DNA from: a bacterium | GTDB lineage: Bacteria; Armatimonadota; Zipacnadia; Zipacnadales; UBA11051 | Reading direction: 5' to 3' | NCBI GenBank assembly: GCA_030604405.1 | Contig: JAUVVY010000010.1 | Span: forward strand, 42,127-106,126 | Length of the DNA: 64,000 bases | Shown: positions 1 through 64,000 of the stretch, piece after piece | Position numbering within the stretch: the first letter of the stretch is position 1 | Layout: each line of letters begins with the position of its first letter | Notes under the pieces: generated by a model | The model's input: only the letters and a program-made list of their open reading frames with translations | Databases searched by the model: none | What the model was told of the DNA's origin: nothing | Position numbers and translations under genes: made by a program

Positions 1-2
1 AT

Positions 3-992
3 TACACCATTTATGAGAGCGGGCGGAAGTCCCGCATTGACCGGGCGAAGACCTCGGCAGAGGCTTCCGAGTATGGTGTCGCCGACGCCAGGAGACAGTT
101 GGCCTACGAGGTGACTGCGGCATATTGGGCCATCGTGGCGGCGGAGGATTACGCTGTCGTGGCGCTCAACACCGTCGCTAATGCGGAGCGCCACCGCAAA
201 TTGGTCGAGGCACGCATAGACGCCGGTGTGGCACCTGAAGCGGACCTGCTGCCGGTCAAGGTGGAGGTGTCGCAGGCGCGGCTGGAAGCAGTGCGGGCCG
301 ATACCGAGCTGCATGTGACCCACGCAGGCCTGAGGGCGCTGCTGGGTTTGCCTGCGGGTGCGGATTTGAGAGTCGCGGATGGGCTCGTACAGACCACCTA
401 CGACAATGAACTTGACGCGCTGCTGGCCATAGCGGAGCAGCAGCGACCCGACCTTGCCGAGCGGCGGCTGGGCGTGCGGGCGGCGCAACTGGGTCTCAAG
501 ACCGCCGAGGCGGAGGACGGCGTGAAGTTTAGCGCCGGCGTCAGCGGCGACTACGGGCGCCATACCGGCACCAGCGGCGAGACCTGGCAGGCGCGTATCG
601 GGGCAACATATCCGTTGTTCGATGCCGGAGCCAGCAACGCGCAAGTCGCCTCCGCGCGCGCTGATGTAGAAAGCGCCCGGTGGCGGCTTTCAGCGCTGAT
701 GCTCAACATTCAGGAGGAAGTCGAGGCGGCGCACCTGCGTCTGCGCCAGGCCGCAGCGGTCATCGAGGCGGCAAGCCTGGCTCGCGAGGATGCGCAGAAC
801 AGTCTGGAGGCCGCCGAGGCCCGCTACCAGGAGGGCCTCGCGATCATCATCGAGGTCACCGACGCGCAACTGACACTGCTGCGGGCGCAGGTGGCACAAG
901 TGCAGGCACAATACGACTACGCCATCGCCTCGGCCGCCCTCTGCAAAGCCGTCAGCACTGATATAACAATGCTAGCAGGTGATGACCAGTGA
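3..992 (+). CDS. TolC-family outer membrane efflux protein (5' truncated by window edge)
   Basis: Open frame continues to the window start upstream of the listed ORF; coiled-coil OEP pattern (EARIDAGVAPEADLLPVKVEVSQARLEAVRADTELHVTHAGLRALLGLP); followed by MacA/MacB-like genes with overlapping stop/start. Confidence 0.85.
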   Translation, partial: YTIYESGRKSRIDRAKTSAEASEYGVADARRQLAYEVTAAYWAIVAAEDYAVVALNTVANAERHRKLVEARIDAGVAPEADLLPVKVEVSQARLEAVRADTELHVTHAGLRALLGLPAGADLRVADGLVQTTYDNELDALLAIAEQQRPDLAERRLGVRAAQLGLKTAEAEDGVKFSAGVSGDYGRHTGTSGETWQARIGATYPLFDAGASNAQVASARADVESARWRLSALMLNIQEEVEAAHLRLRQAAAVIEAASLAREDAQNSLEAAEARYQEGLAIIIEVTDAQLTLLRAQVAQVQAQYDYAIASAALCKAVSTDITMLAGDDQ

Positions 993-2881
993 CGCTCAAG
1001 CGTATCGCGACCGCCGTGGTGGTGCTGGCGCTGATCGTTGGCGCGGGATGGTACTGGCAAAAGAAAAAAGCCGCAAGCAGCGCGGAAGATGCGTACGAAA
1101 TTGAGACCGCCACGGTCGAGCGGAAGGACCTGACGATAACCGTGTCGGCCAGCGGGCTGCTCGAGGCTCTGACGACGGTGGAGGTGAAGTCACGCAGCGG
1201 CGGCGAGATAACCGGGATGTTCGTAGAGGCCGGCGACTATGTCGAGGCGGGGCAGCTCATCGCCCAGTGTGACCCCACCCAGATCCGAAGCAAGGTCGAA
1301 CAGGTATCAGCTAACGTCTCCGCGGCCCGTGCATCGGCGGCCCAGGCGCGGCTAAATGCCTCGCTGCAGGAGGTTCAGACCGGCACCTCTATGGTACAGG
1401 CCGAGGCCGGTCTGGAGTCGGCACATGCCAACCTCAAGCAGGCCGAAGAGCAGTTGGCGCAGGAGCGGCAAACCACGGCGGATGCGATAAGAAAGGGGCA
1501 GGCATCGCTGAAGTCAGCAAAAGCGCGGCGGTCCCAGGCGGTGGCCCAGCGCGACGTTCAAGGCACGCTGCACGCGGCCGAAGTTGCCAGCGCCGAGGCC
1601 TCGGTGGAGTCTGCGCGGCAGAACCTGGCCAAGCTGCGTGCGGGAGCGCGCCCGCAGGAAATAGCACAGTCCAGGGCGAGTCTGCGCAGTGCCGAAGCCG
1701 GCCTGCAGAACGCCGAGAAATCGCTGCAGCGGAACAAGGGGCTGCTGGCCAAGGGTTTTGTGTCGAAGCAGGCCGTTGACGACGCCGAGCAGTCGTACGA
1801 GCAGGCGCTGGCGCAGCGAGATTCGGCGAAGGAGGCTCTAGGGCAACTTGAAGCCGGCAGCCGCGTGGAGGACATCGCCCAGGCTGAGGCACAACTGGTC
1901 CAGGCTGAAGCATCGCTGCGGCAGGCGAGGACCAACGAGGTGCAGATCGGCCTCAGAGAACACGATGTTACCGTCAACGAGGCCGGCGTGATAGAAGCGG
2001 AGGCGACGCTGGCATCTGCAAGGGCACAGAGCCGCAGCGTACAAGTGCGCGAGCAGCAACTCAAGGCGGCCAAAGCCACGGTGCGAGAAGCCGAAGCAGC
2101 GCTGCACAAGGCCGAGTCGGGCCCGCTGGAAAACGAAGTCAGACGCAAGCAGATAGAGGTGGCGATGGCTGACGTCAGGAGGCAGATGCTGGCGCTGGAG
2201 GACGCTGCCTACGACCTGCAATACACACAGGTGATTGCCCCCCGCAGCGGCGTCATAATGGAAAAGCTAGTCGAGGAAGGGACGGTAATACCCGCAGGCA
2301 CCGCGGCCCTGCGCGAGGGCACCGGGCTGGTGACCATCGCCGACATCAGCAAGATGTACGTGCTGGCAGATGTGGATGAAGTGGACATCGCACCGGTTGA
2401 TGTGGGCCAGGAATGTGAGGTAAGCGTCTCTTCGCTTCCTGACAAGAAGCTGAGGGGGCTCGTGGTGAAGATCTTCCCCCTGGGCGTTGAGGACCAGAAC
2501 GTAGTGCGCTTCCAGGTCAAGGTGCATATCGAGAAGCCACCCACTTCGCTGCGGCCGGGGATGACTGCGGATGTGACGATCAAAGTGGCGGAAAGGTCCA
2601 ATGTGCTGGTGGTGCCCGACCTGTGCATCACCCGCGCCAAGGACGAAGCCACCGTCGAAGTGATACTCCAGGAGCAGTTGGAGCAACGGGAGGTCAAAGT
2701 GGGCCTGAGCAACTGGGAGGAGACCGAGATACTGGACGGTCTCGAGGAAGGGGAGGAAGTTCTGATTCCGCCGCCGCCGGGCACAGAACTGCCGCACTGG
2801 ATGGGCGGCGGAAGCACGAGGGACGATGCACAACGCAGGAGGTCGCGAATGATGCGACAGCTCCGAGGTAGAGGACGCTGA
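989..2881 (+). CDS. HlyD/MacA-type periplasmic adaptor subunit with unusually long coiled coil
   Basis: N-terminal TM, lipoyl half motifs (TVEVKSRSGGEITGMFVEAGDYVEAGQLIAQCD ... VIAPRSGVIMEKLVEEGTVI), long Ala/Gln/Glu-rich coiled coil, 4-bp overlap with upstream gene. Confidence 0.88.
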   Translation: MTLKRIATAVVVLALIVGAGWYWQKKKAASSAEDAYEIETATVERKDLTITVSASGLLEALTTVEVKSRSGGEITGMFVEAGDYVEAGQLIAQCDPTQIRSKVEQVSANVSAARASAAQARLNASLQEVQTGTSMVQAEAGLESAHANLKQAEEQLAQERQTTADAIRKGQASLKSAKARRSQAVAQRDVQGTLHAAEVASAEASVESARQNLAKLRAGARPQEIAQSRASLRSAEAGLQNAEKSLQRNKGLLAKGFVSKQAVDDAEQSYEQALAQRDSAKEALGQLEAGSRVEDIAQAEAQLVQAEASLRQARTNEVQIGLREHDVTVNEAGVIEAEATLASARAQSRSVQVREQQLKAAKATVREAEAALHKAESGPLENEVRRKQIEVAMADVRRQMLALEDAAYDLQYTQVIAPRSGVIMEKLVEEGTVIPAGTAALREGTGLVTIADISKMYVLADVDEVDIAPVDVGQECEVSVSSLPDKKLRGLVVKIFPLGVEDQNVVRFQVKVHIEKPPTSLRPGMTADVTIKVAERSNVLVVPDLCITRAKDEATVEVILQEQLEQREVKVGLSNWEETEILDGLEEGEEVLIPPPPGTELPHWMGGGSTRDDAQRRRSRMMRQLRGRGR

Positions 2882-2886
2882 CAAAG

Positions 2887-3594
2887 ATGCTAGTTGAGGT
2901 TCGAGATCTGACCAAGATATATATGACAGGCAAAGTCGAGGTGGGGGCCCTGCAGGGCATTGACCTCGACATTGACGAGGGCGAGTTCGTGGCGATCATG
3001 GGGCCGTCAGGCTCCGGCAAGACGACCTTCATGAACATTATAGGCTGTCTTGACCGGGCCACTGCAGGCACCTACATGCTGGCGGGCCAGCGCGCAGAGG
3101 CTCTCAACGACGACCAACTGGCCGAGGTCCGTGGCAAACAGATCGGATTTGTGTTTCAAATTTACAATCTGCTGCGACAAGCGACCGCGCTGCAGAACGT
3201 GGAACTTCCGCTGCAGTACGCGCGAGTGGGCAACCGGCGGCAAAGAGCGATGGACGCGCTGGCGAAGCTGGGGTTGGCCGACCGGGCCCATCACCTCCCC
3301 AGCGAGCTCTCCGGCGGAGAGCAGCAGCGTGTCGCGATCGCACGCTCGCTGGTCAACGAGCCGTCGCTGATACTGGCTGACGAGCCCACGGGCAACCTCG
3401 ACTCGCGGACCGGCGCCGAGGTGATGGAGCTGTTTGGCCAGCTCAACCAAGATGGCATCACCATGATAGTGGTGACGCACGACGCCGGTGTCGCCTCTCA
3501 TGCCAGGCGGCTGGTACAGTTCCTGGATGGCAAGGTGGTCTCCGACGGAGCCGTCAAGGACAATAGCAAAGCCGAGGGGGAAGAGACTAACTGA
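2887..3594 (+). CDS. ABC transporter ATP-binding protein (MacB/LolD type)
   Basis: Walker [10 protein letters not shown], signature [15 protein letters not shown], Walker [13 protein letters not shown]. Confidence 0.95.
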
Positions 3595-4802
3595 TGAACG
3601 TGCTTGAAGCTATCAGAGTCGCTCTGACCGGCCTGCTTGGCAACAAGCTGCGGTCCTTCCTCACCATGCTTGGTGTAATCATCGGTGTGGCGGCGGTGAT
3701 CATCGTCGTCGCCATCGGACAGGGGATGAAGCAGGAAACCCTGGATCGGATCCAGAATTTGGGCACGAACCTGCTGATGGTCAGGCCGGGGCCCTCGCGG
3801 CGCAGCGGCGTCGTCCTGGAGACGCCGGTAATCAACCTGGAGACCGAAGACGCCGATGAGATCAAGAAAAGCGTCAAGGGCGTGCTGGAGGTGGCACCCG
3901 AGGTCGGCGGCAGCGCGCAGGCCAAATACCGCAACAACAACATCCGCACGCGGCTGACCGGCACCACAGTGCAATACCAGACTGTGCGCAACTGGGAGCT
4001 GGCCGAAGGGCGGTTCTTTGACAACTCCGAAATCCGCGGGCGCAAGCGCGTCTGTGTCATAGGGCAGGAAATCGTGGACGAACTGTTCTACGGCAGTTCG
4101 CCAATCGGCGAATGGATTCGCGTCAACGGGATGCCGTTTGAGGTGCTTGGAGTTGCCGAGGAGGTCGGTGGCTCATGGGGCAGTCCTGACAACCAGATCG
4201 TGGCGCCGCTGACCACGGTGCAGCAGCGCGTGCTGGGGCGGTCAAATCTGAGCATGATCGGGGTCTCAGCGCAAAGCCCGGCCATGGTTGATAAGGTGGA
4301 AAAGAGCATCGAGATACTGCTGCGGCGGCGTCACAAGCTGCGAACCGGCCAGCCTAACGATTTTAGGATCATGAAACAGTCAATGATGCTGACAAGCATG
4401 GCCGAGGCCGGGGAGACGATGACCAGACTGCTGGGCGGCATCGCGCTGGTGTCGCTGCTGGTCGGTGGCGTGGGGATCATGAATATCATGCTGGTGTCGG
4501 TGACCGAACGCACACGCGAAATCGGTATCCGCAAGGCTGTCGGCGCTCGCAAAGGCGATATTCTGTCGCAGTTTCTCATCGAGTCGGTGGTGCTCAGCGT
4601 CATCGGCGGGGGCATCGGGATCGCGTTGGGCACCGGGATATGCAAGCTGCTTTCATCCGGAGGCGCGTGGACTACCATCGTCTCGCCGACGTCAATTTTG
4701 TATGCCTTTCTGTTCGCCGCGGCAGTGGGCATCTTCTTCGGCCTGTGGCCGGCCAAGAAAGCCGCGGACATGGACCCCATTGTCGCCCTGCGGCACGAGT
4801 GA
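3594..4802 (+). CDS. ABC transporter permease, FtsX/MacB family
   Basis: N-terminal TM plus MacB_PCD-like domain and C-terminal FtsX domain (GVGIMNIMLVSVTERTREIGIRKAVGARKGDILSQFLIES). Confidence 0.93.
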   Translation: MNVLEAIRVALTGLLGNKLRSFLTMLGVIIGVAAVIIVVAIGQGMKQETLDRIQNLGTNLLMVRPGPSRRSGVVLETPVINLETEDADEIKKSVKGVLEVAPEVGGSAQAKYRNNNIRTRLTGTTVQYQTVRNWELAEGRFFDNSEIRGRKRVCVIGQEIVDELFYGSSPIGEWIRVNGMPFEVLGVAEEVGGSWGSPDNQIVAPLTTVQQRVLGRSNLSMIGVSAQSPAMVDKVEKSIEILLRRRHKLRTGQPNDFRIMKQSMMLTSMAEAGETMTRLLGGIALVSLLVGGVGIMNIMLVSVTERTREIGIRKAVGARKGDILSQFLIESVVLSVIGGGIGIALGTGICKLLSSGGAWTTIVSPTSILYAFLFAAAVGIFFGLWPAKKAADMDPIVALRHE

Positions 4803-4824
4803 CGCAATTCTGGCTCCGCGGCTA

Positions 4825-7800
4825 CTAGCCTCCGACACTCACCCACTCCGCTGTCGGACCCACGCGCTGTGAGCCGATCGTGACAGGCTCGCTAGTGCGG
4901 ACCTGCCACTTGTCGTCAGCAGCCGCCTTCCGCAGCCATACGCGGCTCGGAAGGGTTACGGTCGCTTCCCCCGAAAGCGTCAAGTACGGCGAGAACACGT
5001 CTTTGGCCTCGGCGGCCTGTGCATCGTAGGTGAAGCCCGGATGGCGGGCGCAGTGCAGCATCGTCTTGTCCCCTGCCGCTTCCACCACGGTCACCGGACA
5101 GACGCGCTGACTGTCGCCGATCTGTACGACTACGAACTCAACGGAGTCGGGCTGGAAGCCCGACCCACGCGAGGGGTCGGCGTCGGGCTGCCCTTCGACT
5201 TCGCTCAGGGCCTGCGGGAAGGCCCCAATATCCTGCCACGTGCCGTTCAGGCGCAGAGCGAACTCATTTTCACCCAGCGCAACTACTGCCTCAAGCGGCA
5301 GCGCGGGCCGCGACTGAATTGTCACTGCCAGATCGCCTGACTTGAAATAGGTGCAATCGTACAGCGCGATGTCGGTCTGCTGCGCTGTCTCTGTGATCGC
5401 CGCATATCTGCCCTGCAGTCGGGTGCCATCGGGCAGAGCCTCGCTTGTGGCAGGATCGAGTGTGTACAACACAATCACGTTGTCGAACTCCGAACCGGCG
5501 GCCCCGCGTATCTTCAGGGCGACGAGGTTATCGCTGTCAGGGGCCAGGTCGGTGATGTCTTTCACAACCCGTTCTTCCCCTCGTTGAGGCTCCCACACGG
5601 CGATAAAGCGGCTGTGGAGGTTGTCGCCGTCGCGGCGCAGCACCAGCTTCGGCATGCGAAACTTTTCGACCAGCGAATGATCCTCGCCGCCTTTTGCGGG
5701 ATCCCAGCAGCGCCGCAGACTCGGCACCGTACAGGTATAGACATCCCCGTCGGCGGGTTGCAACATGTGCAGACGCAGTGGCCTGATCGAGGCGTCATCG
5801 GTGGTGAAGGTTGCGACAAAGGGGCCGGTGACTTCGCCCTTGTGCACGTTGTGGAAAACGCCGTACCAGGGGTCGGCTTCACCGGGCTCCAGATGGTGCG
5901 GATGTTTCCCCTCGGCGACTCTTTGCTTGATATACTCAGCCGCCGCCGGAGGCGTGAACGGCTTGCCGTCATCAGCATAGGTTTCGGCGAAGAATTCGGT
6001 CGGGACGGATACCTCCAGGCTCTGCTCGGTCATGCAACTGCCCTGCGCCATCCATTCATGGATGCTGCCGCCGGCGACATCGAAGATGTCAACCACCACA
6101 CTGTCACGCTCACCCAGCGGCACCAGAAACAGCGCGCGGCCGTAGCTGCTGCACTGCGGATATACGCGAGCGTCCGCGGCCTCAATGACCTGCACAGCGT
6201 CGTCAGTGACGTGCCAGCCCAGCAGATTGCCATGCTCAGGCGTGCGCTGCTGACTATGGCGGTCAACGACGACCAGGTTGTGACCCAGCGACCGGTCGGA
6301 GAACCGGCGGTAGGTGTGGGCATAGCCGATGTCGGATATCAGTTCGTCCTGGTAGGCCCACAGAATGAAGCCGAGCATGTCACGATGCTCGTGGCCCCAG
6401 CAGCCGGAATAGTGCAGATGTGCCTGGATCTGGTCGCCGTCATCTCTTTGCCCACGGGCCAAGACCCCGTGGCCGAAGGCAGGATACATCAGGGGCCGCG
6501 TTTGCGCCGGTGCCGGATGCCCGCTGCTGACCAGCTTGCTCCAGGTGTCGTGGACCATTATGTAGCTGTTGTCCGGATAAACCATCGTCTCCAGTGTGGC
6601 AATAGCGTCGCGCAACTGCGGGATGTTCTGCCACATGTCAAGTTGCTCGAAGCGCCCGCCGTCAATGGTCGAGACAAAGCCGGGCGGGTCGGTGTAGCCG
6701 GCAGCGACCAGACACCCCTTCGCCATGCCGTAGATGTGCTGGCGGCCGTAGGAGGGGCTTTCGGGGAACGTCGCGTCGGCCATCAGGGTCTTTTCGACAA
6801 GCTGGGTCTGCTTCCAGTAGGCGTAGTGGATCAGTTCGGGCATCCCGGCCGCGCGCCCGATGCAGACAAAGGCCTTAATCTGATAGGGAATGTAGTTGCT
6901 AAGCGCTGATGAGGTCCTGGGGTGGTGGACGTCGTAGCGGACGGCGTCTTTGGCGGTGTCTAGAAACAGGTCTTGCTCTACCACCTCGCGAGCATCGCCA
7001 TCGGCCGCTACTTTGTCCAGCTCATCCCACACCTCGGCCGATACGACCAAGTCATAGGCTAAGGCCAATGTTGTCGGGATGCCGCCGGTGCCTGAATGGT
7101 ATTTATCATACCAGATGCCGCTGTAAACCTGATAGTCGTTGATGGGGCGGAAGCGCTTGCGGCCCTCAACTCCCGGGCGACCGCGGCTGATTTTAGGCCA
7201 GTACGGGACCGCACAGGCAAAGTCATACAAGATAGCGGCCGCCCGGGCGGCATATTGCTCATCTCCGGTCGCCCGGTACAGCAGCCCCAGCCGACGAGCC
7301 GAATTCGCCAGGTGGTAAACGCGCTGGGAGTCCATGTACTCGCCATTGAGGTAAATGCGCTTGCCGTCGGCGGCATCGTGGTAAGGATATTCCTGGACTT
7401 CGCCTTTGGGGCCGGTGATCTCAAACACGCCGGTCGGCGGGAACATGGCGAATACGTCCACCACATGGCCCTTGCTACAGCGGAGCTCGTGTGGGCGGTC
7501 GGGCGTCCATACCAGGGAGCCGCCGTCACCGGTGGGGCATTTGACCATCCTGGTGGACGGCATCACGCGCGCGTTGCCGGCGATGCGGTTGCGGCGCGGC
7601 ACCATGCCCAGGAAGTCCTCGGGCGTCACCTGTAGATAGGGCTCCATGTCCTTGGTCATATCATCGAGCTGCCCCGGTGTGAGCTTCACCTCCGGGCCTG
7701 GCCAGGCGTCTTTGCCTGTAGGAGCCTGCTCGACCATGACGATTCTCTGAAAGGGGCTGCTGCGCTGGTCGCGAGGGACAGTCGCCAGCGCATCTGCCCA

Positions 7801-7929
7801 CTCCTCGCCAGGGAAAAAGCCGCCGTAGTAATCCGCCGGCGACATGCCCTGCGGTATTTGTGGTAGTGCGCAAACTGCCGTTGCCATGCCGATGGCCAGG
7901 GCGCACAGGCTGAGTTGGCACCACGTCAT
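4825..7929 (-). CDS. Heparinase II/III-family-like secreted polysaccharide lyase
   Basis: Signal peptide; alpha/alpha toroid-like region and HLHYSGCWGHEHRDMLGFILWAYQDELISDIGYAHTYRRFSDRSLGHNLVVVD typical of the heparinase II/III central region. Confidence 0.7.
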   Translation of the reverse strand: MTWCQLSLCALAIGMATAVCALPQIPQGMSPADYYGGFFPGEEWADALATVPRDQRSSPFQRIVMVEQAPTGKDAWPGPEVKLTPGQLDDMTKDMEPYLQVTPEDFLGMVPRRNRIAGNARVMPSTRMVKCPTGDGGSLVWTPDRPHELRCSKGHVVDVFAMFPPTGVFEITGPKGEVQEYPYHDAADGKRIYLNGEYMDSQRVYHLANSARRLGLLYRATGDEQYAARAAAILYDFACAVPYWPKISRGRPGVEGRKRFRPINDYQVYSGIWYDKYHSGTGGIPTTLALAYDLVVSAEVWDELDKVAADGDAREVVEQDLFLDTAKDAVRYDVHHPRTSSALSNYIPYQIKAFVCIGRAAGMPELIHYAYWKQTQLVEKTLMADATFPESPSYGRQHIYGMAKGCLVAAGYTDPPGFVSTIDGGRFEQLDMWQNIPQLRDAIATLETMVYPDNSYIMVHDTWSKLVSSGHPAPAQTRPLMYPAFGHGVLARGQRDDGDQIQAHLHYSGCWGHEHRDMLGFILWAYQDELISDIGYAHTYRRFSDRSLGHNLVVVDRHSQQRTPEHGNLLGWHVTDDAVQVIEAADARVYPQCSSYGRALFLVPLGERDSVVVDIFDVAGGSIHEWMAQGSCMTEQSLEVSVPTEFFAETYADDGKPFTPPAAAEYIKQRVAEGKHPHHLEPGEADPWYGVFHNVHKGEVTGPFVATFTTDDASIRPLRLHMLQPADGDVYTCTVPSLRRCWDPAKGGEDHSLVEKFRMPKLVLRRDGDNLHSRFIAVWEPQRGEERVVKDITDLAPDSDNLVALKIRGAAGSEFDNVIVLYTLDPATSEALPDGTRLQGRYAAITETAQQTDIALYDCTYFKSGDLAVTIQSRPALPLEAVVALGENEFALRLNGTWQDIGAFPQALSEVEGQPDADPSRGSGFQPDSVEFVVVQIGDSQRVCPVTVVEAAGDKTMLHCARHPGFTYDAQAAEAKDVFSPYLTLSGEATVTLPSRVWLRKAAADDKWQVRTSEPVTIGSQRVGPTAEWVSVGG

Positions 7930-10241
7930 TTGATCTCGCTCCTCTGGCCGCGCTGAACCCAGACCGGACTGCTCCAGGCGCGAGCGCGGAAGGCCGGTGC
8001 GGTGTTGGCCATGTATTGGGGCGAAGCCTTGCCATGTATCTCGACACGGTAAAAATGCTCACCCGGTGGGAGGCCCGTGTCCTCGTGTTGCATCGCAAGC
8101 TTCCCGGAGAACTGCTCTTCGGCTATGATCTGCTCGTCGCGCAACAGCACCGCCCGGTAATCCTCATCAGGCAGGCCGTCTGCGCAGACCGCTATTCGGG
8201 GCGGCTGCTCCACCACAACGGTCTCCCCCATCCAGGCGTCATTGACCCGCAGCATCAGACCGATGCGTTCACCGGCAGTGGCAAAGCAGCGGTGCCGACG
8301 CAGGGCTGCCAGCACGCCGGGCCTGTCGAGCCGCTCAATCCAGATACCTGTCAGGCCGCCGTTAAGGCCCGGTGCGCGGCGGTGGTTGTCGCCGCCGGCT
8401 ACGAAGCCGACCTTGTTGCCGGCCAACAGCGTTGCGCGGTAGGTATCCTCATCGTCAATGTATATCGAGAAGCCGGAACAGACTTCGACATTGCGCTCTA
8501 ACTCGTCATCATAAATCTCCCATTTGGCGTGGTGCGGGTGGATCAAGTAGCCCTTTTCACGCGCCAGGTCCAGCAGCGTGCGCATCGGGTCATCGCCGGC
8601 TTCGCGCCAGCGCAGCATCGCCATGTCAGGGTCATCAGAATACACCGACCTGTGGTCAATGCGCTTTTCGAAAGCACAGACACGGTCCGGTGAATCCTGC
8701 AGCATGACCTCGAACGGGGTGAACATCTCCGTGCCCTTGTAGCTGAACTCATAGCCGGGCAGCACCACGTAGCGCCCCGGCTCATTGAAGACGGTCACCC
8801 ACCCCTTGTACAAGTCCCAGTCATACTCGGTGTACGTGCGCCCGCCCCAGCAGTGGTCATTGTCGGTCACCGCGCAGATAGCCAGAAGCGACTTCTCGCG
8901 GCCGTACATCAGCAGCTCGTCGGGCTCACCACACGGCGGGATGGACACATTCGAGTGGTTGTGCATGTCGGCCCAGTAGAGCGTATAAGGGCCGCAGGAT
9001 GTGAGTGCATCTTCCTCCGGGATGGCTTCGTATCTCTCTCGTACCACCACGTCAGGGCTGACGGGCCGCCATTCGGACCAGTCTATTTCTTCATCAGGGG
9101 GTGCCGGGGATGGAGTGCATGTGTCGAAAAAGAGATGCTCGGTTATCACCTCGCGGGCAAGGCAGTGGAACTCTTCGGCACGCAAGGGCATTCCGGTTTC
9201 CACCTCGTAGAACGTTTTGGCCTTTGCGAGTAGTTGTCTTTCCGACCACTGTCCGTCCTGCCGCTGCCGGCCCAGCAGGACACCCGTAGAGCTGGCGGTG
9301 GGGCCGTTGTGCTCGGCCTTGCGCTCCCACATCAGCCACACGGACCCGTCGTCGGCCACCCGAAGAATGGGCTTGCGCCGCCGCCCACGATAACTCTGGT
9401 ACCAGCCCCGTGGCTTACCCAGCGTCAGACCGTAGCGCAGGTCCACACACGCCGGGTTGCCGTCGTTGTCGCGCACAGCCCACCAGCCTTCATCATCGCC
9501 AACCGCACATTCGATGCTGAAAGCCTGGTCGAAGACGTGATCCTCGTTCACACAGTCCTGCCATGCCACCCAGGCAACCCACGGCCGTCCCTGCCGGTCA
9601 ACGGTCAGCGCCGGGATGGTGCTCCACTGCGGCGACTGACTGATGCGCTCGACGCGAGCAGGGCCGTTGTGGTCAACACGGCAGCCGTAGATATCGTAGG
9701 AGCCGTCGCGAAAAGAATCCCAGACCACCCACACGGCGCCGCTAGTCGCCGCCAGAGCGGGCCGCTGGTTGTGCCGATGGTCTGCCCGCAAGGTATGACG
9801 GGCGACGATGCCGGCGTCTGCGATCCGGAGTAGCTCTACGCTGCCCTGTCCGTCGAGCATCTGAGTACGGGCAAGCCATACTGCGCCGGTTGCATCCGCG
9901 ACGGCCTCCAGATGGCCGCAGAAGGCACCGGCAGGAAGCTCCACAAGTACTTCCTCATCGGCGAACCTGCCGTCATGCTGCCGGGTCATTATGTACTTGC
10001 CGCTGTCGTCCTTGGCCAGCCAGAAGAAATGCACGAGGTCTCCAGCGGCTGCGGCAACGGCATTTGCCTGGGTATTGCTCGTCTCGGAAAGCGGCTGGAT
10101 GGGCGAAAAGGTTTCCGGACCGATACATGTAGCGAATACGCGAGTGGCGACACCGCGCCAGGTGTTCCAGACCGCCCAGAGGGTATCTTCTGATACGCGA
10201 ATGAGCCGCGCGTTGATGTTATTCTCGTCAAAGACTCGCAT
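7926..10241 (-). CDS. DUF3604/PHP-like metallohydrolase with N-terminal propeller-like region
   Basis: LYWADMHNHSNVS ... CAVTDNDH ... VVLPGYEFSYKG ... LIHPHH ... metal-binding HxH and H motifs; repeated VWLMWE/WVVWDS blades; 4-bp overlap with the heparinase-like gene. Confidence 0.75.
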   Translation of the reverse strand: MRVFDENNINARLIRVSEDTLWAVWNTWRGVATRVFATCIGPETFSPIQPLSETSNTQANAVAAAAGDLVHFFWLAKDDSGKYIMTRQHDGRFADEEVLVELPAGAFCGHLEAVADATGAVWLARTQMLDGQGSVELLRIADAGIVARHTLRADHRHNQRPALAATSGAVWVVWDSFRDGSYDIYGCRVDHNGPARVERISQSPQWSTIPALTVDRQGRPWVAWVAWQDCVNEDHVFDQAFSIECAVGDDEGWWAVRDNDGNPACVDLRYGLTLGKPRGWYQSYRGRRRKPILRVADDGSVWLMWERKAEHNGPTASSTGVLLGRQRQDGQWSERQLLAKAKTFYEVETGMPLRAEEFHCLAREVITEHLFFDTCTPSPAPPDEEIDWSEWRPVSPDVVVRERYEAIPEEDALTSCGPYTLYWADMHNHSNVSIPPCGEPDELLMYGREKSLLAICAVTDNDHCWGGRTYTEYDWDLYKGWVTVFNEPGRYVVLPGYEFSYKGTEMFTPFEVMLQDSPDRVCAFEKRIDHRSVYSDDPDMAMLRWREAGDDPMRTLLDLAREKGYLIHPHHAKWEIYDDELERNVEVCSGFSIYIDDEDTYRATLLAGNKVGFVAGGDNHRRAPGLNGGLTGIWIERLDRPGVLAALRRHRCFATAGERIGLMLRVNDAWMGETVVVEQPPRIAVCADGLPDEDYRAVLLRDEQIIAEEQFSGKLAMQHEDTGLPPGEHFYRVEIHGKASPQYMANTAPAFRARAWSSPVWVQRGQRSEIK

Positions 10242-10351
10242 CTACTGCCTCCGGTCCGTAGCTCTATGGCGATCAAGTATAACAATACACCGGCGCGGCT
10301 CGATTGTCCTGCCTGAATCGAAATGCAATAGCACCAGGCCGACACGCGCAC

Positions 10352-10380
10352 TTGAACAACTGTTCGGATGGCTATATAAT
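10352..10380 (+). promoter_or_regulatory. Predicted sigma70-type promoter TTGAAC-17 bp-TATAAT
   Basis: TTGAAC at 10352-10357, TATAAT at 10375-10380, 17-bp spacer, about 46 bp upstream of the GTG start at 10426. Overlaps the dyad GAACA-AC-TGTTC (10354-10365). Confidence 0.6.
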
Positions 10381-10425
10381 GCACTGTGGCAGGAGCATGC
10401 TGCGCAGGACCGGAGGCAAAGCGGC

Positions 10426-11370
10426 GTGAACGAAGACGGCAATTCCCGCAATACCGATGGCGACACGAAACGGGGCGAGACGTCACAGTCCGCCCGTCGA
10501 GCCGGAGATATGAGCGAATTGCGCCGCAAACTGCGCAAGCTTCATCCCACGACAGGTCGCCGGCAGTCTGCGCCTGTTCGCCGCCATATTCCCGAGCGTC
10601 CGCGGCAGCCTGAGCCTGAGCCGGCGTGGCAGCCACCACAAGGCGAGCCGGTGAGCCTGGAAGAGGTGGTGGATGGTGTGGAGGTTTCCGCGCCTGTTGG
10701 CGGCCTGGCGTATCTGGTCAAGAGCCCGCTGGCCGAACTGGACGCGCAATACCACGAACTTTCGCCCAGTTTTGAAGCCGCTCTCGCCTGCGAAGAGTCG
10801 CACTTGCGCCGACTTCTGCTCGGCGCTGGCGCAACGGACGACCTGCAACCACAAGACCTGATATTCCTGGACCTGGAGACCACAGGCCTGAGCAGCACGC
10901 CGCTTTTTCTGATCGGGACGATGGCGTGGGAAGGCGAGGGCTTTGTGATGAATCAGTATCTGGCCCGGAACTACGCCGAGGAAGCAGCGGTCATTGCGCT
11001 GCTCGCCGCCGAAGCCGCCGACAAGCTCCTGCTGGTCTCATTCAATGGCAAGGCTTTCGACCTGCCGTACGTGCAGATGCGGGCGGCGGCCACCGGCGTG
11101 CGTTTCGAGGCGGACTTCGCCCACTGCGACCTGCTCCACGAGGCGCGACGCGCGTGGGCACATAGGCTGCCTGACTGCAAGCTGCAGACGCTTGAGGCCG
11201 ATATTTGCGGCCGGCCGCGCTATAATGACATCCCGGGCAGCGAGATACCTGAGGCGTATCACGAATTCGTGCGCACCGCCAATGCCGCCCAGATGATCGC
11301 GATTCTGCAGCACAATGTGCTTGATTTGATAACACTGGCCGAGATAATGCTGAAACTGCCGCCACGGTGA
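10426..11370 (+). CDS. YprB/MrfB-like DEDD-family 3'-5' exonuclease (RNase H-like fold)
   Basis: IFLDLETTGLSSTPLFLIGTMAW, LVSFNGKAFDLPYVQMR, HCDLLHEARRAW, ILQHNVLDLITLAEI. GTG at 10426 is in frame with the longer ORF (9991), whose upstream part overlaps the divergent gene and the promoter. Confidence 0.8.
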   Translation: MNEDGNSRNTDGDTKRGETSQSARRAGDMSELRRKLRKLHPTTGRRQSAPVRRHIPERPRQPEPEPAWQPPQGEPVSLEEVVDGVEVSAPVGGLAYLVKSPLAELDAQYHELSPSFEAALACEESHLRRLLLGAGATDDLQPQDLIFLDLETTGLSSTPLFLIGTMAWEGEGFVMNQYLARNYAEEAAVIALLAAEAADKLLLVSFNGKAFDLPYVQMRAAATGVRFEADFAHCDLLHEARRAWAHRLPDCKLQTLEADICGRPRYNDIPGSEIPEAYHEFVRTANAAQMIAILQHNVLDLITLAEIMLKLPPR

Positions 11371-11479
11371 TGAAGCCCAGGTCCGAGGCAAAGTCGGGAA
11401 TAGTCACCAACTCTTGTCGGGCTGCCCTTCGACTTCGCTCAGGGCCTGCGGGAAGCCCGACCTGCGCGTTGATAATGCA

Positions 11480-14299
11480 ATGGATGTAGCAGCCTTCCTG
11501 AAACAAATCGAGGCATCGCTTGATTACGCCGGGCAGATCGTCTATGTCCGCGAGGTCGCCGCGCGTGGGGCTAACTACGCCGATCCCGCCGAGCCGCTGC
11601 CGGCACCAGTCCAAGCGATGCTGCAGGCCAGCGGCACAGAACGGCTCTACTCCCACCAGGCGCAGGCCATAGACAGCTTCCACGCCGGAGAGGATACTCT
11701 GATCGTCACCGGCACCGCCTCCGGCAAGTCGCTGTGCTATGTCGTGCCCGTCATTGAGACGTTGCTGGCCGACCCCGAGGCCACGGCGTTGTTGCTCTTC
11801 CCCACCAAGGCGCTTTCACAGGACCAGTTCAAGGGATTTGATGAGGCGTTGACGGCCGCCGGGCTGAATGAGATCATGGCGGGTGTGTACGACGGCGACA
11901 CGCCCTCCGCCACGCGGCGCAAGCTGCGGGATCATGGGTCAGTCATCTTCTCGAACCCCGATATGCTTCATGCAGGGATCCTGCCGCAGCACGGGCGCTG
12001 GGCGCGTTTCCTGGCAAACCTGCGCGTATTGGTGCTGGACGAGCTCCACGTCTATAGCGGCATCTTCGGCTCAAATATGGCGAACCTGCTGCGGCGGTTG
12101 TTCCGCGTTTGTAGTCACTACGGCTCATCGCCGCAGATCGTGGCGTGCTCGGCGACAATCGCTAATCCGCAGGAGCTTGGCGAGGAGCTGACCGGCCGGC
12201 AAATCACACTGATTGACGAAGACGGCAGCCCTCGGGGCAAGCGCACCTATGTGTTCTGGAACCCGCCCCGAGTGCGGGCCACCAACTGGCGGTCGCGGCG
12301 CAGCGCCAACGTCGAGGCGCACGAGCTGATGGCGATGCTGATCCAACACGATGTGCCCACCATCACCTTCTCCAAGGCCAAGATGACTGCCGAGATGATC
12401 TACCGCTATGTGTGCGAGAAGCTCGGCGAAGAAGCGCCGCAGCTTGTGAAAAAGGTGTCAGCCTACCGGGGCGGGTATCTGCCCCAGGAGCGGCGCGCAA
12501 TCGAGCAGCAACTGTTCAGCGGCGAGCTGATGGGCGTGAGCACCACCCGCGCGCTGGAACTGGGAATTGACGTCGGTGGCCTCGATGCCAGTGTTCTGGT
12601 CGGCTACCCGGGGACGCTGGCTTCATTCTTCCAGCAGTCAGGGCGCGCCGGACGCCAGGATCGCGACAGCCTGGTGATTCTAATCGGCCTGGATACCGCC
12701 ATCAACCAGTACGTGATGAGCCACCCGGACTACATCTTCGGCCGGCCCGTGGAGCAGGCCGTCATAGATGAGGACAACCCCTTCGTGATCACACCCCACC
12801 TGCGATGCGCTACCCACGAACTGCCGCTGCAAGAGGCGGAGGGTTGCTTATTTGGCGGCCATTCCGAGATGGTCCTGCGGGTCCTGGAAGAGAACCGGAA
12901 GGTCAAGCAGATCGGCGATATGTGGTATCATGCCGCCACCGAGACGCCGCAGCACGAGGTTTCGCTGCGTGACTACGCCGACGCCAATGTGCTGATCGAG
13001 GATGTTGACACCGGCGAGATAGTGGGCGAGGTCAATAAGTTCGATGCGCCACCGATTCTGCACCCCGGAGCCATCTACATGCACCAGGGCGACACCTACG
13101 AGGTGCTGGAGCTTGATCTGGAACGCAAGCTCGCCCGCGTCAGGCGCGTCGAAGTGGATTACTACACACAGCCCATCGGCGGCACCGACGTGCATCATGT
13201 TGACAACATCCTGCGCGAAAAGCCGTTCGGCAGCGGCACCGCCTACTGGGGCGAAGTGACCGCCTATTTCGATACCCGGATGTATGAAAAGGTCCACTTC
13301 TACTCCCTTGACGCAATCTCCACGCACGGCGTTGATCTGCCGACCATGCAACTGGAGACAATGGCCGTGTGGCAGGTGCCACCGGAGGAGTTGATGGAGC
13401 GGGCCCGCAAGGCGAATCTGGACACACATAGTGGTCTGCGCGGGATCGGCTATGCGGCCAGGATGCTGCTGCCCACCTTCATGACGTGCGATACGCTGGA
13501 TTTCTCGCACTCCATCGGCAGCGCCAACTCGCCCTGGAACGCCATCTTCATCTACGAGCGCTACCCGCTGGGTCTGGGTTTCACCGAGAAGGCCTACGAG
13601 ATGCTGCATGAGATAATGCCCGCCGTGCTGGACCATATCCGCAACTGCCCCTGCCAGGACGGCTGCCCGTGCTGTGTGGGCAAGCCGCTGCGACAGTACG
13701 CGACCTGGAACGTGGCGCGTGGCGAGGCGCATATCCCGTCCAAGCGGGCGGCGCTGATGATCCTGGAGGGCTACCTCGCGGAGATGACGAATCTGCAGAA
13801 TGCTGACGTGGATTCACTAACCGATTCGGAAGCCGATCACGAGCTGCGTCTGGAGACGGCGCTGCGGCGACGCCTGGAGCGGATGCGCGAACCGCAGATA
13901 TTCCACCCGATTAGCCCGCGTCCGCAGACGCAGTACCCTGCCGTCGAGGATCCTGAGACGCTGGATGAGCCTGATGTTGCAGTGCGGCAGCGGCGGCGTA
14001 GGAGTCTGGACAAGGAGCTACGCAAGCGGATCGCAAAGAGCGTACCCTCGGACGAGCTGCCGCCCGACGTGGGCCGTGTAGAAGCGCCGGAGGGCATGAG
14101 CAAGCAGACCAACAAGCCGCCGACACATTTCCCCGGCCGCCCGCGAAAGCAAAGGGAGAAGGTCGGCTCGGACCGCGACTCGACAGACCCAGGCACGCAG
14201 CCGAACGAGGAAGAAGGTGGCGCGGCCATAGAGCAGGACGAGTCGCTGGCCGCGAGAGCGCGGAGGCTGAAGAAGAAGCGGGAGAAGGATGGGGAGTAG
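11480..14299 (+). CDS. DEAD/DEAH-box helicase with DUF1998/MZB domain (YprA/MrfA-like)
   Basis: Motif I GTASGKS, motif II LDELH, QSGRAGRQDRDSLVI, C-terminal 4-Cys cluster CPCQDGCPCCVGKP. ATG 11480 preferred because the upstream extension of ORF 11414 is repeat-derived. Confidence 0.88.
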   Translation: MDVAAFLKQIEASLDYAGQIVYVREVAARGANYADPAEPLPAPVQAMLQASGTERLYSHQAQAIDSFHAGEDTLIVTGTASGKSLCYVVPVIETLLADPEATALLLFPTKALSQDQFKGFDEALTAAGLNEIMAGVYDGDTPSATRRKLRDHGSVIFSNPDMLHAGILPQHGRWARFLANLRVLVLDELHVYSGIFGSNMANLLRRLFRVCSHYGSSPQIVACSATIANPQELGEELTGRQITLIDEDGSPRGKRTYVFWNPPRVRATNWRSRRSANVEAHELMAMLIQHDVPTITFSKAKMTAEMIYRYVCEKLGEEAPQLVKKVSAYRGGYLPQERRAIEQQLFSGELMGVSTTRALELGIDVGGLDASVLVGYPGTLASFFQQSGRAGRQDRDSLVILIGLDTAINQYVMSHPDYIFGRPVEQAVIDEDNPFVITPHLRCATHELPLQEAEGCLFGGHSEMVLRVLEENRKVKQIGDMWYHAATETPQHEVSLRDYADANVLIEDVDTGEIVGEVNKFDAPPILHPGAIYMHQGDTYEVLELDLERKLARVRRVEVDYYTQPIGGTDVHHVDNILREKPFGSGTAYWGEVTAYFDTRMYEKVHFYSLDAISTHGVDLPTMQLETMAVWQVPPEELMERARKANLDTHSGLRGIGYAARMLLPTFMTCDTLDFSHSIGSANSPWNAIFIYERYPLGLGFTEKAYEMLHEIMPAVLDHIRNCPCQDGCPCCVGKPLRQYATWNVARGEAHIPSKRAALMILEGYLAEMTNLQNADVDSLTDSEADHELRLETALRRRLERMREPQIFHPISPRPQTQYPAVEDPETLDEPDVAVRQRRRRSLDKELRKRIAKSVPSDELPPDVGRVEAPEGMSKQTNKPPTHFPGRPRKQREKVGSDRDSTDPGTQPNEEEGGAAIEQDESLAARARRLKKKREKDGE

Positions 14300-14394
14300 A
14301 TAGCCGTGGGCCGGCCTCACCCGCTGCGAAGCAACGGAGTCGGGCTAGAAACAGTAGTTATGCAGATTCTTCTAATCGTGAAAGGAGCTGTCGT

Positions 14395-14556
14395 TGGAGG
14401 GGCCGTGTCGAGCGGCGGAATCGAAGATTCCGCAGGGAGCCCGGCCCGCGCAGAACGCTATCCTGGCGAGCCCTCCGCACCCAAACGGCCAACGACAACG
14501 GCTGGGCCAGGCTTGTCTGTTTCGCTTCGCGAAACAGCCTGCGACAGGCCCCTCCA
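14395..14556. repeat. ~160-bp terminal-inverted, double-hairpin repeat element (copy A)
   Basis: TGGAGGGGCCGTGTCG ... CGACAGGCCCCTCCA termini; hairpins GCGGAATC-GAA-GATTCCGC (14415-14433) and CTGTTTCGC-TTC-GCGAAACAG (14517-14537); conserved core shared with 61817-61978. Confidence 0.85.
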
Positions 14557-14616
14557 TTACGGCAACGGCCGACGGCTGCGGCGGACAAGCCCACGCGATG
14601 ATGGACTGCTTAGGAG

Positions 14617-16956
14617 ATGCTAATGGATGTAGAAACCTTCCTGAACCGCATTGCTGACCACGAATTGTTTGCGGACCAGATCGTGCACGTGGAGGTCATA
14701 CCCGAGCGGCCTGCAGTGTATGCCGATGTGCCGGGCGGGCTGCATCCGGCAGTACAGGCGGCGCTTGAGCAGCAGAACACCAGCCGGCTCTACAGCCACC
14801 AGGCTGAGGCAATAGCGAATATCAGACAGGCCAGGAACGTCGTCATCGTCACTGCGACGGCTTCCGGAAAGACGCTCTGCTATAACATACCGATCGTCGA
14901 AACGCTGGCGGAGGACAGCGCGGCCACAGCGCTTTGCATCTACCCCACCAAGGCGCTGGCTCAGGACCAGCTCCGCGGCATCGGCCAGTTCAACCTGCCT
15001 GACGAGGGCGTCGAATTCCTGGCCGGTACCTATGACGGCGATACCCCGCAGAACCTGCGCCGCAGGCTTCGCGACGGGGCCAATATCATCCTGACCAACC
15101 CCGACATGCTGCACCAGGGCATCCTGCCCCAGCACGCGCGCTGGAACCGCTTCTTCACACAGCTAAGATACGTTGTCATTGACGAGGTGCACGCCTACCG
15201 CGGGGTGTTCGGCTCGCATCTGGCCAACGTGCTGCGGCGGATGCGGCGGATATGCGAACACTACGGCTGCTCGCCGCAGTTCGTCTGCTGCTCAGCGACT
15301 ATCGCCAACCCCCGGGAGCACGCCGAGGGCATCACCGGCCAGCCGATGGAGCTGATCACCAATGACGGCTCACCACGCGGCCCCAAGCGGTTCGTGCTGT
15401 GGAACCCGCCGCCGCAGGAGCGGGCCGCGCGTGGCAAGCCGGACCACTGGCGGGTGGGCGGCGACCGCAAAAGCCCGCTGTGGGAAGGCGTCCATCTGCT
15501 GACGGCGCTGGTGCAGGAGGGCATCCAGACGATCGCATTTGTGCGCACGCGGCTGGCCGCCGAACTCATCTTCAAGAACACGCGTGACCTCTTGCGGCCA
15601 AAGTCACGGCGCTTGTCTGAATCGGTACACGCCTATCGCGGCGGCTACCTACCTGAGGAACGGCGCGAGATCGAAAGGCAACTGGTAAGCAAGGAGATAA
15701 TGGGGGTGGCCAGCACCAACGCGCTGGAACTGGGCATTGACATCGGTAGCCTCGACGCCTGCGTTCTGGTCGGCTACCCGGGCACCGTGGCCAGCCTCTG
15801 GCAGCAGGCCGGACGCGCGGGTCGGGGTGTCGAAGAATCGATCGTTTTCCTGGTGGGACAAAACACGCCGATGGACCAGTACCTGATGACCCACTCTGAC
15901 TACATTTTCGCCCAGAGTCCCGAACAGGCCGTCGTTGATGCCGACAATCCGCATATCGCCATCGGCCATATTCGGTGCGCCGCGTATGAGCTGCCGCTGG
16001 CCGATGAAGAGGTTGAGGTCTTCGGACCGTATGCGGATGTGGTGCTCGAACTGCTCGAGGAAGAACAGCTCGTCAAACATCTGCAGGGGCACTGGTACTG
16101 GGCGTCTTCGGAGTATCCGGCCGCCGATGTCAACCTGCGCAATATCGCCGGCCCGGTCTATACTATCCAGGATGAGGCTGAAGGCCAAAGGGTAATCGGC
16201 ACGATTGACCAACTGAGCGCCCTGAGCCAGCTCCACGACCATGCTGTCTATATCCACGGTGCGGAGACCTACTTCGTCAACCGGCTCGACCTTGAACAGA
16301 AGATCGCGCATGTCGAGAAATGCGACCTGGACTACTACACGCAGTCAATTCAGACATCGCAACTGCGCATAGATGAGACCGAAAAGCAGCAAGAGTGGCG
16401 CGGCGGACTCGCCGGCTTCGGGGATGTTACGGTCACTACCTCGATACCAATGTTCAAGAAGATCCGCTTCCACTCGCGCGATAGCCTCGGCTTCGAGGAG
16501 CTGGAGCTGCCGCCGCAGACGCTGGAGACGGTGGCGATGTGGCTCGCGCCGCCGGAGCAACTGGCCGACCGGATGTTGCAGCAGAAGATGATCGTGGGCG
16601 AGGCGCTCATCGGGATCGCCAATGTGGTGGTCGAGGTCGCACCGTTTTTCGTCATGTGCGACACCCAGGACATCGGCACCGTGGTGGAGGCAAGCTGCCT
16701 GAAGCGGGATGCGCTGTTTCTGCACGATCGCTATCCGGGCGGCATGGGCTATGCGCGGCGCTGCCTGGACTGCATCGAGGACCTGATGGCGGCGGTGCAC
16801 ACCGTCATCAGCGAATGTGGCTGCGAGGACGGTTGCCCGTCGTGTGTCGGGTCTGCGGTGCCGGCCTTCGCGATGACCGACCTGGATAGTGCCGTCCGGG
16901 GGCGGATTCCGGATAAGCGGGCTGCGCTATATCTGCTCGACGCGTTATTCAAATAG
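14617..16956 (+). CDS. Second DEAD/DEAH-box helicase with DUF1998/MZB domain (MrfA-like tandem paralog)
   Basis: VTATASGKTLCYN, VIDEVHAYRGVFGSHLANVLRRM, QQAGRAGRG, Cys cluster CGCEDGCPSCVGSA; start may be ATG 14623. Confidence 0.88.
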   Translation: MLMDVETFLNRIADHELFADQIVHVEVIPERPAVYADVPGGLHPAVQAALEQQNTSRLYSHQAEAIANIRQARNVVIVTATASGKTLCYNIPIVETLAEDSAATALCIYPTKALAQDQLRGIGQFNLPDEGVEFLAGTYDGDTPQNLRRRLRDGANIILTNPDMLHQGILPQHARWNRFFTQLRYVVIDEVHAYRGVFGSHLANVLRRMRRICEHYGCSPQFVCCSATIANPREHAEGITGQPMELITNDGSPRGPKRFVLWNPPPQERAARGKPDHWRVGGDRKSPLWEGVHLLTALVQEGIQTIAFVRTRLAAELIFKNTRDLLRPKSRRLSESVHAYRGGYLPEERREIERQLVSKEIMGVASTNALELGIDIGSLDACVLVGYPGTVASLWQQAGRAGRGVEESIVFLVGQNTPMDQYLMTHSDYIFAQSPEQAVVDADNPHIAIGHIRCAAYELPLADEEVEVFGPYADVVLELLEEEQLVKHLQGHWYWASSEYPAADVNLRNIAGPVYTIQDEAEGQRVIGTIDQLSALSQLHDHAVYIHGAETYFVNRLDLEQKIAHVEKCDLDYYTQSIQTSQLRIDETEKQQEWRGGLAGFGDVTVTTSIPMFKKIRFHSRDSLGFEELELPPQTLETVAMWLAPPEQLADRMLQQKMIVGEALIGIANVVVEVAPFFVMCDTQDIGTVVEASCLKRDALFLHDRYPGGMGYARRCLDCIEDLMAAVHTVISECGCEDGCPSCVGSAVPAFAMTDLDSAVRGRIPDKRAALYLLDALFK

Positions 16957-16981
16957 GGCATCTTGCCGGGAGGTGACTGGG

Positions 16982-18421
16982 ATGTTTAGTCGGTCGCTGC
17001 TGTTGACGGATGATGACCTGCAACGCATCGAAGACGCGGCGCTGCGGATTCTTGCTGAGGCGGGGATGCGCTTTGAAAGCGAGCGGCTGCTGGACTATCT
17101 GGAGGCCGGCGGTGCGCGGATTGATCCGGCCCGCTACCGTGCTTGCTTGTCCGAGGAGATGGTGGGGAGAGCATTTGAGGTCCTTAAGCCATCCACCGAG
17201 GAGCATGATGTTGCCCGCCTCGTCTCCCGCGAAATGGGCGAGGAGTTCAGCCTGGACTTCGGCTACGAGGCGTTCTTCCTGTACGACTGGCCGCAGAAAG
17301 ACCGCAGAGGGGCAGATGAGAGCGACATCATCGAGCTGATTAAGCTGGGCGATGTCATCCCCGAAGTCGGCACTGTCGGACTTCCAGTACTCAACTCCAG
17401 GACCGACCAGCGCATCGAGGCCCTGGAGGCGGTGGCCTTGCTGCTGCGTTATACGGGCAAGCATCGCGGGGCCGGCATCCGCACACCCGCGCAAGTGCCG
17501 TACATGATTGAAATTGACCAACTGCTCGGCTACACGGCGACCAATCCGCACTTCGTGCAGACCGGCCGCTGCATGATCTCGCCGCTATCATTTGGGGCGG
17601 ATGCCTGCGGGATATTCGAGGCGCTGATTGACAACGGTTACGACAAAAGCTTATGGGTCGCCACGATGCCGATTGCCGGTGGCACCAGCCCGGTGACAGC
17701 GGCGGGCACGGTGGCGGTACTGGTGGCCGAGATCATCGGCGGCTGGGTGCTGGCCAAGTGCATCAACCCGGAAGCTGTCGTCGAGGCTACGATCATCAGC
17801 GGGACGATGGATATGCGGCGGGTGTCGGCCGCTTTCGCTGCACCTGAGGCGCTGCTGCAGGACATCGCCACGGCGGAATTCTTCCGGCGGCGCTACGGGA
17901 TCAAAGTCGGCTACGATCCGAGCTACATAGATGCCAAGGTACCCGGCCTGCAGGCGGCATACGAAAAGACCTACAAGCAGGTGGCTTTGGGCCTGTGCCT
18001 GGGGCCGGCGCTGACCGTCGGAGGGCTGGAGGGATGTGCCACCTTCTCGCCGACCCAGGCGATGCTGGAGATTGATTTGAACCAGGGCCTGTGGCGATTC
18101 TTCCAGGGCATTGACTGCAGCGATGAACGCCTGGCCACCGATGAGATAATTGCAGCCTGCAATGCCGATCTGAAAAGCTTCATGCAGACTGACCACACGC
18201 TGGATAACTATCGCGAGGCGCTGTGGGATCCGGAGTTTCTCCTGCGGGGCCCCTGGACCGATGGCGCAACGGAGTGGACTCAGGCCAACAGCCTGCTCGA
18301 TGCGGCGGACGAAAAATGGCGCGAGTTGCTGAAGCAATATGAGGCGCCCGAGGTGGACGAGGACCAGCTCCGCGAGGTCGAGGCCGTCATTGATCGAGCG
18401 CGTGCAGAGCTTTGTGGATAG
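16982..18421 (+). CDS. Trimethylamine methyltransferase (MttB) superfamily protein, non-pyrrolysine
   Basis: MFSRSLLLTDDDLQRIEDAALRILAEAGMRFESERLLDYLEAGGARID and PIAGGTSPVTAAGTVAVLVAEIIGGWVLAKCINP; no in-frame TAG; ATG 16982 preceded by GGGAGGTGACTGG. Confidence 0.85.
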   Translation: MFSRSLLLTDDDLQRIEDAALRILAEAGMRFESERLLDYLEAGGARIDPARYRACLSEEMVGRAFEVLKPSTEEHDVARLVSREMGEEFSLDFGYEAFFLYDWPQKDRRGADESDIIELIKLGDVIPEVGTVGLPVLNSRTDQRIEALEAVALLLRYTGKHRGAGIRTPAQVPYMIEIDQLLGYTATNPHFVQTGRCMISPLSFGADACGIFEALIDNGYDKSLWVATMPIAGGTSPVTAAGTVAVLVAEIIGGWVLAKCINPEAVVEATIISGTMDMRRVSAAFAAPEALLQDIATAEFFRRRYGIKVGYDPSYIDAKVPGLQAAYEKTYKQVALGLCLGPALTVGGLEGCATFSPTQAMLEIDLNQGLWRFFQGIDCSDERLATDEIIAACNADLKSFMQTDHTLDNYREALWDPEFLLRGPWTDGATEWTQANSLLDAADEKWRELLKQYEAPEVDEDQLREVEAVIDRARAELCG

Positions 18422-18436
18422 CCGGCTCTTGAGACC

Positions 18437-19471
18437 TCAACGTATGGCAAGGGCAAGCGGGAGATCAATCCTCTGCCCCGTTTCCATGCTCTGTACGGCC
18501 GCAACGAAGACCTCCTGGGCCTTGTAGCCGTCTTCGCCGCTTGCTCTGGGCGTATCCTCGCCACGGATGGCATTGATGAAGCCCGCAAGCTGGCCGTCGA
18601 ACCAGGTGTTGCTGTCGCGGCGGTTCTCAAACGGGATCGTCTCAACCTCGCCGTCGGCCTTCGAGATGTCAATGAGCCACTCGTCATCTTCCTGCCGGGG
18701 CTGGTGGATGCTGCCGTCCGGGCCGATGACATCGAGGCCGCCAAAGCCGCTGTGGGCGCCGCGCGGCAGGCTCCACGACCATTGCACCAGGGCCTGGTCG
18801 CCACTTTCGAATTGTAGAATGACGATGGTGTTATCCAGCACGGAGCCGTAATTGGCCATGTGATTCATGTAAGCGGTCACAGAGGCGACATCACCGAACG
18901 TGTAGCGCAGAAAGTCAATGTCGTGGGAGCCGCTTTCGGTAAGCGGGCCGTCGCTGAACTCGCCGTTGCAATACCACTCGCCGTAGTTGGGCGGGCCGGG
19001 CGCTGTGCCGGCCGCGATGCACCGCCACATGCACGGCCTGCCGGCCTTGCCCTCATGGATCATCTTGCGCATCTGGCCCCAGTTGTCGTCATAGCGGCAC
19101 ACAAGGGCCATCGCCAGTACGGTGCCGGCCTCTTCGTGCGCATCAATCATCGCGCGGCAGTCTTGCAGCGTACGCGCCATCGGCTTCTCGCACAGCGCAT
19201 GTTTGCCGGCTTGGGCCGCCTTGATCCCAGCATCTGCGTGGAACTGCGTCGGGATGCCGACAATCACCGCGTCCACGTCAGCCATCTCCACCAGCTCGTC
19301 ATAACTGCCACAACTACGTGCTGCGCCGACTTCTTCGGCCCGCGCCCTGGCCAGGTCCTCATTGGCATCCGCGATGCAGACGATCTCAGCGTTTTCGTTG
19401 GCCTGGATGGCGGGGATGTGTGATTGGCTTATCGCTCCGCCGCCGATCATTCCAAAGCGAATCCTGTCCAT
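18437..19471 (-). CDS. Gfo/Idh/MocA-family oxidoreductase
   Basis: FGMIGGGAISQSHIPAIQANENAEIVCIADANEDLA ... GKHALCEKPMARTLQDCRAMI. Confidence 0.93.
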   Translation of the reverse strand: MDRIRFGMIGGGAISQSHIPAIQANENAEIVCIADANEDLARARAEEVGAARSCGSYDELVEMADVDAVIVGIPTQFHADAGIKAAQAGKHALCEKPMARTLQDCRAMIDAHEEAGTVLAMALVCRYDDNWGQMRKMIHEGKAGRPCMWRCIAAGTAPGPPNYGEWYCNGEFSDGPLTESGSHDIDFLRYTFGDVASVTAYMNHMANYGSVLDNTIVILQFESGDQALVQWSWSLPRGAHSGFGGLDVIGPDGSIHQPRQEDDEWLIDISKADGEVETIPFENRRDSNTWFDGQLAGFINAIRGEDTPRASGEDGYKAQEVFVAAVQSMETGQRIDLPLALAIR

Positions 19472-19519
19472 GAAATGCTGCCTCCTGATTTAGATGTGCG
19501 TAATTTCCGCGAGCACTTG

Positions 19520-20722
19520 CTAAATGTAGTCGAGCGGATGGTATTCCCAATGGCAGTACGGGAACGCCCTGGCCAGTGCAGCGATGTCGCCGTCGCCGGC
19601 CCCGTACGCCGTCACCCGGTGCTCCCGAATGGCCGATTGCAGGTCCAGTTGGCACAGCAGCAGCCGCGTCAGGTGGTCCTCTTTCATCTCCAGAGTAATA
19701 GTCTTCGCGCTTGCCGGCGGGTCCTGGAGCAGGTAGTCGGCCTCCGGCGTGAACGCCTCGATGCGCATGCCTGCCAGTTCCGGCATCTGGCGCAAGGTCT
19801 TCTGTGCGAGGTCCGGCGCGTCGAGCAAGTGGGCCATGATAAACATTGAGCCTTCGGCGCGGGTCCTGCCGCTGAAACTAAGCGACCGCGCCAGCCCACA
19901 ATACAGGCCGTCGTCCGGCCCGGAGATAGTCAGAGACGTGCCCAGTTCGGCAGCTTGCGTGGCGGCGGCCATGAGCAGGCCGTGCGCGATGGCCTGGTCG
20001 CCGCCTCGGGTTGCCATTTCCGCTATCTGCAGGTTCTCGCCCTTGACCCATCTTGCCAGCAGAGCGTAGCCGGCCAGGCCGTCGTCATCTTCGGCGAGCG
20101 CGAAATAGAAATCGCTTTTCAGCTCGGCGTATTGTATGGAATTGAAGGCCCGGGCGTGATAGCCGGGCACTCGCTGCGGATAGCCGCCAAAACAGCCGTA
20201 GGCGCTGACGAAAACGTCCAGCACCTCACCTTCTCTGTTCAGGAACTCCTCGGCATCGCAGAAGCGCACGCCGTCGGCCACCCGTCCATTCGGCGCCTGC
20301 CAGACCAGGTTGCGATAGAACACCGTGTCATAGTGGGCGGTTCTGGCGTAGAAGCGGTAGCCCGGGCTGCGCTCGCCGCCGCGATAGACCATCATCACAT
20401 CGGCCTGGGCGGGGAGGAACTGCCTGGCGGCCGCCATCATCTTTGAGCCGACGCCCTGGCTGCGCAGCCGCTCGTAAACGCAGACCGAATACTCGAACGC
20501 AGCACGGATGACCAGGCCCGGCCTGACGACGAAATCGCGCAGGTGGAAGGGCACCGCGCCGACGACCTTGCCGTCTTCCAGAGCGATGGCTGCAGTGGTC
20601 GGCTGCCGGCACCACCGCTCCCAGATCTCTATATCTATGGCGAGGTCCCCGCTCCAGACGCTGTTGTGGACTTCCACATATCCGGGCCCATCCTGCGGCT
20701 GATATTCGCGCGCCTCGATCAT
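19520..20722 (-). CDS. GNAT-family N-acetyltransferase
   Basis: EAREYQPQDGPGYVEVHNSVW; YEYSVCVYERLRSQGVGSKMMAAARQFL. Start set at ATG 20722 because the upstream ORF extension is repeat-derived. Confidence 0.7.
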   Translation of the reverse strand: MIEAREYQPQDGPGYVEVHNSVWSGDLAIDIEIWERWCRQPTTAAIALEDGKVVGAVPFHLRDFVVRPGLVIRAAFEYSVCVYERLRSQGVGSKMMAAARQFLPAQADVMMVYRGGERSPGYRFYARTAHYDTVFYRNLVWQAPNGRVADGVRFCDAEEFLNREGEVLDVFVSAYGCFGGYPQRVPGYHARAFNSIQYAELKSDFYFALAEDDDGLAGYALLARWVKGENLQIAEMATRGGDQAIAHGLLMAAATQAAELGTSLTISGPDDGLYCGLARSLSFSGRTRAEGSMFIMAHLLDAPDLAQKTLRQMPELAGMRIEAFTPEADYLLQDPPASAKTITLEMKEDHLTRLLLCQLDLQSAIREHRVTAYGAGDGDIAALARAFPYCHWEYHPLDYI

Positions 20723-20856
20723 TGTCGGTGTCACCTTTACGGAGTCGGGCTGGAAGCCCGACCCACGGGTTTTTGGGGATGCCCGACCTACGCGATGTCT
20801 GAGTGCAAAACAGACCAAATAATATTGCGCGGATTTGTGCAGTCTGGGGCTAGTAC

Positions 20857-21900
20857 CTATTGTGCGTTGAGCCAGTTCAGCGGGTATTGACCGTACTCAT
20901 AAAACGCCGAATACAACGCCTCGATGTTCTCAAACGGCACGTCCTGGCCGACCTCACCGTGCAACATGACGCCACCGTTGTAGCTGCCAAAGACGGCGAT
21001 GGCCTCCTTCACAGCATTGATGACATCCCCCGGCGTGCCATAGGGGATGACCCACTGGCGATCAATGTCAGTGCGGATGCAAACGCGGCCGGCACAGATT
21101 TCCCCCACACGCTGTGTGCCCATACATGCGTGCTGCGGGTTGAGGACCGTGACGCCGATTTCGATGAGGTCCTCAATGATCTCCAGGATCCAGCCGTCAA
21201 CGTGGAACCACACATGTACGCCGGCATCGCGAGCGACTTGGAACATTCTGGCATAGCGGGGCTTGAAAAAGCGCCGCCACATGTCCGGGTGAATAAGCAG
21301 ATCGTGCTGAGCGCCCCAATCGTCGCCGAAGCTGATGCAGTCCACGCCCGCCTTGACATAGCGTTCAATAGAATAGAGGTTGTATTTTACCATCCTGTCG
21401 GCAAGCTCGTGAACGCCCTCGTTGTCCTCGGCGAGGTCCATGAAGTAATTGGCGGGGCCGCGCATGTGCTGCATAAGCTGGAAAAAGCCGCCGCCGCTGG
21501 CATGGACGAACTCCTCCGGGTGGCGCTGCTTAACCTGCTCGGCGAACTCTTCGTAGTGCTTCTCATCGGGATGGGGCGGGAACTCGTAGGTCTTCCACGC
21601 ATCCCAATCCGGGATCGCCGGCTTGAGCACCTCGCCGGATGTATAGCCCCGCAGTCGGCGCCAGACCGTGCCCCAGTTGTCCGTCCATTCGACTACGTCA
21701 TCCATGCTGTCTTGCTGCTGCCGGGGTTGGGTATTAGCTTTGATGCCAGCGTTGCCAAAGTCGTCGGGGTACTTGTCGCACAGGTCGAGCAACTTCTGGC
21801 CGTGTCGCCAGATCGCCCCCGGGAAAATGTAGTGATGAATCGGGCAGCGGTCGGGCCCGGTCAACTCGATTGCGGCCAGGATGCGCTGTCTGGGTGTCAT
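20857..21900 (-). CDS. Uroporphyrinogen decarboxylase (URO-D/MtaA-like) family protein 1
   Basis: MTPRQRILAAIELTGPDRCPIHHYIFPGAIW ... GVDCISFGDDWGAQHDLLIHPDMWRRFFKPRYARMFQVARDAGVHVWFHVDGWILEIIEDLIEIGVTVLNPQ. Confidence 0.85.
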   Translation of the reverse strand: MTPRQRILAAIELTGPDRCPIHHYIFPGAIWRHGQKLLDLCDKYPDDFGNAGIKANTQPRQQQDSMDDVVEWTDNWGTVWRRLRGYTSGEVLKPAIPDWDAWKTYEFPPHPDEKHYEEFAEQVKQRHPEEFVHASGGGFFQLMQHMRGPANYFMDLAEDNEGVHELADRMVKYNLYSIERYVKAGVDCISFGDDWGAQHDLLIHPDMWRRFFKPRYARMFQVARDAGVHVWFHVDGWILEIIEDLIEIGVTVLNPQHACMGTQRVGEICAGRVCIRTDIDRQWVIPYGTPGDVINAVKEAIAVFGSYNGGVMLHGEVGQDVPFENIEALYSAFYEYGQYPLNWLNAQ

Positions 21901-21994
21901 TGGTAGCTACTCACCTATTCCCGGCGGAGGTGCAGCATCCGGCGTCTCCTTCCTGACACGGAAGGGCCACGCGCACACGGCGTGCGTCCGTCAA

Positions 21995-22062
21995 TGTAGG
22001 GGCGCAATTCATTGCGCCCAATCAACAGCCGCCTCAAGGGCGTGATAAATCACGCCCCTACA
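21995..22062. repeat. 68-bp TIR/double-hairpin repeat (TGTAGGGGCG...CGCCCCTACA)
   Basis: GGGCGCAAT-TC-ATTGCGCCC (22000-22019) and GGGCGTGAT-AA-ATCACGCCC (22038-22057) with 10-bp terminal inverted repeats. Confidence 0.85.
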
Positions 22063-22229
22063 AACAGCCATTCCACCGGTTGACCGCTTCCGCCTCCGCC
22101 AAGGCCTCCACCTTCGCTAAAGCTATGGCGGACGGGACAGCGAACACGCAGGACAGGAATGTGAGTAGTCAGCCGGTGCCAAAGGACAATATCAGAGACG
22201 GCGTGCTTGTGCACCTGTCAGCCTCGCGG

Positions 22230-23711
22230 CTATTGGCCGTAACTTGCCCGCACGAAAACCTGGTTGACTATCAGCGGATTGGCCGTCTGGGTCAGCTCCT
22301 CGTTACACCAGATGGACAGCTCGTTGAGGCCGGTGCGCATGATTCCCGGCGGCACTTGCACCGTGTAAAATTGCCCTGCTTTCTCCGGGGCTGGCAGCAG
22401 CGTATGATTCAGCCGCAACCACACCCGCTCCGGCTCGTTGCCCTGGGTCCAGACAGATATTGTGAACGTGGCGCTGGGGTCATCGGCGTCCGGCCCCATC
22501 ATCAGCGGCAGCTTGCGCTCCATCTTGTCCAATGGTGCCGGCAGGTAGGTCATCTCCGAGCCGTGCTCACAAAAGCCGCCGTCGAAGCTCGGCTGGATGC
22601 TGTAGAGCTTGTCCTTGCCCACAAGCGCCGCCGGATCGCCGACTTCACTCAGCGGCGCGTATGTGACCTCGCGTGACAGCGGGCCGACGCTCTTGTCCTC
22701 CATGCAGAAGAGGTTAAACAGGTAGATGCCATCGGCGCCTTCCTGCCAGTGGTAGGCGGCACCGGCCCGGATGGCTTGCGTCCATGAGTCCGGCTCGTGC
22801 GTGCGCTTTGTCCACCAGTGCGAGTACATGTTGGTGTTGACCGATGGGTACACTGGCAACCCGTACTGCTTGCCGAGTGTCAGCCATTCGTCGAGGCGAA
22901 TGCTGTAGGGCAGATAGCCGAGGCCGACGACCAACACGTCAATCAGTTCATCTTCGAGCCATTGCCCGACGTCGAGCCCCAACTCCAGAGAGACGCGGGG
23001 CGAGTCGAGCACATGCACGGCAAGAGTGTAGGGCCGGCCCCGGAACTTGCCGATCTCGTCAAGCGCGGTCCGGACGTTGCGGACAAGCTCGGTCATCTCA
23101 TCGGCGTGTTGGCGTTCGGTGCCCAGCGCAAAGTTCCACACAAAGCGGGTGAAATCAAGTTCGTAGCCGTCGAAATCGTGGGCGGAGGCGTTGCGTTGGA
23201 TGAACTCAAGCCGGTGAGCGCGCACCCCGGGGTGAGAGAAATCGAAGGCGCTCCACAGCGAGCGCTCCTTTAGCTCCTGCGGTAGGGCGCGGACCTCTTC
23301 CGGGGCAATCAGGTATTCGCGGTGCTGCGCCTTCAGCGGATCATTGGTGTCCTCGTAGGTGTCGGCCATGAATGAGTCATGGATGTCGTTCATGCGCAAC
23401 GAACCCCACACCTCGATGCCGTGGTCGTGGCAGGCCTCGACGATGATGTCATTGGCCCGCTGTGCCGAGCCAATAGCGGGGAACGCCTTGTGCTTGTAGC
23501 TTTCGCCCCACGGCGGGTCGCAACCATTGCCCACGCACCACGCGTAGGTGTCAACATGGCTGTCGAATGTCGGCGTAGTGCGGATGTCAATGAACGACTG
23601 CTCATCGGTTACGTCATAATCGTAGCTCTCGTGCGCGTACTGCTGGTCGGCGTCATCGTTGTAGATGACGCGCCGGCTGCGGTGCTTGTCGAAATCGGCC
23701 ATGCATGACAC
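22230..23711 (-). CDS. Putative glycoside hydrolase-like (TIM-barrel) protein
   Basis: Intact 493-aa ORF; DIIVEACHDHGIEVWGSLRMNDIHDSF, FDGYELDFTRFVWNF, AGAAYHWQEGADGIYLFNLF resemble GH10-like/GH-A barrel strands; family not certain. Confidence 0.55.
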   Translation of the reverse strand: MSCMADFDKHRSRRVIYNDDADQQYAHESYDYDVTDEQSFIDIRTTPTFDSHVDTYAWCVGNGCDPPWGESYKHKAFPAIGSAQRANDIIVEACHDHGIEVWGSLRMNDIHDSFMADTYEDTNDPLKAQHREYLIAPEEVRALPQELKERSLWSAFDFSHPGVRAHRLEFIQRNASAHDFDGYELDFTRFVWNFALGTERQHADEMTELVRNVRTALDEIGKFRGRPYTLAVHVLDSPRVSLELGLDVGQWLEDELIDVLVVGLGYLPYSIRLDEWLTLGKQYGLPVYPSVNTNMYSHWWTKRTHEPDSWTQAIRAGAAYHWQEGADGIYLFNLFCMEDKSVGPLSREVTYAPLSEVGDPAALVGKDKLYSIQPSFDGGFCEHGSEMTYLPAPLDKMERKLPLMMGPDADDPSATFTISVWTQGNEPERVWLRLNHTLLPAPEKAGQFYTVQVPPGIMRTGLNELSIWCNEELTQTANPLIVNQVFVRASYGQ

Positions 23712-23743
23712 CCTTTCTTATCTTCTGAATGGGCACAAACTGC

Positions 23744-25714
23744 CTATTCGCTTACAAACACCGGTGAGCTCCACGCCCACGGCCCTTCGGCGGGCGCGAT
23801 GTTCGACGGGTACTCCGGGAAGCCGCCCGGCATGGTCACCTTCGCGTAATACCACGAAGCCGCCGGCAGGTCGGCTATTTCTTCGTCGAAGCTGGCGGGC
23901 AGGTCGGTCAGCGTCGCTACGACATCCCCGTCTGCGAAGATCTCTACGCTTTCGACTTCGCGCGGTGCCTCGACGGCTATGCGCGCCGTGTAGGGGCCAT
24001 CGCCGCCAAGTATCTGCCCCATGAAGGCGTCGTTTACCCAGAATCTCAGCCCGATGCGCGCACCGGCGGTGGCGTAACAGCGCCGCTTGCGGAACGCCTC
24101 GATGATGCCGGCCAGCGTGAACTCTCTGACCCACAGCCCGGTCAACCCACCGCCGAGACCGGGGCTTCTGCGGTGCCCGTCAGAGGTGCCGACGAAGCCA
24201 ACTTTGAACCCGTCGTTGAGATGCTCGTGGAAGCAGTCGGACTTGTTGATGTAATCGCCCCAGCCGCAGCAGACCTCCATGTTCGCCTCGCGGTTGCTGT
24301 CGGTGAGGCGGAAGTGCGGGTGCTGAGTATTCATGATGCCGTCGGTGGTCTGGATCCAGGAGACCAGCGCCTCCATCGGCTCCTCGTGGTCGTACCAGCG
24401 CAGGATGCTCTGGTCGTAGCTCTCGAATAGTATCGAGCGGTGCTGCGGCTTGACCGGCCCGTCGTTTGCCAGCGTCCACTCGTATGCGGGCACCGCGATG
24501 AATTGGCCGTCTTCGGACCAGAGCTGGCTCAGCGCCATGGTATAGCGCCACGCTTCGTCGGTCAGACGAGTGCCATATATGTAATCGTTGTCAGTGATGG
24601 CGACGAAGTCGAGCTTGGCCTTGTCGCGGGCGTATGAAAGCATCTCGACAAGGTCGCCTTCGGCATCGGTGGAAAGCCCGGTATGGGTATGCGGGTCGCC
24701 GAAGATGAGTTCGTATGTGTGGCCATTCATTGCCATTCTGCGGTCGGCTGGCAGGAAGAACTCCCGCTGTGCCAGATTGATCTGCCGCCATTTCTCAAAG
24801 CCACTGTCTGGCTCTAGCGGCGGCGCGCCGTCCACCTCGACTGAGAGAACAGCAACTTCGCCGCGTCCGGGCTCGGTATCGGGCACGCCCTTCTGAGCCG
24901 CGACGATAATGGCACCATCCACCACACCCTGCATCGCCGGGAAGTAGTCCATGTAAGGCTCCTCCACCAGCCGCACGGGGTCCTGCCAGCGCCCATCGGC
25001 GAACCTGCGGCCACAAAGAATGCCACTGACTTTGGTGGTCGAGCCGTCGTGCGGCTCCTTGCGCTCCCACATCAGCCACACTCCGCCGCGCTGGTCGGGG
25101 ACGATATACGGGCGTCGCCGGCGGCCCGGATAGCCCCACACTCCTGCCTTGGGCTGCAGCCCGTAGCGCAAGTCGGCCACAACCTCGCGGAGCCACTCAC
25201 CATCCTGCAGCCGGGCGCACTCGATTTCGTTGAATTGGTCAATCACGCCGTCCGCGTTTTCGACATCCCCACAGCGCACCCACGCCAGCCACGCGGTGTC
25301 ATCGCTATCAAAGCACACGGCCGGGAACAGCAGCGAAACTGCCTCACCGGAGAACTCGTGTTTATCCCCATTGAGCACGCAGACAATGTCAAAGTACGGC
25401 TCACCGTTATCAGGAGGCCACGGGTCGGGAGGTATGTGCTTCTCCGCCGTATCATCACGCAGCCTGTGTTCGGCTGCCATCCAATTGTCACCGTGCCAGA
25501 CGACGGTGTATGCCGTGCCCTGCTTCTGAAGCGCCCAGGGCCTCCCCACCGCGTGCACCATGCCGTCTGTGCCGATGCTGAAGGTGAGCCGGGCGCTATC
25601 GTAGCGGTCCCAGCCGACCAGGATCGCGCTGTTCGTCACCTCCACCCACAAGTCATACACGTCATGTGGGGTATGCCTGCCAGCCATATCCGCCAATACC
25701 GTGACTCGCTCCAT
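23744..25714 (-). CDS. DUF3604/PHP-like metallohydrolase, second paralog
   Basis: LIFGDPHTHTGLSTDAEGDLVEMLSYARDKAKLDFVAITDNDYIYG; same layout as 7926-10241 including GVWLMWERKEPHDG. Confidence 0.75.
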   Translation of the reverse strand: MERVTVLADMAGRHTPHDVYDLWVEVTNSAILVGWDRYDSARLTFSIGTDGMVHAVGRPWALQKQGTAYTVVWHGDNWMAAEHRLRDDTAEKHIPPDPWPPDNGEPYFDIVCVLNGDKHEFSGEAVSLLFPAVCFDSDDTAWLAWVRCGDVENADGVIDQFNEIECARLQDGEWLREVVADLRYGLQPKAGVWGYPGRRRRPYIVPDQRGGVWLMWERKEPHDGSTTKVSGILCGRRFADGRWQDPVRLVEEPYMDYFPAMQGVVDGAIIVAAQKGVPDTEPGRGEVAVLSVEVDGAPPLEPDSGFEKWRQINLAQREFFLPADRRMAMNGHTYELIFGDPHTHTGLSTDAEGDLVEMLSYARDKAKLDFVAITDNDYIYGTRLTDEAWRYTMALSQLWSEDGQFIAVPAYEWTLANDGPVKPQHRSILFESYDQSILRWYDHEEPMEALVSWIQTTDGIMNTQHPHFRLTDSNREANMEVCCGWGDYINKSDCFHEHLNDGFKVGFVGTSDGHRRSPGLGGGLTGLWVREFTLAGIIEAFRKRRCYATAGARIGLRFWVNDAFMGQILGGDGPYTARIAVEAPREVESVEIFADGDVVATLTDLPASFDEEIADLPAASWYYAKVTMPGGFPEYPSNIAPAEGPWAWSSPVFVSE

Positions 25715-25939
25715 TGCTTATCCTCCTGGGATGAGTCATTCCCTGCCTGGCGGCCTGTACCTGCACGAGCGCCGGCAAAGCCGTGTCCTCGGCCCTGCGA
25801 CAGGTTCTCTAGGGCACAATTTCCGACCTGCATTGCAGGAACTACGGTGGGCTATGGCAAAGTGTGTCTATACGCGTTCGCCGGAACTGTGGGCCGGTAC
25901 CGACTCGCGCACGAGATGAGACGTACTGCGAAGGAGCTT

Positions 25940-28900
25940 ATGATGAGACAGTTTTGTGCAGTCGCGGCCATATTGATTGCCGGCATTGCTACTGCTCAGG
26001 CCGAACAGCAGACGGTTGTGCTGCATGGCTGCGAGGACTTGACAGGATTCGTCGTGACCAGTAAGCCAGTGCGCCAGGATACGATGACCATCAACACCGA
26101 CGCGGCTTACATCAGCGAAGGGGAGGGCAGCCTGCATCTTTATTCCGAATCGCCGGCTGATGCCGAGGGCAATACCTATGTCAGCGCGACTGTGTCTGTC
26201 GAAGCGGTGGACATGAGTTGCCGGGAGCTGATCTTCGACGCGTGGACCTCGATACCCGAGCACACCAAGGCGCTGTACGTGCGGGGCTACGACACCGGCG
26301 GCAACTGCGTGCTGAGTTGGTATAGCTGGGAGGGGCCGCTGGACACCGGGAAAACCAGCTTCCGGCTTACCCCCGGCGAACCGGGCAGCGGGCTTAGATG
26401 GGAGCAGAAGTACCTTACAGCGACAGACGTCTCCGCAGTTGTGAAGCTGCAGTTCTACACCGGCACTCATGACAAGGGGGTGCCGTTCGACATCTATATT
26501 GACAATGTGCAGGCCATTCACACAGATGCGACTTACGAACCCGCTGCGATTGCACAGGCCACTTCCGAGCCAGGTAGGTTCAAGCAGGTCAGTCCCAGGC
26601 GAACAACTGCCGAGGAGACTGCTCCGAAGCAAGCCGCTTCGACGCAAGCTGCCAGGCCGCCGGAGAAACTGTACATGGCCGAGGACCTCGAAGGCGTCAC
26701 CTTCAACTGGGGCAAAGACCGCGAGGGTACCAAGCTGGAGATCAACACCGACCCAGCCTACCTCAGCGAGGGCAAAGGCAGCCTCCATGTGTCCAGTGTC
26801 TCACCGCAGGATGCCACCGGCAACACCTACGTGAGCGTTGACATCCGCATTGACGCGGTGGACATGAGCCAGCGGGCGCTTGTTTTCGACGCCTGGACAT
26901 CAGAGCCGCAGCACAGCGAGGCGCTCTACGTGCGCGGCTATGACGCGGCCAACAACTGCGTTTTGAGCTGGGCGAGTTGGGGAGGCCTGCTGCAAGCCGA
27001 GAAGACCACGTTCGAGCTCTTCCCAGGTGTTTCGCGAGGCGGCCTGAGGTGGGAGCCAGATGAACTCAAATCTGATGACGTCTCGGCCGTAGTCAAGCTG
27101 CGTTTTTTCGCCGGCGCTCATGATGCCGGCGTACCATTTGACATCTATCTGGACAACGTGCAAGCTGTCCACAGCGAGATGAAATCTTTCATGGACATCA
27201 CAGACCCGAAGAGGCTGTATCCCGACACGGCACTGGTCATCGGCGGGCAGGCTCAGGCGATCATTGTGACGCCCGACGACGAAGACTGGAAGACCCTCGC
27301 CGCTGAATTGTCGGCAGTGATAAGAGCAGCGACCGGCGCGGAACTGCCCGTCAAGATCGCCGATGAGGTCTCCGACGACGACCTGCCGGCAACCAACGCC
27401 ATAATGCTGGGCACTATCATCAACAACCGCCGGCTGCTGTATCCCTATTCGCACAGTCTGGTCTTCGCTGACAGCGTCTTTCCGGGCGACGGAGGCTTCG
27501 AGCTGCGCAGCGTTCACGATCCGTGGGGCACCGGCAAGAACCTGATATGTATCGGCGCTTCTGACGCTGAGGGCGCTGGCTTAGGTGTGGATGCGTTCAA
27601 GGCCTGTATCACCAAGGGGGACGACTTGATTCTCCCGCGAATGTTGGAGGTCAAGCTTACCGGTGCGGCGCTTGGGGCATACGGCAAGACATTCAGCAGT
27701 CCGCCTGATGAGAAATGGGAAAAGGCGCAGAAAGACCGCTGCGAAAACCATCTGAGAACCGCCGGCACTCGCGGGCTGTTCTCGTTCGCGCAGGGCATCG
27801 GCCGCACCTATGCCGTCACGCGCCAGGAAGCTTACGCGCGCATGTTCGTGTGGATGATTGAGCGCACCTATGAGAACTACCTCAGCGATCCGAAGACCTA
27901 CGGCGGCCCGTGGGGGATGGACTCCGATTTCCACATCTACGGCGTTATCCCGGCCTGGGACGCGGTCGAGGAATGTCCGGCCATCAGCGACGAAGATCGG
28001 CTGGAGGTTACGAAGATACTGTTTCGCTGGGTCAGCGAGGTCGGGCCTGGTAAGACAGCATCGGCCGGCAGCAAGCGAGTGCGCTTCAACCACCAGACCT
28101 TCCCGGCGTTAGGGTGCCTGTACGCGGGCCAGTACTTCGACCGCTACTACCATGCCTTCGAGGGCGAGGAGTGGATCAGGGTCGCCGACGGGACCTTCCA
28201 ATTCCAGTTGAGTGCGACCAAAGCGCACTGTGACTGCAACTCCTACCAGTGGCACACGCTGCACCACGTGATCCGCTACTGCCTGGCGCGGCCGGACCTG
28301 AGCTATTTCGAAAGCGGCAATGTGCGGGTGAATGCGGACTACGTCATCCTGACGATGAACAACCTCGGCTACCAGGTGCCCTACGGCGATATCGGCGGAT
28401 GGGGACCGCTAGGCGGCGAGATGCACATGCTGCGCGCCGCCGAATGGTTCTACCGTGATGGCCGCTACCAGTGGGCGCTGGACAAGAAGGCACAAGTGCG
28501 GCAACGTTCGGCATTCAGCGACTTCTGCGCCACTACGACCGCCCCGCAGGAGCCTGTGGACCTCATCGGCACGAATGTATGGTCGCTGGATGATCTGTGG
28601 TATGACACTTTCGTAGGCGACGAGCAGGTGGATCAGGAGCGTGCCTTTGACAAGGTGGTCTTCCGCAGCGGCTTTCGGCCTGAGGACCAGTACCTGCTGC
28701 TTGACGGTCTTGCCCGCGGCGGGCACGGCCACATGGATGCGAATGCCATTCTCCAATGGACCGAGAATGAGCGCATCTGGCTGGCAGACGTTGACTATAT
28801 CAAGTCGCTGCCGAAATATCACAATGGCGTACTAATCCTCAGGGAGGGCCAGTCGGCGAAGATCCCCGGGTTTTGCGAGCTGGAGAACATCGCCGACCTG

Positions 28901-31390
28901 CCGAGCATGGGGGCGTCGCGCACGGTTCTGCGCAACTATGCCGGCGTTGACTGGCATCGGAGCGTTATCTGGCTCAAGGACCGCCTCTTCATCACGGTTG
29001 ATCGGATGGCCGCGCAGGAGCCGGGTGACTACAGCTTCCGCGCTGTGTGGCAGACCATCGGCAACGTCCGGCTTGACGAGTCGGTGATGGCGATCGAGCA
29101 GGAGGGCCAGCACGCCGCAGTTGCCATGACGCCGGACACGCACTGTCTGGTCAATGACGATCCGGCCACCGGCAGGAACTGGGCCAGCTATCCTTACGCC
29201 GAGGAGCCCGTAGTCAGGGTCTTTCAGGGCATCGTCAACGCGAACCTGGATGCAGGCCAGCATGTCAACCTGTTCACGGCTTTACATGCATCCGGCGAGC
29301 AGCCCTCGGAGGTGAAAGTGATCCGCCTGAGCGACAACATGGCCGCGATAACCGGCGCCGGAGAGCCGGTAATCATCGGTGTGCCCGACGCAGCAGGGAA
29401 AGTGGTCTTGCCGGGAGCCATCGAGGCCGAGGCCGACCTGATCGTGCTGACGCCGCAAAAGTTCTACGGGGTCGGTGTCCGCCAGGTGAAGTTCATGGAG
29501 CAGACGCAGACCTTCGAGGGCGGCGCTGACATCGAAGCCGACATCGCCGAGGGCAGCGCCGTGCTGAAGACGCCCGTGGCGACTACTGCCGGCTTCGAGC
29601 AGACCAGCGAACGGTTTGCCTTCGAGCAGACGGCCTCTGCCGCGGAGGTTGCGAGCCTGATGCAGCTTATCATCACCTCCGCGCCACCTACACCGGCGGC
29701 TGCGACGGCCGTGACTGATGTTGCTGACCTGACCAAACTGTGGAGCTACATGGAGCAGCCCGAGGGCTACTTGCTCACCAACAATGCGGGAGTGCCGGAG
29801 CGGGTGCCGACCGTTGTCGAGATGACGTGTGAGCCGCCGCCACTTGCAGCCAACGTATTCTCTGGGATAGCCGGGGCCAACAACCTTGACAACATCGTCA
29901 ACGGCGGGGACGCCGGCACCGGCGACGCTGTGATGTGGGACGCCGACCAGGAAGTGACCATAGCCCTGCGTCTGGACAATCCTTACGACCTGGATAGTCT
30001 GATGGTCAAGGCCTGGTACGCGACATCTTCCAGCAAGAACAAGCTCTTCCAGATTGGCCGGATGCGCTTGCTGGCAAGCAATGACGGCTTTGCCAAAGAC
30101 ACGCGGACCCTGATAGATGTCGAAGACGATGAAGAGCACGGCAACTGGGGATTTCCAGGGCATCAGCCGGAGGTCTATGAGTTTGACAAGCTTGGCGCGA
30201 AGGCCCGCGACGTGCGCCTGATATTGACCCCGCGCAAGGGCACCGGCATTTACGTGGCCGAAGTTCAGCTATGGGGAAGTGGCCCGGGGCTGGCGGAAGC
30301 GCGGGCCAGGGCCAAAGAAGATGCGCCTGCCGCCTACCAGTTCACTTCCATCGCCTGCGCCGACCTGGACGGCGACGGGCGCGACGAGACCATCGCCGGC
30401 AGCACCAATGGCAAGGTCTATTGCCTTGATGCCGGCGGCAAATTGCTCTGGCAGTTCGACTGCAGCGGCCGGGTCAACAGCGTCTGTGTGGTGGACTTCT
30501 ACGGCGACGGCAAGCCCACAGTCATCGCCGGCACCAGAGCCGCGCAGGTGGTGGCACTGGACGCGACCGGCCAGAAGATATGGGCTTATGATGTGCCCTA
30601 TTACAAGCGCACGGGCAATGTCGCCACGGTCTTTCCTGCCGACATCGGCGGCGAGGGCAAGCAGGTTGTCATCGCCGGAGCCGACAACTGGCGCTATCAC
30701 GCCATTGACGCCGATGGCAAGAAGCTGTGGCACCAGGAAAGCGTGCACCGCTCGACAGCAGGCTGCGCAGTTGACCTGACCGGCGACGGCAAGCAAGAGG
30801 TCGTCTGCGGCACGGAGTATTACTGGTGGCCTGTGGCGAAACCGGAGGATGGCTCCAAGCTGTGGGGCTACGGCACGCGCGGCGGGCCGGGCCTCAACGC
30901 CGTGGCCGCCGGCGACATTGACGGCGATGGCACGCCTGAGGTGATCTTCGGCGGCGCCGATACGCAACTGCAAGTCGTCAGCGCGGACGGAAAACCGATG
31001 TGGCAATTCAACACCGGCGATGAGGTAACTGGGGTACTGTGCGCCGATGTCAATGGCGACGGCAAGGATGAGATCATCGCCAGCTCCCTGTCATTCAATG
31101 TGTATTGTGTGGATGGCGAGGGGCAACTGCTCTGGCGACAGGAACTGCCGAATCAGGTGCGAGCCACCACGGTGTTCTCAGGCGCAGCAGGGCTGATGGT
31201 GGCCGCCGGCTGCGACGATCGCGCGGTTTATCTGCTGCATGCTGCCGACGGTACCATCGCCGGTCGCTTTGCCACTGGCGGCAAGCTGGTCACCCTGGCG
31301 AGTGCCAAGCTGCTGCCCGACGCCGCCAACCCGCAGCTCCTCGCCAGCAGCCAGGACGGCCATATCTACGCCCTCAGCCTGCCGGAGTAA
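25940..31390 (+). CDS. Large secreted multidomain protein: two tandem CBM-like domains, heparinase/alginate-lyase-like region, PQQ/VCBS-like propeller
   Basis: ATGATG at 25940 after AAGGAG with signal peptide MMRQFCAVAAILIAGIATAQA; repeated 'SEGEGSLHLYSESPADAEGNTYVSATVSVEAVDMS' / 'SEGKGSLHVSSVSPQDATGNTYVSVDIRIDAVDMS'; ARGGHGHMDANAILQW; C-terminal LDGDGRDETIAGSTNGKVYCLDAGGKLLWQF repeats. Confidence 0.8.
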   Translation: MMRQFCAVAAILIAGIATAQAEQQTVVLHGCEDLTGFVVTSKPVRQDTMTINTDAAYISEGEGSLHLYSESPADAEGNTYVSATVSVEAVDMSCRELIFDAWTSIPEHTKALYVRGYDTGGNCVLSWYSWEGPLDTGKTSFRLTPGEPGSGLRWEQKYLTATDVSAVVKLQFYTGTHDKGVPFDIYIDNVQAIHTDATYEPAAIAQATSEPGRFKQVSPRRTTAEETAPKQAASTQAARPPEKLYMAEDLEGVTFNWGKDREGTKLEINTDPAYLSEGKGSLHVSSVSPQDATGNTYVSVDIRIDAVDMSQRALVFDAWTSEPQHSEALYVRGYDAANNCVLSWASWGGLLQAEKTTFELFPGVSRGGLRWEPDELKSDDVSAVVKLRFFAGAHDAGVPFDIYLDNVQAVHSEMKSFMDITDPKRLYPDTALVIGGQAQAIIVTPDDEDWKTLAAELSAVIRAATGAELPVKIADEVSDDDLPATNAIMLGTIINNRRLLYPYSHSLVFADSVFPGDGGFELRSVHDPWGTGKNLICIGASDAEGAGLGVDAFKACITKGDDLILPRMLEVKLTGAALGAYGKTFSSPPDEKWEKAQKDRCENHLRTAGTRGLFSFAQGIGRTYAVTRQEAYARMFVWMIERTYENYLSDPKTYGGPWGMDSDFHIYGVIPAWDAVEECPAISDEDRLEVTKILFRWVSEVGPGKTASAGSKRVRFNHQTFPALGCLYAGQYFDRYYHAFEGEEWIRVADGTFQFQLSATKAHCDCNSYQWHTLHHVIRYCLARPDLSYFESGNVRVNADYVILTMNNLGYQVPYGDIGGWGPLGGEMHMLRAAEWFYRDGRYQWALDKKAQVRQRSAFSDFCATTTAPQEPVDLIGTNVWSLDDLWYDTFVGDEQVDQERAFDKVVFRSGFRPEDQYLLLDGLARGGHGHMDANAILQWTENERIWLADVDYIKSLPKYHNGVLILREGQSAKIPGFCELENIADLPSMGASRTVLRNYAGVDWHRSVIWLKDRLFITVDRMAAQEPGDYSFRAVWQTIGNVRLDESVMAIEQEGQHAAVAMTPDTHCLVNDDPATGRNWASYPYAEEPVVRVFQGIVNANLDAGQHVNLFTALHASGEQPSEVKVIRLSDNMAAITGAGEPVIIGVPDAAGKVVLPGAIEAEADLIVLTPQKFYGVGVRQVKFMEQTQTFEGGADIEADIAEGSAVLKTPVATTAGFEQTSERFAFEQTASAAEVASLMQLIITSAPPTPAAATAVTDVADLTKLWSYMEQPEGYLLTNNAGVPERVPTVVEMTCEPPPLAANVFSGIAGANNLDNIVNGGDAGTGDAVMWDADQEVTIALRLDNPYDLDSLMVKAWYATSSSKNKLFQIGRMRLLASNDGFAKDTRTLIDVEDDEEHGNWGFPGHQPEVYEFDKLGAKARDVRLILTPRKGTGIYVAEVQLWGSGPGLAEARARAKEDAPAAYQFTSIACADLDGDGRDETIAGSTNGKVYCLDAGGKLLWQFDCSGRVNSVCVVDFYGDGKPTVIAGTRAAQVVALDATGQKIWAYDVPYYKRTGNVATVFPADIGGEGKQVVIAGADNWRYHAIDADGKKLWHQESVHRSTAGCAVDLTGDGKQEVVCGTEYYWWPVAKPEDGSKLWGYGTRGGPGLNAVAAGDIDGDGTPEVIFGGADTQLQVVSADGKPMWQFNTGDEVTGVLCADVNGDGKDEIIASSLSFNVYCVDGEGQLLWRQELPNQVRATTVFSGAAGLMVAAGCDDRAVYLLHAADGTIAGRFATGGKLVTLASAKLLPDAANPQLLASSQDGHIYALSLPE

Positions 31391-31443
31391 CAAAATGGCC
31401 GGGCGCAAATCTGGAATAACCGAGTGACGCGGGAGGGACAAGT

Positions 31444-32259
31444 ATGCGTGAATGTGAGATCTGTGGCCGCGAGATAGACAGCGACTTTATCTTTTGCCCC
31501 TTTTGCGGCGAGCCGCAGATTCCGGTTATCGGCGGGCTTGTGGGCGAGGAGCTCAGCGCCAAGATAACAGCCATCCTGGATGGCACAGAGCGCCGCCTGC
31601 AGGGTATTATCGGCGCCTTCTCGCGCTACATCGAGGCGCCGGTTGTGGACAGCATCATCAGCGGCGACATTGCCGAGCTCCAAGGCGTCCGCCGCAACGT
31701 GACCGTAATGTTCACCGACATCCGCAACAGCTCAGGGATCATCGCGCGACTGGAGCCGGAGCAAGCGGTGGACCTGCTCAGCAGCCATCATGAACGCATG
31801 TCGGCGGCCGTCCAGGCCACTAAAGGTGTGCTCGACAAGTTCATCGGCGACGGCATGATGGCGTTCTACACACAGGGCGAGCCGGCAGACCATGCCCGCC
31901 AGGCCGTGCTGGCCGGCCTGCAGATGCGCGAGTATGTCGCAGAAGCCAATAAGGACTGGCCCGTGCCCGACATTCCCCTGCGCATCGGCGTGGCCATCAA
32001 CACCGGGGAGGCGGTCGTCGGCAGCGTCGGCTCCCGCTACCGCCAGGACTACACGGCTATCGGCGCGGAGATCAACTACGTAGATGACCTGCAGGAGATG
32101 GCAAAGCAGCAGCGCGTTGACATCGTCATCAGCCGGTCAACCTACGACCTGGTCGCGGATGAGGTGGAGGCGCAGGAGATCGGGATGCTCAAGCGCCCAC
32201 CGCACGGCGAGGAAGAGCCGGCTTATCACGTGGTGAGACTGCGACCGGCTATCGCCTAG
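31444..32259 (+). CDS. Class III adenylate/guanylate cyclase-domain protein with N-terminal zinc ribbon
   Basis: CEICGREIDSDFIFCPFCGEP; VTVMFTDIRNSSGI, DKFIGDGMMAFY, GVAINTGEAVVGSVGS. Confidence 0.88.
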   Translation: MRECEICGREIDSDFIFCPFCGEPQIPVIGGLVGEELSAKITAILDGTERRLQGIIGAFSRYIEAPVVDSIISGDIAELQGVRRNVTVMFTDIRNSSGIIARLEPEQAVDLLSSHHERMSAAVQATKGVLDKFIGDGMMAFYTQGEPADHARQAVLAGLQMREYVAEANKDWPVPDIPLRIGVAINTGEAVVGSVGSRYRQDYTAIGAEINYVDDLQEMAKQQRVDIVISRSTYDLVADEVEAQEIGMLKRPPHGEEEPAYHVVRLRPAIA

Positions 32260-32329
32260 TCGGAATAGTGCATTATCGCGTCGGCCCGGAGGGACTTCTG
32301 CTGAGTAAGCCCTGGAGACGTGAAAGCTG

Positions 32330-33055
32330 ATGCACATATACGGAAATGATTTCGCCGCCGTGTACAATGATAAATGGCAAGACTTCAGTGCAAGAATGTG
32401 GCCGTTCCTTTGGGAGACGATTCAGAAGCACAAGCCGGATGCAAAAACGTGGCTGGACTTGTGCTGTGGGACGGGTCGCCTGCTGAAGCTGGTGTGTGAG
32501 AATGGATTTTCCGCTGTGGGTTTGGACCTGTCCCCGCACCAGCTCAAATACGCCAAGGTGAATGCTCCTGCCGCCACGCTGGTGCAGGCAGATGTGCGCG
32601 ATTTCTCACTGGCTCAGGAATTCGACATGGTCACTTGCATCTTTGACAGTCTCAATTACCTGACAACCAAGAAGGATTTGGGCCGCGCATTGCGCCGGGC
32701 GCGCCGCCATTTGAGCGAAGACGGATCTTTCGTGTTTGATATGAACACGTTCGCCGGTCTCCAAGATACGTGGTGTCACATTTCCACCATCCGCGAACCC
32801 CATCGTGTCATTATCAACGAGACCTCCTTCGATGAAAAGCGAGGGCTGGGCCGCTGCCTGATAACGGGATTCGTCAAGCAAGGCCGGGCCTATCGGAAGT
32901 TCGAAGAGGAGCACATTGAGCGCGGCTACAAGGCTGAAGAGATCGAAGATGCGCTGGCCCGCTGTGAGTTTGGATTCAAGAAGTACGATGGGTATAGCCT
33001 GTCGAGACCGAGGAAGAGATCGGCACGGTTGCTGTATGTGTGTCATCGAGAATAG
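32330..33055 (+). CDS. Class I SAM-dependent methyltransferase
   Basis: WLDLCCGTGRLLKLVCENGFSAVGLDLSPHQLKYAK; LVQADVRDFSL; MVTCIFDSLNYL. Confidence 0.88.
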   Translation: MHIYGNDFAAVYNDKWQDFSARMWPFLWETIQKHKPDAKTWLDLCCGTGRLLKLVCENGFSAVGLDLSPHQLKYAKVNAPAATLVQADVRDFSLAQEFDMVTCIFDSLNYLTTKKDLGRALRRARRHLSEDGSFVFDMNTFAGLQDTWCHISTIREPHRVIINETSFDEKRGLGRCLITGFVKQGRAYRKFEEEHIERGYKAEEIEDALARCEFGFKKYDGYSLSRPRKRSARLLYVCHRE

Positions 33056-33126
33056 CAGGCGTAGAACAGTAGCCAGTAGAAGACCAACAATACACGTGGA
33101 CAGCATACGGACAAGAGGTGTGAGCT

Positions 33127-35067
33127 GTGAATGCTTCTGGCAGCTACGATGACTGGCGCGGCTCCGGTGTAATTGAGACCCGACACAGTCCCCATTTCCG
33201 CCTGCAATCAGTGCCGGTGCGCTCAGTAAAGATGGGCGGCGGCTTCTGGCGTCCGCGTATGGAAGCCAATGTTGAGGCTAGCATCCCGGCGCAGCATGAC
33301 TTGCTCGAAGAACACGGAGTGATGGACAACTTCCGCAGGCTCACAGGTAGCCAGCAGGCGGAGCGCCTCGGGCCGCTCTTCACTGACTCCGACCTGTACA
33401 AATGGATCGAGGCGGTCGGATTTGCGCTGCAGTCCGAGGACCTGCCCGAGCTGCAACAGACTGTCGCGGCGCTCGCCGATCTACTAGCCTCCGGACAGGG
33501 CGAGGACGGCTACCTGAGCACCTACTTCGTCGAAGAGCACGCCGACCAGCGTTTCCAGCAACTCGAGGGTTCCCACGAAATGTACTGTGCCGGCCACCTG
33601 ATGCAGGGCGCTATCGCCTACTACCGGGCCACCGGCGACCAGAAGCTACTCGATGTTGCGTGTCGCTTTGCCGACTATCTTGACTGCGAATTCGGCCCCG
33701 ACAAGTGCGCCATCACCGACGGCCATCCCGAAATCGAACTGGCGCTGATCGAGCTTTACCGGACAACCGGCAACAAACGCTACCTCGACCTGGCCGGCTT
33801 TCTCCTCAGCCAGCCGCAGTCGCTTCAGAACTTGCCCCCGATAGCCGAGCGTCCCGAATTGGTCGGCCACTGCGTGCGCTCCGGATATGTCTGCTCCGGT
33901 GGCGCCGACTATTATGCCGAGACCGGCGACGAGAGGATGCTTGCCAACCTCAAGCGCCTGTGGGACGACCTCATTGGTGGCAAGATCTACATCACTGGCG
34001 CCGTCGGCGCGCGCTATGCAGGCGAGGCGTTCGGGGATGCCTACGAGCTGCCCAACGCGCGGGCCTATGCCGAGACGTGCGCCCAGATTGCCCATTTCAT
34101 GTGGGGCTGGCGGATGCTGCTGATTACCGGCGAGGCCAGGTTCGCAGATGTCATGGAAACCATCATCTACAATGGCTTCTTATCCGGCGTGTCGCTTGCG
34201 GGCACCGAATACTTCTACAGCAATCCACTGACCGCAAACACCGACGCGGCCAGCACGCACCCGAGCGCCGAAGGCGGCTGGCAGCGGCAGGCTTGGTGGC
34301 CGTGCACCTGCTGCCCGCCCAATGTCGAGCGCACCCTCGCGTCACTGCCCGGGCATCTCTTCACCACCAGCGCAGAGGGCATCTGGGTGCATTTCTACGA
34401 CGCCTGCGCAGCCGAGCTTGGGCTGGATGATGGCACCGCGGTGCAGTTGCAGGTCGAGACGGCATATCCCTGGGAAGAGGACATCAAGATAACTGTCAAT
34501 CCAGCCGCCGGCGCCGAATTCGCTCTGATGCTGCGAATACCGACGTGGGCCGAGGGGGCTGCAGTGCTGGTAAACGGCGAGCCGGCAGCCGAGAACCCAA
34601 AGACCGGCGATTATCTGGCCCTGCAGCGCACCTGGCAGCCGGGCGATACCGTTGAGCTGCATCTGCCGATGCCGGTCCGGTTCACCCAAAGCCATCCGTA
34701 TGTGGCCGATAACCACGGGTGCGTGGCGATTCAGCGCGGGCCGCTGGTGTATTGCTTCGAAGATGCGGACAATCCCGAGGTGCCGGTGCGTGACTTGCAC
34801 CTGGCCGATGACCGGCTCACGGCCGAGCACTGGCAGGCCGAGCGTCAACCCGAACTGCTGGGCGGGGTGACAGTGCTGCGCGGCGAGGGCCTGCGCCCGA
34901 CGCTGAGCCTGCAGGACGGGCCGCTGTACAGGCCGGCCACCATCAGGCAGGCTACCAGTTGGCAGCGCGTGCCCGTCGCCGCCATCCCCTACCACGCCTG
35001 GGCCAACCGTGGCGAGTCGGCGATGCGCGTGTGGGTGCCGGTGCTGCGAAGCACAGCCGCAAGTTAG
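33127..35067 (+). CDS. Glycoside hydrolase family 127-like protein (beta-L-arabinofuranosidase fold)
   Basis: VKMGGGFWRPRMEAN; GAVGARYAGEAFGDAYELPNARAYAETCAQI and WPCTCCPPNVERTLASLP preserve the E-x-C and CC metal/catalytic cluster. Confidence 0.88.
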   Translation: MNASGSYDDWRGSGVIETRHSPHFRLQSVPVRSVKMGGGFWRPRMEANVEASIPAQHDLLEEHGVMDNFRRLTGSQQAERLGPLFTDSDLYKWIEAVGFALQSEDLPELQQTVAALADLLASGQGEDGYLSTYFVEEHADQRFQQLEGSHEMYCAGHLMQGAIAYYRATGDQKLLDVACRFADYLDCEFGPDKCAITDGHPEIELALIELYRTTGNKRYLDLAGFLLSQPQSLQNLPPIAERPELVGHCVRSGYVCSGGADYYAETGDERMLANLKRLWDDLIGGKIYITGAVGARYAGEAFGDAYELPNARAYAETCAQIAHFMWGWRMLLITGEARFADVMETIIYNGFLSGVSLAGTEYFYSNPLTANTDAASTHPSAEGGWQRQAWWPCTCCPPNVERTLASLPGHLFTTSAEGIWVHFYDACAAELGLDDGTAVQLQVETAYPWEEDIKITVNPAAGAEFALMLRIPTWAEGAAVLVNGEPAAENPKTGDYLALQRTWQPGDTVELHLPMPVRFTQSHPYVADNHGCVAIQRGPLVYCFEDADNPEVPVRDLHLADDRLTAEHWQAERQPELLGGVTVLRGEGLRPTLSLQDGPLYRPATIRQATSWQRVPVAAIPYHAWANRGESAMRVWVPVLRSTAAS

Positions 35068-35095
35068 CCGCTCCACAAAGAAAGGCCGATGTCAA

Positions 35096-38000
35096 ATGCG
35101 TCACCTGACAACCATTCTTGTTTGTACTCTGGTGGTGTCTATCATGAGCATGAGCTTTGGGGCTGACTTGCCCGATCCCTGGGCTGAATCTGACGAGCCG
35201 AAAGTCGGCCCTGCTCCGGTGCCGGTGATAGAGCAGGTCTTCTGGGTGCAGCTTCCACTCGCGCCCGATGTCGAGGTGGATGTGGTAACGCCCGAGGGCG
35301 TGACGCTGCTGGACAGAACTAAGCCGGGCCGGCGCAACTTCACTCGCTTCTATTTCCGCGCGGACCGTGGCATCAAAGATGTCCAGATCACATTGACCCC
35401 CGCAGGCGGTGAGAAGATATCCGTGCCGCTTACGGTGAAAACGTACCGCGAAGACATCGAGGAGCACATCAAGGTCGTGCCCGGAGTGGACCCCTCGGCG
35501 CGCAAGCAGGGCCGCTCATACTACACCGATGAGCTGATCGTGATAGCCAGGCAGAACATGGAGGCTTATCCCACGCTCGTGGATGGGCTCAAAGCCAAGC
35601 GCATCTATGACGACATGAGCGATGACGAGCTGTGGAAGGCCTTCCCCTCGTGGAACGTGCCGAGGCAGTGCTACAGCAACTGGCCGTGCCCCAACTGCGG
35701 AGAAGTGATCTTCAAGAAAAGCGGCTTTTACCCCTGGGGCAGGAGCTATGCCAACCCCTTCAAGGCCAAGTGCCCGGAGTGCGGGCAGCTCTTCCCGACC
35801 AACGATTTCCTCAACGACGATTTCACCAGCGGCGAGTACCCGGACGACGGCTGGGGTAATGATCCGGGGACGGGCCGCGCTGATGCGATGGCCTGGGTCG
35901 CGTATTACAATCACCACGTTGTGTGGCAAACGGGCCGGCATCTGCATGGCATGGCTCTGCGCTATCTGCTATTGGGTGATGAAGAGGCGGGCCACAAAGT
36001 CGGCGTGCTGCTTGCGCGGCTTGCCTATGTCTATCCGGGCCTGAATTACCGCTGGCAGCAGCCACGCTCCAGGTATCTTGGCAGGGGCGGAAGAGCACTG
36101 GTGGACGGCAACTGGGAGCGCAATAACCTGCTGGTGCCGGTGCTGCAGGCGTATGACGCCGTATTCGACTACCTTGACAAGGACACACAACTGGTCGAAT
36201 TCCTGCACACCAAGGACCCGACAATAAACTCGCCTGAAGATGTGAAGGCGCTACTGGATACGTACTTGGTGCAGGTGTTCGGGTGGGACTGGATTCGGCG
36301 AGAGCTGAGCGGCGGCAGCCAGGGCGCCCGCGAGCAGGACATGGCCGAATTCATCGTTTGCGCGAATATGGGCGAGGTATCAGACCGCTGGCTCGAAGAG
36401 CTGTTCACTCACGCCTGGAACGGCGGCCTCAACAAGGGCGGCTTCGACGACGCCGTGATGGTCAATGCGCTTACCCGCGAAGGCCACACGCTGGTTTCGG
36501 GTACCGGATATGCCATCGGGTATCTCAACAGCAAATCAGACATGGCCGAGATTCTTTCGCGGGTCGAATCGGATAAGTGGGGCGCGCGCTGCAACCTGTA
36601 TGACGAGAAATTGTATCCCAAGCTGCGAGCCGAGTACGATCTGTGGATAGACATGGTCATCGCCGGCCTGTTCGCACCCATGTATGGCGACGCCGGCAGC
36701 GGACGGACGGCCAGATACACCAACGGGATGCCGGCGAACCACCGCAAGGCCTACGAGCGTGCGTATCGCCGCTGGCCGGACGACCGGATAGCGCGAGCAA
36801 TTCACAATGCAGGTGAAAGGCCGCCGCAATTGTTCGAGCCTGATGTGTGGCCGGATGTGCAAGCGCAGGTCGAGAAGGCCGGGCCCGAGCCGCCGCTGGA
36901 AAGTCGCGTGATCGACGGCCCCGGCTTCGTCATGCTCGAATCGCGGCCCCACGCCGACCAGCTAGAGAACCGTGCAGGCATCGCCTTCCGGTACGGCTAC
37001 GCGGTCGGTCATCAGCACAACGACAACCTCAACATCGAGATATTCGCCAAGGGTGAAAGCCTGGCACCGGAGCTGGGCTATCCCTGCTGGGCACACCCGC
37101 TGGGCGGTACGGGAGACACGGTGCACCACTGCACGGGCATGATTGATCGGTCCCGGCAATATTCCGGCGGCATCGGCAAAGGCTGGCTGGAGATGTTCGC
37201 CAGCGGCCCGGAAGCATCGTTCGCAGACGTGGCGTCCGCACCCAACGGCTTTCCCAATCGCACCTTCCGCCGCGCCGTGTGTCTGGCCGACGCGCCGGGC
37301 AATAACGTCTATCTCTTCGACGTGCTGCGAATGGCCGGCGGCACAACTCGCACCTACTGCTTCCACGGGCCGATGCATGACGATTTCGCATCCAACTTGC
37401 AGTTCGGGCCAAAGAGCGAAGAGCCGTTTCATCTGACGAGTGTAAGCAGGAACCTGAATAACAATATCGTCGAGCCGCAGCAGGCGAGTGCCGACGGCGA
37501 TATCTGGGCCGACTGGAAATTCCGGGAAAAGGACATCCACATCCGCCTCGACATTCTCGGCCAGCCCTCTTCGACAGGCTCAGGGCAGGCGCGACGACAT
37601 TACTTCACCGCCCGCTACGCCAAGACCGACGTTCCCGACATCCGCTTCCTGTTCGCCGAAGATGAAGCCGAAGACAGCGCCAGCGAGTTCGTGGCGCTGT
37701 GGCAGCCGTACGCACAAACGCCATTCATCGAGAAGATCGAGCGCCTGGATGTGGAACAGAGCGGCGATGTCGCTATGGGTGAATTCAGTCCCGTCGCGGT
37801 CCGAGTGACAGTGGCCGGAGGACAGGTGGACACCTTCATCTATACCCATGACCCGGAAGCCGAACTGCGGATTGGCGACATCGAGTTCCAGGGCAGCTTC
37901 GGCTACTGGTCGGAACTCGACGGCAAGCTGCGCTGCCTGCACCTGGTCAACGGCACCAAGCTGGCCAAGCGCGGACAGGGCGTTACTGAGGCGGTTCCCA

Positions 38001-38569
38001 GCTTCCAAGCCACAGCGACAGCCGTGGACCTGGCCGGAAACACCGTCACGCTGGATACGAACCTGCCGCTGGGTGAAGCCCTGGCCGGGCAGATGATATG
38101 CTTCCGCAACGGTCCGCACCGCACCGCCTATCACATCGTGGAGGTCGCGGAGCCGGGCAATGTGGTGAAGCTCGACCTTAATTCCCTCATCTATCGGTCG
38201 AAGATAGAGGGCGTCAGCGAGGAAAAAGACTACCTGCTGTGCGAAATGCCGTTCGTGATGCCCGGAAGCGGCGGGCCGGAGCCGTACAGCTACTACGACG
38301 GGGCCTTCGTCACCGGCGAGGACTTCAAGGCGGCCTACCGTGTTACCGGCATAGAAAATGCGCCAGATAGACAGGACCCCGCCAAGCTGTTGCTCGACCG
38401 ACCGGTGGCTCTGAGCGAATTCCCTGACGCCGATGGCGATGGCCGCCAGATGGTCTATATCTACGACTTCGGCCCCGGCGAGCAGGTTACGGTTTACAAC
38501 TCCGTCTTCGCCGACTTCACTGCCGGCGCAGTGACCAGGTCCGCCGAAGCGAAAGTGGCGGGCCTCTGA
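35096..38569 (+). CDS. Heparinase II/III-like secreted protein with zinc-ribbon insertion
   Basis: ATG 35096 with signal peptide; CPNCGEVIFKKSGFYPWG...KCPECGQLFPTNDF; FRYGYAVGHQHNDNLNIEIFAKGESLAPELGYP. Confidence 0.8.
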   Translation: MRHLTTILVCTLVVSIMSMSFGADLPDPWAESDEPKVGPAPVPVIEQVFWVQLPLAPDVEVDVVTPEGVTLLDRTKPGRRNFTRFYFRADRGIKDVQITLTPAGGEKISVPLTVKTYREDIEEHIKVVPGVDPSARKQGRSYYTDELIVIARQNMEAYPTLVDGLKAKRIYDDMSDDELWKAFPSWNVPRQCYSNWPCPNCGEVIFKKSGFYPWGRSYANPFKAKCPECGQLFPTNDFLNDDFTSGEYPDDGWGNDPGTGRADAMAWVAYYNHHVVWQTGRHLHGMALRYLLLGDEEAGHKVGVLLARLAYVYPGLNYRWQQPRSRYLGRGGRALVDGNWERNNLLVPVLQAYDAVFDYLDKDTQLVEFLHTKDPTINSPEDVKALLDTYLVQVFGWDWIRRELSGGSQGAREQDMAEFIVCANMGEVSDRWLEELFTHAWNGGLNKGGFDDAVMVNALTREGHTLVSGTGYAIGYLNSKSDMAEILSRVESDKWGARCNLYDEKLYPKLRAEYDLWIDMVIAGLFAPMYGDAGSGRTARYTNGMPANHRKAYERAYRRWPDDRIARAIHNAGERPPQLFEPDVWPDVQAQVEKAGPEPPLESRVIDGPGFVMLESRPHADQLENRAGIAFRYGYAVGHQHNDNLNIEIFAKGESLAPELGYPCWAHPLGGTGDTVHHCTGMIDRSRQYSGGIGKGWLEMFASGPEASFADVASAPNGFPNRTFRRAVCLADAPGNNVYLFDVLRMAGGTTRTYCFHGPMHDDFASNLQFGPKSEEPFHLTSVSRNLNNNIVEPQQASADGDIWADWKFREKDIHIRLDILGQPSSTGSGQARRHYFTARYAKTDVPDIRFLFAEDEAEDSASEFVALWQPYAQTPFIEKIERLDVEQSGDVAMGEFSPVAVRVTVAGGQVDTFIYTHDPEAELRIGDIEFQGSFGYWSELDGKLRCLHLVNGTKLAKRGQGVTEAVPSFQATATAVDLAGNTVTLDTNLPLGEALAGQMICFRNGPHRTAYHIVEVAEPGNVVKLDLNSLIYRSKIEGVSEEKDYLLCEMPFVMPGSGGPEPYSYYDGAFVTGEDFKAAYRVTGIENAPDRQDPAKLLLDRPVALSEFPDADGDGRQMVYIYDFGPGEQVTVYNSVFADFTAGAVTRSAEAKVAGL

Positions 38570-38596
38570 AAGAACACTGTCCCGCCGGCCTTCACA

Positions 38597-41500
38597 TTAT
38601 TGCAGATAGACGACCGCATAGGCATTCAGAGCGTCGGCTGGCACGGTTATGCGGTAGGCGCCGTCTTGCTGCACGGTTACTGTGGCGGTGCGCTGGCCCT
38701 CGTAATCTGGCGAGACTACCCGCGCCTGTGAAAGCGACGGCACGCGCAGATCGAAGACGATATCCTCATTGAGCTTGGGGAAGGCCTCGCCCTCTTTCTC
38801 CCCGGGGATTATGTCGCCGGGCTTGACGTTGACGCCGGTGGCGTTGAGCAGATGCACGGCGTACCCCTCAGGGACGCGGTACGCTGCCAGCAGCACTTTC
38901 TCCGGTACTGCGATAGCCTGGACCTGGAGCTTTTCGCCGATTGCTTTGCGGACAGTTGCCAGCAGCAAGTCGCGGCCGGGTTCGTTGAGGACATAGGTGT
39001 ATTCTCGCCCGGCAGTCTGCTCCGGCTGGTAGTTCACGCATCCCAGTTGTGACGCGACATAGATGCACCTGCTATCCCCCACGGTGTTTGCGACCACAGC
39101 CGGGCAGATAGGTTTGCCGCCGGCGTCCACCACATTGGCCAGTACCTCAGTACCCACGCGCGGCGTCACTCGAAGCGCTCCCAGCTTTATCTCAAATGGT
39201 TCCTGCCCGCCTGCCTGCAGCCTGCACGGTCCGCGCACCCATTCCCCGCCTCCCACAAGGTCAACGCCGATGATGTCTGCAAGCTGGAAATTGTCCTGCT
39301 GGAAGCCGTCTTCGTCGCAAAGCGATGCGCGCGCGGTAACGATCAGACTGCCACCGGAGCTGACAAAGTTCCGCACCGCCGCCAACTGCTGCCCGCTGAG
39401 GCACTCTGTTGAGGCCAGAATCAGCAGCTTGTACTGGCTCAGAATATCGGAGCGCAGCTCGTCGTCGAGGATGAAGTCGTGCTGAATATGGACATCGCTC
39501 AGCATCTGTGAACAGCCGAGGAGGTCAGAGCTGTGGCTTGTATTGCGGTTGTGCAGGCACGACTGCCGGGAGAAAAGCAGCGCTATTTCGCTCAGCGGCC
39601 GCGCGCTTTTGCCGTCCATCTTGTCCTTCCAGTAGATGAAGGGCGTCATGTCATAGCCCTCGATGGAGTCCATCCACGGCAACTGCCGGTTCATCTGCAA
39701 TAGCGCCCATCCGAAGTACGCGAATTCGGGCTGATTGAGGTGATAGACCAGCCCGTAGATCGGCCGGCCCGAATGGTTGCTCAGCGCGGCTTTTGTCTTG
39801 CGGTACGCGTACACGGGCCGGTAGCAGTCAAAGACATTGCGGCTCATTATCTCGGTGCCCAAAAAATCGCAGTACCGCCCGTGCTCCACCAGGTCACTGC
39901 CGAACTCCTGCGCGGCCCGTCTCGAAGTGAACCCGCCATGGGTGGTATATGTCAGGATACTGCCCTGCGGATTGACCTCATCGAAGATCTCGCGGATGCC
40001 CTTGAAGAATTCGGCACATTTGCGGATCCGCCATTTCTCCCACGCGATCCACACCTTGCTGTCGCGGTTGTGCAATACCGTGCCGTCGTCCGTGTAGGGC
40101 AGCACGTAGCCGGTTTCTGCAGTGAATTGCTCGCGGCAATGCCGACATCCGCACCAGTTTTTCGCGTAGAATGTCACCTCATCAAGCATCGCGCCATCTA
40201 TGCCCGTATTCTTCGCATATCGGCGGAACCAGTCGCAATACCACTTCTTGAACTCGGGGTTGGCCGGGCAGAACATCGCCGCCACTTTGCCTGTCTTGAT
40301 ATCCCTTTGCAGCCAGTCAGCGTGCTCGACCATCACGTTGAAGCCAGTGCCCGCCGCCAGCATCAGCGGCACATCGTTATGTTCGATGACCCGCACACCA
40401 TAACGGTGCGCGACCTCGCAGATCATCTTCGTGTTGCGCTCGACCATCGGCCATTTGTTGATGTGATTGAGACGAAAATGCAGCCCGTTGCAGATGACAG
40501 TGTTGAAGCCCATCTCCACGACTTCTCGCATCCGCCGCTCGATCAGCGGGTAGGTGTTCAGCTCATTGCAACTGCCGCTATTGCTGCTGGCAAAACTCGC
40601 CATAGACATGCTCCAGCGCCAGTCGTCCGGCCTGCTGGTTGCCGTCTGCTGCGGCGCAGGGCCGGGCCTGCCGGGGTCAACTTGCTTGTCCGGCGTGGGG
40701 ATGTCGTCAACCAGCCACATACCCCGGTCGAAGGCGTAATCCTCATATTCGGTCAAGAAGCGCTGCAGTAGCAGCGTGCTGATGCCGAAGGCCTTCTCGG
40801 CGTCAAAGGCAAGCTCCAGTTTGCCGTCGCGGAGTCGCACGGGCCACGTCACTGACTCGACCTTGCCGGCTTCAGCATGCAGGTCAGTTGCGACGTTTTC
40901 GCCGTTGGCACTCAAAGAAAAGGGCCCGACGGGCTGCTCGGCGCCAAAGCGCACTGTTGCCAGGTAGTGGCCGGGCAGCGTCTCTATACGCAGTCTGCCC
41001 TGTTTGCCCGTAACCATGCCGCCAAGAATTGCCGGGGCCTGTGTCATTTCAATTTTTTGCACCCATCCGCACTTCCTTGATGGCAAATACGGCTGCAGGC
41101 CCATGGGCTGAAAGCCTTCGGGCGCCGGCTCGTGGAAAGCCAGTGCCACAGTGGTCTGGGGAACTGGCACGTAGTGCCACTCGTCCTGCTCGGGGTGAAT
41201 CTCGTCGTAGTTGTATTGGCCTTCGTAGATAAGCACCTTGGAAGTCCTGAGGCTGCCATACCAGCGCGTGGACATTCCGACGCTGAAGACGAAGAAGTTG
41301 TCCTGCTTGGTCAGCGACCAGGCGCCGCCGGCCATTGCTTCGGTGGCCCGCCAACTGGGATAAACCGAGCGGCCCTTTGGGACGAAGTCCATGACAATAT
41401 CGCCGCACGGGCCGGTCAGGGCCAGGTAGCGCAGACCTGCGACAACAGTGCCATCCTTCTGATCTGCCTTCAATGTGCTCGAGACCACCTCGCTTCCACG

Positions 41501-41965
41501 GTATGGTTTATCGCCCGTGAGGGCCTTGAAGGAAGCGCCATCCAGGCGCTGTGCCGGCACGTAAAAGGAGTAGGCAATCCCATCCAGACCCTCGTTCTTG
41601 TAAGCGTACAGACGAAAGCGCACAGTCAGCTCAAAAACATCATTTCTGACGGATGCTTCCTTGCGATAGTCCAGTGTATCGCTGGTCATGCGATACACGT
41701 TGACCACCTTGCCGGCATCGGTCTCGGAGACCACCACATCGTCGGCGCTCTCCCAGCCATCATTGGCGGCCAGAGTGTCGCGCACAATCAGCGGCGCGCC
41801 GTCGTAGTCCAGGCGCAACTCCGCGGTCTCTGCCAAGCTCAAAGGCCCTGCCAACACCTGTGAGCAGAGGCTGAGCATAAGTGCGGCAGCGACGCCAATA
41901 GGAAGCAGGTCTATTCTCTGCTGCCTGGCGGCGATGAGCGCGATTCTGCTGTACATTCGCACCAA
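38597..41965 (-). CDS. Large glycoside hydrolase-like protein (putative beta-galactosidase-like barrel with C-terminal domains)
   Basis: 1122-aa ORF with signal-like N-terminus; VVEMGFNTVICNGLHFR, GIDGAMLDEVTFYAKNWCGCRHCREQF, LLILASTECLSGQQLAAVRNFVSSGGSLIVTARASLCDEDG. Confidence 0.6.
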   Translation of the reverse strand: MVRMYSRIALIAARQQRIDLLPIGVAAALMLSLCSQVLAGPLSLAETAELRLDYDGAPLIVRDTLAANDGWESADDVVVSETDAGKVVNVYRMTSDTLDYRKEASVRNDVFELTVRFRLYAYKNEGLDGIAYSFYVPAQRLDGASFKALTGDKPYRGSEVVSSTLKADQKDGTVVAGLRYLALTGPCGDIVMDFVPKGRSVYPSWRATEAMAGGAWSLTKQDNFFVFSVGMSTRWYGSLRTSKVLIYEGQYNYDEIHPEQDEWHYVPVPQTTVALAFHEPAPEGFQPMGLQPYLPSRKCGWVQKIEMTQAPAILGGMVTGKQGRLRIETLPGHYLATVRFGAEQPVGPFSLSANGENVATDLHAEAGKVESVTWPVRLRDGKLELAFDAEKAFGISTLLLQRFLTEYEDYAFDRGMWLVDDIPTPDKQVDPGRPGPAPQQTATSRPDDWRWSMSMASFASSNSGSCNELNTYPLIERRMREVVEMGFNTVICNGLHFRLNHINKWPMVERNTKMICEVAHRYGVRVIEHNDVPLMLAAGTGFNVMVEHADWLQRDIKTGKVAAMFCPANPEFKKWYCDWFRRYAKNTGIDGAMLDEVTFYAKNWCGCRHCREQFTAETGYVLPYTDDGTVLHNRDSKVWIAWEKWRIRKCAEFFKGIREIFDEVNPQGSILTYTTHGGFTSRRAAQEFGSDLVEHGRYCDFLGTEIMSRNVFDCYRPVYAYRKTKAALSNHSGRPIYGLVYHLNQPEFAYFGWALLQMNRQLPWMDSIEGYDMTPFIYWKDKMDGKSARPLSEIALLFSRQSCLHNRNTSHSSDLLGCSQMLSDVHIQHDFILDDELRSDILSQYKLLILASTECLSGQQLAAVRNFVSSGGSLIVTARASLCDEDGFQQDNFQLADIIGVDLVGGGEWVRGPCRLQAGGQEPFEIKLGALRVTPRVGTEVLANVVDAGGKPICPAVVANTVGDSRCIYVASQLGCVNYQPEQTAGREYTYVLNEPGRDLLLATVRKAIGEKLQVQAIAVPEKVLLAAYRVPEGYAVHLLNATGVNVKPGDIIPGEKEGEAFPKLNEDIVFDLRVPSLSQARVVSPDYEGQRTATVTVQQDGAYRITVPADALNAYAVVYLQ

Positions 41966-41988
41966 TCCCTTCTCAATGTGCCGATTCG

Positions 41989-43320
41989 TCAGTTCTCAAC
42001 TCCTCGACTCTGTCCGTCCACAGGCTCATCGGCCCCTGCAGGCTTGAATAAAGCCCTGGCCGTAGGATACCAGTAAGCAACCAACACGCCATGCGCCGCC
42101 GCAGCCGCAAGTTGGGGCAAATACGAGTAATGAGGATGATGATGGAAACGCACAAGCGGCAGATAAGCGATGATCTTCCACCAGTACAACACAGCTAGCT
42201 GCTTGTGACGCCTCAGCGGCAAGGCATACGCCCAAAGCCACGCCAGTATCAAGGTTATTCTACCCCAGTTCGCTCCGCCTACAAGCAGCGCAATAGGGGA
42301 CGTCCAGCACCATACGAGACCAACGATTTCTACAGGCGGAAATGTGTATCTCAAAATATCCACCAGCCAGATGCTCCCTGAGCGCAGTTGCATGGCTTGA
42401 TACTCGGTCATACCGTGGAGCTGCAAGAAATACCAACGCACAGCGACATAGCCGGCCGTCAGGACAACAGCCCCGAGCAAGAGTGTTAGTGCGCGATGCC
42501 ACTTGCTCCTCGGAACCGTGATGAGAAACGCCGGTGCCATCGCCAGCGGCAGACACAGCGGCTGCTCGTATGACCAGGCCATAACGCCCCATAGGCCGCA
42601 GAACGCGGCCAGCGTGCCGGGACGCCCGAAATCGGCGTAGCGCCACGCCAGGTGTGCGAGACCCAGATGCAACACTGCGCCCTGCAGACACGTCAGGCCC
42701 CCGACGTACCAGGGCACCCAGTCCTGGAAGACCCATTCTACGTGTATAAGCACCCATAGGATGCCAAGGCCAGACAGTAAGGCCGCCAAAGCATCGGCAA
42801 TGCGCCGTTTTCGAACGCGCTCAAACAGCCACCAGATGCTCAGCAACAATAGCAATGCGCCCACTACCGCGGTCAGGAAGCCCGGAAGCTGCCATGAAGT
42901 GGACTGACGCAGTGACACCAGAAGCGTGGCCGTCAGGGCGGCCATCTGACTTCCTGAAACTCGCAATGTGACCAGGCCCGTGAGCGCAGCGCAGGCCACG
43001 CCCATGAGCCAGGACACAAAGCCCCAGCCCGGTGCGTAGTTTCCAAAGATCGCCCCCTCGAACCACCACGTCAAGAACACGAACGGGCGGTAAGACCCGT
43101 CCCCCCACGGCGCGGTCTCAGTAAACAGCCTGTATAAATCCCCCACTCCGTAGGACATTATTGTTGGCGCCACGTAGACCATGTCGGGGTCAACATCGAA
43201 GGACGGCAGCAACGCCCACAAACCCGGAATGCAGGCAACAGAGGCAAGTACCCAGATGACGGCTCCAGGGTGGGATTGGCCCCACTGGCGCAGACGTTCA
43301 GCAGCTTCTTTGTTAAACAT
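41989..43320 (-). CDS. Polytopic membrane protein of unknown function
   Basis: Many hydrophobic segments (GAVIWVLASVACIPGLWALL, FLTAVVGALLLLLSIWWLF, ALTLLLGAVVLTAGYVAVRWYF). Confidence 0.6.
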   Translation of the reverse strand: MFNKEAAERLRQWGQSHPGAVIWVLASVACIPGLWALLPSFDVDPDMVYVAPTIMSYGVGDLYRLFTETAPWGDGSYRPFVFLTWWFEGAIFGNYAPGWGFVSWLMGVACAALTGLVTLRVSGSQMAALTATLLVSLRQSTSWQLPGFLTAVVGALLLLLSIWWLFERVRKRRIADALAALLSGLGILWVLIHVEWVFQDWVPWYVGGLTCLQGAVLHLGLAHLAWRYADFGRPGTLAAFCGLWGVMAWSYEQPLCLPLAMAPAFLITVPRSKWHRALTLLLGAVVLTAGYVAVRWYFLQLHGMTEYQAMQLRSGSIWLVDILRYTFPPVEIVGLVWCWTSPIALLVGGANWGRITLILAWLWAYALPLRRHKQLAVLYWWKIIAYLPLVRFHHHPHYSYLPQLAAAAAHGVLVAYWYPTARALFKPAGADEPVDGQSRGVEN

Positions 43321-43441
43321 GCTCTTCCTGCCGTGTCCCAGTAGCCATTACAACAAGGCCGGCTGGCAAATGCCTTCCGCAAGCTAGTGTCGTGTCCCAG
43401 AGATAACTTCACACAATTTGAATAGCTCACCAAACGCGTAG

Positions 43442-43509
43442 CTCGGCCTGACCTGCGCGAGGCGCAGGTCAGGTGAGAATGCGACAGCATTCTCAGCTTC
43501 CAGCCCGAG
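43442..43509. repeat. Nested double-hairpin repeat-like element
   Basis: CTGACCTGCGC-GAG-GCGCAGGTCAG (43448-43472) and TGAGAATGC-GACA-GCATTCTCA (43474-43495) within an outer CTCGG/CCGAG stem. Confidence 0.7.
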
Positions 43510-43527
43510 GTCGTCCGCAGCTTCGCC

Positions 43528-44886
43528 TCAGTTGACCAGCGTCGAATCGCGCTTAATGCCCCAGCGCGAATTCTCGATCAGCGGGTCGGGCCGCTTCGGA
43601 TCATCGGCATTGGCCGCTTTCCACTCATCCAGATCGGCGCAAAGCTCGGCTGCAAGGTCGCGGTCTTGCGCCGCCAGGTCCACGCTCTCGAAGGGGTCGG
43701 CTGCCAGGTCGTAGGCCTGCACCTGCGGCGCATCGGTCCACGCTGTATTGCCTTCCTCCTCATACAGAGGGGCCAGGTCGGCGATGGCGTCGGCATAAGT
43801 GCGCACCAGCTTGAGGCTGCCCTTGCGCAGGAGCCGCTGGGGTGCGCCACGATAAGCCCCACATGCGCCTGTCAGCTCGTGTGGCGCAGGGCCGCCTGCC
43901 ATCGCCGCCAACAGGCTGGTGCCATCCATCTCACCAGGCACCTGCCGCCCCAGGAGCTGCATTATCGTCGGCGCGAGGTCCGTCCCGTGCACTGGATGCG
44001 CGACGACCTGGTGGGCTTCGACCTCGGGCGCATACACGATCAGCGGCACATGCATCGTGCCCTGATAGACGCCGCGTGCCCGCCACGGGTCGGGGCGGCC
44101 GAAATCTGTGCGCCCGTGGTCGCTGGTCACGATCACCGCCGTGTCTTGTGCGATGTCCAGATCGTCAAGCAGGCTCAGTACCTCGCCGACCCGTTCATCC
44201 ACAAAGCGCGTGGCGCCGTCGTATTCATCAACCAGCTCGCGGCCCTGCTCTGCCACTGCGCTTGCCAGACCGGCACCTTGGACGTATTCTTCTCCCGAGG
44301 CCGCCTGCACGGTGGGCAGGGGCAGTTGGCGGAATGGCTCGTTATATGCCTCCGGCTGCGTGAACGGCCCGTGCGGGTCCCAGTAGTGCACGAACACGAA
44401 AAAGTCGCGCTGGTGGTTGCCCCGCAGCCACGGCAAGAGCTCGGCATTGATGGCCGCTCCGCGAGTGAGGTGGGCAGAGGAGGCCGCCGTAGCGGTGGCG
44501 TTCATCAGATGCTGATAGCCGCGCGCGAACCAGTTCGGATGGCTGGCAAAGTTGATCAGGTTATCAACCGCCGCGGTCAGGAAGTCCTCGCTCCACAACC
44601 GCTCCGCGATCGTCGGGCATTCGTCATCCAAAAAGATGCTGTGACAGTTGGCCGCACTCCAGGGGTTGATTACCACTCCGTGGTTCAGCGGCAGCTTGCC
44701 GGTGAGCATGCTCGTAAACGAGGGCACGGTACAGCAAAAGGCAGACGTGCAGTCAGCAAAGCGCGTGCCCTTTGCCGCCAGCGCGTCAATGTTGGGCGAA
44801 GTCTCCCGAGGGTAGCCGTAGCATCCCACATGGTCCGCCCGCAGCATGTCCAGGGCTATCAGAATCAGCTTCTTGAATTCTCGCAT
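43528..44886 (-). CDS. Sulfatase/alkaline-phosphatase superfamily hydrolase with noncanonical nucleophile motif
   Basis: LILIALDMLRADHVGCYGYPRETSPNIDALAAKGTRFADCTSAFCCTVPSFTSMLTGKLPLNHG; VIVTSDHGRTDFGRPD. Confidence 0.88.
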   Translation of the reverse strand: MREFKKLILIALDMLRADHVGCYGYPRETSPNIDALAAKGTRFADCTSAFCCTVPSFTSMLTGKLPLNHGVVINPWSAANCHSIFLDDECPTIAERLWSEDFLTAAVDNLINFASHPNWFARGYQHLMNATATAASSAHLTRGAAINAELLPWLRGNHQRDFFVFVHYWDPHGPFTQPEAYNEPFRQLPLPTVQAASGEEYVQGAGLASAVAEQGRELVDEYDGATRFVDERVGEVLSLLDDLDIAQDTAVIVTSDHGRTDFGRPDPWRARGVYQGTMHVPLIVYAPEVEAHQVVAHPVHGTDLAPTIMQLLGRQVPGEMDGTSLLAAMAGGPAPHELTGACGAYRGAPQRLLRKGSLKLVRTYADAIADLAPLYEEEGNTAWTDAPQVQAYDLAADPFESVDLAAQDRDLAAELCADLDEWKAANADDPKRPDPLIENSRWGIKRDSTLVN

Positions 44887-44915
44887 GTGCAGTCTCTCCT
44901 TGTTTCATCCGGTTT

Positions 44916-45068
44916 GGAAATTGGGGACAGTCACCTATTTCCGCCAGTTTACCCCATACAGGAATGAGAGTGGAGACTGGAAATTGGGGACAGTCACCTA
45001 TTTCCGCCAGTTTACCCCATACAGGAATGAGAGTGGAGACTGGAAATAGGTGACTGTCCCCAATTTCC
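44916..45068. repeat. Two 63-bp tandem units plus inverted terminal copy (GGAAATTGGGGACAGTCACCTATTTCC)
   Basis: 27-mer at 44916 and 44979 direct; exact reverse complement GGAAATAGGTGACTGTCCCCAATTTCC at 45042-45068. Confidence 0.95.
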
Positions 45069-45197
45069 CACGCCACACCCACGCAAATCAACGCGCACTG
45101 GGGCGACGCCGTCAGCAGCCAGCAGGGCCGCCGATTCAGCGTAAGCGGCCCAGGCCCTTCAGCCGTCAATACTCATTGAGGCGAACGACTGCGCCGC

Positions 45198-45890
45198 CTA
45201 GTGGACCGCGCTGGAGGTGCGGCTGTCAATTCGCCAGCCGGTGCGCTCCAGATGCAGCCTGAACTGGTCCTGCGTAAAAGTACCGTCTCCCCACTTGGCC
45301 ACGACCTTCACAGAGGCGACACCCGCATTGGAGTTAACCTGATCCGCCAGCACTCTGATGCCAATGACCGCAGCACCGGGCGCGCCGGCTTTTGCCGTGT
45401 ACCACTTGGCGATAATGCCCCAGATCTTGCTCTCGTGGGAGCCCGCGGCAGGTGGGATCGCCATCTCGGCCTTGAGCTTGTACTGCGGCATCTGCAGTGT
45501 TACAGTCCGGCCCTTCGCATCCACCCATACGCCGAACGACTCAGCCACAAAGCGCAGCGGGACGAAGGTCCGGCCCTCGATGACCACTGGCGGCACGTCA
45601 AGCTGGTAGGGCTGTCCGGACAGTTGCGCCTGCGCCTGGCCGATCCGCAGCACCACCCTCGGCGTCTGACCAACGGTATCGTAGGCGGTGATCTGGCCGG
45701 CCTGGTATTCCACCCTCGCGCCGAGCCATTCGAATATCGCCCGCAGCGGCACCATCACCCGCCCCTCCATCGTCCTGGGCAGCACGTCGAAGTATAGCCC
45801 GCCACCGGGCTCTGCCTTGGGCACCGTCTGAGCGCAGACGGCCACCGATAAGACCAACACCAATGTCATCACAAACGCGACTTTCTTCAT
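45198..45890 (-). CDS. Secreted copper amine oxidase N-terminal (stalk)-domain protein
   Basis: MEGRVMVPLRAIFEWLGARVEYQAGQITAYD; VIEGRTFVPLRFVAESFGVWVDAKGRTVTL. Confidence 0.85.
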   Translation of the reverse strand: MKKVAFVMTLVLVLSVAVCAQTVPKAEPGGGLYFDVLPRTMEGRVMVPLRAIFEWLGARVEYQAGQITAYDTVGQTPRVVLRIGQAQAQLSGQPYQLDVPPVVIEGRTFVPLRFVAESFGVWVDAKGRTVTLQMPQYKLKAEMAIPPAAGSHESKIWGIIAKWYTAKAGAPGAAVIGIRVLADQVNSNAGVASVKVVAKWGDGTFTQDQFRLHLERTGWRIDSRTSSAVH

Positions 45891-45932
45891 GTCTCTCCCT
45901 CCGTTTCACCTGAGATCGAGCAAGGGCACTAG

Positions 45933-46646
45933 TTAGTACGGGAATTGCTCTACACGGTCAACGGCCGTGGACTTGCGGTCGAAGATTCTCCAGCCACTGC
46001 GCCTCAGACGCAGAGAGAACTGATCCTGGGTCACACGACCGCCTTTCCACTTGGCCATCAGCGTCACTGAGGCCACCCCCTTCTCGGTGTCCACCGCGTC
46101 GGCCAATATCCTGATGCCGATGTTCTCCCGCCCGATGCGTGTGTGCGCTTGCTGGTACCAGGATGCAACTTTGCTCCAGACGGCGCGTTCGTGCGACGCC
46201 GCCGCAGGTGGAATGGCCATCTCCGCCTTCTGCCAGTACTGGCAGAAGCGCAGTCGCAAAGTGCGGCCCTCAACGTCCACCCGTACTCCATACGCCTCGG
46301 CGACAAAGCGTAGCGGAACAAAGACGCGGCCCTGGATGATCACGGGCGCTACATCAAGTTCGTACTCATCACCAGACCACAGGGCGCGCGTATCTCCTAT
46401 CCACAATTCGATACGCGGCCCATCGCTGCGGAACTGGTATGCGCTCAGGTGGCCGTCCTGGTATTCCAGCGTCCCGCCAAGCCATTCAATGAATGGCCGC
46501 GCCGGCACCAGCACATACCCCTGCATCGTCACGGGCAGCACGTCAAAGTATAGCCCGTCGCCAGGCTGTGACCTGTCCACCTTCTGTGCAAAAGCCACCG
46601 GCAGTAAGACCAAAACCAATGTCATCACAAACGCGACTTTTCTCAT
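45933..46646 (-). CDS. Secreted copper amine oxidase N-terminal (stalk)-domain protein, tandem paralog
   Basis: MRKVAFVMTLVLVLLPVAFAQ and VIIQGRVFVPLRFVAEAYGVRVDVEGRTLRL; near-identical signal peptide to the neighbour. Confidence 0.85.
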   Translation of the reverse strand: MRKVAFVMTLVLVLLPVAFAQKVDRSQPGDGLYFDVLPVTMQGYVLVPARPFIEWLGGTLEYQDGHLSAYQFRSDGPRIELWIGDTRALWSGDEYELDVAPVIIQGRVFVPLRFVAEAYGVRVDVEGRTLRLRFCQYWQKAEMAIPPAAASHERAVWSKVASWYQQAHTRIGRENIGIRILADAVDTEKGVASVTLMAKWKGGRVTQDQFSLRLRRSGWRIFDRKSTAVDRVEQFPY

Positions 46647-46727
46647 GTCTCTTCCTCCTGTCAGCCAGCCGCACGGGCGTAGATGTGCCGAGCGCTAGAT
46701 ACTCAGCACCCGCCACTGCGTTTCTGG

Positions 46728-49697
46728 CTATTTGCGAACAATCGCCGCACTCCAGCCTTCTGCAATGCGCAGTTCGGTGTAGCTCTTGCCGTCAATTGTC
46801 TGCAGCGGGGCGGCGAAATCGTTTACCTCCCGGCCCTCATCGTCGAAGACATGCACCTCGTGCTCAGAAGCATCGCCCCAGCCGAACAGACCGCTGCGAT
46901 TGGTCACGATGCGCTCCTGGCCAATGATATAGCCCTCATCTAGCTCCATTGGCGTAATCGGGAACATGTAGCCGGCCAGAGTCGGATATTCGGGGACCAC
47001 GCGCTGGCTGTACCAATTATAGACGCAGCCGTAGTCGAGAGCCTTGAGCATCCAGCGATAGGCGTCGCTGCCGGTGCGCTCAGTGAGGTGATCACCCAGT
47101 GCAATGGGGCTGTACAAGAGCGTGCGCAGGCAGTTGCTGATGCTGCCGGTCTCGGTGAAGCACTGGTACTTGAGCTGGGCGAGGCTGCGCGTCTGGGGCG
47201 TGCCGTTGGCTATCAAGGGGCCGTGCGCCATAATGCGCTTGATGTGCCTGGCCTGGAATGGCAGGCATATCAGCGAGACCGAGCTTTTCAGCCGCTCAAT
47301 CTGCAGCGTCGTGGGGTCAATGTCAGCGCTGCAGCCGTCCCACGGCTCGCCATAGTGGTACTTGTACTTGCTATAGGACACCTCATCCCAGTACACCCCG
47401 TCAGCACCGATTTTGTCGAGTATTACGTCAATGTTCCTGGCGATCGCGGGGCCGAAGTCATTGTCCAGGGTCGGATTGAAGATCTTCATGTACGATCTGC
47501 TGTAGATGCCCTGATCGCCGGTGCTGCGCAATCTGCGATCCTGGTAGTAGTCCTGTTCGGCGCCCTCGCGCACGTCGAGGAAGCAATGGTAGTAAACGGC
47601 GTATTTGACATCCGGGCACAGGCGCGCAATGCGCTGGCGAAGCTCGACGAAGCCTGTGTGGTCAATCTCCTGGAAGGCAGTGCCATGTGCCGCATGGCCC
47701 TTGTAGCGGTACCCGAGGGTGGCGCAGGACACGCCCAAGCCCTTATTGCGGATGAACCTCTCCAGGACTTCATCACTCCAGCCATTGGTTAGCGTTCCCG
47801 GGCTGAGGAACGCGAACTGATACTTCAGCGTGAAGTTGGCGTCCCTGGCGCGGCGGGCGGCATTGACAAAATCCCAGAAATCCGGCTTGGCTGTGGGCAC
47901 GATGACCCACTCGGCAGTGTATTCTCGGCCCGGACGCAGGACAAAGCTGTTGTCCGACAGGCCCAGCACGCCGTTGAGACACGAGTTGGTTACATGCACC
48001 TGGAACTCATCGTTGAGCGGCAGCATGGCCAATCCGGCCTGCCTGGTAGTTGCAAAGCCGGAGGGGTTGCCTGACTCGCTCGTCGTCAAATCCCCCGATA
48101 ACGGGCTGATTCCGGCCAGCCACGTCTTCTGAAAACGGTCGCTGAGATCGCACGTGTGGCGCTGCATCACCGGCACATTGTCACGCGACAGGTTCTTGAA
48201 AGTGTCATAGACGATGATATGCTCAGGCTTCTTCTCGATGCGCCGGGAATGAGTGTAGTATTTGCACGAGCCGGTATTCCACTTGCTATCCGGTGATGAA
48301 AAGCGGCTCTCGATGACGAAGCGCTCGCCTGATACCTCGACCTGCAGAGTCGTCTGGTCAACCTGTTTGACCGTATAGTCTGTTTCAAACTGCTGGCGCG
48401 GAACGATGGTGCTTAGCGGCCCGGTCGGCGCCGGCTTCCTGGGCGGTGGAGGTGGGGGCGGTGTCTTGATGCGCAGCGCCATGTCGCCGATCGCGACGTC
48501 CCGGCCGGTGTCTGCGCCGGTGAGGCTCTGGATGAGCAATTCGTTGCCACCGGCGACCAGCAGATCGTCCACATCAAACTCCCACTCGTGCGCCTTGATC
48601 CCGCCCATGAGACTGTAGCCGTCGCTTTTGTCAGCGGCCACGAAGTCCGGGCCATACCAGATATTCATCTCGCCCGTGGGGGCGATGCAGGTGGCTTCGA
48701 GACCGATCTTGCGCATCGAACTGGCGGGTCTGTTGCTGAGCCGAGCCGCCGCGATGGGCTTGCCGTTGAGAGTGAGCTTCAAGGCCCTGGTCCAGCCGGC
48801 AGGTTTGGAATTGACGATCCTCGCGCGGAAAAACAGATACGCGTGCTTGCCTTCCGGCACCTCGGGCGATTCAAAGGTTAGCTCCTGAGAAGTGCCGGCC
48901 GCAAGGGAGATCTCGTCGGCAACCGGCTGTACGGCAGCAGGCAACCTCGCCTCGCCGGCTGCATTTCCCAGGGCCATCAGCTTGAGCCGCCGACGGCTGT
49001 GCACCCAGTTCTCCGTGCCCATCGTTATCATTGTTTCCTGTGTCGCCTCGGCCGAGTCGCAGTCCGAGATGGCGATCTCGCCGGCGACTGCCAGATTCTG
49101 CCGAGGACTAACGCCCAGCAGGCTGAACGGAACCATCGCCTCCAGCTTCCAGCCCTTCGGCGTCTGCACCGCGACATACTTGATCCCGCTTACGTCGAGG
49201 CCCGGCGGATGATGAGCATAGACCTCAGGCTTGATGTCAACCAGCGGGTCGCCGGTCTTCGCGAAATTGCCCGGGCTGAAGGCGAACTGAAACTGCCCCT
49301 GCTCGAAGCTGGCCCGGTCCGGCTCCGCATCAGGCGCGAAGTCGAGGTAGAATTCAACATGATCGCCCTTCCAGGTGTCCCGGCCGCGCTGGGTCTGGCT
49401 GAGGTGATCGTCGGTGATGTCCAGAGCCACGAACAGTCCCTCCTGCCGCCAAGCCATGTGACCGACGGCGCTCAAATCCTGCGGGCCGTCCCACAAAACC
49501 GCCTTGTAGGTAGCGTTCTCCGGCTTGTCTATGTGAATCGGGTTAGGCATGCCTACCCACTCGCCCAGCTCGCCATCCACCGCAATGGGCGGATCCGGCT
49601 TGAGGGGGATTACGTAAAACAGCTCATCCGCGACGGAAATACTGGCAACAACGCATGTGCACAAAAAGACGATCAAAGCCAGGCCTGGATACTTCAT
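46728..49697 (-). CDS. Secreted protein with CBM9-like N-terminal domain and glycoside-hydrolase-like region
   Basis: MKYPGLALIVFLCTCVVASISVADE signal; IAVDGELGEWVGMP...VALDITDDHLSQTQRGRDTWKGDHVEFYLDFAPDAEPD is CBM9-like; IGADGVYWDEVSYSKYKYHYG barrel-like strand. Confidence 0.7.
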   Translation of the reverse strand: MKYPGLALIVFLCTCVVASISVADELFYVIPLKPDPPIAVDGELGEWVGMPNPIHIDKPENATYKAVLWDGPQDLSAVGHMAWRQEGLFVALDITDDHLSQTQRGRDTWKGDHVEFYLDFAPDAEPDRASFEQGQFQFAFSPGNFAKTGDPLVDIKPEVYAHHPPGLDVSGIKYVAVQTPKGWKLEAMVPFSLLGVSPRQNLAVAGEIAISDCDSAEATQETMITMGTENWVHSRRRLKLMALGNAAGEARLPAAVQPVADEISLAAGTSQELTFESPEVPEGKHAYLFFRARIVNSKPAGWTRALKLTLNGKPIAAARLSNRPASSMRKIGLEATCIAPTGEMNIWYGPDFVAADKSDGYSLMGGIKAHEWEFDVDDLLVAGGNELLIQSLTGADTGRDVAIGDMALRIKTPPPPPPPRKPAPTGPLSTIVPRQQFETDYTVKQVDQTTLQVEVSGERFVIESRFSSPDSKWNTGSCKYYTHSRRIEKKPEHIIVYDTFKNLSRDNVPVMQRHTCDLSDRFQKTWLAGISPLSGDLTTSESGNPSGFATTRQAGLAMLPLNDEFQVHVTNSCLNGVLGLSDNSFVLRPGREYTAEWVIVPTAKPDFWDFVNAARRARDANFTLKYQFAFLSPGTLTNGWSDEVLERFIRNKGLGVSCATLGYRYKGHAAHGTAFQEIDHTGFVELRQRIARLCPDVKYAVYYHCFLDVREGAEQDYYQDRRLRSTGDQGIYSRSYMKIFNPTLDNDFGPAIARNIDVILDKIGADGVYWDEVSYSKYKYHYGEPWDGCSADIDPTTLQIERLKSSVSLICLPFQARHIKRIMAHGPLIANGTPQTRSLAQLKYQCFTETGSISNCLRTLLYSPIALGDHLTERTGSDAYRWMLKALDYGCVYNWYSQRVVPEYPTLAGYMFPITPMELDEGYIIGQERIVTNRSGLFGWGDASEHEVHVFDDEGREVNDFAAPLQTIDGKSYTELRIAEGWSAAIVRK

Positions 49698-49723
49698 CCC
49701 GTATTCCTCCCGTGACAGATTGC

Positions 49724-50560
49724 TCAATAGCCGATCGAGCGCAGGTACTGGCGATTGCTGGTGATGGCCGCGATGCCATCTCTGCGCGCATCTTCTGATT
49801 CTTCCTCCGCCACCACCCAGCCCTCATAATCCGCCGATTCGAGCAGCTCGAACATCGCCGGATAGTCGCATACCCCCTGGCCCAGTCCTATCCATTCTCC
49901 CTCGGCGTCCACATCCTTCAGGTGCACGTGCCTGATGCGGTCAAGGTAGGTCTCCAGGCAGGGCAGCAGCTCCTGCCCGCCGCGCACGATATGGCCGGTG
50001 TCGGGACACAAGCTGACGTACCAGGGATGGGTGTTTTCCATCAAATAGCGGTACTCCACCTCGCTCTCCAGCAGCGAGCCGTGGTGGGAATGAGGATGCA
50101 CGACAATCACGACACCGGCATTGGCGCCCAGGTAGCCGACGGTATTGTAAAGCTCAACGGCCTGGTTCAGCTTGTTGAAGGCATCATCGCGGCTGGGGTG
50201 CGAGGCGCCTCCGAGCTGCAGACAGACGCCGGGGAAATGGCTCAGAAAATCAAGACAATCTCTTGCACCCTCGATGTCATCCTCCCACGCGTCCGGGTCA
50301 GTGAAGCCACTGGAGCTGCTGTAGGCGAAGCCCGCAAGCTCCAGGCCGTGCTTTTTCAGCTCGGCCTTGAAATCCGCCGGCCGGTCGGCGAACTCGGCTA
50401 TCATGTTGTTAGTGATCTCGATGCCAGCATAGCCAGCATCAGCGATCCAGTCAAGCAGGTCAGTGACCTTGCCGTGCCACTGGTCCCCAAGCATCTCCCA
50501 GGTGTAGGTCTGGCACGCAACCCGGATCTGGCCCATCGCCGTTGCGCTCCTTTGCATCAT
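49724..50560 (-). CDS. Sugar phosphate isomerase/epimerase (xylose isomerase-like TIM barrel)
   Basis: LLDWIADAGYAGIEITNNMIAEFADRPADFKAELKKHGLELAGFAYS ... LCPDTGHIVRGG ... IRHVHLKDVDAEGEW. ORF extension upstream of 50560 is antisense of the next gene. Confidence 0.88.
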   Translation of the reverse strand: MMQRSATAMGQIRVACQTYTWEMLGDQWHGKVTDLLDWIADAGYAGIEITNNMIAEFADRPADFKAELKKHGLELAGFAYSSSSGFTDPDAWEDDIEGARDCLDFLSHFPGVCLQLGGASHPSRDDAFNKLNQAVELYNTVGYLGANAGVVIVVHPHSHHGSLLESEVEYRYLMENTHPWYVSLCPDTGHIVRGGQELLPCLETYLDRIRHVHLKDVDAEGEWIGLGQGVCDYPAMFELLESADYEGWVVAEEESEDARRDGIAAITSNRQYLRSIGY

Positions 50561-50580
50561 CCCAGGCTGCAGCCCAGCCG

Positions 50581-51375
50581 CTACAAGTTGGTGCCGAGCA
50601 GCCCGCTGATGTAGATGTATGCCTCCTCGGTGTAGCGCGCAAGATTCTCCGGGTCCTCGACTTCCAGCTCCACCGTCAGCCCGCCCTGGTAGTCTATCTC
50701 GCGCAGGGCGGCGATCTCGGCCGCCAGGTCTATCTCCCCGCGACCGATCCCTACTGACACTGTCCCGATGTGGTCCTTGAAATGCACCGCATGGATGCGC
50801 GGGGCGAAGCGGTGAATCAGCCCCACTGTGTCCACATTCGCCGAATGAAAATGCCCCGTATCCACGCACACGCCCACGCGCGGGTCGGGGATGGCATCCA
50901 GCACGGCTGCGAAATCGTCCGGCTGCTCCAGCACGTTACCGTAGTGCGGCTCGAGGGCGAGCTTTATCGTACTGTCGGGAGGTATCTGCTCCAGCACCTG
51001 CTCCACACAGGCTATGACCCGGTCGAGCGCTCCCGGCTCGCCGCGCTTGGAGGCTGCGGTGGTACTCAGATGCCACGACCCAAGTTCATCGGCAAGCCCG
51101 ACGCATTTTGCGATCGCCCGCGCTCGCTCTTTGACGTCTGCATCATCCGCCCCTCCCCACCCGGGCGGATACAGGCCGGCGCAGTGCATCCCGGCGGCCT
51201 GGACAAGCGCCTTGACTGCACTCACGTCAAACGTAGCCACCGCCTCAACGGTCCAGATCATCGGCCCGTGAATCTCCATGTGCCGGTAGCCGACGCCGGG
51301 GGCGAACTCCAGCGTCGCCGCTAGCTCATCCTCGGCATAACCGCGATAGCAGATCGAAGCACAGATGATTTCCAT
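50581..51375 (-). CDS. Sugar phosphate isomerase/epimerase (second)
   Basis: LALEPHYGNVLEQPDDFAAVLDAIPDPRVGVCVDTGHFHSANVDTVGLIHRFAPRIHAVHFKDHIG. Confidence 0.9.
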   Translation of the reverse strand: MEIICASICYRGYAEDELAATLEFAPGVGYRHMEIHGPMIWTVEAVATFDVSAVKALVQAAGMHCAGLYPPGWGGADDADVKERARAIAKCVGLADELGSWHLSTTAASKRGEPGALDRVIACVEQVLEQIPPDSTIKLALEPHYGNVLEQPDDFAAVLDAIPDPRVGVCVDTGHFHSANVDTVGLIHRFAPRIHAVHFKDHIGTVSVGIGRGEIDLAAEIAALREIDYQGGLTVELEVEDPENLARYTEEAYIYISGLLGTNL

Positions 51376-51385
51376 CGTTCTCTCC

Positions 51386-52318
51386 TCAGGCGCCTTCCGG
51401 AGCGTCTTTCATAAGATCGGCCACGACCTGGCCGAACTTCTCCATCACTGCCTCCATCTGCTCTCTGCCGTATTCTTCGCTGGCGTTGCGCGGGTCGAGA
51501 GCGTCGAAGCTGTGCCAGATGTCCTTGTGTTCGGGATTGTAACCATCGGTCTCGTTGAGATACGGATGGCCCAGATAAGCCGGCGGGATTGTGTCCGGGT
51601 CATCAGGCAGCAACTCCTGATTCACCGTTCCTGGCGCAGCGATCATCGTGATGGAGCCCTCCCACTTGTCGGCATGAATCCAGTGGTTGTTGAGCAGCGG
51701 CTCCGACTCCTTGCCGGCTTCTATGTACATGTACGTGAGCGTTCGCGCCGGCGGTCCCCAGGCGCTGCGGCGTAATACGTTTTCTCGATATATCTTCTCC
51801 GCATTGCTACAGCGTTCGGTGTTGGGGCCATGGCCGGGCAATAGCAGTATGTTGCGGAAGCCGTAGAGATGAATCTCCAGCATCGTGTAGGCGATGAGGC
51901 GTTCAAACGTCCTCTCCTGCTGCTGGCGGGAAAAAGGCAGCGGCTCTTGTGCCGCTTCGCCGTCATCAGCTCGCGTGGGACAGTCGTACCCGTACGAGCC
52001 GTCCTCATTCTCCAGCCCGAAGGCTTCGGGGTATTCCCGAGGGATGTCCATGGATTCGGTATAGGCGTTGCGCCACTCGAGACGGCAGTCGGACAACAGA
52101 TACCTCACATCCCCATAATACAGCGGCGGAAAAGCGATGCCACCCCATCTCTTTGCCGCTTCCTCCGCGATATAGCTGACGGTGAAAGTGTCGGTCCCGA
52201 AGGGCATGTGCAGGCCGTGCCACTCCAGCGCGCCGACCGGCAGATAGGCCAGATTGCACTCATCACGCCGGGCCACCACCATCGCCGGCACCATCCGGTC
52301 AAATCGCACTTCCTGCAT
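51386..52318 (-). CDS. Creatininase-family amidohydrolase
   Basis: AYLPVGALEWHGLHMPFGTDTFTVSYIAEEAAKR; GFRNILLLPGHGPN. Confidence 0.9.
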   Translation of the reverse strand: MQEVRFDRMVPAMVVARRDECNLAYLPVGALEWHGLHMPFGTDTFTVSYIAEEAAKRWGGIAFPPLYYGDVRYLLSDCRLEWRNAYTESMDIPREYPEAFGLENEDGSYGYDCPTRADDGEAAQEPLPFSRQQQERTFERLIAYTMLEIHLYGFRNILLLPGHGPNTERCSNAEKIYRENVLRRSAWGPPARTLTYMYIEAGKESEPLLNNHWIHADKWEGSITMIAAPGTVNQELLPDDPDTIPPAYLGHPYLNETDGYNPEHKDIWHSFDALDPRNASEEYGREQMEAVMEKFGQVVADLMKDAPEGA

Positions 52319-52322
52319 CGTT

Positions 52323-53561
52323 CTACTCCTTCAGTTCGTCAATGTTGTCAATTATCTTGGCAATGGCGTCAACGATAAGCTGCATGTCCTGTTCATCGCA
52401 CGGCGGCGAGAGGTCCGGCTGGGACAGGCAGAACTCGCGCCCAGCCATCTCCTCGCTCACAGGCAGGTCGCCCGCCCTATAGACCGGCGGATTCTTCACA
52501 TGCGGGCACAGAAACGGGCAGCCCTTCCCGTACAGGTTGCGTTCCTGGAACATCGTGCGCAGGTGGAGCGGTCCGCCGGCCTGGATCGGCTCGCTCTCCG
52601 GGGCAAAGCGGTAGTTGGCGTCCATCACGTACGCTATGGCATACACACCCTCGGCGTTGAGCGCCTGGCAGAACCTGGCGCGGGAGACGCCGTACTCGTC
52701 AGGGTCCCACAAGCAGGTGTAATAATGGTAAGCGTGTTTGTAGCCCGGCCGAACGTAAGGCGGAGTGATACCGGGAATATCGCATATCTTCGCCGTAAGG
52801 TATTCGCAGTTACGGATGCGGGCATTGGTCCGCGCGTCGGCATCCAGCAGTTGTTGGATGGCTGCTGTGGCCCCGACCGGGTTCATCCTGTCGCCGGTCC
52901 CGCCCATTGAGGCATGCTTGAGCACCTCGGGGTCAGTGGCAAGCCCCTGGATGACGGTCGGATGCTGGCCGGCGAGAAGACCGCGCTCGAACAGCTCGCG
53001 ATCGTTGGTGAGGTAAGCTCCGCCGCCCTCCGGCGCGTAAATCGGCTTGCCCGACCAACTGAAGCCCGTCAGGTGCGCAATATTGCCGACCTTGACTCCG
53101 TTGATCTCCGCCGTAGCGGCCTGACACGCGTCCTCGATTACAACGATCCCGTGCTCCTCGGCCAGCTTCATCAGCTCAGGTATCGGTGCCGGATGGCCGT
53201 AGAAATCCACCGGCAATATCGCCTTGGTCTGAGGCGTTATCTTGCGCCTGGCGTCCTCGGCATCCATCGTCAGCGTCTGCGGGTCAATGTCGGCGAAGAT
53301 GGGCACGGCGTTGTTGCGCAGGATCGCGCCGGCGCTGGCGACCCACGTGTACGAGACGGTAACTACTTCGTCCCCGGGCCCAACGCCCGCTGCGAACAAG
53401 CCCGAGGCCAGGGCCGCAGTCCCGGAGCTTACGCACTTGGCGTACTTGGCCCCCGTGTACTCACACAGGCCCTCCTCCATGCTCTTTTGCATCCACGAGG
53501 ATTTCAGTTGCTCCCCGTCGCCGAGTGCTTTCGGGCCGCCAAACAATGCAAGTTTGCTCAT
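52323..53561 (-). CDS. DegT/DnrJ/EryC1/StrS-family aminotransferase
   Basis: SSGTAALASGLFAAGVGPGDEVVTVSYTWVASAGAILRNNAVPIFADID; GFSWSGKPIYAPEGGGAYL with candidate PLP lysine. Start at ATG 53561; the upstream ORF extension is repeat-derived. Confidence 0.93.
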   Translation of the reverse strand: MSKLALFGGPKALGDGEQLKSSWMQKSMEEGLCEYTGAKYAKCVSSGTAALASGLFAAGVGPGDEVVTVSYTWVASAGAILRNNAVPIFADIDPQTLTMDAEDARRKITPQTKAILPVDFYGHPAPIPELMKLAEEHGIVVIEDACQAATAEINGVKVGNIAHLTGFSWSGKPIYAPEGGGAYLTNDRELFERGLLAGQHPTVIQGLATDPEVLKHASMGGTGDRMNPVGATAAIQQLLDADARTNARIRNCEYLTAKICDIPGITPPYVRPGYKHAYHYYTCLWDPDEYGVSRARFCQALNAEGVYAIAYVMDANYRFAPESEPIQAGGPLHLRTMFQERNLYGKGCPFLCPHVKNPPVYRAGDLPVSEEMAGREFCLSQPDLSPPCDEQDMQLIVDAIAKIIDNIDELKE

Positions 53562-53576
53562 GCTGTACCTCCTATA

Positions 53577-53706
53577 AAATTGGGGACAGTCACCTATTTT
53601 CCTCAATTTCCGCAGTCTCCACTCCTATCTCTGTACGAGGAAAATAGGTGACTGTCCCCAATTTTCTTATCTCTGTACGAGGAAATAGGTGACTGTCCCC
53701 AATTTT
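53577..53706. repeat. Inverted/direct repeat cluster (AAAATTGGGGACAGTCACCTATTTT family)
   Basis: AAAATTGGGGACAGTCACCTATTTTCC followed by two inverted copies ending in AGGTGACTGTCCCCAATTTTC, each preceded by TATCTCTGTACGAGG; homologous to 44916-45068. Confidence 0.93.
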
Positions 53707-54251
53707 CAGTACTCGATCCCCCGCCGCGCCGACAGTCCATCCTGATAGTAATGCTTCACTTCCCGCATCTCGGTGACCAGATCGGCGCGCTCTATCAGCC
53801 TCGGGTGTGCCTTTCTGCCGGTTATGACAAGCTCGACATGCTCTGGCCGCTCGTCAATAGCCGCCAGCAAATCGTCAATCGAGAACAGCTCGAAATGCAC
53901 CGCGACATTGGCCTCATCCAGGATCACAAGATCATAATCACCCGACTGAATTGCGAGCCTTGCTTCTTCGAGGCCTTCTCGGGCGGCTCTGATGTCCTCT
54001 TCATCCGGCTCGCCGTGGATGAAGCCCTCCCGCCCGTACTGCTTGATCGCGATCTGGTCAGACAGCTTCTCAAAGGCGTGCAGCTCACCGCAATCCCTGC
54101 TTTTCATGAACTGCGCGATAAAGACGCGCAAGCCGGCCCCGGCCGCCCTCAGAGCCAGCCCCAAAGCCGCTGTGGTCTTGCCCTTGCCATCGCCCGTATA
54201 GACCTGGACACAGCCTCTTTTCAACTTTGCATCCTCTGCCATTTGCAACAT
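53706..54251 (-). CDS. cobO: Cob(I)yrinic acid a,c-diamide adenosyltransferase (CobO/CobA type)
   Basis: KRGCVQVYTGDGKGKTTAALGLALRAAGAGLRVFIAQFMK; LVILDEANVAV; HVELVITGRKAHPRLIERADLVTEMREVKHYY. Confidence 0.92.
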   Translation of the reverse strand: MLQMAEDAKLKRGCVQVYTGDGKGKTTAALGLALRAAGAGLRVFIAQFMKSRDCGELHAFEKLSDQIAIKQYGREGFIHGEPDEEDIRAAREGLEEARLAIQSGDYDLVILDEANVAVHFELFSIDDLLAAIDERPEHVELVITGRKAHPRLIERADLVTEMREVKHYYQDGLSARRGIEY

Positions 54252-54253
54252 CC

Positions 54254-55213
54254 TTAGACCAGCTTGTCCCGCTCGGCTACGAATAGCGCGATATGCTCCG
54301 GCGTGGTCCCACAGCAGCCGCCGATGATGCTGGCTCCCGCCTCTACCAGCTCGGCAAAGTGCGAGGCCATCTCCTCCGGCGTCTCGCGGAACACGGTCTG
54401 ACCATCCACGAGTTCGGGCAGGCCTGCGTTAGGCTTCGCCCACATCGGCAGGTCGGTCGCCGGACGCATCAGCGTGATGACCTCGATTATCTGCTCAATG
54501 CCGCCACCGCAGTTTGCCCCAACGATGTCGGCACCGGCTTCGGTCAGTTCCTCGGCAGCTTGTCCAGGCTTCACGCCCATCATTGTCGCGAAGCCTCGCG
54601 GGCCCTGCTCGAAGGTCATCGAAGTGACGGCCGGAAGATTTGTGTTTTCTCTCACAGCCCGCAGTGCCGCCTTCGCCTCGACCAGATCCGTCTGGGTTTC
54701 GATCACAATGGCGTCAACGCCGCCCTCAGCCAGCGCCTTTACCTGCTCGGCAAAGCAAGCGACCATCTCCTGCTCGCTCACCGTCCCCAGCGGAGCCATC
54801 AACTCGCCCGTCGGCCCGACCGAGGCGAACACCATGGCCTTAGCGCCGGCGGCCCGCTTGGAGAGCTCAGCGCCAATCCGGTTGACCTCTGCCACCACCT
54901 CACCCATTGCCGCCTTCTCCAGCTTGAAGCGGCTGCCGCCGAAGGTGTTGGTGAGAATGATGTCCGAGCCGCCTCCCGTCACTCCAGCCTTTTCCAGCTT
55001 GGGTCGCGTGCCGCCGAGCGTATTGGTGAGGATGATGTCGGGGCTAGCGTTCACATACGCCTCCGCCACGGCCTGCACTTCTTCCGGACGCTCCAGGTTC
55101 CACCTCTCGGGCGCCTCACCGACGCCAAGACCGCGCTTGGCAAGCTCTGTGCCCCATGCCCCATCGCATATCAGAATCTTCTTCTCATCAAGCAGCTCTT
55201 TCCACCTCTTCAC
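54254..55213 (-). CDS. Homocysteine S-methyltransferase family protein (MetH N-terminal-like)
   Basis: ILICDGAWGTELAKRGL; DIILTNTFGGSRFKLEKA; FASVGPTGELMAPLG; GANCGGGIEQI; IIGGCCGTTPEHI Zn-binding GGCCGT. GTG 55213 start with upstream GGAG. Confidence 0.9.
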   Translation of the reverse strand: MKRWKELLDEKKILICDGAWGTELAKRGLGVGEAPERWNLERPEEVQAVAEAYVNASPDIILTNTLGGTRPKLEKAGVTGGGSDIILTNTFGGSRFKLEKAAMGEVVAEVNRIGAELSKRAAGAKAMVFASVGPTGELMAPLGTVSEQEMVACFAEQVKALAEGGVDAIVIETQTDLVEAKAALRAVRENTNLPAVTSMTFEQGPRGFATMMGVKPGQAAEELTEAGADIVGANCGGGIEQIIEVITLMRPATDLPMWAKPNAGLPELVDGQTVFRETPEEMASHFAELVEAGASIIGGCCGTTPEHIALFVAERDKLV

Positions 55214-55247
55214 AGTCGAGTCTCCTTTGCCTCGCTCGCCGGTTGAT

Positions 55248-56375
55248 CTACAGCCACCCGCAGTACTGGGCCAGGAGGCGCGCGTACTCGATGTAGTTCG
55301 CCCACGAGACATCGTGCGGGATGCCATGATCGCAACCGGGTATATAGCCGCCATCTTCAAACAGCGGCGCAATGACGCGCTTCATCTCCTGCTCGAGGAC
55401 CGTTCCTCCCTTGGCCATCGCGCGCTTGTCAATGCCTCCCGTGTAGCCCATCTGTTTTCCGAACTGTCGCCGGAACTCGACGATATCATTATGCGCGGCG
55501 ACCTCTATTGGAGCGCAAACATTGATCCCACTTTCCAGCCAGATCGGTATCAATTCGCCGATGTAGCCGTCTGAGTCCATGTCAGTAATCGGGCAGCCGG
55601 CGGCTTTGACCTCATTGACCCAGCGGACGTAGGACGGCTTTAGGAACTCGCGCACCATCGCCGGCGAGATCATGCTGTGCGCTTTGAAGGCCATGTCCTC
55701 CGCGATCCCGAGCACGTCAATATCCACGCGCTCCAGGATTCCGGCGAGCGTCGCGGACACAAACTCCATCCAGAAATCCGCCATCTCCATGACGAACTCC
55801 GGGACCTCAATCATCATCATACACAGGCCCTCAAAACCGACCCACTCGCGCAGTTGCCAGAACGGCCCGTTGACCCATACGGTCAACACGTAGTCCCGCT
55901 CGGCCAGCTTCTTGCAGCGCTGTTCGAAGTCGTCCGGAAAACGGCCCGGTGCGTCAACATCATAGCGCCATTTGATATTCTCCCAGTCATCGCGGTTCTC
56001 GACGGGGAACTTGTGCCACTTGCGAGTGACGAAGTCTTTGGCTGAGCGAATGTAGGTGTAATCGTACTCGTCAGAAATCTCGGTGATCGCACCCATCCAG
56101 TCGCGGACAATGTAATGGCCGTCTTTGTGCTCCAGAACCTTCTCTTCGAACTGCGGGATCATCCTGAAGTCCACGCCATGACTCAAAACGGGCTTTGCCG
56201 GCTCCGGCTCGATGCCAATGATCTCCTGGACGGTAGCCAGAGGGTCAGCGCCCTCAGGCAGGCCTTGCTCGTGCCATGCCCGTTTGGTCGACTCGCGCCC
56301 GCTGCCAGGCTGAAACGGCACCTTGTCCGGATTGCCAAAAGTCAGAGTTGTAACATATCGCTCCCGTTGATTCAT
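55248..56375 (-). CDS. Uroporphyrinogen decarboxylase (URO-D) family protein 2
   Basis: MNQRERYVTTLTFGNPDKVPFQPG; VDIDVLGIAEDMAFKAHSMISPAMVREFLKPSYVRWVNEVKAAGCPITDMDSDGYIGELIPIWLESGINVCAPIEVAA. Confidence 0.88.
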   Translation of the reverse strand: MNQRERYVTTLTFGNPDKVPFQPGSGRESTKRAWHEQGLPEGADPLATVQEIIGIEPEPAKPVLSHGVDFRMIPQFEEKVLEHKDGHYIVRDWMGAITEISDEYDYTYIRSAKDFVTRKWHKFPVENRDDWENIKWRYDVDAPGRFPDDFEQRCKKLAERDYVLTVWVNGPFWQLREWVGFEGLCMMMIEVPEFVMEMADFWMEFVSATLAGILERVDIDVLGIAEDMAFKAHSMISPAMVREFLKPSYVRWVNEVKAAGCPITDMDSDGYIGELIPIWLESGINVCAPIEVAAHNDIVEFRRQFGKQMGYTGGIDKRAMAKGGTVLEQEMKRVIAPLFEDGGYIPGCDHGIPHDVSWANYIEYARLLAQYCGWL

Positions 56376-56568
56376 GCTCGCCCTTTTTGTCGCCAAGCGG
56401 CTAACGCTAGGCAAATCATCTCAATATGCCTCATGCTGATACTGCCCTACACTTCGCCCCTCTGCAGGGCTTATCCTCCTGCGCGCGTGCGGGAGGGAAT
56501 CACGTTGCAGGACGCGGAAAGCACAAGAGTGGCCATGATACCTCAAGCACGATAACGGAGGGCTTGCC

Positions 56569-56806
56569 GTGGATCTCTGCTCACGAATCTCAGCCGCGCG
56601 CGCGCAAGACAAAGCCGATCTCGTCCTGCGCGGCGCACTGGCCAGCAGCGTCGCCCATGATTCCCACAACATTATCGTAGTCGGCGCTGATGATGAGGAT
56701 ATGCTCGCAGCGGTGAGGGAGATCGAGAAGGCCGGCGCTCAAACTCACCGACAAGGGCCTCGTTGATGTTGCGCGCTTTGAGATAGTGCCCTTGTGGGTA
56801 GGTTGA
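56569..56806 (+). pseudogene. Deletion remnant of adenine deaminase (N-terminal, C-terminal-domain and extreme C-terminal pieces fused)
   Basis: [16 protein letters not shown] joined to [30 protein letters not shown], then a frame change to [21 protein letters not shown]. Confidence 0.65.
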
Positions 56807-56844
56807 AAGTGCCCTGCCGGTCCCTGAGTTGCGACTGCGGCTCG

Positions 56845-57681
56845 CTACACGAGGTCGGGGAACAGCTTCTCGCCTGTGACGCCCACCTCGAGAGTATAGA
56901 CGGCATTCGTCTCCGCCTCTGTGATGTAGAGGGTCGAAAACTCCGGCCCGCCGAAGCAGCAGTTGGTCGGCCTCAGGCCCCCGGCTTCGTAGCTGTCTAG
57001 CATCTGCCCGTCTGGTGAGACGACGATAATCATGCCCGTGCCGAAGGCTGCCACCCACAGGTTGCCCTCACTGTCGTAGGCCATCCCATCAGGCATGCAG
57101 GCCTCGTCTTCGTGCTGCCACAGCATCCGCTTGTTCGCCACCACTCCCGGCTCGATGATGTCGTATGCCCACACGCAGCCCAGATGCGTCTCAACTACGG
57201 TCAGTGTCTTGCCGTCGGCGTCGATCGCAATGCCGTTGGGAAACTGCATCCCACCATCTACCTTGCTCACCTGTCCCTCCGGCGTGGCGAAATGCACAGT
57301 GCCGATGGGGTTATCCGGGCCGGAGCCGCCCGGATCGGTGAAGTAGAAATTGTCGAACTGGTCGAACACAAGGTCGTTGGGTGAGCGCAGCGGCTCGCCG
57401 TCGCACTCTGTGGCGAACACCTCCCACGAGGCGTCCGGGTGCGCTACGATAACCTGATCCAGTCCTGGCTCGCACACGTACAGATCGCCGTTGGCCGCAA
57501 ATGCAGCACCATTGGGACGGCCGCCGGCGTTGACAAAGCAACTCAGCTCTCCGTCCGGCGTCAGCCGGGATATGTCGCCCGAGCCGCCGTTGACCCAATA
57601 CAGATTGCCGGCCTTGTCGAAGCACGGACCTTCGGGGAATGCCTGTCCTGAGGCGAGAAGCTGTGGTTTCGCGTTGCTCAC
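56845..57681 (-). CDS. SMP-30/gluconolactonase-like beta-propeller hydrolase
   Basis: GQAFPEGPCFDKAGNLYWVNGGSGDISRLTPDGEL; SPNDLVFDQFDNFYFTDPGGSG; FPNGIAIDADGKTLTVVET. Confidence 0.9.
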   Translation of the reverse strand: MSNAKPQLLASGQAFPEGPCFDKAGNLYWVNGGSGDISRLTPDGELSCFVNAGGRPNGAAFAANGDLYVCEPGLDQVIVAHPDASWEVFATECDGEPLRSPNDLVFDQFDNFYFTDPGGSGPDNPIGTVHFATPEGQVSKVDGGMQFPNGIAIDADGKTLTVVETHLGCVWAYDIIEPGVVANKRMLWQHEDEACMPDGMAYDSEGNLWVAAFGTGMIIVVSPDGQMLDSYEAGGLRPTNCCFGGPEFSTLYITEAETNAVYTLEVGVTGEKLFPDLV

Positions 57682-57945
57682 ATCAATTCCTCCATCGTGC
57701 TGGGCCGAATGTTATTACGGTCGTTTCCGCGATCTCGTTTTAATTCTCCGACCTGATGTCGTTCACCTGCTTAGACCTCTACGAGCACAAAACTCCGCTT
57801 GTCGGAAAAGTGGATGAAGCCTTTCCTGCTTCTCCCTATTCACTTGACGCCAGGCGCTGCGCCATTTAACCTACACAGCAACACACGCAACCGTTGGCTG
57901 ATACGGTGTTGGTCTTGCGAAGCAGTATTCTGAGGGGATGATTAC

Positions 57946-59424
57946 ATGCGCCCGATTCAACTTGCTGAAGCGACCTACCGTGACAAAGTCTATGCCTGCT
58001 GGCTGGGAAAGAACATCGGCGGCACGCTCGGCACGCCTTACGAGGGCGACAAGAGCACCCACGATCTGACCTTTTACGATCCCGTGCCCACCGAGCCTCT
58101 GCCCAATGACGACCTCGACCTGCAGCTTGTATGGCTGAAGATGCTGCAGGAGCGCGGGGTCTATCCGTCGGTGTCCGACTTCGCCGACTACTGGGTCAAG
58201 CACCTGGGGCCGTATCCGTGGAACGAATATGGCTTTTGCCGGCTCAATCTCGACAGGGGCCTGCGGCCGCCGATATCCGGCTGTTACGACAACTACTATA
58301 TTGACGAGATGGGCTCGCCGATTCGCAGCGAGATCTGGGCCTGCACTGCTGCGGGTGATCCCGGCCTGGCCGCCGCGCTGGCCTGGAACGACGCGGTCCT
58401 GGACCATGCCGGCGGCGAAGGCGTCTATGGCGAGATGTTCTGGGCGGCGCTGGAAAGTGCGGCATTCGTAGTCTCGGACCCGATCACCCTCATCCGCATT
58501 GGCCTGGCAATGATACCTGTCCACTCGCTTATAGCCCGCGCGGTGCGTGACGCCGTGTGGCTGCATGAGAACAATGTGGAATGGGCCGAGGCCCGTGAGA
58601 GAATCGTGCGCAATTTCGGCCACTTCTGGCCGTGTAATGCCGCGCAGAATCATGGCTTTACCATAATAGGCTGGCTCTACGGCGACGACTTCGGCGACTG
58701 CCTGTGCAAGGCCGTCAACTGCGGCTGTGACACCGACTGTACCGGCGCGACGTTGGGCTCTGTGCTCGGCATCATCGGCGGTACGGCAGCAATTCCCGAT
58801 GGATGGCGGGAGCCGATCGGCGAGGGCATCGTGCTGCACAAGTTCACCCAGAACCTCGACGCGCCTGCCGACCTCGCCGAGCTGACCGACCAGACGGTGG
58901 ACATCGGCAAGCAGATGCTGCAAGAGCGCTCCCGTCTCGCAGACATAGGGGACGAAAGGGTCGTACCAGACGATGTGCTCACGCTGCTGTCTGATAACAC
59001 GCGGGCGCTGATGGCCCTGCAGCAGGACCCGCAATCGGCCATCGAGACCGTCGAGGGCTATGACATCGCGCTGCACTACGGCGGTGAGCCGGTACTCCGC
59101 CCGGGTGTCGCAAGGACTGTCGGGGTGTCAGTGCGCCGCGACGGTGAGCCGGTAGCCGCCGAAGTTGAACTGCGGGGGCCTGACGACTGGACCATCCGAC
59201 CGGCTGCAGAGGCTCTGGGCCGGCAGCGCTTCACATTGTGTGCGGAAGAAGTCGCAAATGAAAACTACGTGAGCGTGGTAGCAAGAGTGGGTGACAACGA
59301 ACTGCGTGCCAGGTATCTCTTGCTCGGTCCGGGTGCGGCCCCGGGCTATGCATGTGGAGTGCAGGTACCAAGATGTCCGAACTGCCAGGCGCGGCTGGAA
59401 TCGTGCATCTGCAACAGGCGGTGA
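57946..59424 (+). CDS. ADP-ribosylglycohydrolase (DraG/ARH) family protein with C-terminal Cys cluster
   Basis: YRDKVYACWLGKNIGGTLGTPYEG; GYDNYYIDEMG-type and NCGCDTDCTGATLGSVLGIIGG motif; C-terminus CPNCQARLESCICNRR. Confidence 0.85.
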   Translation: MRPIQLAEATYRDKVYACWLGKNIGGTLGTPYEGDKSTHDLTFYDPVPTEPLPNDDLDLQLVWLKMLQERGVYPSVSDFADYWVKHLGPYPWNEYGFCRLNLDRGLRPPISGCYDNYYIDEMGSPIRSEIWACTAAGDPGLAAALAWNDAVLDHAGGEGVYGEMFWAALESAAFVVSDPITLIRIGLAMIPVHSLIARAVRDAVWLHENNVEWAEARERIVRNFGHFWPCNAAQNHGFTIIGWLYGDDFGDCLCKAVNCGCDTDCTGATLGSVLGIIGGTAAIPDGWREPIGEGIVLHKFTQNLDAPADLAELTDQTVDIGKQMLQERSRLADIGDERVVPDDVLTLLSDNTRALMALQQDPQSAIETVEGYDIALHYGGEPVLRPGVARTVGVSVRRDGEPVAAEVELRGPDDWTIRPAAEALGRQRFTLCAEEVANENYVSVVARVGDNELRARYLLLGPGAAPGYACGVQVPRCPNCQARLESCICNRR

Positions 59425-59530
59425 AGCCGGTGTGAGGGAAGTATGAGCGAGGAGAGGTCCCGGCCTCTCAGGCCATGCAATTGCAGCGCTGGCTGCGGCG
59501 CAATGTATTTCGGCTGGTCAATGATACGGG

Positions 59531-60697
59531 CTAGACGGGCAGCGGCTCCATCCCGAAGAAATCCCGGTAGGCGTTGACCGCAGCATAGTAGTTGTCAATC
59601 TTGACGTCCTCGTGGACCGAATGGCTGGCGTGCAGAATATGCCCGCCGGGCGTTGTCTGGCCGAACTTCAGGCACTCGATGACCTCGGCACGGACATCTT
59701 GAGGCGTGCCCAGGCACAGCGTGTAGCGCGCATCAAGATTGCCGATGATGCACACGCGCCGGTCAATTTGCTCCTCAATCAGCCGTTCCCAGGTCATCCC
59801 GGCCGCCCTGTCAACTTCCTTGTAGCCGTCAATGTTGGAATTGAAGAAAAAGTCTTGCTTGATGTCCCAGTGATTTCCGTCAGCCGTATAGACGGCCAGT
59901 GCCCCCGCGTCATGAATCAGAGCGACCTGCTCCTGAATAACCGGCAGGATGAAGCGCCGGTAATGGGCCGGAGAAATGAACGGCCCCTTGTCACAGCTCA
60001 CATCTCCGCCGATGGCAACGATCTCACACCCGCGCGCCAGCATGTCACGGGTGCGGGCAAATCCCGAGGCTTTCTGCATCTGCAGCCAGCGCTCGAGCCA
60101 CTCCGGCTCGGCAACCAGCCACATCAGCATGAAGGGCGGATAGAAGGCGACGCCGGTGCCGGCTCCGATCTCGGCCATGTACACCCAGTCAAGCCGCTCC
60201 GCGTCGGCCAGCTCCCGGATCCGTCGCAGCACCGCGAAGGCCTCCGGCGGCGCCTGGGCGACGCTGCCGTCCCACTGTTCGATCTGGCGCTTTACCTCTG
60301 CTTCGGACTGTTTCTGCGAGTCCGCCAGCGGCACGGCCGGCTCTACCAGCTTGGTCCGCTCATTGTACACGTACTGGACGCCGCTGAGCGTCCAGGCGTT
60401 CTCACCAGTCTTCACGGGGCGGGTGAATTCAGGCGGCCGGTTGCCGCCCACATGGATGATGTCCACTCCGAAGAATCTGTTGACATGGAAGCGGGCCTGC
60501 GCCTCGCCTTCGACCAGTTCCTCCCACGAAATACCTGCGGCTAGAGCATCCCAATGCATCGCCGCGTCGGTGGCGAAACTGCGGCCGCAGATATCCCAGT
60601 AGATCGGGTGAAACTGGCAGAAGATCTCGAAAAGCGGCGTGCGATCCGCTACTTCGTGGGCAAAGGCCTGATATACGCGCTCTGTCGATCCCGGCAT
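59531..60697 (-). CDS. Uroporphyrinogen decarboxylase (URO-D) family protein 3
   Basis: TERVYQAFAHEVADRTPLFEIF; IVAIGGDVSCDKGPFISPAHYRRFILPVIQEQVALIHDAGALAVYTADGNHWDI; VCIIGNLDARYTLCLGTPQDVRAEVIECL. Confidence 0.87.
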   Translation of the reverse strand: MPGSTERVYQAFAHEVADRTPLFEIFCQFHPIYWDICGRSFATDAAMHWDALAAGISWEELVEGEAQARFHVNRFFGVDIIHVGGNRPPEFTRPVKTGENAWTLSGVQYVYNERTKLVEPAVPLADSQKQSEAEVKRQIEQWDGSVAQAPPEAFAVLRRIRELADAERLDWVYMAEIGAGTGVAFYPPFMLMWLVAEPEWLERWLQMQKASGFARTRDMLARGCEIVAIGGDVSCDKGPFISPAHYRRFILPVIQEQVALIHDAGALAVYTADGNHWDIKQDFFFNSNIDGYKEVDRAAGMTWERLIEEQIDRRVCIIGNLDARYTLCLGTPQDVRAEVIECLKFGQTTPGGHILHASHSVHEDVKIDNYYAAVNAYRDFFGMEPLPV

Positions 60698-60728
60698 TGG
60701 TAACTCCCCCGGACGGCGGCTGACGGCC

Positions 60729-61496
60729 CTACCATAGCATGTAGCCGCCATCTATGATGATGTCGTGGCCGGTGGTATAGCTGGCGGCGTCTGAGGCGAG
60801 ATAGACTACAGCACCCACCAGTTCCTCAGGCTCGGCCATACGTCCCATCGGTATCTGCTGGCACCAGCCCGGGTGAAACTCCGACACCGCTCGCGTCATC
60901 TCGGTGAGAGTGTAGCCGGGGCTAATCGTATTGACCCGCACATTGTGCTTGGCCCATTCCGCCGCCATGCTCCGGCTCATCTGGATCATCGCCGCCTTTG
61001 AAGCATTATACGCCACCTGCTTCTGGGGCGTGTTCACGATGTAGGCAGACATCGAGGCCACGCTGATTATCGAGCCGCTCTGCTGTGCGATCATCTGCCG
61101 GCCGGCCGCCTGACAGCACAGGAAAGTGCTGGTGAGATTGGTATCCATAACCTGGCGCCATTGCTCTTCGGTCACGTCCTCGGCGTTACCGTGGATGGTA
61201 ATGCCGACACTGTTGACGAGGATGTCAATTCTGCCGAAGCCATTTACGACCCCTTGCACCATGTCGCCGACTGCCGTGGCGTTCGTCGCATCGCAGACAA
61301 TACCCTCAACCGCAACCGCGTAGCTATCGCTGAGTTCTGCAGCGGTTTTGTTGAGGTTCTCCTCGTGGAGGTCAGCGATAGCCACGTTCACGCCGAATTC
61401 GGCCAGCCCCGCAGCACACGCCTTGCCAATACCTCGCGCCCCGCCGGTAACCAGAGCAACCCGCCCGGTGAGGTCAAACTTGTCTCTAATACCCAT
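60729..61496 (-). CDS. SDR-family NAD(P)-dependent oxidoreductase
   Basis: VALVTGGARGIGKACAAGL; NSVGI; SIISVASMSAYIVNTPQKQVAYNASKAAM; C-terminal DGGYMLW. Confidence 0.95.
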   Translation of the reverse strand: MGIRDKFDLTGRVALVTGGARGIGKACAAGLAEFGVNVAIADLHEENLNKTAAELSDSYAVAVEGIVCDATNATAVGDMVQGVVNGFGRIDILVNSVGITIHGNAEDVTEEQWRQVMDTNLTSTFLCCQAAGRQMIAQQSGSIISVASMSAYIVNTPQKQVAYNASKAAMIQMSRSMAAEWAKHNVRVNTISPGYTLTEMTRAVSEFHPGWCQQIPMGRMAEPEELVGAVVYLASDAASYTTGHDIIIDGGYMLW

Positions 61497-61621
61497 AAGT
61501 GAAGCGCCCCTTTGCAGCAATCTTACCCTCAAGGAGAGGTTAGCCGCGATTATTCATCAACGCGTCGGGTACCCACTCGCAGGGAGTGGCTGCGGCTTTC
61601 CAGCCTGACAGTCGTTGCTGT

Positions 61622-61680
61622 TGGAGGGGCCTGTCGCAGAACGCTTCGCAGCGCGAAGCCTTCAAGGCTGGCCCACGCCC
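61622..61680. repeat. Partial copy (C) of the GGAGGGGCC double-hairpin element
   Basis: TGGAGGGGCCTGTCGCAG followed by hairpin GCTTCGC-AGC-GCGAAGC (61643-61659) and CAAGGCTGGCCCACGCCC. Confidence 0.7.
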
Positions 61681-61816
61681 TCATACATCACGTGGCCCCG
61701 GCTTTCTCCTGGCCTCAGCAACGTCGAAGGGCTCCCCGACTCCGTTGCCCTTGTCGTTGTCCCCTCTCCCTGTGGGAGAGGGGCCGGGGGTGAGGGTGCC
61801 GTTGTCCTAGCCTTAC

Positions 61817-61978
61817 GGAGGGGCCGCGTCGAGTGGCGGTCGTCACAGACGACCGCCAGGAGCCCGGCCCACGCGAAACGCTATCCTGGCGAGCTCTGCA
61901 CACCCAGACGGCTAACGACAAGGGCTGGGCCAGGCTTGTCGGCTTTGAACGACAAAGCCGACTGCGACAGGCCCCTCC
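61817..61978. repeat. ~160-bp terminal-inverted, double-hairpin repeat element (copy B)
   Basis: GGAGGGGCCGCGTCG ... CGACAGGCCCCTCC; hairpins TGGCGGTCGTC-ACA-GACGACCGCCA (61834-61858) and GTCGGCTTTG-AACGA-CAAAGCCGAC (61938-61962). Confidence 0.85.
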
Positions 61979-62094
61979 ATTACGACTAACGACGCCACAC
62001 CGTCACCGTATGGTTTGACTTGCCCAGAATTTGCATAACTACTGTTCCAGCCCGACTCCCTCCGGCCTACATGCCGTTGTCGTATGGAGGGGCC

Positions 62095-62160
62095 GTGTCG
62101 AACGAAGTGAGGCCGGCCCGCGCCCTCCCTCACTCCGTGGGTCGGGCATCCTGCCCGACT
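62095..62160. repeat. Partial/degenerate copy (D) of the GGAGGGGCC element joined to GTCGGGCA-TCC-TGCCCGAC hairpin
   Basis: TGGAGGGGCCGTGTCGA ... GGCCGGCCCGCGCCC, then hairpin at 62141-62159. Confidence 0.65.
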
Positions 62161-62284
62161 CTGTCCCCCGTTGCCGTTGTCCCCTCTCCCACAGAGAGGG
62201 ACCGGGGGTGAGGGCCGCTGTCGCCGTCGCCATCCTCCCCCTCCAACTGCCTATGCCACACACGCCCCCACCAAATCCCCCTCC

Positions 62285-63601
62285 TCAATAGCCCATGCCT
62301 TTTAGCATCTGCAGCATCCGCGGCGCCTGGCCGTCCGTTGGGTCCCCCAATCGCACTGTCGCCTCCGCTTCCTTCTTGGCCTCCGCATAGCGCTTCAACT
62401 CATAGTAATCCACCGCCAGGTTCCAGTGGGCCTCGGCGAAGTCCGGGTTGATGGCGACGGCCTTCTTATACTCCGCAATCGCTTCATCTAACTTGCCTTG
62501 ATCGTCCAGCGCGATCCCCAGGTTGTTGTAGGCCTCGGCGAAGTCCGGGTTGATGGCGATAGCCTTCCTATACTCCGCAATCGCCTCATCTAACTTGCCT
62601 TGACCTTTAAGCGCGATCGCCAAGTTGTAGTGCCCATCGGCGAAGTCCGGGTTGATGGCGATGGCCTTTTTCCACTCCGCAATCGCCTCATCTAACCTGC
62701 CTTGCTCATACAGCGCGTTCCCCAGGTTGTTGTGGGCCTCGGCGAAGTCGTCGTTGATGGCGATGGCCTTTCTGTACTGCGCGATCGCCTCCTCTAACTT
62801 CCCTTGCTCACCCAGCGCCAGCCCCAGGTTCGTGTGGGGTTCGGCGTAGTCGTCGTTGATGGCGATGGCCTTCTTATACTCCGCAATCGCCTCATCTAAC
62901 TTGCCTTGATGTTTGAGTGCGACACCCAGGTTGCTGTGCGCCCAGGCGTCGTCTGGGTTAATAGCGAGGGCCTTTTTCCACTCCGCAATCGCCTCATCTA
63001 ACTTGCCTTGAGCACACAGCGCGACCCCCAGGTTGTAGTGCACCTCGGCGTAGTCGTCGTTGATGGCGATGGCCGCTTGATACTCAGTTACGGCCTCATC
63101 GTACTTCTCTTGGTCCTTAAGCGCATTGGCTAACCGCACGTGGGCCACCGCATCCTGCGGCCTTTCCCCTAACAGCTCCCGCAGCCGCGTCGTAGTCGCC
63201 TCGGTCTCCGGCACAAACACGCGCGTGTGTTCTCTGCCGCTTGCCTCCTCCGCCACCACGCTAATGTTCGTTCCCGGCTCCAACCACAGATATACCTCAA
63301 ATCTCGCAGCCTCGACTTCGCCAGGCGCACCGAAAGGCCTCAGCTCGCTAGCAAATAGCTTGGCTTCCTTCCCGTTCACCACGACGCCCTTCACCTTCGC
63401 CTCCACAGCCACCAGGCCGTAGAGCGTAAGGCCTTCTCTCTTCAGCCCCGCCACGTAATGCCCCCGGTCATCACTCTGCGGGAAAGTAAGTTCCACCCAC
63501 GCCGCGCCTTCATCTGCCTCCGCGGCGACCCATGCCCCCAGCAACATCACCATCGCCATTGTCCCAATCAATACACTCGCCTTCACTCTTGTGCTTCTCA
63601 C
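62285..63601 (-). CDS. Secreted TPR-repeat protein
   Basis: Signal-like N-terminus; about 8 near-identical 34-aa TPRs (AEAHNNLGNALYEQGRLDEAIAEWKKAIAINPDF). Confidence 0.93.
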   Translation of the reverse strand: MRSTRVKASVLIGTMAMVMLLGAWVAAEADEGAAWVELTFPQSDDRGHYVAGLKREGLTLYGLVAVEAKVKGVVVNGKEAKLFASELRPFGAPGEVEAARFEVYLWLEPGTNISVVAEEASGREHTRVFVPETEATTTRLRELLGERPQDAVAHVRLANALKDQEKYDEAVTEYQAAIAINDDYAEVHYNLGVALCAQGKLDEAIAEWKKALAINPDDAWAHSNLGVALKHQGKLDEAIAEYKKAIAINDDYAEPHTNLGLALGEQGKLEEAIAQYRKAIAINDDFAEAHNNLGNALYEQGRLDEAIAEWKKAIAINPDFADGHYNLAIALKGQGKLDEAIAEYRKAIAINPDFAEAYNNLGIALDDQGKLDEAIAEYKKAVAINPDFAEAHWNLAVDYYELKRYAEAKKEAEATVRLGDPTDGQAPRMLQMLKGMGY

Positions 63602-63767
63602 GCCCTTGCCTCCTGTTCCTAATGAGTTCCTTTTTCGCCTCCGCTGAGCAGGGCTCCTCCATTGCCGTTGTCCTAGCCTTGCGGCTTGTCCGCCGTCTCG
63701 TCCCCCATACCTTTAGCGGAGGCGGAAGCCTTGGCAAAGGCGCCTCGGGCATGACAATAATTATCCG

Positions 63768-64000
63768 GTGGGTCGGGCATCCCCAAAACATCCCGTGGGT
63801 CGGGCATCCCCAAAACATCCCGTGGGTCGGGCATCCCCAAAACATCCCGTGGGCCGGGCATCCCCAAAACATCCCGTGGGTCGGGCATCCCCAAAACATC
63901 CCGTGGGCCGGGCATCCCCAAAACATCCCGTGGGCCGGGCATCCCCAAAACATCCCGTGGGCCGGGCATCCCCAAAACATCCCGTGGGCCGGGCATCCCC
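63768..64000. repeat. 27-bp tandem repeat array (GTGGGYCGGGCATCCCCAAAACATCCC), 8 full units plus partial, running off the window
   Basis: Units begin at 63768, 63795, 63822, 63849, 63876, 63903, 63930, 63957, 63984; visible variation is a single T/C position. Confidence 0.98.

Follow-up and report, generated by a model that had tools for sequence, protein, structure and literature searches.

A GGAG-headed REP doublet family with conserved feet and variable hairpin tips in an Armatimonadota genome

Two similar repeats, here called copies A and B, lie in the 64,000-nucleotide stretch of DNA that we analysed (the window), and they are two of about 50 composite elements, a REPIN of a GGAG-headed REP family. 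The window is part of contig 27 of a draft assembly (4.37 Mb, 96 contigs) of an uncultured organism, and this assembly breaks at these very repeats. The reading that we prefer, at a probability of roughly 0.6, is that the feet of such a GGAG-REPIN are what is recognised, while the tips of its hairpins, constrained only to fold, are changed by template switching and reshuffled among the copies.

The initial annotation had described two copies with conserved ends and core and with different, perfectly paired hairpins, and this description was confirmed. Copy A, a REPIN-like doublet, occupies positions 14396-14555 of the window (plus strand, 160 nt), one base inside the earlier limits of 14395-14556 at each side, and copy B, also a full composite, occupies positions 61817-61978 (plus strand, 162 nt). 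In copy A, a left GGAG unit of the form GGAGGGGCCGTGTCGAG-[hairpin]-GGAGCCCGGCCC (14396-14447, plus strand; unit pattern match C27:56522-56573) carries the hairpin tip GCGGAATC-GAA-GATTCCGC (14415-14433, plus strand). A core (14448-14503, plus strand) separates it from a right GGAG unit read on the minus strand as GGAGGGGCCTGTCGCAG-[hairpin]-CAAGCCTGGCCC (14504-14555; unit pattern match C27:56630-56681), whose tip is CTGTTTCGC-TTC-GCGAAACAG (14517-14537, plus strand). Copy B has the same parts: a left unit (61817-61870, plus strand; unit pattern match C27:103943-103996) with the tip TGGCGGTCGTC-ACA-GACGACCGCCA (61834-61858, plus strand), a core (61871-61926, plus strand) and a right unit (61927-61978, minus strand; unit pattern match C27:104053-104104) with the tip GTCGGCTTTG-AACGA-CAAAGCCGAC (61938-61962, plus strand). 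Two further matches to the unit pattern lie near copy B, both on the plus strand, namely a solo right-type GGAG unit with the stem AACGCTTCGC/GCGAAGCCTT (61623-61674) and a left-type GGAG unit without its hairpin tip, GTGTCGAACGAAGTGAGGCCGGCCC (62086-62119).

The feet of the two copies are nearly identical, with one mismatch in the 17-nt left end and none in either GGAGCCCGGCCC or the 17-nt right end; the cores show about 9-10 differences when aligned with each other, and 13 in the multiple alignment of all cores, gaps included. The stems are perfectly paired on the left (GCGGAATC/GATTCCGC in A, TGGCGGTCGTC/GACGACCGCCA in B) and on the right (CTGTTTCGC/GCGAAACAG in A, GTCGGCTTTG/CAAAGCCGAC in B). 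They had been called unrelated, but the left stems share the base GGCGG...CCGC and differ above it (GGCGG-AATCGAAGATT-CCGC in A, GGCGG-TCGTCACAGACGA-CCGC in B). Both copies fold better than all of their shuffled versions (200 of 200 each; z of -3.9 for A and -6.9 for B), and 39 further strong matches to copy A were found by BLAST in its own genome among the best 40 of 127 flagged (E 1e-62 to 1e-26). Taken together, these two results mean that the likeness of A and B is not due to chance. Rfam families gave no match at gathering score within the 64-kb window.

A composite pairs two GGAG-headed REP-like units (GGAGGGGCC-hairpin-GGCCC) in inverted orientation, one on each side of a core of about 55 nt. 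The left unit has the form GGARGGGCCGYGTCGAG-hairpin-..SCCGGCCC and the right unit, on the other strand, the form GGARGGGCCTGTCGCAG-hairpin-CAAGSCTGGCCC. All fetched loci were parsed, and both stems could be read in 50 distinct composites, 37 from the own genome and 13 from a sister species (G001), whose loci were sampled by similarity to copy A. Half units also occur alone and in genomes of the same order. The pattern GGARGGGCCN{20,50}GGCCC has 251 matches in the own genome, as against 7 for the same pattern read backwards, which served as the control; the matches include further unit types (GCATGGAC.., GCATACGAGG.., GAATGGGGG.., GAATAGGG..), and the unit head is GGAG, or GGAA in a subset. 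Across a sample of 151 genomes of the phylum, the unit pattern is clearly enriched inside this order only, with 229 matches versus 6 in the control (own genome), 145 versus 13, 128 versus 26, 66 versus 8 and 42 versus 4. Named records in which the repeat occurs bear the label Armatimonadota or Candidatus Zipacnadia.

That the stems might be drawn from a limited vocabulary had been raised earlier and was borne out: assigned by hand-made patterns, they fall into about eight recurrent left and about eight recurrent right classes, and these occur in 28 left-right combinations among the 50 elements. When a young lineage marked by ACGTCGGAC is left aside, the mutual information between left and right classes is at shuffle level (p=0.43); with that lineage included, p=0.07. 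Outside the same lineage, no linkage connects the right stem class with the adjacent base or with the end. Elements with the most similar cores do not have their right stem class in common (p=0.17; p=0.53 when the lineage is left out), although they do share the base next to that stem. The left stem class, on the other hand, is common to core relatives (p of 0.0005 or less) and is partly linked to core and ends, so exchange is unequal on the two sides. In 45 of the 50 elements the two outer ends agree, and the ends are also linked to the bases beside the hairpins; since the end markers are each other's pairing partners, some of the linkage between them may be structural. Two composites with identical cores, L015 and L031, also agree in left stem class, but their right stems are unrelated. 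Together with the linkage results, this pair indicates that the right hairpin behaves as a cassette; the left hairpin for the most part stays with its core.

Within this vocabulary pairing is kept. In the right arms, 92% of cells are Watson-Crick paired, compared to 64% after shuffling, and a single pair position may show up to four Watson-Crick types. When right units are joined by one-step changes, 57 of 83 fall into two islands, and single compensated steps are seen; the arms of A (CTGTTTCGC) and B (TCGGCTTTG) belong to separate small islands with no one-step bridge. The replacement of stems or arms proposed in the initial annotation stands insofar as hairpins have been exchanged independently of their surroundings, as the 28 combinations and the pair L015/L031 testify, but the stems are not freely invented, since they form a small recurrent vocabulary with point-mutated, compensated series inside the classes and a left class that follows core ancestry. 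By the same token, the two patterns named in advance as contrary to replacement, a continuous series of point-mutated stems and stems shared by many copies with A and B in old subfamilies, are each present in part.

The loops behave in a manner that point mutation would not be expected to produce. Loops of 3 nt occur in both orientations inside a stem class, and in comparisons of hairpins whose inner seven bases agree we counted nine reverse-complement loop pairs (AAA/TTT twice, ACA/TGT, AGA/TCT, AAT/ATT, AAC/GTT, GAA/TTC, ACT/AGT and GCC/GGC). Composition alone predicts 2.4 such pairs (0 of 5000 draws reach 9) and the pooled loops predict 3.5 (p=0.0008), while the same hairpin set contains no pair related by plain reversal. 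Loop inversion and multi-base compensation are the published footprints of template switching (PMC8794818), and the excess over the 2.4-3.5 expected gives substance to the suggestion, already made from the sequence of A and B, that this process is involved. Stems show no sign of being rapidly replaced where they stand, and an active generator of stems would be conjectural. In the two orthologous pairs retained between the genome and its sister species (L025/L193 and L011/L260), the stem class is unchanged and the remaining sequence has decayed; stem change in place is thus not fast. An element on contig C10 and a copy in a genome of the same genus (G002) were rejected as a further orthologous pair, as their cores are far more alike than their surroundings and conversion or parallel insertion is possible.

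Other palindromes, GGGTACCCACTGCGCAGCAGTGGGT and GTCGGGCTGGAAAGCCCGACCCACGC, lie inside or beside a composite hairpin at L209 (3773-3981, sister species) and at L103 and L124 (own genome), which suggests that new tips may originate from nested insertions. We dropped GAGCTTGTCGA as a dispersed tip motif, given that it has no match in the window and was seen as dispersed only at other loci and by eye.

We searched the sister species for the flanks of 21 own copies and obtained 14 clear matches at 87-97% identity; most of the sites that could be aligned on both sides lack the element there. Most copies are therefore recent insertions relative to the sister species, often of an element of about 300 bp with IS-type inverted ends. 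The insertion at L003 measures 67+160+67 bp, is bounded by ACAGTAGTTATGCAGATT and its inverted partner, and sits within the GTAGGTCGGGCTTTCTAGCCCGAC loop, where it is accompanied by a duplication of about 4 bp; the empty sites in general point to a target duplication of about 3-4 bp. The target sites are loops of small GT[AG]G palindromes, and the orthologous sites that we inspected, all of this kind, look intergenic. Palindromes of this target class, GGTCGGGCNNNNNGCCCGAC, also occur in the window at 5145-5165, 20743-20763 and 62140-62160 (6 strand matches versus 0.04 expected).

The terminal inverted repeat motif has 109 matches in the own genome versus 0 in the control, and in many copies both repeats lie 67-80 nt from the composite, while other copies have one or none. 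A and B each retain one carrier end. In copy A it is the left repeat ACAGTAGTTATGCAGATT (14351-14368, plus strand), which is preceded by GTCGGGCTAGAA, an arm of the target palindrome; the right end is missing. In copy B it is the right repeat ACAGTAGTTATGCAAATT (62028-62045, minus strand), with the left end missing; both repeats are matches to the motif. The carriers at L285 and L286 have these ends too, but their bodies contain other GGAG units. The carrier has the features of a MITE, that is, terminal inverted repeats, a target duplication and empty sites. The 160-nt doublet alone was dropped as the mobile unit because the empty sites show insertions of about 300 bp, though some copies are without carrier ends. 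Moreover, 14 contig ends (C7, C10, C13, C14, C15, C17, C18, C19, C25, C52, C55, C60, C78 and C80; loci L271-L284) stop in one identical sequence, starting ACTGTAGTTATGCAAATTTTGTAGGTTC, at whose beginning lies the carrier's repeat motif. A multi-copy insertion sequence that has been collapsed would look like this, and it would target the loops of GT[AG]G palindromes. A 32-aa C-terminal peptide of this insertion sequence had no match in plasmids. It is plausible, then, that many doublets ride in a non-autonomous element of about 300 bp whose inverted ends match those of a multi-copy insertion sequence.

In relatives, seven RAYTs with GGAG units nearby (L166-L168, L170, L171, L173 and L182) form one clade, and no GGAG units were found near the other parsed RAYTs that fall clearly outside it. 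A profile of the seven retrieved further clade members, most of which have GGAG units within about 100 bp; four in-clade RAYTs lack a GGAGGGGCC unit, two of them (L241 and L252) having other GGAG-headed inverted repeats instead. Clade members score above the cut-off of NF047646, REP-associated tyrosine transposase (REP_Tyr_transpos), and the nearest solved structure is E. coli TnpA-REP (4er8). At L229, L235, L236 and L238, the two units flanking one RAYT share feet but not tips, which is, as far as these sequences go, an independent repeat of what was observed in A and B. In E. coli, the segment contacting GTAG comprises W94 Q95 .. E100 H101 .. R104 (PMC6006769). Nearly all GGAG-flanked RAYTs have W[QE]RS[YF]WD in this segment, followed by R, E, A, Y or T rather than H, while GTAG-type RAYTs keep ..FFDH or ..FYDH. 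Head (GTAG to GGAG) and contact segment hence differ together, a correlation that may represent a putative code.

The linked Y1/RAYT gene anticipated in the initial annotation was therefore found in relatives, where GGAG units flank it, but no RAYT of the GGAG clade was found in the own assembly. The sole RAYT there, at L058, is of GTAG type; it was rejected as the mobiliser since its flanking palindromes are GTAG ones and it does not group with the GGAG clade. This gene (L058 1177-2123) adjoins GTAG palindromes in tandem array, GTAGGGCGCGGGCTTGTACCGCGCC, so that the genome contains a second REP system. Given that the own assembly yielded no GGAG-clade RAYT, present RAYT mobilisation in this genome would be hypothetical; REPs are expected to outlive their RAYT (PMC3686654).

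How could feet be so conserved and tips so variable? The E. coli enzyme reads the head, the bulge and the lower stem, and the upper stem-loop of the REP has a non-specific structural role, its sequence being swappable but its removal not tolerated (PMC8266576). If GGAG RAYTs work like the E. coli enzyme, they would read the GGAG head and the GGGCC/GGCCC foot, and the upper hairpin would merely have to exist; a tip would then be of free sequence as long as it folds, and could accumulate changes, be recopied from one arm to the other, be inverted and be swapped. Tips would change mainly through template switching at the hairpin, with one arm copied onto the other and the loop flipped, and would then be reshuffled among the many copies, presumably with the shared feet as the sites of recombination or conversion; now and then the set of tips may take in other dispersed palindromes. 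A and B would accordingly differ because they carry different members of the tip vocabulary; neither would have made a new stem. What counts against this reading is that the own assembly has no GGAG-clade RAYT and that the fresh insertions resolved best belong to the IS-ended carrier, that only two retained orthologues can be compared and neither changed its stem class, that the left stem is partly linked to core and ends, and that four in-clade RAYTs lack a GGAGGGGCC unit. A stronger version, in which a GGAG-specific RAYT clade with a foot-only code actively swaps and flips tips during mobilisation and so gives rise to new REP classes, seems to us rather improbable.

Equally doubtful is that A and B simply descend in old vertical lines, each with its own stems, through compensated point mutations under selection for folding. 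Each stem is indeed common to many copies, the left class tracks core ancestry, the one-step network inside classes joins 57 of 83 right units, and orthologous copies keep their class. Such descent, however, does not predict a right class unlinked to core, adjacent base and end, identical cores with unrelated right stems (L015/L031), right arms of A and B in separate islands, or the excess of flipped loops. The exchange could instead be driven by a GGAG-clade transposase that cuts at the feet and swaps a unit or tip as a by-product of REP transposition. One RAYT clade is flanked by GGAG units, REP cutting is established for the E. coli relative (PMC8266576), and the right unit acts as a replaceable cassette. 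We nevertheless regard this as still less probable, for the own assembly has no such RAYT, cutting at the feet does not explain swaps within a hairpin (a shared GGCGG/CCGC base with a different tip), and no intermediate was seen. Least probable of all is that homologous recombination and gene conversion among several hundred similar palindromes, with folding unconstrained, produced the whole pattern as a by-product. Hundreds of units with identical feet and the mosaic combinations fit well, but random breakpoints would often fall inside hairpins and leave unpaired hybrids, which the level of pairing (92% versus 64%) contradicts, and a further process would have to account for the inverted loops and for the compensated changes of single pairs.

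The family lies close to the REP/REPIN (BIME) and RAYT (TnpA-REP) systems, with which it shares short palindromic units, high copy number, inverted doublets, a 5' tetranucleotide at the hairpin foot, inverted units flanking a RAYT in relatives and compensated stem changes (PMC2817692, PMC3116915, PMC3686654). Copy number is as high as a REP requires (251 versus 7), and two inverted units recur as one element, as in a REPIN, in about 50 composites of the two species; a cognate RAYT flanked by units, which defines a REPtron, is present in relatives but not in the own assembly. In contrast to known REPs, the head is GGAG, not GT[AG]G, the GT[AG]G palindromes of the genome being separate; the units, of 50-60 nt, have a GGGCC/GGCCC foot that is conserved; the tips of a doublet form mosaics; the RAYT clade has a different head-contact segment; the host is an armatimonadote; and in this genome the doublet is often found within an IS-ended carrier. 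GTAG- and CGTC-tagged palindromic repeats likewise have a terminal tetranucleotide that defines the family and variable complementary stems (PMC3733652), and class 3 CnGA-footed repeats show that other feet exist (PMC6006769), but neither paper mentions a GGAG tag. A search of open papers found no GGAG-tagged REP and no Armatimonadota REP. The family is thus a variant of REP/REPIN, and its GGAG-clade transposases are undescribed in the open literature searched.

The carrier resembles the MITEs of insertion sequences that target REP loops (about 300 bp, ends common with a multi-copy IS, a duplication of about 3-4 bp, GT[AG]G loops), except that its body is a REP doublet of another family; that REPs serve as IS targets is already reported (PMC1525189). 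Template-switch mutations at hairpins combine the same multi-base compensatory change and loop inversion, but were described in RNA genes (PMC8794818), whereas here they would concern dispersed mobile palindromes. The family bears on how new REP classes arise while the transposase stays put ('orthoswitch', PMC3686654), as one genome holds hundreds of units with fixed feet, shuffled tips and loop inversions that resemble a template-switching record. It can now be tested whether RAYTs read head and foot alone, and whether repeat hairpins are maintained by replication template switching rather than by slow compensation.

Two further observations concern the parts outside the hairpins. Composites at L212, L213 and L218 of the same-genus genome G002 have the same GGAG units around a completely different core; going by these sequences, the core appears to be exchangeable too. 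In the own genome, the heads at L010, L019 and L031 are cut by the same foreign end, ..CACCACACCCTTGAC.GGCCGTTTCAT, which replaces the GG of GGAG and is possibly that of another IS targeting the GGAG head.
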